Virus record (IMG/VR): IMGVR_UViG_3300048837_000363
Location: 1 to 35,704 of that record
Strand: one strand, 5' to 3'
Origin: a virus
DNA: 35,704 bases
The notes beneath the pieces were generated by a model. It saw only the letters and a program-made list of their open reading frames with translations, made no database searches and was not told where the DNA came from. How positions within the stretch are numbered: the stretch's first letter is position 1; each line of letters starts with the position of its first letter. A program made the position numbers and the translations under genes. Below, piece after piece: positions 1 to 35,704 of this stretch.

Positions 1-1556
1 CCGAAATCCACATTGCGGAAGTAGTTATCCGTCCCGTTGAACACGGCCACGGGATAGACTCCGGTGTCATCATAAGATGGGTTGTTCGTTGCGGGACTCG
101 CGACAAAAGAATAGCGCCGATCGCCAGAGGCAAGCACGAGATTCGCGGAGGGCGTAAGATCTCCCGCCGCACCAGCGGAGCCGCTGTTCGCATAGGGAGT
201 CGCGCCGCTGAAGTCATAGCCAAGCAGGAGATCGCTCGAACGAACGACATAGTCGCTCGCGAGCTCGGCGTCGATTTCGCCGTCAGTCAATGCCGCTGAC
301 CAAACGCGAACGCTTTCGCCGTTGCCACCGATGATCCCGTTGAAAGCGCCGCCCGTGCTGTAGCTATACCGACCAATCGCGATTGGAGTCGTGGTAGCTG
401 CAAGTGAGATCAGTGCCGCAGGAACGCCGGGAGTGACAACGCTACTCGTCAGAGCGGCCCCTGCCGTCCACGACTCTGTAACTGCGTCATATGTCGAGCG
501 TCGGAAGGTGACCCGAGTTGCGTCGGTTCCCGCCGCACCATCGAAGCGCATCGCCAATCGCGCGCGCACACCACCCGCCACACCCAACAGACCGTCAACG
601 CGAGAGATAGCCGCGCCGTTGCCGATGAAGGCGACTACACTCGTGCCGCCATTGTCGATTAGAGCCAACTGCGTTCCTGTCGGGCTAGAACTTGAAGCGC
701 GAGTTACATATGCCTGTCCCCCCGATGATCCGTTTTGTCTGCACAATTCTAGAACGATTGTCAGGCCCGCGAGCGCATCCATATCCGTCAGCCCAGATGC
801 ACCGACCAGACCCTCGCCCGACACGCCGCTCACATATACCTGACCGTCGTCCGTCTCTGCGCGGCTGTCATTCCACCCCTGCACAAAGCCACCACTCACA
901 ATTGCCTTGCGCGCCATATCGTAGTGCGCTGAAACCGTGACGCCGATTGCTTCGAGGAACTCGACGGGCGCATTCTCTGGCTGGAAGAAATCGATCCACT
1001 TGTCGAGGCCGTTCGATAGGTAGCTGATCGCCTCGACCGGATGCGATTCGGCCGCGTCCCGATCCGTGAGGCGCGAGTGCTCGACGGAATCGAACACCAC
1101 CTCGCCGCTCTCGTTCGTCTGTAGGATCTGCCCTTCGGATCCCGGCACGATCGACAGCGGATCGACCGCGCCCCATTCGGGTTCGTCGCTCTCGTTCACG
1201 CGCAACACTTGCCCCGCGCTCCCCGCCGCGAGCTTCGTGACGTCGATCGCCGCGTCCGCCGCGATCTGATCGTTCGTAAGCCCAGTGATGCGAGCGAGTG
1301 GCACCGTGCCTGACGCCAGCGCGTCGGCTGCAAGGTTCGTCAGCCCGTCGCCGTCGCCGATGAACGCCTCGGCCGCGAGCACGATCGACGGCAGCGACAG
1401 CGTGCCGCCCGTGCCCGTGATCACGACGTCGCCCTCGGCGTCGACCGCGAAGTCGAGGTAGTTGTCTTCGTCGTAGCCGAGACGAAGTTGCGCGCCGTCC
1501 AAGATCGACGGGTCGCCATTGAACAGCTTGAGCGGACGGTCCAGAAAGTCAGTCAT
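1..1556 (-). CDS. Tail fibre / receptor-binding protein, lectin-like domain (3' end outside window)
   Basis: The frame is open from the ATG at 1556 to the window edge, giving at least 518 residues with no stop. Residues 65-75 (AFIGDGDGLTNL) followed by an A/L-rich stretch are typical of phage tail-fibre N-termini. Residues about 111-154 hold two related units (GSAGQVLRVNES and GSEGQILQTNES), an internal duplication. Residues 165-175 (DRDAAESHP) match a motif common in fibre attachment regions. Residues about 230-450 look like a beta-rich LamG/concanavalin-A fold, ending in the typical RVWSAALTDGEIDAEL block at 417-432. It lies at the distal end of the tail gene cluster, where adsorption proteins sit. 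The fold calls rest on motifs only, and the receptor is unknown. Confidence 0.75.
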   Translation of the reverse strand, partial: MTDFLDRPLKLFNGDPSILDGAQLRLGYDEDNYLDFAVDAEGDVVITGTGGTLSLPSIVLAAEAFIGDGDGLTNLAADALASGTVPLARITGLTNDQIAADAAIDVTKLAAGSAGQVLRVNESDEPEWGAVDPLSIVPGSEGQILQTNESGEVVFDSVEHSRLTDRDAAESHPVEAISYLSNGLDKWIDFFQPENAPVEFLEAIGVTVSAHYDMARKAIVSGGFVQGWNDSRAETDDGQVYVSGVSGEGLVGASGLTDMDALAGLTIVLELCRQNGSSGGQAYVTRASSSSPTGTQLALIDNGGTSVVAFIGNGAAISRVDGLLGVAGGVRARLAMRFDGAAGTDATRVTFRRSTYDAVTESWTAGAALTSSVVTPGVPAALISLAATTTPIAIGRYSYSTGGAFNGIIGGNGESVRVWSAALTDGEIDAELASDYVVRSSDLLLGYDFSGATPYANSGSAGAAGDLTPSANLVLASGDRRYSFVASPATNNPSYDDTGVYPVAVFNGTDNYFRNVDF

Positions 1557-1571
1557 AGGGATGATCTCGCG

Positions 1572-1919
1572 TTAATCAGTCAGCGGATCGCCCGACGCGT
1601 CGACGACGAGCGGCACGACCTCAGTGAGCACACGAAGCGCGTCGGTCGACACGCTCACTTGTACGACGTAGTTCCCACCCGCTTGCGCGTCCGCGGACGC
1701 CGCAACCCCGAGCCCGAACTGCACCTGCTTGAGTGCGATAACCGCGTCGAGCGTGCCGTCGGTTTCGAACTCCGTCGACACGTCGTCCCACACGCCACCG
1801 ACCGACCGAGCCACGCGCACGGTTGGCGTGCCGGTCAACGCCTCGGACGTGTCCAGTCGCGCGGTGAAGTCGACCGCGAACGTGTCCGCTTCTGTCCGTC
1901 GCTTGTAAAAGTCGGTCAT
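1572..1919 (-). CDS. Small tail protein, fibre-tail adaptor-like
   Basis: This 115-residue protein opens with MTDFYKRRTEADTFAVDFT and then a beta-strand pattern (TPTVRVARS, YVVQVSVSTDAL, EVVPLVV). An Ig-like module starting with 'D-F-x-V-D-F' and a GTPTVRV strand is common in small phage proteins that link fibres to the tail tip. It starts 16 bases after a 3 bp gap from the neighbouring gene and sits directly before the fibre gene, which shares the same MTDF start. The adaptor role is inferred from pattern and position. It could equally be a minor baseplate component. Confidence 0.5.
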   Translation of the reverse strand: MTDFYKRRTEADTFAVDFTARLDTSEALTGTPTVRVARSVGGVWDDVSTEFETDGTLDAVIALKQVQFGLGVAASADAQAGGNYVVQVSVSTDALRVLTEVVPLVVDASGDPLTD

Positions 1920-1922
1920 GGG

Positions 1923-2168
1923 TCAGCGGGTAGAGATCAGGCCACCGAAGAGCACGAAGCGCGCCCTCGGTTCAGTGTTCGGCAGCGCGGCGAAGACAAG
2001 CGCCCCGTCAGAATCTAGGACGGCCGCAAGGTCGCCGCCATCGTCCGCGAACGCGAAGCGCGCGCCGTCGCTGTCGATCACGAGCACGATCGGAATCAGT
2101 GGGGGGCCGCGGTGCCGCGCCCCGTCGCCGAACACATTGTGCCGCGCCGCCGCGGTATAGGTCTGCAT
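1923..2168 (-). CDS. Hypothetical small tail-region protein
   Basis: An 81-residue protein I do not recognise. The middle alternates short beta strands and turns (IPIVLVIDSDGARFAFADDGG, then VLDSDGALVFAAL), with two similar D-S-D-G-A units that suggest an internal repeat of about 26 residues. Its ATG at 2168 overlaps the TAA of the upstream gene as TAATG, so translation is probably coupled. Position between the tail tip and fibre genes makes a virion role likely, but no function is claimed. Confidence 0.6.
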   Translation of the reverse strand: MQTYTAAARHNVFGDGARHRGPPLIPIVLVIDSDGARFAFADDGGDLAAVLDSDGALVFAALPNTEPRARFVLFGGLISTR

Positions 2169-2431
2169 TAGTCGCGCTCCCCGAGGAACAAGTTCGACCG
2201 AGGCACGTTGCCCCGTTCGTGGCGCCCGATCATGCGGCCGCCCTTGGGCATGTCGCCGCGGAACACACGCCCGAAGTAGGCCCGCGACCGTGAGCGCGCG
2301 CAGTCGTACACATCGCCCTCAATGTGCACAAGCCCAAGCTGCGCCAGTTCTTCCGACGTCGCGGGACGTTCGGCGCCGGTGCGCCGGTCGATCACCGTCG
2401 GCGGTGCGTCGATCTTGCGTAGGTGCGCCAT
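2168..2431 (-). CDS. Hypothetical small protein
   Basis: An 87-residue basic protein with no recognised domain. It begins MAHLRKIDAPPTVIDRRTG and has an Arg/Gly-rich C-terminal half (SRSRAYFGRVFRGDMPKGG). Both ends overlap neighbours as TAATG, which argues it is a translated member of the tail operon. Nothing in the sequence gives a function. Confidence 0.6.
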   Translation of the reverse strand: MAHLRKIDAPPTVIDRRTGAERPATSEELAQLGLVHIEGDVYDCARSRSRAYFGRVFRGDMPKGGRMIGRHERGNVPRSNLFLGERD

Positions 2432-3891
2432 TACGAGGACCGTCCTGTTCCGAGGGGGGTGCCACCGGCGCCAAGCGCCAGCCCGAACGCTTGCGCCAAC
2501 AGGCCCGACGCCGACGGCGTGTCGTCGATATGCGCGGGGTTAATGTGATCGCCGCGGAAGTGTTTCCAGATGAACGGCAGCGCACCGGTGCGCGTCGTCT
2601 CTTCTGGCCCCATGCCGACGTAGAAGACCGCCTCGCTCCACGCTGTCGGCGGGTACGGCATCACATCGCCGAACGCCACGGGATCACCGGCGGTGTAGAT
2701 CGGAATGATGGGGTCGGGTTCGTACGGCGAGATCCGCAGCGCGCCGAAACTGTCCTCGACGAGCCACGCCGTAGCGTCCGCATAGCGCCCGACGAACCGA
2801 ATCGCCCCGTCGCTGTCTTCCGCCAAGTACGCCAGCGTCGACACGTTGCCACCGATCGCGGCCGCTAGACCGATCGTGCCGTCGTCGCGGAAGAAGGCGA
2901 AGGTTTCGACGAACTGTTCACGCGTCGCGGTATAGAGCGGCACGACGGCGGAGTACTCTGCGCTGTCGCCGGGGCGGACCACAAACCGCAAATCGCCGCC
3001 CTCGGCGAACTCGAGGTACGCTTGCGGGTCGTCGGTCGACCCGACGTGCCAAAGCTTCGTCCCGACCAGCGCCAGCGCGTCCGCGCTCAAGATGCACGAG
3101 AAGTAGAAGCCGACACCGTGCGTTGGGTCGGGCGCGTCGCGGTACGCCAGCGTGTCGCCGTCGCGGGTGGTCGAACTGAACAGGGCATCGTTCGGGATCG
3201 GTGACGACGCCCACGTGCCCGCCTCAAGTTGTGGCAAGATGAAATCGACCACCGTTCCCGCGGGTACGCGAATGCACCAGCGCGAGCCCGTCGCGGGCGC
3301 GGGGTCGATGTCGGAGTACCGCGCAAACGTCGGGCCAAGAGTGAAGACCTTCGACGACGCGCCTTCGCCCTCGAGCCCCAAGTTGAACGACCCCGTGCCC
3401 ATGGCGAACACGCTGGCCGCGTGCGGCGATCCGCCCGGGGGCGCGACTTGGCCAGAGTTGTACACCCGCGCCTCAGTCGATCCCGCGGAATTGTCTAACC
3501 GGAACACGCGACCTTGGGGAACGATCTCCTGCAGCCCGGCACGGCGGAGCGCGTCGGTCGCCAGCGGATAGGTGAGGGTCGCCGCCCCGTCGCCCGCTTT
3601 GGTCCAGCCAATGGTCGACGTGGCGACGTTGCGATTGTTCCGCACCAACTGTATCCGCGCGCGCTCGATCTGCATGAGTTGCAACCACGCGCCGTACAGC
3701 GGGCGCCATACCGTCCGCATCGTCTCGGGGAACGCACGCCGCCACACGCCGCGCGCGTCACGCGCGAAGGCTTCCGTTGATCGCTCAACAAAGAGATCGC
3801 CGCCGATGATCGCCTCGCTTCCGAACTCCGAATGGAAGTAGCCGAGCACCGATCGGTAGTCGTAGAAGGGCTGCGCGCCTGAATCCGACAC
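2431..3891 (-). CDS. Putative tail/baseplate structural protein
   Basis: A 486-residue protein. The N-terminal 100 residues look helical (VWRPLYGAWLQLMQIERAR). The rest is beta-rich with many G-x-L and aromatic strands (GVGFYFSCILSADALALVG, TLAYLAEDSDGAIRFVGRY) that could form lectin-like or jelly-roll modules. It ends in a Gly/Ala-rich tail. No catalytic motif is seen. It lies between the tail-tip gene and the fibre, so a peripheral baseplate or second adhesin role is reasonable but inferred. Its stop and the next start overlap as TAATG. Confidence 0.6.
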   Translation of the reverse strand: MSDSGAQPFYDYRSVLGYFHSEFGSEAIIGGDLFVERSTEAFARDARGVWRRAFPETMRTVWRPLYGAWLQLMQIERARIQLVRNNRNVATSTIGWTKAGDGAATLTYPLATDALRRAGLQEIVPQGRVFRLDNSAGSTEARVYNSGQVAPPGGSPHAASVFAMGTGSFNLGLEGEGASSKVFTLGPTFARYSDIDPAPATGSRWCIRVPAGTVVDFILPQLEAGTWASSPIPNDALFSSTTRDGDTLAYRDAPDPTHGVGFYFSCILSADALALVGTKLWHVGSTDDPQAYLEFAEGGDLRFVVRPGDSAEYSAVVPLYTATREQFVETFAFFRDDGTIGLAAAIGGNVSTLAYLAEDSDGAIRFVGRYADATAWLVEDSFGALRISPYEPDPIIPIYTAGDPVAFGDVMPYPPTAWSEAVFYVGMGPEETTRTGALPFIWKHFRGDHINPAHIDDTPSASGLLAQAFGLALGAGGTPLGTGRSS

Positions 3892-3893
3892 GG

Positions 3894-4370
3894 TTAGCGG
3901 TTCCCCTTGGGCTCACGCGCGGGGCGATCCTTCCCGCGATCCTTGCCGCGCGCCAGCATCGCCGCCATGCGCTCGGCGCGCGACGCCATGCGCGCCGCGC
4001 GCTCTTCGCGTCGCGCTTCATTCTCCGCCAGCATGCGACGCGCGCGCGTGTCGCCTAACGTGAACGGGCGATCGGGCGCCGCGGGCAGATCTTTCACGCG
4101 GCGCACCGCGCGGCACGTCTTGAGCCGGTCCACTTCGCCAGAGTCGGGCGTGACCCGCGCATCGAAGCACGACGCGCCATACGTGAGCCGTGCGCCGCCA
4201 ATGCCGGGCGTGGTGCGGAACGCCGCCGCCAGAAAGTCCGACACCTCGCCGTCGATCTCGTCGGGATAGTAGTCGACACCCGACGCGGGATCGGTCGCGA
4301 CGATCACCTGCACCATGAGCGCGGGCGTGTGTTCCGCGATCGTCTTTCCGCATGCGTCGCACATTCGCAT
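3894..4370 (-). CDS. Hypothetical protein with N-terminal CxxC
   Basis: A 158-residue protein beginning MRMCDACGKTI, a single CxxC knuckle, with further Cys at about residues 68 and 85 that could complete a metal site. The last 50 residues are very Arg/Ala/Met-rich and probably form a charged helix (RREERAARMASRAERMAAM). No family recognised. Its ATG overlaps the upstream TAA as TAATG. Structural or assembly-factor roles are both possible. Confidence 0.6.
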   Translation of the reverse strand: MRMCDACGKTIAEHTPALMVQVIVATDPASGVDYYPDEIDGEVSDFLAAAFRTTPGIGGARLTYGASCFDARVTPDSGEVDRLKTCRAVRRVKDLPAAPDRPFTLGDTRARRMLAENEARREERAARMASRAERMAAMLARGKDRGKDRPAREPKGNR

Positions 4371-4630
4371 TAGGTCGTCCCCCGTGGTGGCGTCTCACGC
4401 ACGACGACCTCGCCGCGCTTGTCGTCGTAGGTGGCGCGTCCCGTGAAGTCGTTCGCGATCACCGCGCAGAACGCGGCAAGCCCGACGTTCGCGGCACGCT
4501 GCGCTGCCTCCGCCGCCTTGAGCATGGCGCGCGACGCGTTCACTTGCGCGGACGCGTCGACGACGTTGCGCGCCAGCCCGTCGGCAAGGGCGCGCTGTTC
4601 TGGCGTGAGTGCGGTTCGATCGTTGGGCAT
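4370..4630 (-). CDS. Hypothetical small helical protein
   Basis: An 86-residue protein with an Ala-rich helical N-terminal two thirds (LTPEQRALADGLARNVVDAS) and a short charged C-terminus. It starts two bases after the stop of the tail-tip gene (TAACATG), consistent with coupled translation. No homologue recognised, and no function assigned. Confidence 0.6.
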   Translation of the reverse strand: MPNDRTALTPEQRALADGLARNVVDASAQVNASRAMLKAAEAAQRAANVGLAAFCAVIANDFTGRATYDDKRGEVVVRETPPRGTT

Positions 4631-4631
4631 G

Positions 4632-7600
4632 TTAGATCGGTAATCCGTTGACTAAGACTGTTCCCCAGAGGCGAACTTCGGTCGCGGTGATGTCGATATA
4701 TGATTCGTAGATACCGCCCAGCAAGTTCGCCGACGACGTCATTTCGATGGTCGCCGCGGGTGCGCCAGACATCCCGGGCAAGAGGAAATCTAGCGACGTA
4801 ATGTCGGCAATTCCCGGGGACGCGATGCGATCGCTTTCGATCGTTCCGTAGTTGTCGAGAAAGATCGTGCCCAGTACGCCCGCGTTCCCGCCGATCGTCA
4901 CGTCGCCAATGAATGTCCCCGTCGCCGCGATCAGTTCACCAGCAAAGCCCGCGTCGCCGTTGGCTAATAGGTAAAACGAATCGTGTTCGATCACCGCCTC
5001 GGAACTCTGCGCGTCAAGGTCGATAATGACCTCGGTGCCGATCAGTTGACCACTGACCAAGATTCCCATCCCGTCGGAAATCTCTGAGAGGGAACCGACG
5101 TCGATCGCAAACGCGGTAACGGACCCAGCCGCCAGCGAATCGACCGTCACGCGGCCGTCGCTGTCGACAGAGATCACGCGGCGATACGTCGCGCCATCGC
5201 TCACGCCGTCCAAGTCGTCCGGGTCGCCGCTGCTGGGCTTCGCAAGGAACAAGCTGATCTCGCGGAGGCCGTCGTCGGTTACCGTGCTCTCGAGCACGAT
5301 GTTCTCGATGACACGGCCCTCGCCGTCCATGAGCGTAAACAGCCCTTCGCTGTCGCGGATTTCGTCGGGCGTGAGATAGCGCTCGCCAATGAACCCCGCC
5401 AAGAAGTCGCGCTGCATTTCCTCAAGCAGCGCCATCTTCTCCGAGAAGCCGGTATCGAATCCGCCCTTGCCCAAGTCGTCCCAGCGATCGCGACCGGTGG
5501 GCGTGCGTGCGTTGTCACGCGCCCCGTTGTCGAAGGGCGGCACGAAGCCCGACGTCGCGCCCGCGTCGGAGTCGAAGCGCACGTAAATGCGCTTCGTGCC
5601 GTAGCCCGACGCCGGGATCCGAACACGCGAGAGCGCGTACGAGTCGTCAGGGCCAACGACCGCACCGACAATCGGATCCGTGGCCGCGATGTCGATCACC
5701 GCGTCGGGCGGGGCCAGCGGATCGGCGTTCAGTTCGCTGTCGCGATTGGTCCAGATGTACAGCCGCCCACCCGATCCCGCGGGATCGCGCACGGTGACCT
5801 GATAGTCCCGGCTGGCGATGTTCGGACGCTCAAGGTCGGTCGTCACTTCGTCGACCACATCGGGCGCTTGCGGATCGTAGTCGGCGCCGTTGTCGGGGAC
5901 CGCGATCGGCGCCTGTGGGCCTTGCGTGCCCCAGTCGTCCGCCTCTTCTTCGCCGGTGCCTTTGTCGTCGGTTTCGCTGACGTAGGTGTTCAGCACCTTC
6001 ACTTCGCACGTCGGCGCCAATGGGCGTTCGAAGAGCACCTTCGGCGTGGACGCTGTGGCCACCGGGCCAGCGGTGCCCGACACGGTGCCGCTGCCGAACC
6101 CCGACCACGGTTCCACCTCGACGACGAGGCGCGCATTCTTTTGCGTGATCGGTACGCCGACAATGCCCTCCAGATCGACGCCCGCGGTAAACGCCGCCGC
6201 GGAAAAGTCCGACGGGTCGGCGAGTTCGAGATCGTCGGGCTCGGGTTCGTTCGCGGGCACGACCGCCGCGCGGATCCGCACGCCGAGCGCGAACGCGTTG
6301 AGGGTGCCGATCACCTTCGGCACGCCGAACGACGACAGCCCCAGCGACACCGCTGCCTTGAGCACGCGGGGCTGATTCTCTAACTCGAGCGCGTCTTCGA
6401 CGTAGGGCGATCGGATGCGGTTCGGCGCGGTGTTCTTCGCGCGCACATGGAACCACCCCGAGCCCGGCGCGTTGCTGAACACGACCTCACCGGATGCGGT
6501 AAGCTCTGCCCGTAGTGGCCAGTTGATCGGTGGGTCGTCGTCGTTGGTGAACGCCGCGTCGATCACCGCCGCGCCGCCGCCAGCGACCCCGCTTACGGTG
6601 ACCGTGATGTCGCTCCCATCTTGCGACAGCGCGACCGACGGCGGCCCTAACGGCTGCACCGACGGCCCCATGTCCAAGTATTCGACTTCGCCGTATGCGG
6701 GGTGCCGCTCCACCGACAGCACGCGCACCACGCGCAGCCCCGTGCGCGCACCCGTCTCGGGGTTCGGCGCCTTGAGCGAGCTCTGGTCGATGGTGATCAG
6801 CTGGCCTTCGTCGATCTGATCCGCGGTCGACCGCCCGACTTCGATCCGCCCGCGGACTGAGCCATCGCGGTACAGGTCGAACACGTCGCGGGAGATCTGC
6901 GCGATGGCGCCCTGCAGCACCGTCCCGCCGAATAGCACCTGCGGATATGTGCGCTCAACAATCCGCGTCGGTTCCATCGCGCCGAAGAGCGACAGCGCAA
7001 GGATCCGCGTCCCCATCGTCGCCGATGAATCCGCTTCGATCAGGGGCCAGTCCTTCTCGTCGACGATCAGGCCGTCGCCCAACACTTGCGCCGCGTCGCC
7101 CTCACTGATTCCGCTGAACGGTCGCTCGGTGTTGAGATAGCGCCACTGAATTGCGGTGATCGCTTCGCGCCCCGCCAGTCGCCACGACTGCGCGTTCGCG
7201 TTCGACGCGTTGAGTTCGACCAGCGCGAAGGGGTCGACGTTCGTCGGAATCCGCAGGTCGATCAGGCGCCGTTCACCATTCGCCGCGACGAATGCGGACA
7301 ACAGACACGGCGCCCATACGTGGTCTTGCATCCACGCTTCGACGTTTCCGGGCGTCGCGGTGACGCGCAGCCACAGCGACGGGATCGACAGATCCGCCTC
7401 AAGCGCCGTGATTGCCGCCGCGTCGTAGCGCACGCCCAGCGCATCCCAGACCCGCTTCGTGAGCGTCGCGGGGTGAATGCCGCCGAACTCTGTTCCCCAC
7501 GGGTGCGCCGCGTTCGCGATGCCGATATGCAGCGGCGCTTCTGCCGTGGGCGCGGCCGTCGGCGCGTGCACGTAGGCGGGAACGTCGGTGTACGTCGGCC

Positions 7601-8558
7601 CACCGGCGCCGGTCGGGAAGGTGCCGCGCGGGACAATGATCCACGCGGTGATGGTCACCAGTCGCCCAATGCCGTACGGCGTGGGCACCGATTGGAACGT
7701 CGTTACCGCGCCGTCAAGCCCGACCGTCGGCAACGATACCTGTTTGATCGTGGGCTCGTCCAGCGTCGTGAGGATTTCGGCGAGGCCCTGAATCTTGTCC
7801 GCTTCGCGCGGGGTCGACAAGAAATTCGAGAAGCCCGGCAACGTCGCGCCGAACGACACGATCGGGTAGCTCTCCCCGTCGTAGTTGACGCGCAGCGTTT
7901 TGAAGTTGCCCTCGACGGCAGACCATGTCGGGTTGGGGTTGTCGACCAGATCGTTTTCCGCGAACCGGCGGAACGCCGCGGTAACTTCTTGTCCGCCCGC
8001 CTCAAGGCCCGCGGTGATCTCCACCTTGGCGATTGCAACGCCGGGGCCGCCGTTGTTTGTGTTGAGCAAGCGCCCGCGCGCGGGGAGCAAGCGCACCCAC
8101 CCGCGCCACGCGGCCGACGGCGTCGACGGGAACAGCCACGTCGTGTTGTCGCCGGTGAACACGCCGCCGCGGCGCGCGACCCATGATTCGTCTGAGATCT
8201 CTAACCGGTACGCGCCCGGGCCGTCGTCCTCTTCCAACGTCGTCAGACGTCCGCCGCCATACGTGACCCAGCCCGCGCCGTCGTCGTTCGCCTGAACGTC
8301 ACACAGGCGCCCCACGAAGGACCAGCGGCCCGCCGACGCGAACGCCGCGGACAGCGCGCCCGACACGTCCAAGGCGCGGAACACCACGGGCCGCATTTCC
8401 GACGACCCGCGCAGCGGATCGACGATCGGGCCGTGCACGATCGGGATCTCTGCCAGCGACGCAAGGGACAGCGTCACCGCGACGTAGCCCTCGACTGCCG
8501 GTGCGCCGGGGCTGGCGATGCGTACGCGAATGTCGCGCGTGACAGCCGTTAGCGTCAT
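4632..8558 (-). CDS. Tail tip / central fibre protein (gpJ-like)
   Basis: At 1308 residues this is the largest protein here. The N-terminal half (about 1-600) alternates beta strands as in tail hub and host-specificity proteins. A fibronectin-III-like stretch (PSVALSQDGSDITVTVSG) follows at about 635-700. An acidic linker (GTGEEEADDWGTQ) lies near 870. The C-terminal 100 residues have the repeated 'GFAGELIAATGTFIGDVTIGG' style strands typical of gpJ-type central fibres. It follows the tape measure and a small distal-tail protein, as in many siphoviruses. The role in tail closure and first host contact is inferred from order and composition. Confidence 0.7.
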   Translation of the reverse strand: MTLTAVTRDIRVRIASPGAPAVEGYVAVTLSLASLAEIPIVHGPIVDPLRGSSEMRPVVFRALDVSGALSAAFASAGRWSFVGRLCDVQANDDGAGWVTYGGGRLTTLEEDDGPGAYRLEISDESWVARRGGVFTGDNTTWLFPSTPSAAWRGWVRLLPARGRLLNTNNGGPGVAIAKVEITAGLEAGGQEVTAAFRRFAENDLVDNPNPTWSAVEGNFKTLRVNYDGESYPIVSFGATLPGFSNFLSTPREADKIQGLAEILTTLDEPTIKQVSLPTVGLDGAVTTFQSVPTPYGIGRLVTITAWIIVPRGTFPTGAGGPTYTDVPAYVHAPTAAPTAEAPLHIGIANAAHPWGTEFGGIHPATLTKRVWDALGVRYDAAAITALEADLSIPSLWLRVTATPGNVEAWMQDHVWAPCLLSAFVAANGERRLIDLRIPTNVDPFALVELNASNANAQSWRLAGREAITAIQWRYLNTERPFSGISEGDAAQVLGDGLIVDEKDWPLIEADSSATMGTRILALSLFGAMEPTRIVERTYPQVLFGGTVLQGAIAQISRDVFDLYRDGSVRGRIEVGRSTADQIDEGQLITIDQSSLKAPNPETGARTGLRVVRVLSVERHPAYGEVEYLDMGPSVQPLGPPSVALSQDGSDITVTVSGVAGGGAAVIDAAFTNDDDPPINWPLRAELTASGEVVFSNAPGSGWFHVRAKNTAPNRIRSPYVEDALELENQPRVLKAAVSLGLSSFGVPKVIGTLNAFALGVRIRAAVVPANEPEPDDLELADPSDFSAAAFTAGVDLEGIVGVPITQKNARLVVEVEPWSGFGSGTVSGTAGPVATASTPKVLFERPLAPTCEVKVLNTYVSETDDKGTGEEEADDWGTQGPQAPIAVPDNGADYDPQAPDVVDEVTTDLERPNIASRDYQVTVRDPAGSGGRLYIWTNRDSELNADPLAPPDAVIDIAATDPIVGAVVGPDDSYALSRVRIPASGYGTKRIYVRFDSDAGATSGFVPPFDNGARDNARTPTGRDRWDDLGKGGFDTGFSEKMALLEEMQRDFLAGFIGERYLTPDEIRDSEGLFTLMDGEGRVIENIVLESTVTDDGLREISLFLAKPSSGDPDDLDGVSDGATYRRVISVDSDGRVTVDSLAAGSVTAFAIDVGSLSEISDGMGILVSGQLIGTEVIIDLDAQSSEAVIEHDSFYLLANGDAGFAGELIAATGTFIGDVTIGGNAGVLGTIFLDNYGTIESDRIASPGIADITSLDFLLPGMSGAPAATIEMTSSANLLGGIYESYIDITATEVRLWGTVLVNGLPI

Positions 8559-8983
8559 AGCACCGCCGCCCAGTTGCCGCCGTCAATGCGGCGCAAGCGA
8601 AGACGAATCATCCACTCGCCGAACCCGAACCGATCGGGGTCGCGGTCGAGGGTGATCTCTTGCGCGCCGATCACGCTCACGATCACGAACGGGATCGCGT
8701 CGCCGTCGGTCACGCGCTGATACGTGAACGTCCCGTTGCTCTCCAAGCCGTAGCGTACCAACGCGACCAACCCCTCGGGGTCGTTGTCGCACCGGATCGT
8801 CGCTTCGATGTCCGCGGCGCCGCCTTCAATCAGCACGGTTTCGCGCGTGCGCGCGTCCGCGGACCAGAACTCGAAGCGCTGGCGCGGGAACACTTGGCGA
8901 ACCTCTTGCAACGGGACAGCAAGCGGGAACGTCACCGACGCGTAGGAGATCGACGCGGATCCACTGAGCGCAGCGCCCGCCAT
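8555..8983 (-). CDS. Distal tail / tail assembly protein
   Basis: 142 residues from the ATG at 8983, which overlaps the tape-measure TAA as TAATG. An upstream in-frame start at 9043 would lie inside the tape measure gene and is less likely. The sequence is beta-rich (FPLAVPLQEVRQVFPRQRFEFW) with a C-terminal GEWMIRLRLRRIDGG segment that fits a tail-tube-like or distal-tail fold. The gene right after the tape measure usually encodes the distal tail or tail-completion protein. It overlaps the tail-tip gene by four bases (ATGA). Confidence 0.6.
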   Translation of the reverse strand: MAGAALSGSASISYASVTFPLAVPLQEVRQVFPRQRFEFWSADARTRETVLIEGGAADIEATIRCDNDPEGLVALVRYGLESNGTFTYQRVTDGDAIPFVIVSVIGAQEITLDRDPDRFGFGEWMIRLRLRRIDGGNWAAVL

Positions 8984-11844
8984 TAGCGCGCCCCCCGAAA
9001 TTGCGCGTCGCGGTTCAGCGCAGAGAATGCGGTGCGCCACCAATCGTCCAGCGCCAGCGCGTCGGGCGTCACCACGCGCGGCCGTTCGGGCAGCGACGAC
9101 AAGTCAAGACCGATCACGCCGCCGCCGAGGTTGTGGTTGGCGACGACGTTGCCCGCCGCCGCGGGGACGATCAACTCGGGGCCGCGCTCGCCCACCCAAT
9201 ACGGGCGGTTCGGTCGCACCGGACCACCGGCGGCACGCTTCGAAATGCCAGCGAGTGAGCCGATCAAGTCCGCCGATCCGGGGAAGATCGTCGACAACAA
9301 GCGCACCGCCGCCAGCTTGATTAGCAGCTTGGCCAGTTCGCGCAGGGCGTACGACACGAAGTCGCTAATTGCATTCTTGGCGCCGGTCGCGAATCCCGCG
9401 AACGCGTCGATGCCCTGTTGCGCGATGCGCGACATAGCGGAACCCACCGGCGCCAGTCGCGCGGGCGCTTCGTCGAAGGTTTTGTATGCTGCCTTCATGG
9501 CCGCCTGATACGTCTCCCATCCGATCACGCCCAAGTCGAACAACTCATTGATTTCGAATAGCGAATTGTTGAGCACGTCTAAGGGCGTGGCAAACTTCTC
9601 CGTCATTGCCGCGCCCGCGGCCGTCATGGCTTGATAGTACCGCTGGGTTTCCGCGGTCTTTCCAATCGCGGTCGTCAGTGCGGTGTACTCCGCCGACAGC
9701 TTGGCAATCGACGTTCGCTGTGGCCCGACCGTGTCGTTCACGCCGACACCAGCAAGCGCCAACGCGTCGATCGCCGTTCGCAACGCCGCCGCGTCTGCCT
9801 CCGATTTGTCGAACGCGGCGCCGAGCACGCTCTGTAGCGTGATGTTTGCGCCGAGGGTCGCGTTCAGCGATTCGAAGGCTTGCTTCACCGCGTCCGCCTT
9901 GCTCTCCCCGTCGCCCGTGCCGCCAACGTTCAGCGTTGGCACCGTGAGGTCGGGCACGTCGGGAATGACAATCGGCGGGATCTTCCCGACCGCTTCGGTG
10001 AGCCCGTCCGCCGCGGCACCAGCTGCCGACAGCGCCATCGTGGCCGCGTGAATGTTTTCGTTGCCCTTGGCGACCGACGTCAGCGCAAATGCGTCGAAGT
10101 CTTTCCGCAGCTGTACGAACGATTCGCCCACCATGGGCACCCACCCGAGCAACTTCTCAAGCGACCGCAGAATGAACCCCACGCCACTGAGGACAATCTG
10201 CTTCACCGCTTCGAACGCCAGCGCCGCTTGATAGCGCAGGACGTCCCAGTGGTACGCGGTGAACGCGACCGCACCGACCAGCAACGCCAGCGCGGGCACG
10301 ATTGACGCCACGACGGCGCGCAGCGCTGCCGTTGCGGACGTGAGCGCACTGGTCGCGGCGACTTGCGCGAACGTCGCGGGCGTCATCATGCGAAGATTCC
10401 ACAGCCATTCCGAGGCCCACTTGACGACGTTGCTGGCCGCCAGTCCCGCCATGGCGCCGCGCATCGCCGTCAGCGACGGGATCACACCCGCCAGCGTGAC
10501 GGTGCGCTGCAGCGTGAGCGCCGTTACCAGACGACCGACCGCGCCGGTCATCATCGTGTAGCCCGCGGTGAACGCGGGCGCCACCGTCGCCAGTGACCCC
10601 AGCAACAACAGCGCCGGGCCAAGCACCGCCAGCAACGAGGCCACTGTCACGGCGAACAGCTGCACCGGCATGGGCAGCGATCCGAACGCGACCGCCAGCG
10701 CGTCAACCAGCGCCAGCACCGGCCCCATGACGTCCAACAGGCGCATCATGATGGGCACCAGCGCGTTGCCGATCGTGACCGCGGTGAACTCAATGCGGTT
10801 TCGCAGGATTGTCAGGCGCGATTCGGACGTCGCGAACCGCTTCGCCGCTTCGTCCTGCAGGGCCGTGTTCTTTTCGAACTCGAGATTGCCCTTCGCCATG
10901 GCGTTGCGGAGCAAGTCGCCAGCACCAGCCGCGGCAAGAAAGGAGCGCGTCAAACGCTGATCCGTCAGGCCCAGCGCCTCAAGCGTGACGATCGCCGCGT
11001 TGCCTTGAGTGCCCAGCGCTTCGACGAAATCGACGAACGTCTCTCCCGCGTCGGCTTGGAATGCCGCGGCGAACTCCGCCGCCGTCACGCCCAGTGTCGA
11101 CGCGAAGATCTCAAGTTCCTTCCCGCCCGTCTGCACCGCCGTCAGCATGCCGACGATCACCTTCTGTACCGCGGTGCCGCCCGCTTCTGCCTCAATACCC
11201 AGCGACGCGAACGCGGTACCGATGCCAGCGACCGAGCCCACCGTGAGATTCGCCAGCGCGCCCGCACCCGCGATACGCTTCGTGAACTCCACGATCTGAC
11301 TCTCGACCGTCGCAAAGTTGTTGCCCAGCCCGACGACGACCGCGCCTAGTCGGTCGATCTCGTTTTGCGGCAACTGCATCACGTTCGCAATCTGAGCGAA
11401 CGCAAGCGCGCCCTGTTCGCTAGTCAGGTCCGTAGTCACCGCCAGCTTGGCGATCGTGTCTTCAAACTTGAGCACGTTGTCGACGCCGCGAATGCCCAGC
11501 TGGCCCGCCAGTTCGCCGATCTTGTTGAGTTCGTTCGCGCTGACGGGGATCTGTCGCGACAGTTCGCGGTTCGCATCCGAGAGCCGTTGGAACTCCGCCT
11601 CGGTAAGATCCATCGTCTTGCGAATGCCAGCGAACGACGACTCGAATTGAATCGCCGCCTTGGTCGACACCAACCCAATGGCGGCGATCGGCACGGTGAG
11701 CGCGGCGGACAACGTCGCACCGATGCGCTGCATTTGTTCGCCAGCGGCGCGCATCGTGCCCGCGGCGCGTTCGAGCGTCGCTTGCAGGTCGTTGTCGTCG
11801 CCAAGGATCTCGACGACGGGCCGCGTTAATACTTGATCGCTCAC
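8983..11844 (-). CDS. Tail tape measure protein (TP901 type)
   Basis: A 953-residue protein with GTG start at 11844 overlapping the chaperone stop as GTGA. The N-terminal 250 residues match the TP901 tape-measure core: a helical region (AAGTMRAAGEQMQRIGATLS), then FESSFAGIRKTMDLTEAEF and the VSANELNKIGELAGQLGI block. Hydrophobic segments lie near 380-500 (PVQLFAVTVASLLAVLGPAL). The protein sets tail length and is ejected with DNA. At roughly 0.15 nm per residue a tail of about 140 nm is predicted, an inference from the family rule. Position after the frameshifted chaperones supports the call. Confidence 0.93.
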   Translation of the reverse strand: MSDQVLTRPVVEILGDDNDLQATLERAAGTMRAAGEQMQRIGATLSAALTVPIAAIGLVSTKAAIQFESSFAGIRKTMDLTEAEFQRLSDANRELSRQIPVSANELNKIGELAGQLGIRGVDNVLKFEDTIAKLAVTTDLTSEQGALAFAQIANVMQLPQNEIDRLGAVVVGLGNNFATVESQIVEFTKRIAGAGALANLTVGSVAGIGTAFASLGIEAEAGGTAVQKVIVGMLTAVQTGGKELEIFASTLGVTAAEFAAAFQADAGETFVDFVEALGTQGNAAIVTLEALGLTDQRLTRSFLAAAGAGDLLRNAMAKGNLEFEKNTALQDEAAKRFATSESRLTILRNRIEFTAVTIGNALVPIMMRLLDVMGPVLALVDALAVAFGSLPMPVQLFAVTVASLLAVLGPALLLLGSLATVAPAFTAGYTMMTGAVGRLVTALTLQRTVTLAGVIPSLTAMRGAMAGLAASNVVKWASEWLWNLRMMTPATFAQVAATSALTSATAALRAVVASIVPALALLVGAVAFTAYHWDVLRYQAALAFEAVKQIVLSGVGFILRSLEKLLGWVPMVGESFVQLRKDFDAFALTSVAKGNENIHAATMALSAAGAAADGLTEAVGKIPPIVIPDVPDLTVPTLNVGGTGDGESKADAVKQAFESLNATLGANITLQSVLGAAFDKSEADAAALRTAIDALALAGVGVNDTVGPQRTSIAKLSAEYTALTTAIGKTAETQRYYQAMTAAGAAMTEKFATPLDVLNNSLFEINELFDLGVIGWETYQAAMKAAYKTFDEAPARLAPVGSAMSRIAQQGIDAFAGFATGAKNAISDFVSYALRELAKLLIKLAAVRLLSTIFPGSADLIGSLAGISKRAAGGPVRPNRPYWVGERGPELIVPAAAGNVVANHNLGGGVIGLDLSSLPERPRVVTPDALALDDWWRTAFSALNRDAQFRGAR

Positions 11845-12146
11845 GAAACAAAGCCCCCGCGTCGGTTATGGTTCGCCGCCCAACCCTTGAGTACTTCGGC
11901 GAGGTCTTCGGGCTCGACTACCCGCGTTTCTTCTTTGAAAAAGTCGTGCGCGGTGAACATGGGCTTCCCCTTCGGTCGGTGCACGTTATACACCGCGGCC
12001 GCGATCATCGCCGCGTTGTACGCGTACGCCTTGTGATCCTCCCGCCGCCGATCGCTGAACGCCCGCATGAGCGCCAGCACTTCGACCGGCGTTGCGTTCC
12101 AATACGTGTCCTCAGCGATCCCAGCGGCGAGAGCGTTCGCCCACAA
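11841..12146 (-). CDS. Tail assembly chaperone, T-like part made by -1 frameshift
   Basis: This open frame encodes about 101 residues from a TTG at 12146, but no good ribosome site precedes it. The same frame extends upstream without a stop into gene 12158-12517, through the slippery heptamer at 12182-12176. A -1 slip there would give a G-T fusion of about 225 residues (114 from the upstream gene plus 111). Residues include DRRREDHKAYAYNAAMIAAA, like other gpT-type tails. In lambda and many siphoviruses the fusion coats the tape measure during tail assembly. I think the product is mostly or only made as the fusion. Confidence 0.8.
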   Translation of the reverse strand: MWANALAAGIAEDTYWNATPVEVLALMRAFSDRRREDHKAYAYNAAMIAAAVYNVHRPKGKPMFTAHDFFKEETRVVEPEDLAEVLKGWAANHNRRGGFVS

Positions 12147-12157
12147 CTCAAGCGGTG

Positions 12158-12517
12158 TTAGCTCTCGCCGTCCGCTTTTCCCGCGCCGTCTCCCTCTGCC
12201 TCGGTCTGCAATCCGTACGCGGCAAGCACCGCCTCGGTGATCGCCTTGGCCAGATCGCCGAACTGGCGCAGGTCGATCTTCTCGGCGACCTGTGACGGCG
12301 TGAGCGCCTTCGCGCGCGGATCGTGGACAATGCCGCCCCAGACCAGCGCCGTCAGCGCCATGGTGGACATTTGCGCCAGTTCGTTGACCAGCTGCAGGAC
12401 CGTCTTCTTGTACGTGCCTTCGATGCGGTTCGTCGCCGCCATCGTGTAGCGAAGCGCGTACGTCGCGCCGCCGATCGTCACTTCGACCGACGGCGTTGGG
12501 GTTGCTTGCTCAGTCAT
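12158..12517 (-). CDS. Tail assembly chaperone, G-like
   Basis: 119 residues from ATG 12517 (a GTG directly before it at 12520 is an alternative). Features are a beta N-terminus (SVEVTIGGATYALRYTM) followed by helices (NRIEGTYKKTVLQLVNELAQ), as in small tail chaperones that sit between the tail tube and tape-measure genes. The last codons carry the -1 slippery heptamer, so a minority of ribosomes should make the longer fusion. Gene order tube, G, G-T, tape measure is the standard siphovirus order. Confidence 0.85.
   Translation of the reverse strand: MTEQATPTPSVEVTIGGATYALRYTMAATNRIEGTYKKTVLQLVNELAQMSTMALTALVWGGIVHDPRAKALTPSQVAEKIDLRQFGDLAKAITEAVLAAYGLQTEAEGDGAGKADGES
12176..12182 (-). other. 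Programmed -1 ribosomal frameshift site, G GGA AAA
   Basis: The minus strand reads GCG-GGA-AAA in the chaperone frame, so G GGA AAA fits the X XXY YYZ rule exactly. Slipping back one base gives GGG AAA and enters the frame of the downstream T-like gene, with no stop between. The zero-frame stop TAA lies 16 bases further on at 12160-12158. Lambda G/T uses the close relative GGGAAAG. A weak GCGG/CCGC pairing follows but I do not rely on it. Confidence 0.87.
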
Positions 12518-12526
12518 CACGCGCCC

Positions 12527-12949
12527 TTAGTTGATCGTGATCGCGCCGCTCACCTTGAGCGTCGCGGTGAACGTCGGCGCCGTCTCGTCGACCAGCGGCA
12601 ACGTGCCGCCCGGCGCGGTGAGTACGAACGCGTCGAACTGAATGGTGATCACGTCGGACGAGCCCGACGCGCGCGACGGGAGTGTGATCACCACTTCGCG
12701 GAGCGCGTCCGGGTCGCCGATGTTGGTCCGCAACTCCGCTTGTCCCGCGTCGGTGAAGTCGAGGATGCCCTCGAGGGTGAGCTCGCCCGCGTCCTGCATA
12801 CCCGCGACGAACTCGCGCACCGCGCCCGAGTTGGTGTCGGTGACATCGACCTGCCCGCGCGTCGGCTCGGGAAGCCCGATCGACGTCAGACCGCCGATCG
12901 CGACGCTATCGAATGAGACGGTCGTCCCATGTGCCCAAAACTTTGCCAT
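12527..12949 (-). CDS. Major tail tube protein
   Basis: 140 residues. It starts MAKFWAHGTTVSFDSVAIGG, and the sequence alternates strands with the EFVAGMQDAGELTLEGILDF segment seen in tail tube subunits, where a 'pG..D.GE..ev.l.fd' pattern is common. It ends in TFTATLKVSGAITIN. The protein polymerises as hexamer rings to form the tail tube. Location between the tail terminator and the chaperones fits. No added Ig-like domain is present at the C-terminus. Confidence 0.85.
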   Translation of the reverse strand: MAKFWAHGTTVSFDSVAIGGLTSIGLPEPTRGQVDVTDTNSGAVREFVAGMQDAGELTLEGILDFTDAGQAELRTNIGDPDALREVVITLPSRASGSSDVITIQFDAFVLTAPGGTLPLVDETAPTFTATLKVSGAITIN

Positions 12950-12966
12950 CGCTGTAGCCTCTGTGG

Positions 12967-13407
12967 TTAGGTAGAACTGGTGGGAAGAACTTCACTGGTC
13001 AGCGCCGTGAAGCGGAACGACACGGTGAACTCGGGTCGGTACTTCGAATCGTAGCCGATGAACACCGGCTCCGGGGTGGCCGCGGCGACGCCGATGTATT
13101 CGGTGTCGCCAATGAGCCCCGACGCGCCGTGCAGCGCGGCGATGATCTCACGCGCTTTCGCCGACGCGCCGTCGCCGTCGTAGGCCGCGCCGCGGACACG
13201 CACCTGCGCGCCCACGACCGCCATTGCCGCGTCGGAATACACGCCCGGCGCGGTCTGCTGTGGCGTGCGGCCCCCGTCTTCGGTGATGATCACCAGCTGG
13301 TCGCCTTGCTCGTCGTGCACACGGCGGCGCACGGATGGCCATGCGGTCGACCCGTCGACAAGCGCAAGCTCCCCAAGGTAGCTCTGCACATTTTCCACGA
13401 TGCCCAT
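12967..13407 (-). CDS. Tail terminator / minor tail protein
   Basis: 146 residues from ATG 13407, which overlaps the preceding stop as TAATG. The frame stays open far upstream, but that part lies on top of the neighbouring neck genes and is not coding. MGIVENVQSYLGELAL at the start, VVIITEDGG-like middle, PGVYSDAAMAVVGAQVRVRG and a C-terminal PEFTVSFRFTAL fit the phage minor capsid/tail terminator group that caps the tail before head joining. Position between neck proteins and tail tube supports this. Confidence 0.7.
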   Translation of the reverse strand: MGIVENVQSYLGELALVDGSTAWPSVRRRVHDEQGDQLVIITEDGGRTPQQTAPGVYSDAAMAVVGAQVRVRGAAYDGDGASAKAREIIAALHGASGLIGDTEYIGVAAATPEPVFIGYDSKYRPEFTVSFRFTALTSEVLPTSST

Positions 13408-13874
13408 TACCGCGCCCTCCGCTTCGCCGCCGCGGCCGCGCGCCGCCTCTTGCCCGCACGGGACCGGCGCGCAATGGCCGCGACGATCGCGCGCGACTGC
13501 GCTGCCAATGCCTTGAGCGCGGACGACCCGTCGGGCTGCCAGCGTTCGACGCCGCGCACCAGATAGCGCGCCTCGCCGAGCGGGTGTTGGTACGTTAGGT
13601 CTTCGTGCTGGCGGAGCGCATAGGGCGCCGCGGTGTCGCCAAAGCCCACCACGACGCGCGGACGGCCCGGGGCACCCGTGGGGCCATCTGCCCGCCCCGA
13701 GCCCGCCAGCGCGCCCGTATCGCGCGGCACGCCCGCGCCGGGACGCGACGCCTTGACGTCGGTCAGGATTTCTTCGGCAATCTGGCGCACGCCCGCGCCC
13801 AGCGACGGCACGAAGTCGGCGCGCAGCCGCACCAAATCGCGGGCCGCCGCGGCGAAGTTCTGGCGCGTGCCCAT
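13407..13874 (-). CDS. Neck / tail completion protein (HK97 gp10-like)
   Basis: 155 residues. A helical N-terminus (LGAGVRQIAEEILTDVKASR) is followed by PRDTGALAGSGRAD, then YALRQHEDLTYQHPLGEARY, close to the 'Y-A-x-x-Q-H-E ... H-P-x-G-x-A-K-Y-L' block of minor capsid proteins in this position. The C-terminus is very Arg/Ala/Lys-rich. These proteins sit at the head-tail interface. It overlaps the tail terminator gene by TAATG and starts two bases after the previous stop. Confidence 0.7.
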   Translation of the reverse strand: MGTRQNFAAAARDLVRLRADFVPSLGAGVRQIAEEILTDVKASRPGAGVPRDTGALAGSGRADGPTGAPGRPRVVVGFGDTAAPYALRQHEDLTYQHPLGEARYLVRGVERWQPDGSSALKALAAQSRAIVAAIARRSRAGKRRRAAAAAKRRAR

Positions 13875-13876
13875 CG

Positions 13877-14254
13877 TCAGGCCCCCGGCAACGGCGTGCC
13901 CGCGACTTGGAGTCGGAGCCGCACGTGGGAGACTTGGCGGTTGATGCGCCGCACCAGCTTGCGCTCGAGGATCGTGTAGGCTTGCGCCTCATACGCGACC
14001 GTGCCGCCGACTGGCGGGACACTCTCCGCGTCTTCGGGCCGCACGTACGCGGTCGCGTGCACGATCTGGCGCGTGCCGTCGGGCATCGTGACAAAGTTCT
14101 CGGCACCCGATTGCGTGCCGCCGCCGCCCGCGTAGGCCAGCCAGAGCGCGCGCAGCGTCACCGGCGCGCCGAGGGTGGGCTTGCCTTGCCCGTCGATCGA
14201 CGCGACGCCATAGGCCGTCACGGTGACGAGGTTGGACGACGTGAAGAGCGTCAC
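13877..14254 (-). CDS. Head closure / head-tail joining protein
   Basis: 125 residues. A beta-rich core (LVTVTAYGVASIDGQGKPTL, GGTVAYEAQAYTILERKLV) fits the small head-closure proteins found second in the neck cluster. It lies between the adaptor-like protein and the gp10-like protein, as expected for a stopper. The assignment is from order, size and strand pattern; no diagnostic motif is known to me. Confidence 0.55.
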   Translation of the reverse strand: MTLFTSSNLVTVTAYGVASIDGQGKPTLGAPVTLRALWLAYAGGGGTQSGAENFVTMPDGTRQIVHATAYVRPEDAESVPPVGGTVAYEAQAYTILERKLVRRINRQVSHVRLRLQVAGTPLPGA

Positions 14255-14257
14255 GGG

Positions 14258-14629
14258 TTAGTCCCGTGCGAAGCCCGACCCAACGATCAGCATTCCGCGG
14301 AAGGCGTTCTTCGGGGGAAGAAACGCGGCGCGAACCGTGTTCGTCGGATCGAAGGACGCGGCGGCCGTCAGATATTCGGAGACGACCGGATCCCGTTGCG
14401 CTTTCTCTTTCACGTCAGCGAGCGACGAATCGACGAGCCGCGGATCCCTGAACGTGGCCAAGGCGCACGCGAGATAGCGCTCGATCATTTCCAGCTGCAC
14501 GTTGGCGAGCCCCGCGTCCGACAAGTTGGCCGTTACCCAAGCAGAAGCGTCGGTCGCGAAGGCGTTTAACTGGCTATCGTCGAGGCTCGTCTCAAGGACT
14601 TGCCTGATGCGTAGCGTGTCAGTCCGCAT
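14258..14629 (-). CDS. Head-tail adaptor (gp6-like connector)
   Basis: 123 residues from ATG 14629; the frame is open upstream but that part lies inside the previous gene. It is mostly helical: IRQVLETSLDDSQLNAFATD, then LANVQLEMIERYLACALATF with DPRLVDSSLADVKEKAQR. This pattern fits gp6-like connectors that bind below the portal. It overlaps the previous gene by 11 bases. Family assignment is moderate. Confidence 0.55.
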   Translation of the reverse strand: MRTDTLRIRQVLETSLDDSQLNAFATDASAWVTANLSDAGLANVQLEMIERYLACALATFRDPRLVDSSLADVKEKAQRDPVVSEYLTAAASFDPTNTVRAAFLPPKNAFRGMLIVGSGFARD

Positions 14630-15023
14630 TGGGTGGCGCCTCGTCCGATAGATCCTGCGGGGCTTCGGCCAACGTGTCGATCGACGGCGGCGCGGGCTGT
14701 ACGATCGTGAGAATGTCGGCGACGCGATACGCGCCGCCCGCGCCAGAGCCGCCGCCCGGGGGCAATGCCCGCGGGTCGATGTGGTGATCGCGCGCGAGTT
14801 CGTACGCGCGATCCGATGCGAAGTCGACCCCCTCAAACGCGACGACGGGCGCCGCGGCGATGGGGGTCGAGACTTCGGGCGCGTGGGCGACGTGCCCCAC
14901 GGCCCGAAGTTTGTACCGTCGGCGCGCGAGGTCAGACGGCGCGGGCACGAAGATCTGCCCCCGCTGAATGCGGCGACCGTCCGCCGCCGTGAAAGGAGCC
15001 CCGTCGTTCCGATACTGAATCAT
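14619..15023 (-). CDS. Head-region protein with subunit-binding-domain-like motif
   Basis: 134 residues. The N-terminal part (IQYRNDGAPFTAADGRRIQR) looks like a small beta module. Residues about 68-103 read FASDRAYELARDHHIDPRAL followed by PPGGGSGAGGAYRVADI. This matches the layout of the peripheral subunit-binding/E3-binding fold (A-x-x-x-A-R-x-L-A-x-x-x-x-I-D ... G-x-G-G-x-I/V-x-x-x-D-I), which also occurs in phage structural proteins. The N- and C-terminal flanks are Pro/Ala-rich. Function in the head is not known; it may bind a partner protein. Confidence 0.6.
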   Translation of the reverse strand: MIQYRNDGAPFTAADGRRIQRGQIFVPAPSDLARRRYKLRAVGHVAHAPEVSTPIAAAPVVAFEGVDFASDRAYELARDHHIDPRALPPGGGSGAGGAYRVADILTIVQPAPPSIDTLAEAPQDLSDEAPPNAD

Positions 15024-15032
15024 CGCGGCGGC

Positions 15033-15491
15033 CTAGTTCTTCTTGGCCGTGATGACCGCTTCGACTTGCGCGCGCGTGAATCGCCCGTCGTCCCCTTCGG
15101 GCGTCATCCCCGCGAAGTCCGTCTCACTCAAGCCCTTCGACATCGCGAACTTCACGACGTTCTCGGGCAAGATCGCGCGGAGCCCGATGTCGGCGCCCAT
15201 CACGCTACGCACGCCCGACAGTTCAGCGGCGCCCAGCGGGCGCGCCTTGCCGTCCAACGGCGACCGACCGCGCCGGTTCGTGCGCGCCTCCGATTCGGTC
15301 GCAATGAAGCGCTGGCCCGGTCCCAACTTCACCAGTTCCTTCGCCTCATTGCGGATGTACTTGAAGCCGTCGGTGACTTCGTAGACCTTGCCCGACGACT
15401 TCTGCCCGTTCGCGGTCTTCTGCACGGGCAGGGTGCGGTTCTGTTCGATGGCGCGCGCCGTCTGTGCGCGCGCCTCTTGCATTGCGTTCAT
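15033..15491 (-). CDS. Hypothetical head-associated protein
   Basis: 152 residues from ATG 15491 (MNAMQEARAQTARAIEQ); a second Met four codons in is an alternative start. The frame is open further upstream but would overlap the major capsid gene heavily. The C-terminus (DDGRFTRAQVEAVITAKKN) is helical and basic. It directly follows the major capsid gene, so a head or connector role is likely, but I do not recognise a family. Confidence 0.6.
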   Translation of the reverse strand: MNAMQEARAQTARAIEQNRTLPVQKTANGQKSSGKVYEVTDGFKYIRNEAKELVKLGPGQRFIATESEARTNRRGRSPLDGKARPLGAAELSGVRSVMGADIGLRAILPENVVKFAMSKGLSETDFAGMTPEGDDGRFTRAQVEAVITAKKN

Positions 15492-15505
15492 GGTGACCCC
15501 TTGGG

Positions 15506-16537
15506 TTACGACAAGTGAGCGATGCCCGAGGATTCGGACAGCACGGGAAGGACGCCCATCGACAGCGGTTCGCGCGCATACGACACCTTGAGCGCGGGGG
15601 CGCCGACGTTCATCACCGCCCACGACGACGCGAGGCCGCCGTACTGATCCCACGTGATCGACGTGATGTCCTGTCCCGACGCCCACACGGCGACCGACTG
15701 GGTCATCTGCACCATGAGCACCTGCTGCGCGCCCAACGTCGGCAGCACGATGATGCGTCCCACGCCGTCGATCGACAGCAAGCGCTCGCGCAACGTGCGG
15801 TCGCCGAACGCCTTGTAGTCCTTGTCGAGCACGCCGTCGTAGTCGGCGCTGACGTACAGATCGTACGGGCCGCTGAACCCGTCGTTGCGGAGTGCCGTCC
15901 GCATGGCGAGAACGTCGGTGATCGCCGCCTCGGGGTCGCCGCTGATCTCATCCCACGGCACGTCGGAGTACGACACCTGATGACGCGCCGAGAAGTTCGT
16001 GTAGCCCGGCAAGCCGTTGCCGTTCAACACGATGTCGGTCGACCCGTTCACCAGCGTGTCTTCCATCTTCTCCGCCACCGACCGCGTGTGCTCTTCGAGG
16101 TTGGTGAGGTCGACCGGCTGGCCCATGCCCTGACCCGCGGCACGGTGACGGATGTCGAGCGAGAACTGCGACGCCGTGACCGGAACGGGGATCGACGACC
16201 GGCCGAACCGCACGAGGTCGCGATCGCCCAACGCCGCGAGGATCGACATCGCCTGAGTGGCTTCGCCGACCGGCGTCACGCGATCGAACTCGTACGACGT
16301 GACGCCGATGTTGTTGAGGTTCGCGATCATGCCCGCCTCGCGCAGTCGCGCGACCGCGCGCAAGTCGCGACGCGACACGCGCGTCAGCGTCTCTTCGATC
16401 TGGCGCGTCTCATCTTCGCGAAGAAGGCCGTTGTCGACCAGTTCGCGGTACATCGACACGCGGTCGATCTGGCCATTACGCACCAGATGCCGCGGGACGA
16501 TGATCGGGCTCTGCCCGTTCAGAACTTGGAGTGCCAT
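15506..16537 (-). CDS. Major capsid protein, HK97 fold (encapsulin-like family)
   Basis: 343 residues. The helical N-terminus (RQIEETLTRVSRRDLRAVAR) is followed by a glycine/aromatic stretch (GLPGYTNFSARHQVSYSD) that resembles the 'G-x-x-G-l-x-N' loop of linocin/encapsulin-like capsid proteins. PYDLYVSADYDGVLDKDY and GRIIVLPTLGAQQVLMVQM fit the P- and A-domain cores, and VWASGQDITSITWDQYG lies near the C-terminus. It assembles the icosahedral head. It follows the protease/scaffold and decoration genes, the usual order. No long N-terminal delta domain is seen; scaffolding is probably supplied by the protease gene. Confidence 0.88.
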   Translation of the reverse strand: MALQVLNGQSPIIVPRHLVRNGQIDRVSMYRELVDNGLLREDETRQIEETLTRVSRRDLRAVARLREAGMIANLNNIGVTSYEFDRVTPVGEATQAMSILAALGDRDLVRFGRSSIPVPVTASQFSLDIRHRAAGQGMGQPVDLTNLEEHTRSVAEKMEDTLVNGSTDIVLNGNGLPGYTNFSARHQVSYSDVPWDEISGDPEAAITDVLAMRTALRNDGFSGPYDLYVSADYDGVLDKDYKAFGDRTLRERLLSIDGVGRIIVLPTLGAQQVLMVQMTQSVAVWASGQDITSITWDQYGGLASSWAVMNVGAPALKVSYAREPLSMGVLPVLSESSGIAHLS

Positions 16538-16555
16538 TTTCGGTTCTCTCGGGGC

Positions 16556-17026
16556 TTAGAGTGAGTAGCCGCCGCCGACGATATTCGCCGCGGCACCAAT
16601 GAGGACGGGGACGCGGAGTCGCGTACCCTCAGCGACCGACGGGCCGTCGGAGATCCCGATCGGGACGTCGCCCGCTTCGAGGTCCGCGATGCGAAGCACG
16701 CCGTTGCCCGACGATGCCAACGGCGTTCCGCGGACGGTGATCGTGTCTTCGGTGATCGCGTTCACGACCGCGCCCTGCTGCGGATAGATCACCGTACAGC
16801 TGTCGTTGATCACGATCGCGTCGCTGATCCCCTTGCCGTTGTTCTCGCGGTTCTCCCGCACGAACATGACGGGGATCACGTTGCCGCCGTCGGTCGCGTG
16901 GAGCTTGACCTGCCCGGGCTCGGCGGTGTCCCACTCCACCAACATGCCCGGGATCAACTGCACGTCGGCGATCGCGGGCACCTCGCGCGCATCGCCGTTC
17001 AGAAGGATGACGTTCCGGTACGTCAT
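16556..17026 (-). CDS. Head decoration / capsid cement-like protein
   Basis: 156 residues, all beta-rich: VQLIPGMLVEWDTAEPGQVK, then a GKGISDAIVINDSC segment and VIYPQQGAVVNAITEDTITV. Small beta proteins with 'P-G-M-L-V-E' and 'G-x-x-V-x-A' strands placed between protease and major capsid genes are usually decoration or cement proteins that bind the mature head. Assignment is by order and strand pattern. It starts one base after the protease stop (TAACATG). Confidence 0.6.
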   Translation of the reverse strand: MTYRNVILLNGDAREVPAIADVQLIPGMLVEWDTAEPGQVKLHATDGGNVIPVMFVRENRENNGKGISDAIVINDSCTVIYPQQGAVVNAITEDTITVRGTPLASSGNGVLRIADLEAGDVPIGISDGPSVAEGTRLRVPVLIGAAANIVGGGYSL

Positions 17027-17027
17027 G

Positions 17028-18407
17028 TTAGCTCACCTTCTGGTCGAGCGCCGACTCACCACGCGCGCCGCCGAGGATTGGCTTCACGAATGAGAAGTCG
17101 CCGCCATGGTCCGACGCGTTCGGGCCGCCGCGGCCGCTGTAGTTCGCGACGACGTTCTTCATGACGGTGTTGTGCATCATCTTGAGCGTCGGCGTGTCCG
17201 CGCTCTTGATGACCGCCTCGGGGAAGTCGTGGCGCGCGTTGTGGAACAGAAGATCGTCGATCATCTTCGTGCGCTCTTCCTTCTCCGACTTGCGCGCGTT
17301 CGCCGTGAGCGCGTCGAGTTCGTCGTACTTGCGGCGCCAGTGGCGCGCCTGTTCCCAGCCGTCGCCTTCGCCTTCGGCGTTCGCCGCAACCGGCGTCGGG
17401 TTCAGCGCCGCCAGCTGCGCGTCGCTTAGTGCCTCCGCCGTCGCCGCGGGAACACCATTCGCGACGAGGTGAGCGATCATCTCGTTCCGGTTCTTCATGC
17501 CTGTACCCTCGTGGGTGTGGTTGCCCGCCGCGTTCGCGGTCGGTTCGTAGACGGTGACGCGGCGAACCGTCGTCGCCTCGCCGAATGTTACGCCGCCGTC
17601 TTCGGCGATGGTGTACGGCGCGCGGAACAGCGTGTGCGCGCCAGTCTTTTCCATGACGTTGTATACGACTTCGCTTTCTTCGCTGAATACGTCGTTGATC
17701 CAGAGGTCAACGCTTGGATTCGCCGCGCGCAGCGCCGTCGACAACATTTCGTGGCGTTCGCTGTCGGACATGTTCGCGACGGGATCCGCGATCGGCTTCG
17801 CGCCCCCGCACCCGCACGACCCGCCGCAATTCGTGGCGAGTGCGTTGGCGCCCAGTCCGCAGCCGTCGCCGACTGAGCACGCCCCGACTTCACCGGGTAA
17901 CAACGCCAAGTGGTCGGGAATGATGCCGCGCATGACGTAGTCGTAGGGCTTGCCGTTGTGCACGCCCTTGACCGCTTCCAACGACGCGCCGAACCCCGTC
18001 GACAGTTCGCCCGATTCGCCCGCCTCAGCGTTGGCGATGTACGCCGCGGTGTCGGGCAAGGCCTCAAGTCGCGCGATCTCGACGTACACGTCGGCGCGCA
18101 GCTTGCCGCCTTCGGCGCGCGCGTTGAACAGCATCCCGACGCCGCGATCGTTCAGGATCCGCGGGTCGCGGGCGGAGATCGCACGGCCGCGCATGGTCGG
18201 ATGTTTTTCGACGACGGGAATCGCGTTCCACGCGTCGGCGCTGGCTTCGATCTCTTCGGCGGGAAGGAACGTCGCGCCGAGGTTGTTGTTGAGGACTTGC
18301 TCCTGCACCAACACCGCAGGGAATACCTTGTAGTCGCGGCCCTGTAGCGTCGCGTTGGTCACGGCGCCCGTGCGGTGCACGGCGAAGCGGTGCGAAGTGA
18401 TCGGCAT
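17028..18407 (-). CDS. DUF2213-type capsid maturation protease with scaffold region
   Basis: 459 residues. The N-terminal 175 residues carry the DUF2213 signature: LQGRDYKVFPAVLVQEQVL at 21-39, VVEKHP at 65-70, ELSTGFG at 134-140 and PDHLALLPGEVGAC at 164-177. Ser136 and His69/His166 are candidate active-site residues. A Cys-rich stretch (C177, C183, C194, C198, C200) follows, unusual for a phage head protein. From about 310 on, the Ala/Glu/Lys-rich sequence looks like a scaffold. It should cut itself and other head proteins. No ribosome site stands out before the ATG; the sequence there is the T-rich tail of a hairpin terminator. Confidence 0.8.
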   Translation of the reverse strand: MPITSHRFAVHRTGAVTNATLQGRDYKVFPAVLVQEQVLNNNLGATFLPAEEIEASADAWNAIPVVEKHPTMRGRAISARDPRILNDRGVGMLFNARAEGGKLRADVYVEIARLEALPDTAAYIANAEAGESGELSTGFGASLEAVKGVHNGKPYDYVMRGIIPDHLALLPGEVGACSVGDGCGLGANALATNCGGSCGCGGAKPIADPVANMSDSERHEMLSTALRAANPSVDLWINDVFSEESEVVYNVMEKTGAHTLFRAPYTIAEDGGVTFGEATTVRRVTVYEPTANAAGNHTHEGTGMKNRNEMIAHLVANGVPAATAEALSDAQLAALNPTPVAANAEGEGDGWEQARHWRRKYDELDALTANARKSEKEERTKMIDDLLFHNARHDFPEAVIKSADTPTLKMMHNTVMKNVVANYSGRGGPNASDHGGDFSFVKPILGGARGESALDQKVS

Positions 18408-18432
18408 TCGGCAACAGTGAGAGGAAAACGAA

Positions 18433-18470
18433 ACGGCCCCGACAGCGATGTGGCATCGTGTCGGGGCCGT
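18433..18470 (-). terminator. Rho-independent terminator hairpin upstream of the protease gene
   Basis: A perfect 12-bp inverted repeat, ACGGCCCCGACA (18433-18444) and TGTCGGGGCCGT (18459-18470), is extended inside by CGATG/CATCG around a TGG loop, leaving one bulged G. On the minus strand it is followed by TTTCGTTTTCC, a typical U-rich release tract. On the plus strand no T-run follows. It lies 26 bases before the protease start, so it would stop or reduce transcription coming from the portal side. Confidence 0.85.
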
Positions 18471-18512
18471 ACGATCTCGCGGGCGAGGCGTGCGGTGCGT
18501 CCTGTGGAGTGG

Positions 18513-18542
18513 TATCTACACCCCGTCGGGGGTGTTCGTCAA
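18513..18542 (-). promoter_or_regulatory. Candidate sigma70-type promoter before the head operon
   Basis: The minus strand has TTGACG (18542-18537), an 18-base spacer and TAGATA (18518-18513). The -35 is 5/6 to consensus, the -10 only 3/6. Its TGA is the stop of the 65-residue gene. Predicted start near 18506 lies before the hairpin terminator at 18470-18433, so the transcript would have to pass the hairpin. Support is by motif and spacing only. Confidence 0.35.
18518..18535. repeat. Short inverted repeat ACACCCC / GGGGTGT
   Basis: A 7-bp perfect stem (18518-18524 and 18529-18535) with a GTCG loop lies in the spacer of the candidate promoter. No T-run follows on either strand, so it is not a simple terminator. 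It could be an operator or an RNA structure. Confidence 0.4.
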
Positions 18543-18736
18543 TACCCATCCCCTTTTGTGGGGGCCTCGTCGAGGTCGGTGGACTTGAGGCGGACTACTT
18601 CACGGTAATCCCTGATACCGCCGTCGTTCACCTCGATCTCGAGCGTGACCGTGCGCTTCGTGCGGAGTAGATGCGCGATCCGCGCCAGATACCGGCGCGA
18701 CGCCTCGGACAGCGGGGGGAGGGCTGGGGGGGTCAT
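18539..18736 (-). CDS. Hypothetical 65-residue protein
   Basis: Starts at ATG 18736, ten bases after the MuF gene stop; a TTG at 18784 would extend it into that gene and is less likely. It has a Pro-rich start (MTPPALPPLSEASRRY), a basic helix (LARIAHLLRTKRTVTLEIEV) and a polar C-terminus. No family recognised. It is the last gene before the hairpin terminator, so it closes the packaging/portal transcript. Confidence 0.55.
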   Translation of the reverse strand: MTPPALPPLSEASRRYLARIAHLLRTKRTVTLEIEVNDGGIRDYREVVRLKSTDLDEAPTKGDGY

Positions 18737-18746
18737 AGCGTTGGGG

Positions 18747-19727
18747 TCAGAGGACGCCGCGGCGCCCGGGGAAGATGAGCCCAACGCCGCACCGGCAGTT
18801 CGGCCGCGTCGGGGGTTGCATAAACGCGCCTTCGGGGGTCGCGAACGCTTCGTCCAGTCCGCGACCGTTGGGGTTCATGGACGGTATCAGGGCGTGCTCT
18901 TCGGAGAGCCGATCGTCGGGCGTGACGATCCACACGCGCCGCGCGTCGGTGGGCAACTGGCCCGCCTTCATGGCTTGCCGCCAGTTGATCCGCTGACCTT
19001 CGTGCGACGCCGCCAGCGATTCGGTGCGCGCGATGGTCTTCCCGCGCAGATTGCGGAGCGAGGCCGAATACTTGGCGCGCATTTCTTCCGCGAAGGCGGG
19101 GGTCGCGGTGCCGTTCTTGATGGCCGATCGGATCCGCGCTTTGTCGACACCAGAGAGACGGCGCGACGTCGCGGCGGCCGCGTCGCCGTCTAAGATCTCC
19201 TGCACCAGCCGCGACGGCGCCTCGGCGTAGTTGGGTGCCACGCCGACGATCTCCCGAATGGCGCGCGCCAGCTGGTCGTTGGTGATGCCCTGCTCCGCGC
19301 CCAGTGCCATGGTGGTACGGATTGCGGTTCGCACGTCGTCATTGATTGCCGCGACCAGCAGGGACGACCGATCGCGCGCATACAAAACGACGTTCGGATC
19401 CGATCCGTTGAACGTGACATCGACGCCGAGCGCATCGCTCAATGTCTTCGCCGACGCGGCGCCCGACGTGCGCGACACGTCCGCCAGCGTTCGCGCTAAG
19501 AACTCGTCATACGGCAGGACGACGTTGGGAATGTTCTTCGTGCGAAGGAGATCGGTCATCTGTTCTTCGACTTCGAATCGCGCGCGGATTTTCGCGACGA
19601 CCGCAAGGTACGCCTCCGCGATCGCCGGTTCGAACCGCTTCGCCACGCGCGCCGCGTCCGCCCACAGGCGAGAGCGCGGACGCCCCCCTGCCGCGGTGTT
19701 GCACACGTGGCGAACCGCGGTCGTCAT
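18747..19727 (-). CDS. MuF-type minor head protein
   Basis: 326 residues. The N-terminal 200 residues are helical. The MuF-like core is clear: ARTESLAASHEGQ at 233-245, W249, VTPDDRLSEEH at 268-278 and the C-terminal PPTRPNCRCGV at 305-315. The R-T-E, D-x-R-x-x-E-H and P-N-C-R-C elements define the family. Members bind portal or lie inside the head, and some carry toxin domains; none is attached here. Its ATG overlaps the portal stop by four bases, the usual portal-MuF coupling. Confidence 0.88.
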   Translation of the reverse strand: MTTAVRHVCNTAAGGRPRSRLWADAARVAKRFEPAIAEAYLAVVAKIRARFEVEEQMTDLLRTKNIPNVVLPYDEFLARTLADVSRTSGAASAKTLSDALGVDVTFNGSDPNVVLYARDRSSLLVAAINDDVRTAIRTTMALGAEQGITNDQLARAIREIVGVAPNYAEAPSRLVQEILDGDAAAATSRRLSGVDKARIRSAIKNGTATPAFAEEMRAKYSASLRNLRGKTIARTESLAASHEGQRINWRQAMKAGQLPTDARRVWIVTPDDRLSEEHALIPSMNPNGRGLDEAFATPEGAFMQPPTRPNCRCGVGLIFPGRRGVL

Positions 19728-21139
19728 GCGTCGGCGTCCGCGTTCGGCGCGGGCGTCAGGTCGACTTCGCTGTCGTCGGGCTGGTCGGGAATGTCGAACG
19801 GCGACGGGTCGGTGTGCTTCCGCGGCACTAGCCAGATGTCGCGGTTCTCGTCGATCTCCACCAGTGCCAACGGATCGCCGCCGACGGGCGTGAGCGCCGC
19901 CGCCGCTTGCGCGCGCTTGAAGTTCGCGCTCGCGACCGTGTCTTCGGACTCCGCCGCCAGCGGGGGCCAGACACAGGAGTACTTGCCGTTCCGTGGTGCG
20001 GGCAAGATGCCCACCTCGACCAGCCGATCGACGAACGGGCGCAAGAGCACCGGCTCGGCGTATTGGATTTGGCGTTCGCCCACCGATCCGAAGAAGCTCT
20101 TCTGGTCTTCCGACGACGCGCGTTCGCCCGTCTCCGATCCGAACAGGATTCGCGCCGGGTAGTCGGTCGCCGCCGCAATACGCCGCTCCGACAACTTCGC
20201 CGCGCCGGTCGGGTCGGGTTCATCTTCGATCAGCTTCTCGAGCTTCGCGCCCTTCTGCGCGACGATGCGACCGAGCCCGTGCTGTAGCGCTTGCAGCGCC
20301 TCGGTGTACGCTTTGACCTCGGGTTCCGTGAGTTGCGCCTCGGGGTCGATGATGCCCTGCATGACCGCCACGACGCGTTGCCAGAACGCCTCGGCGGTGC
20401 CGCTGGCAATTTTCTGGTAGTCGATCAGATCGTTCCACGGGCGTTCGAGTGCGGGACGACCGAACACGCGATCGCGTAGCGTGTTCTCGGCGACGTGAAT
20501 CACGCGCGACCGGTGCGCGACGATCGACGGCACGGCGCCCGAGAAGCCGCCCGATTCCGTCGCGGTCTGCAGCGTGTATTCCAGCGGCAAGCCGTACGCG
20601 GGGTCGCGCGGATCGGTCACCCACTGGAGGATCGACACGCGGCCCTCGTCGTACGATTGGAGGTACAGCAAGTCCGCGGGGTTGCTCATGCGCCGCACCG
20701 GCTGGCGGTATTCGTCGTCGGTCGCGCGGAACCCCAACAGCAACACGCTGTACCGGCCGATGCGCGCCAGCTTGTCGGCTTGCTCCATGGCGCGGAACAC
20801 GTGCAGCCGGTCGCGGATCTCTTTCCAGCCCTTCGAGAACGGCGTCTCCTCGCCCGCTTCGTCGGCGTCGGTCACTTCGGGCGACTTGCGCCACGTCGTT
20901 TCCGCGAACTTGTCGACGATGGTTCCCGCGACGCCGCCGCGCCGGTACGCGGTCCAGTAGTCGGTCGTGGTGATGTGCTGCGGGTAACCCGCTTCGCGCG
21001 AGATGTCCCGCTTGCCGTCGAACGTTTGGAACCCCGAGGCGTACATGCGGCGCGTGATCGCCTCGGACAGTGCGGCGATCACATTCGCGGCGCGCACTTG
21101 CGCCTCGGTCGGATCAGAAAGCGGGGTCGGTGTCGTCAT
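19724..21139 (-). CDS. Portal protein (DUF1073 family)
   Basis: 471 residues from ATG 21139; the frame is open further upstream but only within the neighbouring gene. The sequence has ITTTDYWTAYRRGGVAGTIV near 60, a typical portal N-terminus, then WKEIRDRLHVFRAMEQADKL, GRYSVLLLGF, and the clip/stem region with PARILFGSETGERASSEDQK. C-terminal residues are acidic. It forms the dodecameric DNA channel. Some databases name this family 'anti-CBASS Acb1 family', but I see only portal sequence, no added phosphoesterase domain. It overlaps the upstream gene by 26 bases. Confidence 0.85.
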   Translation of the reverse strand: MTTPTPLSDPTEAQVRAANVIAALSEAITRRMYASGFQTFDGKRDISREAGYPQHITTTDYWTAYRRGGVAGTIVDKFAETTWRKSPEVTDADEAGEETPFSKGWKEIRDRLHVFRAMEQADKLARIGRYSVLLLGFRATDDEYRQPVRRMSNPADLLYLQSYDEGRVSILQWVTDPRDPAYGLPLEYTLQTATESGGFSGAVPSIVAHRSRVIHVAENTLRDRVFGRPALERPWNDLIDYQKIASGTAEAFWQRVVAVMQGIIDPEAQLTEPEVKAYTEALQALQHGLGRIVAQKGAKLEKLIEDEPDPTGAAKLSERRIAAATDYPARILFGSETGERASSEDQKSFFGSVGERQIQYAEPVLLRPFVDRLVEVGILPAPRNGKYSCVWPPLAAESEDTVASANFKRAQAAAALTPVGGDPLALVEIDENRDIWLVPRKHTDPSPFDIPDQPDDSEVDLTPAPNADADA

Positions 21140-22589
21140 GGCTCTGAGGCTCAAGGCTTGAGGGAACAGCGGGAGCGACGCCAATAAACGCCGCATCGGG
21201 GGCGCCCAACAGTTCACGCGTGCGGCCCGAGAACGACCGCACCCACGGCGTGAGGCGGTGTGCGTTCGCCGTCCACGCGCGGTAATGGCTGTCGGAGCCC
21301 TTCCACGCGACGGCCGCGTTGTGTACCGCGCTCTGGGCGAAGTGCGGGGTGCGCGTCATGGGCACGCCACACAGCACGGCGCGCTCGGCCTTGAGGTGAT
21401 GCGCCACAGCGACCGCCAGCAAGCCCGACGCGCCGCCGCCCCATGGCGTGACGACGTGGGTAACTTGCTTCGACCGGGCGCCCTTGCGCGTCCATGTCGC
21501 ACCGGCCGCGGGATGCCCGTTCGCGCGCCGCGCCTTGGTCCACGCGTCGATCTTCTCCGCATGCAGCGTCACCCAGTGATCGACCGCGAACGGCAAGTGG
21601 CACCCGACGTCGTTCACCGCGATCACCAGTCCGCGCCACGGGCCGAACGTGCGATAGAGCTCGCCCAAGTCGTCCCACACGGAACCGCCGCCGCCGATGA
21701 TAAGCGCAATCGACGGATCGACCGGCCCGGGCGCGCGGAAGTCGTCGGGGATCCGCGGAAGCGGGGGGCGTTCCACCGGCGCGCTTGGAATTTCGCGATG
21801 GTTCCCGAGGTGCCGTTCGCGTGGGAGTGTCGGGCGCTGTGGGATCGGACGCCGCACGCGTGGGGGCGCTTGGCGCTGCACGACCCGCGCGGCGCCGGTG
21901 CCGTCGTGGTACGGCGCATTGGTGTAGAACGTGCTTCGCGTGTCGCGCAGTAAGACTTGTCGGTCGCGATGGAACACGATTTCGTATCCATTGGCTAACG
22001 CCTTCGGGATTACGATCTCGCCTTTCACGGCCCACTGTGGCGCGGTCGCCTCGAGCGCTTTCCAGTTCGCGACGTGCTTCGCGTGGGCGCCGGTCGGGTC
22101 GCCGCCGGGCACGGCGTCGCCGGGGCCGAAGATGTCGTCAATGAGCACGAACAACGGGCGGCACGTGAGCGCGTCCCACATGCGGCCGTGTGTGACCGAC
22201 TCCGACGGGCCGTCCAAGTACAACAAGTCGATCGCGTCGAACTGCCCGAGGTACTCTTCGGCGTTGCCGTGGATCAGACGGAAGTGCTTCCCCGCGGGGA
22301 CAAGGCGCCGCGCGCATGAGATCGCCAGCGGGTCGGTGTCGATCGCGACCAGTTCGCCCCCGTGGTCCTGTGCATACCACGCCAACGCCTTGGTCGCGTG
22401 GCCGTCTTCGATCGTGCGGTGCCGCTTGCGCGACGTGCCGACTTCGCACAGCGTCACGGGCCGCGCGCTGGTGTGCAAGAACAGATGGGCCAGCGCTTCG
22501 ACCAGCGTGTCGCGCCGTCCCGTTGGGGGCGCCGATTCGTGAATGCACGCGCGGACTGAGGCCAGCGCGTCGAAGCTAGGCGCCGTCAT
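21114..22589 (-). CDS. Two-domain protein: class I methyltransferase-like plus DUF115-like Rossmann domain
   Basis: 491 residues from ATG 22589, overlapping the previous stop as ATGA. The N-terminal domain (about 1-215) has an SAM-methyltransferase layout: VTLCEVGTS (motif I, with a long loop before DGHATKALAWY), GGELVAIDTDPLAISCARRL (acidic motif II), DAIDLLYLDGPSESVTHG and LFVLIDDIFGPG. A Pro/Arg-rich linker (about 235-285) follows. The C-terminal domain begins SIALIIGGGGSVWDDLGELY and continues LVIAVNDVGCHLPFAVDHW, the pattern of DUF115/MptE-like domains that occur in phages and in flagellin glycosylation loci. The substrate is unknown. It sits between two glycosyltransferase-type genes and portal. 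Confidence 0.65.
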   Translation of the reverse strand: MTAPSFDALASVRACIHESAPPTGRRDTLVEALAHLFLHTSARPVTLCEVGTSRKRHRTIEDGHATKALAWYAQDHGGELVAIDTDPLAISCARRLVPAGKHFRLIHGNAEEYLGQFDAIDLLYLDGPSESVTHGRMWDALTCRPLFVLIDDIFGPGDAVPGGDPTGAHAKHVANWKALEATAPQWAVKGEIVIPKALANGYEIVFHRDRQVLLRDTRSTFYTNAPYHDGTGAARVVQRQAPPRVRRPIPQRPTLPRERHLGNHREIPSAPVERPPLPRIPDDFRAPGPVDPSIALIIGGGGSVWDDLGELYRTFGPWRGLVIAVNDVGCHLPFAVDHWVTLHAEKIDAWTKARRANGHPAAGATWTRKGARSKQVTHVVTPWGGGASGLLAVAVAHHLKAERAVLCGVPMTRTPHFAQSAVHNAAVAWKGSDSHYRAWTANAHRLTPWVRSFSGRTRELLGAPDAAFIGVAPAVPSSLEPQSHDDTDPAF

Positions 22590-23338
22590 TCCGACACCGC
22601 CCACGCCAGCGCGCGCGCCGCGCGGTAGACCTTACGCCAGTCATGCCACCCGTCGACGCGGGCGAGCGGGGCGTTCGTGTGATTCGGCTTCACGTAGTAG
22701 TCAGTCCACTTGAGAAGGTTACCGCGGTCGGACACCTTGCGACCCGACGAAGTATACACCGGCCCGGGCGATACACGGTCGCCGTCGGTGAACAGCAACA
22801 ACGGGCGCCCGCACAAGACGGCAAGGTGCGCCAGCCCTGAGCAGGGCGCGACCACGATCGCCGCTTTGTGCATGGCGGCGATCGTCGCGTCTAATGGCCG
22901 GTCGTAGTGCCACGCCGCGTCACAATCGAGGTCGGTGTCCGATGCGTCGGCAACGCCCCCCGCGAACACGTCGAACCCTGTCGACCGGAACGCGTCGACG
23001 AGGGCCTGAAAGTGTGGCCAGTTCTTCGCGGGGACGTAATTGCGCTTCCGCGGCGCGATCACGATCGACGGGTTGCCGACGTCCTGCGCGACGAACGGCA
23101 CGGGCACGAAGCGCTCGGCGTGCTTCGTGAGCCCCGACAGCTTGGGGCGATGGTGACGGAACTTGTCGGCGGTCTCAGGCACGCGCGGGATGATGTCCCA
23201 CCGATCCGCCAGCGGATACAGCGCCTCTTCGCCCGCTTCGATCTCGATTGTGTGCCCGCGGCCCAACGCGTACACGTGCGGAACGTGGTGAAGGATCTTG
23301 AGCCCGAACTCGCCCGTATACGCGGGAATGTACGCCAC
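22586..23338 (-). CDS. GT9-like glycosyltransferase (heptosyltransferase fold)
   Basis: 250 residues. The C-terminal half carries the family 9 nucleotide-sugar pocket: AAIVVAPCSGLAHLAVLCGR at 159-178 followed by PLLLF, equivalent to 'D-S-G-x-x-H-x-A-x-x-x-x-x-P'. A central SIVIAPRKRNY (91-101) resembles the loop that starts the second Rossmann domain. The typical N-terminal acceptor domain is short, so this is a small GT-B protein. Acceptor could be a virion protein, DNA or a host glycan. It overlaps both neighbours by start/stop, so it belongs to the packaging operon. Confidence 0.7.
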   Translation of the reverse strand: MAYIPAYTGEFGLKILHHVPHVYALGRGHTIEIEAGEEALYPLADRWDIIPRVPETADKFRHHRPKLSGLTKHAERFVPVPFVAQDVGNPSIVIAPRKRNYVPAKNWPHFQALVDAFRSTGFDVFAGGVADASDTDLDCDAAWHYDRPLDATIAAMHKAAIVVAPCSGLAHLAVLCGRPLLLFTDGDRVSPGPVYTSSGRKVSDRGNLLKWTDYYVKPNHTNAPLARVDGWHDWRKVYRAARALAWAVSE

Positions 23339-23709
23339 TAGACGGCGCCCCCGTCGGTGGGCTTCGTGCGGCGCGCGCGTGATCGCGGGATCTTCGACGA
23401 TGCCGCGTCGGCTTCCGCCATCCGTTGTTCGTCGCGTTCGTGGCGGATCGGCTCAAGCGCCGCGCCTATCGTGAGCCGTTCACCCGATGGCACCGCGGGA
23501 ACGTTGAACATTGCCGCGGCGATCCGCGGGTCGGTCGTCACGTATTCGGGCGCGCGGAACTCTGGCACGTCGTCCAACGCGGTGCCCTCTTTGGGATAGG
23601 GCTTCGCATGCGGCGACGACGCGATCAGGAACGCCGCGGCTGTGGCCAGCGCCGCCAGCCCGACCAGCGCCAGAAGGTGAATCGAGAGGTCGTACAGAAT
23701 TTGAGCCAT
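23338..23709 (-). CDS. Small single-pass membrane protein
   Basis: 123 residues. One clear membrane segment, about residues 9-30 (IHLLALVGLAALATAAAFLI), is followed by a Pro-containing polar stretch and a basic C-terminus (KIPRSRARRTKPT). No signal-peptidase motif or lipobox is visible. Topology is probably N-out with the tail in the cytoplasm by the positive-inside rule. Its place among glycosyltransferase-like genes could mean a membrane anchor for sugar transfer, but that is inference. Not recognised. Confidence 0.6.
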   Translation of the reverse strand: MAQILYDLSIHLLALVGLAALATAAAFLIASSPHAKPYPKEGTALDDVPEFRAPEYVTTDPRIAAAMFNVPAVPSGERLTIGAALEPIRHERDEQRMAEADAASSKIPRSRARRTKPTDGGAV

Positions 23710-23735
23710 GGGTCGGGCCTGTGGGTTGGTGGTGG

Positions 23736-23978
23736 TTACTTCGCGATCACGGCACGTACGGCCGCGTCTTTCGACTCAAGCAACTTCCGTAGCGCGACGG
23801 TGCGCTCGGGGTTGCGCGGTGTCGTGTCGACAATCTCGGTCGCGAGGTTGTAGAACAGTGCCGACACCTTCTGCAAATGCGGGGGCAGATGAGCGAACGC
23901 GAAGAACTGGAGGATGTGTTCGACTGGCTCAGTACGAACGGTGTCGGACGCTGTCGTCGCGATGGTTCCTTCTTGCAT
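23736..23978 (-). CDS. acb2: Acb2/Tad1 hairpin-type anti-defence protein (cyclic-nucleotide sponge)
   Basis: 80 residues. The pattern FFAFAHLPPHLQKVSALFYN at 25-44, then IVDTTPRNPERTVALRKLLE and SKDAAVRAV, is the core of the Acb2/Tad1 helical-hairpin family: 'F-x-Y-x-H-L-P-x-x-L-Q-x-V-S ... P-x-x-P-E-R-x-x-A-L-R-K-L-L-E-x-K-D-A-A-V-R-A'. Characterised Acb2 proteins form oligomers that bind the cyclic di- and trinucleotides made by CBASS systems, and related signals of Thoeris. Length agrees with standalone members. Here it lies in the late packaging operon between two unrelated genes rather than in an early cluster, which is worth noting. Identification is from sequence pattern. Confidence 0.8.
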   Translation of the reverse strand: MQEGTIATTASDTVRTEPVEHILQFFAFAHLPPHLQKVSALFYNLATEIVDTTPRNPERTVALRKLLESKDAAVRAVIAK

Positions 23979-23991
23979 AGCTTGGTTCCGG

Positions 23992-24639
23992 TTAGAGTCG
24001 GTCCCACTCCCGGCGCGCCCAGCCGGTTGCGGGTGTTTCGGTGATCGCGGGGCGGCCGTGGAAGCACACGATGCGCGCGCCCTTCGGCGGCCCCTTGCGC
24101 GCGTGCGCCTTGTAGCTGAACAGCTGATTGGGGAACGCGTCCTGCAGATACGTGGGGATCGCGAACTGCGTTCGGAGCCACGGATCCATACGCCCGTAGC
24201 GCTTCTGAATCCCCGCGGGGTCGCGTTGGAACGCGTCGTAGATGTGCGACAGTTCGTCGCCGCGCCACGTCATCACGCCAGAGGCCAACACCGACGGGCG
24301 GAAGAAGTCGCGGATCCCAGCGGGGCGCCCGTCGTACGCGGCAAGATCGGCCAGCGATCCGACTAGCAACGTGTCCAGTCCGACGGCAATCACCCGCTCG
24401 TCCGCGGCGAACTGCCCGGGCGCAAACCAGTTGATCAGCGACCAATACGACGTGAGCGACGGATCGCGCAGCGGGGCGCCGCCGAGCGCGGGCGTGATTG
24501 CGTCGCAGTCGGTCAGACAGCGAAAGCCGATCGTATCGCCCGCAACGCGGTGCAGCGCACGGCGGAGCGCATAGACCCATGTCGCGTCATAGTGCTTGCC
24601 CAGCTTGAGCACGCAGAGCAGGGTTGTCTTCGTGTGCAT
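23992..24639 (-). CDS. GT-A-like glycosyltransferase, DxD first Asp replaced
   Basis: 215 residues from ATG 24639, which overlaps the large terminase stop as TAATG. The sequence fits phage GT-A proteins: TLLCVLKLGKHYDATWVYAL at the start, FRCLTDCDAI, LTSYWSLINWFAP, then VIAVGLDTLLVGSL at 83-96, ASGVMTWRG and a C-terminal PKGARIVCFHGRP. In relatives the fourth block normally reads with a DLD (DxD) metal site; here it is G87-L88-D89, so metal binding may be altered. Substrate unknown. The gene sits right after terminase. Confidence 0.65.
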   Translation of the reverse strand: MHTKTTLLCVLKLGKHYDATWVYALRRALHRVAGDTIGFRCLTDCDAITPALGGAPLRDPSLTSYWSLINWFAPGQFAADERVIAVGLDTLLVGSLADLAAYDGRPAGIRDFFRPSVLASGVMTWRGDELSHIYDAFQRDPAGIQKRYGRMDPWLRTQFAIPTYLQDAFPNQLFSYKAHARKGPPKGARIVCFHGRPAITETPATGWARREWDRL

Positions 24640-25892
24640 TAGTTCCGCACCAGAATCAGGAAATTGTGATAGTGCTTGATCAGCGGTTCGATGGCGTAGC
24701 GGATCGCGTCGATCGTGTGGTTGTGCTTGTCGACGATGTCGCGCAGAATGTCCCCCGTGCGCTTGTCGACCTTGTAGGAGTAGAGTCGGCACTCTTCCGC
24801 CACGTGCTTACAGCGCGTATGCACCACAATCTCGTCGAACTGGCGCAAGTACACGAGGCCGTCCTCGACGGAGCCCGCGCCCTTCTCCACGGGCACGATG
24901 TCGCTGTATCCGTGGCGCCGCAAATAGCTGATCGTTTCGGGCCGCGCGTTCTCGGCGCGAATGCGGTACAGATCAGAGCTCGGGATATCGCCGCGCCAGC
25001 GATCGGGCGTGTCGTCGATCTCCAGCCCGATCTCGTAGCTCTCGCGCTCCACGTACAGCGTGTTTGCGTGGACCCAGCACTTGACGAGCGTCGTCGGATC
25101 TTGCGAGAACCCGAAGTCAGCACCGTGGTATGGGCCGTCCCAATCTTCGCCGGGCGTGAACTCGTCGATCCGCCATTTGCCCGAGAGGATTTGCGCCTTG
25201 CTCTTCGTGTTGTACCCACCTTGCCACACGTGGGCGAACGCGTCGGGGTCGACCCGGCGTAGGCGCTTCGCTTCGTTGCGCGCGACGGACGTGCAGAACG
25301 GGTTATCGGTGTAGTTGACACTCAGCGCGAGCGCGTCGTCGGGCTTCTCTTGACGGAACAGCCGATCGACCGGATCGAGATCGCTGTCGGGGTTCCACGT
25401 GAACCAGATTTGCGACCCTTCGGCGCGGATCGTCGGCAGCAACAGCGACAGCGCCCGCGCGGACAACGTTTGCGCCTCTTCGACCCAACACAAGCGGAAG
25501 TCCTCAAGCGACTTGATCGAGTCCGCGGTGTGATCTTGCATACCCTGAAACAAAATCAAGCCGTTGCCGTAGTTCGCGCGGATCTCCGTGTCGAGCACGG
25601 TGAACAAGTGCCCGACGCCGAGCTCGCGTATCTTGGCTTCGATCAGACTCTTTACGCTGTACTTAAGCGACTTCTGCACTTCGCGAATGCAGATACAGCG
25701 CAGGTCGGGATCGGCGACCATCCGTTCGACGACGCGCGCCGCGACTTCGTGCGACTTGCCGCCCGCACGGCCGCCATAGATCCCGATGAGGCGGAGTGTA
25801 TTCCACTCGCGCACCGCTTCGTTGAGCGGCAACGACCAGCGCGGGATCTTCCGCGTGATCGCGACATTCAGCGCCGCCGTATTGGCGATCAC
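24639..25892 (-). CDS. Large terminase subunit (PBSX/Terminase_3 type)
   Basis: 417 residues. Walker A GGRAGGKS at 40-47, Walker B with catalytic Glu CWVEEAQ at 135-141, the coupling motif FTWNPDSDLDPVDRLF near 170, and the RNase H-like nuclease Asp in HGADFGFSQDPTT, with a final DKHNHTIDAIRYAI. It cuts concatemers and pumps DNA into the prohead. It overlaps the small subunit by four bases (ATGA). Length is typical of the family, and no frame break is seen. Confidence 0.95.
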   Translation of the reverse strand: MIANTAALNVAITRKIPRWSLPLNEAVREWNTLRLIGIYGGRAGGKSHEVAARVVERMVADPDLRCICIREVQKSLKYSVKSLIEAKIRELGVGHLFTVLDTEIRANYGNGLILFQGMQDHTADSIKSLEDFRLCWVEEAQTLSARALSLLLPTIRAEGSQIWFTWNPDSDLDPVDRLFRQEKPDDALALSVNYTDNPFCTSVARNEAKRLRRVDPDAFAHVWQGGYNTKSKAQILSGKWRIDEFTPGEDWDGPYHGADFGFSQDPTTLVKCWVHANTLYVERESYEIGLEIDDTPDRWRGDIPSSDLYRIRAENARPETISYLRRHGYSDIVPVEKGAGSVEDGLVYLRQFDEIVVHTRCKHVAEECRLYSYKVDKRTGDILRDIVDKHNHTIDAIRYAIEPLIKHYHNFLILVRN

Positions 25893-26638
25893 GCGTCGTC
25901 GGCGCCGGGGTCTACGACTTCGTGTGTCACCGAGACCTTAATCCCGCCGACGGGCGTCCTCAAGTTGAGGTTATCGGTGAAGATCCCCAAGTGACGGCCC
26001 ACGTCGACCAATGCGGCGCGCTGGTCGTGCATCTGCACTTCGAAGCCGTGCTTCGTTGCCTTGACGCCCGCGTACAGCGCCAGCGCTTCGGCGGAGTACG
26101 TCGACGCGTCGTGCACGAACTGAGTCGGCACGCCTTGGCCGAAACATTCGGGGCAGTCGGGATGCGGGGGCTTGCGGGGATCGAAGCCAACGCCGCCCTG
26201 CGGATCGAACACCGCGGCGCGGTTCTTGGCGTTGCGGATCTGGTACTCAAACTCTGCGGCGACAGCCTCGCGCGGGGTGTACTGGTATTTGTGATCCGTG
26301 CCGTGACAGTAGCGACACGATGCGCGGCGGAACTCGGCGAGCTCGCGCGGATCCGCCGTCGCGATCGCCCATAGGCGCAGCACGACATCGTCCGCGGCGA
26401 CCTTGATTCGGTTCGCCCGTTCGGCGAGCGCCGCGTCGATCGCCCGTCGCACGCGCGGCCGTTGCGTCAGCTTCCAGCCCATCAGGCCAGCGTTCGCCGC
26501 GCTGTAGCCCGCGCGACGTGCCGCCGCCGACGCGTTGAGATCGACCAAGAACTCGACCACGAACAGCGCCTCGCGATCGGAACACGGGTCGTCGTCGGTC
26601 AGGCCGTAATCGTCGTCTAGTTCGCTCGCGCTACTCAC
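25889..26638 (-). CDS. Small terminase subunit with zinc-ribbon insertion
   Basis: 249 residues from GTG 26638. The N-terminal part has a terminase-2-like HTH (ALFVVEFLVDLNASAAARRA at 24-43, then GYSAANAGLMG). A central insertion carries two CxxC pairs, CRYC at 108-111 and CPEC at 162-165, separated by about 50 residues that could fold as a zinc ribbon. The C-terminus has a helix (SAEALALYAGVKATKHGFEV). It recognises packaging DNA and feeds the large subunit. No ATG is available, since an ATG two bases up runs into TGA. It leads the structural block. Confidence 0.85.
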   Translation of the reverse strand: MSSASELDDDYGLTDDDPCSDREALFVVEFLVDLNASAAARRAGYSAANAGLMGWKLTQRPRVRRAIDAALAERANRIKVAADDVVLRLWAIATADPRELAEFRRASCRYCHGTDHKYQYTPREAVAAEFEYQIRNAKNRAAVFDPQGGVGFDPRKPPHPDCPECFGQGVPTQFVHDASTYSAEALALYAGVKATKHGFEVQMHDQRAALVDVGRHLGIFTDNLNLRTPVGGIKVSVTHEVVDPGADDA

Positions 26639-26656
26639 ATCGCCCCCGTTGCCGTT

Positions 26657-26697
26657 GGTGTCAAGGGGTGTAACTTAACACCACACAACCAAACACC
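26657..26697. promoter_or_regulatory. Symmetric GGTGT/ACACC repeats between divergent genes
   Basis: Two GGTGT copies (26657-26661 and 26667-26671, ten bases apart) face two ACACC copies (26678-26682 and 26693-26697). The inner pair forms GGTGT-AACTTA-ACACC. This 69-bp gap separates the divergent terminase and membrane-protein genes, so the repeats may be operators. A weak plus-strand promoter, TTGCCG-16-TAACTT, overlaps them. Confidence 0.4.
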
Positions 26698-26707
26698 AGA
26701 GGCCAAG

Positions 26708-27373
26708 ATGGGTAACAGATTTTCGGGATGGTCCGTCGTGATCGTGTTGATCGTCGGCGCGATGTTCTTCGGCGCGATCGAGCGGTACGCGGTGCTCGCG
26801 CGGACGGCGGACGACGCGGGACGCCGGGCACAGATCGAAACGGCGCGGATCCGGGTCGATCGGCTGCGGAAAGTGACGGCCGAACTCGAGAAACGGCTCG
26901 CCGTCGCCGATTCGCTCCGCAAGGCGCGGCCCGAAGTGGTCGTGCGGCCCGTTCCCGGCCCCGCCACGCCACGAACGACCCGACCAACGGCCCCGAACCA
27001 TCCGGAGGTGCCGATCGGGCCGCAGACGGGCTTTGTGCGCGATTCCGCCGATATCGTGATCGCGGGGGTTGCGTATCGCGTGCCGAAACCCGTCGGCGAT
27101 CTGCTCTCGGGCTTGCTGGTGGAGCTCGCCCACGCCGACAGCGTCGCCGCGGCGGCGGGTCGGGTCGTGGTGGAAGTTGACACCACGGCCAGCGCCTTGG
27201 AGCCCGTGCTTGAGCCCAAGCCCCCGGCGCGGTCGTGGCTCGCCCGGGCCGCGCGGTTCGTCGTGTTGCCGCTGTGCGGCGCCGCTGGCGCGGGGATCGG
27301 CGCGATCGCGGGGTCGGTGCACGGGGCCATTATCGGCGCGTCGGTAGGTGTGGCGGCCTGTTCGGTGCGCTGA
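26708..27373 (+). CDS. Membrane protein with coiled coil and glycine-zipper C-terminus
   Basis: 221 residues. An N-terminal membrane segment (SVVIVLIVGAMFFGAIE) is followed by a heptad-like charged helix at about 33-75 (ARIRVDRLRKVTAELEKRLA) and a Pro-rich spacer. The C-terminal 30 residues are a Gly/Ala-rich hydrophobic stretch (GAAGAGIGAIAGSVHGAIIG), a glycine-zipper pattern. A TM-plus-coiled-coil start recalls inner-membrane spanins, but the second hydrophobic end does not. AGAGG seven bases before the ATG is a fair ribosome site. Its 3' end overlaps the convergent gene by 44 bases. Role unknown; lysis or superinfection control are possible. Confidence 0.65.
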   Translation: MGNRFSGWSVVIVLIVGAMFFGAIERYAVLARTADDAGRRAQIETARIRVDRLRKVTAELEKRLAVADSLRKARPEVVVRPVPGPATPRTTRPTAPNHPEVPIGPQTGFVRDSADIVIAGVAYRVPKPVGDLLSGLLVELAHADSVAAAAGRVVVEVDTTASALEPVLEPKPPARSWLARAARFVVLPLCGAAGAGIGAIAGSVHGAIIGASVGVAACSVR

Positions 27374-27923
27374 GGGCGCGGGCGACGTCGTTCACGCGGC
27401 CGACGATCTCGGCCGCGGGCGCGGCGATCCGGGCCACGTCGTCCGCCTTGGCCAAGATCCCCGCGATCGCATAGCGGCGCCGCGCGTCCACCAGCGCCTT
27501 GCCGAACTGGTGTAGCGCGATCTGGCGCGTCTTCTCGTCGTCGCTGAACACCCGATCGGGCACGGCGTCGGCGTAAGCGTCGGCGATCGCGTCGCCCATC
27601 GTGTTCCGCACCGTGTCGACCCGCGGCGGAATGTGTCCACGGGTCGGGACGTAGTGGCCCAGCCGATCAATGCGGCGCACGATGTCGGACACGTCGACCG
27701 CGGGGTCGGGTGGTAACGACGCGGCGATGATCTCGCCCGGCGCGGGGAACCACGTCCGCCCCGACTCTTGCAACAGCGTCCGCGTGCCGTGCGCTAATTG
27801 CTCGTCCGTCACGTTGGCCAACGCGATGGCGAACACGTCGCGCGTCGAGCCCGTGATGGCGCGTGTCGGGTAGGCTTCGTGCAGCGCCGCGATCGCGGTC
27901 GCTACGGCGCGGTTACTGGCCAT
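27330..27923 (-). CDS. Replicative helicase loader candidate (G39P-like)
   Basis: 197 residues from ATG 27923, 11 bases inside the end of the initiator gene. The helical N-terminal half matches the phage helicase-loader/inhibitor pattern: VATAIAALHEAYPTR, a helix with DEQLAHGTRTLLQESG, and WFPAPGEIIAA, where the family has an aromatic followed by P-x-P-x-E-I. The C-terminus (LHQFGKALVDARRRYAIAGI) is helical. Such proteins bring the host or phage DnaB to an initiator. The adjacent initiator-like gene and iterons fit. The family call is by pattern and context. Confidence 0.55.
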   Translation of the reverse strand: MASNRAVATAIAALHEAYPTRAITGSTRDVFAIALANVTDEQLAHGTRTLLQESGRTWFPAPGEIIAASLPPDPAVDVSDIVRRIDRLGHYVPTRGHIPPRVDTVRNTMGDAIADAYADAVPDRVFSDDEKTRQIALHQFGKALVDARRRYAIAGILAKADDVARIAAPAAEIVGRVNDVARALSAPNRPPHLPTRR

Positions 27924-28893
27924 CGGGCGGGACGGGGTCGAGGTCGGCGAAGAGTGCCTCACGGCCGCGGGTGATCGCGTTCGACGGTTCGCCGAGGGCC
28001 GTGGTGCGGGTGGTAGAAGCTACTTCGTCGACCCGTCGGCAGTAACCCCGAAGCAGCAGGGAGTTGAACGGCTGGCCGTTCGCGCTGAGTTCGACCAGCG
28101 CGGCCCCGATCGTGTCCAAGCCGAAGGGCTGGCCGTGCATCCCGGTCTGGATCCTGGTGATCACGGCGTCGATCGCCGCGGGCACCTTCGCCGATCCGCG
28201 AAGCTGGACATACGCCGCGTGGTGCGCCGGGTTGCTGAACTCGTGCAGCTTGATCGCGGGCTCGTCAGCGGTAACGCTTGCCACCTCGCGCGTGTTGTCG
28301 GCGTGTTGTTGTAGTTCTTGCTTCCTGCTTAATGCATACTGCATACTGCTATTGTTGGACATTGCGGACATTTCGGGACGTCCACTATCGTCCACAATGT
28401 CGCGGACATCTTCGGACGCTGGCGTGACATCACCGGATGGTACGTCGGCCAGATCGGGCTCGGGGTCGGCGGATTTGGCGGCCTTTCGCTTCGCCTCTTC
28501 GCGTTCTCGGCGCTTGCGTTCGGCGTCGTATTCGCGGCGCTCTTCTTGGCTGCGGAGCTTGCGGTATTCTTCGTGGTTCACGATGCGCCAACCCCAATCC
28601 CTGTCAGCACTTAGCGGGATGATGCGGCGCCCTTCTTCTTTCTTCGATCGGCTCTTCGGGTCGGGCTTTTCGAGCCACACGATGCCCTCGGAAATGATCT
28701 CGAACGGGATCCCGGTGCGGCGCGAAATCGCCTCGGGTGTCATATCGAGAATGCCCATCCGATCGGCGAGCACGATCATCTGTTGAAAGGTCACGAGGGC
28801 TTGCCACGGGGCGCCAGAGACGAGGGAGCCGTCGTACATCGACTCGAAAATCTTACCGTACATGGGTGGTCGGGTTCGGGGTTTTGCGGACAT
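27913..28893 (-). CDS. Phage replication initiator-like protein (winged helix N-terminus)
   Basis: 326 residues from ATG 28893; ATG 28863 (MYGKIFESMYDG) is a close alternative, and neither has a clear ribosome site. The N-terminal 120 residues match phage replisome-organiser proteins: YGKIFESMYDGSLVSG, ALVTFQQMIVLADRMGILDM, EAISRRTGIPFEIISEGIVW, and WGWRIVNHEEYRKLRSQEER. A basic helix and acidic linker (about 115-210) follow, then a C-terminal domain with AVITRIQTGMHGQPFGLDTI. Iterons lie in the DNA coding for residues about 158-180, as lambda's origin lies within gene O. This supports an origin-binding role; the protein family is inferred. Confidence 0.65.
   Translation of the reverse strand: MSAKPRTRPPMYGKIFESMYDGSLVSGAPWQALVTFQQMIVLADRMGILDMTPEAISRRTGIPFEIISEGIVWLEKPDPKSRSKKEEGRRIIPLSADRDWGWRIVNHEEYRKLRSQEERREYDAERKRREREEAKRKAAKSADPEPDLADVPSGDVTPASEDVRDIVDDSGRPEMSAMSNNSSMQYALSRKQELQQHADNTREVASVTADEPAIKLHEFSNPAHHAAYVQLRGSAKVPAAIDAVITRIQTGMHGQPFGLDTIGAALVELSANGQPFNSLLLRGYCRRVDEVASTTRTTALGEPSNAITRGREALFADLDPVPPDGQ
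28353..28419. repeat. Intragenic iteron array, probable replication origin
   Basis: Units built on GGACAT/GGACG repeat about every ten bases: TGTTGGACAT (28353-28362), TTGCGGACAT (28362-28371), a degenerate TTCGGGACG (28372-28380), then CGTCCACTAT and CGTCCACAAT in the other orientation (28379-28398), GCGGACAT (28402-28409) and TTCGGACGC (28411-28419). A stretch richer in A/T with tandem TGCATAC lies just to the left (28310-28352). The array falls inside the initiator gene. Confidence 0.6.
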
Positions 28894-28935
28894 CTGCGGA
28901 CACAGTCGGACGAACTGCGGAAACAAAGCGGACGG
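28885..28935. repeat. Second iteron array in front of the initiator gene
   Basis: Five helically phased units: TGCGGACATC (28885-28894), TGCGGACACA (28895-28904), GTCGGACGAAC (28905-28915), TGCGGAAACAA (28916-28926) and AGCGGACGG (28927-28935). Spacing is 10-11 bases. It shares GCGGACAT with the intragenic array. It could allow initiator autoregulation or be part of the origin. One ATG of the initiator lies within the first unit. Confidence 0.6.
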
Positions 28936-28999
28936 GGCGCGGGACCGCAAGGGCCGCCCTCTGTTCGGGCAGATCGGCCCGAACCCGTTCGGGTGACAC

Positions 29000-29028
29000 T
29001 TGACACCGACTCTCGGCGGTGGTATTGT
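29000..29028 (+). promoter_or_regulatory. Sigma70-type promoter for the LPD29 operon
   Basis: TTGACA (29000-29005, perfect -35), a 17-base spacer, and TATTGT (29023-29028, 4/6 to the -10). Transcription should start near 29035, giving a 39-base leader with AAAGG at 29060-29064 before ATG 29074. It is the best promoter in the window and is bracketed by the GTTCGGG heptamers. Confidence 0.75.
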
Positions 29029-29073
29029 TTACCCCATACCGCTGGACTCACCCCGAACGGAAAGGCTCAGACA

Positions 29074-29631
29074 ATGACGACGACCACGACGACCGCCCCG
29101 AAGTCCCTCGGCCCCAAGGACACGGCAGCGATGATCCGCAAGGTGTTACGCGCTACCTTCCCCGCGACCAAGTTCTCGGTGACGACCGGCCGCGGGTCGG
29201 GCGTGTCGTCGGTGGACGTGCGGTGGACCGACGGCCCGACGGCGGCCCGGGTGAATGAGTTCGTCGCGTGCTTTCAGGCGGGGCACTTCGACGGGATGAC
29301 CGATATGTACGAATACGACCGCGCCCACTTCGTTGAGATCGACGGCGAGATCTACCGCCCGGCGACGCGCTATGTGCAGACCTCGCGCGAGTCGTCGCCG
29401 CGGGCATTGGCACGGGCGACGTCGGCCGTCGCGTCGTACTGGATGACCACGGCGGAAGAGCGCGCGACGATCGCCGCCGCGATCGCGGATCTCGAAGCGG
29501 GCAACGTCAACGACTTTTGGAACAACGTGCGCCGCTTGCGCTTGACCGCGGCGCCGTCGCGTGACTTCTGCGAGCTCGTCTATCGCGCCCTCGGCGATCG
29601 GACCACCTGCACGTTGGAGGTGGCCGCGTGA
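29074..29631 (+). CDS. LPD29-domain protein
   Basis: 185 residues. The core reads DTAAMIRKVLRATFPATKFS, VSSVDVRWTDGPTAARVNEF and FDGMTDMYEYD. This matches Large Polyvalent-protein-associated Domain 29, where 'A-x-x-I-R-x-x-L-K-x-x-F-P-x-x-K-F-S-V' and 'V-x-W-x-D-G-P' are diagnostic. LPD domains occur in phage and plasmid proteins thought to enter or act in the host early; the exact role of LPD29 is not known to me. The C-terminal 80 residues are helical. It is the first gene behind the promoter and overlaps the next gene by four bases (GTGA). Confidence 0.8.
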   Translation: MTTTTTTAPKSLGPKDTAAMIRKVLRATFPATKFSVTTGRGSGVSSVDVRWTDGPTAARVNEFVACFQAGHFDGMTDMYEYDRAHFVEIDGEIYRPATRYVQTSRESSPRALARATSAVASYWMTTAEERATIAAAIADLEAGNVNDFWNNVRRLRLTAAPSRDFCELVYRALGDRTTCTLEVAA

Positions 29632-29831
29632 TCGCGTACCCGCTGACGGTGTCGGACTTCCACGTCGCGCGGGAATGGCGCGACGGGAAGCCGTCCGACT
29701 TTTTCGGCGTGTTCCGCGGCTCGGCGCTGGTCGAGGGCGGATTCGGTACGCGCAAGGGCGCCCGCGATTGGCTGCACGCCCAAGTCACGACGACGCACGC
29801 GGACTACTTGCGCGCCGAGGGCATCGCGTGA
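29628..29831 (+). CDS. Hypothetical 67-residue protein
   Basis: GTG start at 29628 overlaps the LPD29 stop as GTGA. The sequence has a beta-strand start (MIAYPLTVSDFHVAREWRDG), FFGVFRGSALVEGGFGTRKG and a helix (ARDWLHAQVTTTHADYLRAE). I do not recognise a family. Coupled translation with the LPD29 gene implies a related early role. Confidence 0.55.
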   Translation: MIAYPLTVSDFHVAREWRDGKPSDFFGVFRGSALVEGGFGTRKGARDWLHAQVTTTHADYLRAEGIA

Positions 29832-30091
29832 TCCCCGATCATCCGAACTGCCGATGCGCGATGCCGCCCCACGAACGAACGTGGGAGCTCGTGGGCGGGA
29901 GCGGCGACGGTGATCTCATCGCGCTGCCGTTTGGCGTGTGTCGGATTGAAGTCGCATCACCCCCGTTGTTGGTGGCGTTCGACGAAGAGCGGAACACCGC
30001 CGCGTTCACGATTTACAGCGGCACGTACGCCGCCCACACCGCGCGCGACGTCGCCGACGGTGTTCTCCGCTGGCAAGGTTGGAACCAATGA
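29828..30091 (+). CDS. Small protein beginning with a MuF-like PNCRC motif
   Basis: 87 residues from GTG 29828, overlapping the previous stop as GTGA. The start, MIPDHPNCRCAMPPHERTW, resembles the C-terminal P-N-C-R-C hook of MuF head proteins (compare RPNCRCGV in this window), though there is no MuF core before it. The rest has strands such as PLLVAFDEERNTAAFTIYSG. Longer frames upstream lie over the neighbouring genes and I do not accept them. It may be a metal-binding early protein or a remnant; function unknown. Confidence 0.5.
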   Translation: MIPDHPNCRCAMPPHERTWELVGGSGDGDLIALPFGVCRIEVASPPLLVAFDEERNTAAFTIYSGTYAAHTARDVADGVLRWQGWNQ

Positions 30092-30372
30092 ACCGACTAC
30101 ACGAACGCGACGTGCTCGCCGCCGTCGAAGTGTGGTACTACATCGTGAACGGGTGTAGCTGGTCGGATCGGCTAACGATGTGGAGTCCGATTTACTACGG
30201 CCTGTTAATGGGCGCTCGTTCGCTGACGGGCGTCGATTGGCGCTTCGGGCGCTCAACTTTGTTGCCACCCACTCGGCGGCAAGCGTTGGCGCTACTCGCG
30301 AACGAACTCCGCCTTCACGGCTTCCGCGCGAACGTTCGCACCGGATCACTCACGTATGAGGGCGCGCAATGA
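30088..30372 (+). CDS. Hypothetical 94-residue protein
   Basis: ATG 30088 overlaps the previous stop as ATGA. Residues VLAAVEVWYYIVNGCSWSDR and TRRQALALLANELRLHGFRA form likely helices; the Trp/Tyr content is high for its size. A TTG nine bases upstream is a weaker start. No family recognised. It belongs to the chain of short coupled early genes. Confidence 0.55.
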   Translation: MNRLHERDVLAAVEVWYYIVNGCSWSDRLTMWSPIYYGLLMGARSLTGVDWRFGRSTLLPPTRRQALALLANELRLHGFRANVRTGSLTYEGAQ

Positions 30373-30473
30373 CACGGTGCATTGACTCCAATGTGGCGTC
30401 GCTGATCTCGATCGTCGGCGTGTTGAGTGGGATTGTATTCGGCGCGTGGATCGCGTCACGGGGGCGCCGATGA
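30369..30473 (+). CDS. 34-residue single-pass membrane miniprotein
   Basis: The ATG at 30369 overlaps the previous stop as ATGA, and its TGA overlaps the next ATG. The product, MTRCIDSNVASLISIVGVLS followed by GIVFGAWIASRGRR, is one hydrophobic helix with a basic C-terminus, so it should sit in the membrane with the tail inside. Its length would escape most gene callers. Double coupling to its neighbours supports translation. Confidence 0.5.
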   Translation: MTRCIDSNVASLISIVGVLSGIVFGAWIASRGRR

Positions 30474-30745
30474 ACGCCGCGGAACTGCGGAAGCGCGTTG
30501 AACTACTCGCGCTCGTGCGCGATGGCGTGGTCGATCCGACCAGCGCACCAGCGGCCGCGGAAACGATCGGCGTCGCCGCCGACATTCTCGAAGCGCTGGC
30601 GATCCTTGAGGAACAGGGGCTCGACCTTTACACGCCGCTATACGTGCCGAACGGTTCCGCGTGGAACTTCACGGGCAACAGAGGGAAGGCGTTCGAGAGC
30701 CCCGTCGCCGCGTTGCTGGCGCTTCGTGCGCGGGTGAAGGGGTGA
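30470..30745 (+). CDS. Hypothetical 91-residue helical protein
   Basis: ATG 30470 overlaps the previous stop as ATGA. N-terminal helix MNAAELRKRVELLALVRDGV, then PAAAETIGVAADILEALAIL, and a C-terminal region with NFTGNRGKAFESPVAALLAL. No family recognised. Start and stop overlaps on both sides place it in the early operon. Confidence 0.55.
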   Translation: MNAAELRKRVELLALVRDGVVDPTSAPAAAETIGVAADILEALAILEEQGLDLYTPLYVPNGSAWNFTGNRGKAFESPVAALLALRARVKG

Positions 30746-30936
30746 AGGCCGCGCGCTGGCCGTGGTGGGTCGAGAACGAAAGCGGCGAATGTATGACGTG
30801 CGGCCGCGAGTTCGGCACGGTGCGCGAAGCGTCGGCGCACGCGCGGAAGACAGGCCACTTCGTCAGCGCTGAGAAGGTGCTACAGCGCGTATGGAACGGT
30901 GAAGACAAACAACCAGAGGCCCCGACCAATGGCTGA
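30742..30936 (+). CDS. Small C2H2-like zinc-finger protein
   Basis: 64 residues from GTG 30742, overlapping the previous stop. The core GECMTCGREFG followed by 12 residues and HARKTGH gives C-x2-C-x12-H-x5-H, close to a classical C2H2 finger. Such single fingers occur in small phage proteins that bind DNA or RNA. A longer upstream frame overlaps the preceding gene. It overlaps the next ATG by eight bases. The zinc site is inferred from spacing. Confidence 0.5.
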   Translation: MKAARWPWWVENESGECMTCGREFGTVREASAHARKTGHFVSAEKVLQRVWNGEDKQPEAPTNG

Positions 30937-31405
30937 ACAGACCAAGCCGCGCAAACTATCGAAACGCGAGATCCTAACGCACGCCGTCGCGAACCGCGCT
31001 AAGGACGTACACAGTTACGCGCCCGATCGCTGGGAAGCGCTCAACAACGCGAAGAAAAAACTGCTCGACGCGTGGGCCGCGGAAGTGGCGGAAGCTAGGG
31101 CGCTGTCCGAACGGCTTCTGCAAGAGGCACAGATCCACGCGCTCGAAGCGCGCACCGCGAACGCGACGATCGCCGAGATCTATCAAGCCGTGAGCGGCGC
31201 GACGGGTGAGCCGGGCAACTGGCACGGCGCGGCGCCCGTGGTCGAAGAGTTGACGCGACTGCGCGCGATCGTCGACGCGTTCACGCCGCCCGCGAAAATG
31301 CTGTGCGCGATGTACGAAGGATGTCAAGAACAGCCCAAGGGCTGCAGTGACGCATCGTGGAAGATCATCACCGACGCACGGGCGGCGTTGGCTGGTAACC
31401 CTTGA
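30929..31405 (+). CDS. Hypothetical helical early protein
   Basis: 158 residues from ATG 30929, with AGAGG a little upstream (the same CAGAGGCC as before the gene at 26708). Basic N-terminus MAEQTKPRKLSKREILTHAV, a long helix (EVAEARALSERLLQEAQIHA) and a C-terminal part with three Cys. It looks like a coiled-coil protein. No family recognised. Its stop TGA lies inside the -35 of the next promoter, so it ends this transcription unit. Confidence 0.6.
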   Translation: MAEQTKPRKLSKREILTHAVANRAKDVHSYAPDRWEALNNAKKKLLDAWAAEVAEARALSERLLQEAQIHALEARTANATIAEIYQAVSGATGEPGNWHGAAPVVEELTRLRAIVDAFTPPAKMLCAMYEGCQEQPKGCSDASWKIITDARAALAGNP

Positions 31406-31430
31406 CACTCCGAGTATCACCTAATACCTT
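31402..31430 (+). promoter_or_regulatory. Promoter giving a probably leaderless regulator transcript
   Basis: TTGACA (31402-31407), a 17-base spacer, TACCTT (31425-31430). The -10 is 3/6 to consensus but spacing is ideal. The next ATG is at 31437, six bases after the -10, so transcription should begin at or next to the A of the ATG. No ribosome site fits in between. TTGACAC is shared with the promoter at 29000. Confidence 0.55.
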
Positions 31431-31436
31431 GCGGTT

Positions 31437-31715
31437 ATGAATAACACCGACCAAGCAACACCCGAACTCACGCCGCGCGAGATCCGCCGCCGCCGCATCG
31501 CGACGGCCCTTGCGGTGTCGCGTGTGAGCCTTAAGGACATCTGGCGCCACGTGGAGAAGGACGGCCCCGTGTGCAGCTACAATATGGTTCAGAAGATCGC
31601 CGCCGGGGCCGAGGGCGACTCTGAGATCGGCGCGAAGATCCGCGCCGCCATCGCCGAATTGACGGGGCAACCCGCCGCGGCGCTGTTCGACGTCGACGAA
31701 AAGGCGTCGACGTAA
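31437..31715 (+). CDS. Small HTH transcription regulator (XRE/Ner-like)
   Basis: 92 residues. The pattern RRRRIATALAVSRVSLKDIW at 18-37, then YNMVQKIAAGAEGDSEIGAK and IRAAIAELTGQPAAALFDVD is that of small XRE/Ner-type DNA-binding proteins, with the recognition helix about 46-58 and the usual final 'I-x-x-A-I-A-E-L-x-x-x-P-A-x-x-L-F'. It has its own promoter and probably no leader. It is the best candidate for binding the GTTCGGG sites or its own promoter. It precedes the recombination genes by 27 bases. Confidence 0.65.
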   Translation: MNNTDQATPELTPREIRRRRIATALAVSRVSLKDIWRHVEKDGPVCSYNMVQKIAAGAEGDSEIGAKIRAAIAELTGQPAAALFDVDEKAST

Positions 31716-31742
31716 TTCACCCCGAAGTAGGAGCACAACCTG

Positions 31743-32828
31743 ATGAGTACGGCGGAAGCGACCGACCCGCGCCCGAATGGGGCGGACGGTCAAAGGCTCG
31801 TGACGGGCGCACGCACTGACGAGACGACGGAGCAGCGGCGCGTCCAGTGGTTAGCGGAGCGCAAGAAATACCTCACCGCGACGGATGCGGCGAAGGTGCT
31901 CGGGCTCTCGCCCTATGGCGATGCGGTCGACGTGTGGCTCGAAAAGACGGGCCGCGACGGAGCGGAGTTCGTCGAAACCGCCGAGATGCGCCGCGGCCGT
32001 CGCCGCGAGTCCATCGTCTTGGATCAGTACGAAGAGACGGAGCTCGTGACCCTCACGCGCCCGCTGCCGTACACGCTGGTCGCGTCGGAGAAGATCCCGC
32101 TCCTCGCATTCTCGCCCGACGCGCTGCGCGGGTCGCTGGGGTCGTCACTGATCCCGGTCGACGCGAAGACCGCGCGCTGGGCTGACCCAACGATGTGGGG
32201 CGAAGACGGGTCGGACGAGTTCCCGATCCACTACGCGATACAGTTGCACGTGCAGATGATCGTGCTGGGCGCTGAGATCGCGCACTTGCCGACGGAGTTC
32301 GGCGGCGACGAATACCGCTGCTATCACCTTGGGTCGACGCCGTCGCGGCGCGATGGATTGGTGGAGCTATTGGGCGCGTGGTGGCAGAAGCACGTGGTCG
32401 AAGACACGCAACCCGCCCCGACCGGATCGAAGAGCTACGCGGACTATCTCAAGCGCGTGTATCCGCGCCACGATGCCGGGATCGCGGTCGACGTCCGAGG
32501 CGATCCAGCGCTCGACGCCTTGGGGCCGCGCTTCGATTCGCTGCGCGATGCCGTCAAGGCGTTGGAAGCCGAGCGCGACGAAGTCGGCAACCAGATCCGC
32601 AACGCGATGGGATCCGCGGAAGTGCTGCAGGGGTCGATCTGGGGCGCGACGTGGAAGAACAACAAAGACAGCGAAAAGCTGGACGCCGCGGGCGCGGTGC
32701 AGGACTTCCAACGCCTTGCCGCCGCGAACGGCTGGCTCGATGAGTGGCGCACGGTGGTACGGCAACGCACGACGAAACAGCGCGGAGCACGCACGCTACG
32801 CGTTACCCTCAAGTCAGGCAAGGCATAA
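31743..32828 (+). CDS. YqaJ-type viral recombinase / exonuclease
   Basis: 361 residues, with AGGAG ten bases before ATG 31743. The YqaJ/lambda-exo nuclease motifs are in order: LTATDAAKVLGLSPYG at 44-59, the Glu in MRRGRRRES at 82-90, SPDAL at 124-128 with D126, PVDAKT at 138-143 with D140 and K142, and YAIQLHVQM at 164-172 with Q167. The C-terminal 120 residues are helical (LRDAVKALEAERDEVGNQIR). It should resect double-strand ends 5' to 3'. With the next gene it forms a likely exonuclease-annealing pair. Confidence 0.85.
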   Translation: MSTAEATDPRPNGADGQRLVTGARTDETTEQRRVQWLAERKKYLTATDAAKVLGLSPYGDAVDVWLEKTGRDGAEFVETAEMRRGRRRESIVLDQYEETELVTLTRPLPYTLVASEKIPLLAFSPDALRGSLGSSLIPVDAKTARWADPTMWGEDGSDEFPIHYAIQLHVQMIVLGAEIAHLPTEFGGDEYRCYHLGSTPSRRDGLVELLGAWWQKHVVEDTQPAPTGSKSYADYLKRVYPRHDAGIAVDVRGDPALDALGPRFDSLRDAVKALEAERDEVGNQIRNAMGSAEVLQGSIWGATWKNNKDSEKLDAAGAVQDFQRLAAANGWLDEWRTVVRQRTTKQRGARTLRVTLKSGKA

Positions 32829-32831
32829 CCA

Positions 32832-34094
32832 ATGAGTACCTCGAATGCTCTGGCGCGGCAGGACGACGCGCATTCTCCGACCGGGCTCGCGCAATCCGCG
32901 GGCGTCGCACTGGCCCGCGGCGAAACGTCCGCCGCCAGCGTCGCGGCCCGCGCGAAGGCGGAAGTCGAAGCGCGCGCGCTGATCGCGATCGGACGGCCGC
33001 GCGACGTCGCGCTGTTCCGTATCAAGTTGCTGGAAGCGTGCAAGCGGTCGCGCTTCGCCGAATCGGCGCGCTACAGCAAGCCGGTGGGCAAGCAGAAGGT
33101 CGAAGGCTTTTCGATCCGCTTCGCCGAAGAGTGCGCGCGCAGCTATGGCAACCTCGACATCGCCGCGGTGATCGTGTACGAAGACGACTACCGGCGCGTG
33201 TTCGATGTCGTCGCGACCGACGTTGAGGCAAACAATACGTACCGGTTCCCCGTGACGATCGAGAAGTCGGTCGAACGGTCGTCGACGAAGGACGGCGACG
33301 AAGTGCTCGGCAAGCGCACGAACTCACAAGGGCGCCCGACGTACATCATTCGCGCGACCGAGGACGCGCTGCTGAACAAGCAAGCCGCGGCGATCTCGAA
33401 GGCGCGTCGCCAGCTGATCTTACAGCACATCCCGTCGGATATCACCGAAGAGGCGCTGGAACAGATCGCCGCGACGCTGGCGGCCGAAGAGCGAAGCGAC
33501 CCCGCGGCGAAGCGCAAGCGCTTGGTCGATGCGTTCTACGCGCTGGGCGTGATGCCCGACCAGATCGCGGAGTTCTTGGGGCTGGCGAAGATCGACGCGA
33601 TGAACGCGGCGCAGATCCGTTTCATGGGCACGATCTACACGGGCCTACGCGACGGCGAGACGACGTGGGCGGAGATCATGGCCAGCACGAAGAGCGACGA
33701 CGGCAAGACGACGACGGTCGCGACCGACACGCGCAGCGCTACGGCGCGCCTTGACGCGGCGATCGCGAAGCCCGCCCCCGCCGCGGCCCCAGTCGTGGTG
33801 TCCGATCCGCCGCCGATGGAAGCGCCGCGGCCGCTGGTCGAAGAGGCACCGGTGCGCGACGGCGCTGCGGAATCGGTCGCCGCACCAGAGCCCAAGGCCA
33901 TGGACGACGTGGAGATCCGGATGCGCGAGAACGCGCGTGCGAAAATCTCGGAGTACTACGAACACAAGGCCAGCGGCGGACGGCTCAACGCGGACGAAGT
34001 GAAGATGTACAACAAGCTACGGCGCGCGTATCCCGACATCTTCGCGGAGATCACGGGCGCGACGGACACCGACGACGAGGGGGGGCAGTCGTGA
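32832..34094 (+). CDS. Candidate single-strand annealing protein (exonuclease partner)
   Basis: 420 residues. The core block runs FRIKLLEACKRSRFAESARY with KPVGKQKVEGFSIRFAEECA and RSYGNLDIAAV, then a strand VFDVVATDVEANNTYRFPVT, and AAISKARRQLILQHIPSDIT. This block is shared with phage proteins that usually neighbour exonucleases; I recognise the pattern but cannot name the family with certainty. The remaining C-terminus is Pro/Ala-rich and ends in an acidic stretch. Strong synteny with YqaJ supports an annealing role, as RecT or ERF do elsewhere. It ends in a GTGA overlap with the ATPase gene. Confidence 0.55.
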   Translation: MSTSNALARQDDAHSPTGLAQSAGVALARGETSAASVAARAKAEVEARALIAIGRPRDVALFRIKLLEACKRSRFAESARYSKPVGKQKVEGFSIRFAEECARSYGNLDIAAVIVYEDDYRRVFDVVATDVEANNTYRFPVTIEKSVERSSTKDGDEVLGKRTNSQGRPTYIIRATEDALLNKQAAAISKARRQLILQHIPSDITEEALEQIAATLAAEERSDPAAKRKRLVDAFYALGVMPDQIAEFLGLAKIDAMNAAQIRFMGTIYTGLRDGETTWAEIMASTKSDDGKTTTVATDTRSATARLDAAIAKPAPAAAPVVVSDPPPMEAPRPLVEEAPVRDGAAESVAAPEPKAMDDVEIRMRENARAKISEYYEHKASGGRLNADEVKMYNKLRRAYPDIFAEITGATDTDDEGGQS

Positions 34095-35401
34095 AGATCA
34101 TCGAACTACGCGCCGAGAACTTCAAGCGACTAAGCGCGGTCGCCATCCGTCCCGACGCATCGGGGGCGCTGGTGGAGATCACCGGCGCCAACGGCGAAGG
34201 CAAGTCGTCGGTGCTGGACGCAATCCTCTTCGCGCTGGCGGGCGCGAAGGGCGCGCCGGTCGATCCGATCCGACACGGCGCTGACAAGACCGAGGTCGAA
34301 TTGGACCTCGGGGATCTCAAGGTCCGCAAGGTGCAGACCGAGAAGGGTACGACGCTGACGGTAACCAACGCCGACGGCGCGAAGTACCCGAAGGCGCAAG
34401 CGATGTTAGACGCCCTGCTCGGGGATCTGACGTTCGACCCGTTGGCGTTCGTCACGATGCCGCCCAAGCAACGCCTCGAAGTGCTGCGCGGGATCGTCAC
34501 GCTGGACGTCGACCTCGACGCGATCGACCGCGCGATCGCCAGCGACTACGCGGAACGAACCGCGGTCGGGCGCATGGCGGACGAAGCGCGCGCGAAGGTG
34601 GCCGCGTTGGGTGAGCCGGTGCAAGGCGCGCCCTACGTCGACGAACAGCCGATCCTCGGCGAAGTGGCCGCGCTCAAGTCGCGGCGCGACGTGCTGGCGG
34701 ATCGTCAGTCCAACGTCACGGCGCTTCGTTTGGAAGTCGCCAACGAACAGAATCAGGCGGCCGCGTGTGAACAACACATCGCGTTGCTGCGCGCGCAGAT
34801 CGCGGAAATTGAGAAGCGCCGCGACCAGCACATCGCGCAAGCGACGGCGAAGGCCGCCGAGGCCAGCGTCGCCGTTGACGTGACCGAAGTCGACGCGGTG
34901 AAGGCCGCGCTCGTCGACGCCGAAACACGGCTGACTGTGGCGCGCGAAGCGAACGCGGCCGCACGGCAAGCGCACGGCGCGCTCGAAAAGTTCAACGCCG
35001 CGCACGCCGAGGCTGACAAGTACGCCGCGATGTACGAACGGCTCACCGACCGGATCGACACGGCGCGGAAGATGAAGGTCGAAGCGCTGGAGCGCGCGGT
35101 CTTCCCCGTGCCCGGGCTGTCGTTCGGTGATGGTGACGTATCGCTCGACGCCGTGCCGTTCTCACAGGCCAGCACGGCGCAACAGATCCTCGCCAGCTTC
35201 GCGATTGCGTGCGCCATGAATCCCAAGCTCAAGATCGTGCTCGTTCGGCATGGGTCGTTGTTGGACGATCGGTCGTTAGTGCAGTTGTCGCACGCCGCGC
35301 ACGACGCGGGTTATCAGGTGTGGATCGAACGCGTCGACACGACGGGGCGCGTTGGGTTCGTGATCGAAGACGGTACCGTCATCGCCGCCCCCTCACTCTA
35401 G
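34091..35401 (+). CDS. SbcC/SMC-like ATPase of the recombination module
   Basis: 436 residues, GTG start overlapping the previous stop as GTGA. Walker A GANGEGKS at 32-39 in the usual N-terminal RecF/SbcC context (MKIIELRAENFKRLSAVAIR). Residues about 160-320 form a coiled coil. The C-terminal block FSQASTAQQILASFAIACAM carries the signature motif, and KIVLVRHGSLLDDRS holds the place of Walker B. There the usual D-E pair is absent, with V-R in its place. Phage members of this group often carry 'R-x-R-D-G-S-L-L-D-E', so this may be a family feature. It likely works with the nuclease. Confidence 0.8.
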   Translation: MKIIELRAENFKRLSAVAIRPDASGALVEITGANGEGKSSVLDAILFALAGAKGAPVDPIRHGADKTEVELDLGDLKVRKVQTEKGTTLTVTNADGAKYPKAQAMLDALLGDLTFDPLAFVTMPPKQRLEVLRGIVTLDVDLDAIDRAIASDYAERTAVGRMADEARAKVAALGEPVQGAPYVDEQPILGEVAALKSRRDVLADRQSNVTALRLEVANEQNQAAACEQHIALLRAQIAEIEKRRDQHIAQATAKAAEASVAVDVTEVDAVKAALVDAETRLTVAREANAAARQAHGALEKFNAAHAEADKYAAMYERLTDRIDTARKMKVEALERAVFPVPGLSFGDGDVSLDAVPFSQASTAQQILASFAIACAMNPKLKIVLVRHGSLLDDRSLVQLSHAAHDAGYQVWIERVDTTGRVGFVIEDGTVIAAPSL

Positions 35402-35411
35402 GAGTAGTACC

Positions 35412-35704
35412 GTGTTTCTCAACATTTCGAAGCTGCAGGTCGAGATCGCCCTTGCCGCGGTCGGGCATCACAAGACGCTGTGTCAGAACCAAGCCGCGCT
35501 GTCGCGTCGCTTGGAGATCAGCGAGACCGACGCCAAGGACCAGCTGGCGTGTAACACGTACCTGCAGAGCGTGCTCGACAAGTTCGCCGCCAGCGACGCC
35601 GACACGCATACGCTTGAGTTCGAGGCGCCCATGGCGGCCCGCGCGATGCGCGTCGCGCTGATCCAATGGGTGTCCCTTGCGATCACGCGCGACAAGTCGG
35701 CGCA
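35412..35704 (+). CDS. Hypothetical protein, 3' end outside window
   Basis: Open from GTG 35412 to the window edge, at least 97 residues. GGAG at 35401-35404 lies seven bases before the start, a good ribosome site. MFLNISKLQVEIALAAVGHH and a helix with LSRRLEISETDAKDQLACNT are visible. No family recognised. Directly behind the SbcC-like gene it may belong to recombination or replication. Confidence 0.6.
   Translation, partial: MFLNISKLQVEIALAAVGHHKTLCQNQAALSRRLEISETDAKDQLACNTYLQSVLDKFAASDADTHTLEFEAPMAARAMRVALIQWVSLAITRDKSA

Follow-up and report, generated by a model that had tools for sequence, protein, structure and literature searches.

An 80-residue protein encoded on the minus strand of the window (the whole stretch of viral DNA analysed here, 35,704 nucleotides) belongs to an unnamed phage family, phrog_1761/phrog_5120, which, judging from sequence comparison, is distinct from Acb2/Tad1 and is a divergent, so far unlabelled sister family of the Acb2/Tad1 hairpin domain. 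The best explanation that we can offer overall, held tentatively and at a little less than an even chance, is that of an accessory hairpin protein that would self-associate and would bind and withhold a nucleotide messenger.

The ORF runs from position 23978 to position 23736, starts with ATG and specifies the 80-residue product MQEGTIATTASDTVRTEPVEHILQFFAFAHLPPHLQKVSALFYNLATEIVDTTPRNPERTVALRKLLESKDAAVRAVIAK. Since this product matches phrog_1761 (1e-24) and phrog_5120 (7.6e-18), both of unknown function, has hundreds of relatives (432 IMG/VR stretches, 318 phage records and 105 stretches of GTDB genomes) and belongs to a family in which 17 columns are invariant across 65 diverse members, the ORF is a real gene and not a chance reading frame. 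The family consensus reads EHILQFFAYxHLPxHLQxVSxPFxxLAxxIVxTLPRNPERTVALRKLLEAKDAAVRAxLAK. A preliminary description of this DNA had quoted two motifs, and the translation carries both, HLPPHLQKVS at residues 30–39 and NPERTVALRKLLESKDAAVRA at residues 56–76. Its reading of them as the full hairpin signature of Acb2/Tad1 does not hold: they are the signature of the separate phrog_1761/phrog_5120 family, and canonical hairpins carry YHxP where HLPPHLQKVS sits in the window protein. The features discussed below are collected in Table 1.

Table 1. Positions in the window of the hairpin gene, its motifs and its minus-strand neighbours.
Feature	Position	Strand	Basis
80-aa hairpin protein, phrog_1761/5120 family, putative distant sister of the Acb2/Tad1 hairpin domain	23736..23978	-	ORF, PHROG, AF2, profile comparison
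Predicted second long helix (residues 57–79), invariant ALRKLLExKDAAVRA	23742..23810	-	AF2 model, column composition
HLPPHLQKVS (residues 30–39), end of the loop after the N-terminal helix and start of the first long helix (predicted)	23862..23891	-	AF2 model, alignment
Glycosyltransferase-like protein (phrog_1962), directly upstream of the hairpin gene, 13 bp gap from its stop	23992..24645	-	PHROG
Terminase large subunit (TerL)	24639..25892	-	phrog_3717 2e-55, phrog_2 1e-46
Terminase small subunit (TerS)	25889..26638	-	phrog_51 3e-30
123-aa protein with hydrophobic N-terminal segment, no family; immediately downstream of the hairpin gene	23338..23709	-	
Portal protein	19724..21217	-	phrog_146 1e-57

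Curated libraries do not recognise the protein. The Pfam model PF24729 (Acb2_Tad1_hairpin, curated cut-off 27 bits) gave no match to it at E values up to 10 and matched only one of 65 relatives, at an insignificant E of 0.076, and searches of NCBIfam and PADLOC with the 80-residue sequence were likewise negative; all three libraries thus miss the phrog_1761/5120 family. A sequence search of the PDB with the single protein returned no useful match, and the same search with the family profile returned designed helical proteins and chance matches only. The Acb2 of PaMx33 (p26; PDB 8h2j, 8ixz and related entries), whose fold class (PMC12043709) is that predicted for the window protein, was found by neither query. 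A weak match in an internal virion protein of a Pseudomonas phage was judged to be due to chance. The profile search is the check that the preliminary description had proposed for its Acb2/Tad1-type label, and the lack of any PF24729 match is the outcome that it had named as speaking against that label. Membership of PF24729 has to be given up, while the part of the label that implies distant kinship with the hairpin superfamily is borne out by profile–profile comparison, predicted architecture and Foldseek.

For the profile–profile comparison, canonical PF24729-type phage hairpin proteins were gathered with a consensus that served solely as the search query; the representatives exceed the Pfam cut-off for PF24729 and match phrog_1454, a profile that also matches 60 of the 65 phrog_1761/5120 members, weakly (best 3e-5). 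Narrow alignments gave weak and equivocal hhalign probabilities of 38% and 5%, and were replaced by diverse profiles of 151 family and 74 canonical sequences, which align collinearly at 89.8% and 92.4% (E 1.8e-6 and 5.3e-7). The observed scores of 33–35 compare with about 10 for reversed profiles and at most 19.9 in 200 column shuffles; circular shifts were left out as a control because they retain the matching block. An HMM of the canonical family gives phrog_1761/5120 members a median of 9.2 bits versus -1.8 for background ORFs, a value reached by one of 3367 background ORFs and by none of 1510 shuffles, and canonical-family HMMs place the members far over reversals too. The two groups are bridged by gp13 of Gordonia phage UBSmoodge, which scores 34 bits against PF24729 (cut-off 27) and which the family HMM detects at 1.3e-4. 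Common descent of the phrog_1761/5120 family and the hairpin superfamily is therefore very probable. Proven sponges are reached only in two steps, since the canonical proteins are linked to T4 Acb2 (hhalign, 90%) whereas direct comparison of the family with T4-type Acb2 (Vs.4) gave 0.4% and no link. For the intermediate PF24729 phage families we found no published binding data.

These intermediate families (phrog_1454; UBSmoodge gp25, Alone3 gp74, NoodlelyBoi gp26, Lebo14 gp5) resemble the window protein in size, in the collinear order of conserved positions and in having a short helix, a short loop and a helical hairpin with a proline-containing four-residue turn, and their genes, like the window gene, often lie in late packaging or head regions. 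They differ from it in that their YHxP loop is replaced in the window family by F-x-[YF]-x-HLP, which is four residues shorter to the helix, their TKLEEAVMWANASIAR by RKLLExKDAAVRAxLAK and their R26 (100%) by S39, and the window protein, unlike them, falls under every Pfam cut-off.

The preliminary description had also pointed to structure prediction, and the predicted fold agrees with its expectation of a hairpin. The AlphaFold2 model of the window protein, built with 65 relatives, has helices at residues 21–26, 33–52 and 57–79, with a pLDDT of 95–98 over residues 21–80, and that of a canonical PF24729 member has helices at 3–8, 16–39 and 44–67. Both are thus predicted to share the same architecture, a long antiparallel helical hairpin with a turn between its arms, preceded by a short N-terminal helix. 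Foldseek against BFVD returned several matches that bear the name Acb2/Tad1 hairpin, the highest at probabilities of 0.99–1.0. Against the PDB it did not return Acb2, a miss that carries no weight since a Pfam-confirmed canonical hairpin used as a control misses Acb2 as well. Tad1 shares with the window protein the class of C-terminal helical hairpin grouped in PF24729 and has an N-terminal beta-sheet domain (PMC12043709), where the window protein has about 20 low-confidence, probably disordered residues. T4 Acb2 (Vs.4; PDB 7uq2; phrog_717) is likewise a small helical protein; it differs from the window protein in a long insertion between the helices and in its gene neighbourhood, the vs/regB region.

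In T4 Acb2, cGAMP is contacted through stacking by Y8 and F82 and through polar interactions by Y8, H11, K23 and R79; S74N disturbs binding, and L29, A66, A73 and A77 lie at hexamer interfaces (PMC10097602). We mapped these residues onto the window protein in a joint MAFFT alignment, in which positions C-terminal to S69 lie outside the hhalign core, rest on ungapped extension plus MAFFT and are to be read as inferred. Y8 corresponds to F28 (Y, F or W in about 94% of the family) and R79 to R75 (R in 100%), while K23 corresponds to S39 (S in 96%), F82 to the aliphatic I78, S74 to K70 (K in 99%) and H11 to L31, next to the invariant H30. The interface residues L29, A66, A73 and A77 fall on L45, A62, S69 and A73, respectively, the S69 column being A or S, with A in 78% of the family. 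By this alignment the hexamer-interface positions appear to be conserved in kind, and the cGAMP contacts Y8 (as an aromatic) and R79 appear to be kept, K23 and F82 to be clearly lost and H11 to be shifted at best. The lysine in place of S74 would likewise alter a pocket position. The serine in place of K23 and the aliphatic residue in place of F82 mean that the messenger it prefers may be one other than 3'3'-cGAMP; and with two T4 contact residues lost and a third shifted at best, activity as a CBASS sponge is plausible rather than established.

How the protein might work can be put as follows. It would be an accessory phage protein of common ancestry with the Acb2/Tad1 hairpin domain, whose predicted fold is a helical hairpin preceded by a short N-terminal helix. 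It would self-associate most likely via the same alanine-lined faces as Acb2, probably into a hexamer, and pockets between the protomers, whose walls would include the invariant R75 and the aromatic residue that follows the first helix, would most likely bind a host-made nucleotide second messenger, thereby withholding the signal from a defence effector such as that of a CBASS system. Strand and gene order suggest that it would be made together with the late packaging and capsid operon. Some sponge function, of whatever specificity, seems plausible to us, at about an even chance. A further point against a sponge is the very strong conservation of the family across many bacterial phyla, which is less typical of arms-race proteins.

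A possible, if rather unlikely, alternative is that the protein is a true homologue within the hairpin superfamily and not a sponge, sponge function being confined to the Acb2 and Tad1 branches. Its binding partner would then be a protein or nucleic acid, as for instance in a host-takeover or virion-assembly adaptor. The near-invariant charges of the C-terminal helix (R64, K65, E68, K70, D71 and R75) could form a protein-binding face for such a partner, and the clustering of phage hairpin families near head and packaging genes, the indirect link to proven sponges and the loss of two cGAMP-contact residues all fit this alternative. The superfamily members of known role, however, bind nucleotide signals (PMC10097602, PMC12043709), and the retention of the hexamer-interface positions and of part of the pocket also argues for the nucleotide-binding explanation. 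The most far-reaching possibility, which we regard as unlikely, is that phrog_1761/5120 proteins are very widespread, unrecognised phage sponges whose rebuilt pocket (invariant R75, K70 and D71, serine for K23 and no F82 stacking residue, as the alignment suggests) would bind a messenger that classical Acb2 does not, amounting to unlabelled counter-defence across many phyla. If the family does act as a sponge, anti-CBASS or related counter-defence is commoner than annotated, with much of it in late head and lysis operons rather than early regions, and the family provides naturally varied pockets with which to explore the range of nucleotide signals that hairpin sponges can hold. If it does not, it reveals other roles of the hairpin fold and warns against naming proteins Acb2 by fold alone.

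The reading given in the preliminary description, an ordinary CBASS sponge equivalent to Acb2 that sequesters 3'3'-cGAMP and cA3, is improbable: the superfamily relationship and the kept equivalents of Y8 and R79 agree with it, but the protein is not a member of PF24729 by profile, it lacks the equivalents of K23 and F82, and H11 does not align.

On the minus strand of the window the order of genes is TerS, TerL, the phrog_1962 glycosyltransferase, the hairpin gene, the 123-residue protein, a GT9-like protein (PF01075), a 496-residue protein, portal, head morphogenesis, protease and major capsid protein (MCP). Among the plus-strand genes are those for a YqaJ recombinase and for an AAA/SMC-type ATPase, consistent with an early module. 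The late-strand packaging location assigned to the hairpin gene in the preliminary description is correct, in that the minus strand carries TerL on one side of the gene and portal on the other. The TerL–portal interval (21114–24645, minus strand) holds the phrog_1962 glycosyltransferase, the GT9/heptosyltransferase-like protein and the 496-residue protein (weak match to phrog_24975), an unusual sugar-transfer cluster within the packaging operon.

Such a position invites the view that the hairpin protein serves DNA packaging or head assembly in this phage, and in DumpsterDude, R3177, martha 12B12 and Vibrio 1.089.O family genes do adjoin, or are flanked by, MCP, head morphogenesis or portal genes. 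We consider this very unlikely. A packaging or head protein would be expected to accompany the terminase/portal module constantly and at a set position, which was not found: none of 79 IMG/VR contigs with related terminases (46–55% identity) carries the hairpin gene within the flanks compared, some of which are short, and the genes of the family occupy or adjoin the head module in some phages and lie in or near the lysis module, or elsewhere outside the head and tail modules, in others. This absence from the terminase relatives, within the flanks compared, and the variable position among phages make the gene look like an accessory gene and not a part of the packaging machinery.

Hairpin genes in late regions are nonetheless a recurring arrangement. 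Canonical PF24729 hairpins also adjoin portal, terminase or MCP genes, and a PaMx33-type Acb2 (5.5e-23 to PDB 8h2j) is encoded at 3560–3892 (plus strand) of contig L352, with the terminase genes following about 2.3 kb downstream on the same strand; L352 is a phage with a Mu-like portal and a TerL about 50% identical to that of the window. A PHROG survey of the longest neighbouring ORFs, in which head and packaging families predominate among the matches listed, includes some opposite-strand or spurious ORFs and serves as background only. The preliminary description had considered late expression meaningful; that late timing reflects adaptation to CBASS is conjecture. The cGAMP-binding activity of SPO1, like the expression of T4 Acb1, is early and then maintained (PMC11722364), and for this reason the recurring late-region placement does not show that timing matters.

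Finally, it is highly doubtful that the protein is a convergent two-helix hairpin unrelated to Acb2, its profile likeness stemming from helical composition: helical hairpins are common and single-sequence searches were negative, but column-shuffled and reversed hhalign controls fail to reproduce the likeness, which runs collinearly through the P-x-[NS]-x-E-[RK]-[ST] turn, the A/L register positions and the F-x-[YF] loop, and UBSmoodge gp13 exists as a bridging protein.

Family members occur in hundreds of phages and prophages whose hosts include Alphaproteobacteria, Acinetobacter, Vibrio, Actinobacteria and Planctomycetes. Planctomycete genomes and MAGs carry them (L193, L209, L223, L227 and L245), presumably in prophages; to our knowledge, few sponge proteins have been described for planctomycetes. 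UBSmoodge (L249) has two different hairpin-domain genes, at 6871–7077 and 13351–13569, one before the terminase gene and one directly after the portal gene. In Ochrobactrum phage OH (L084, 765–1133) a family member annotated as anti-TRAP has a cysteine-rich, zinc-ribbon-like N-terminal stretch, and a search for zinc-ribbon N-terminal fusions among 160 family members found none; the member in Dickeya phage AD1 (L085, 2746–3198) has a P-loop-like N-terminal stretch. Comparison with the 48-kb record IMGVR_UViG_3300048588_000108 (L001/L302) is uninformative about selection, since that contig, 99.97% identical to the window across the 10 kb examined, is in effect the same virus at greater length.
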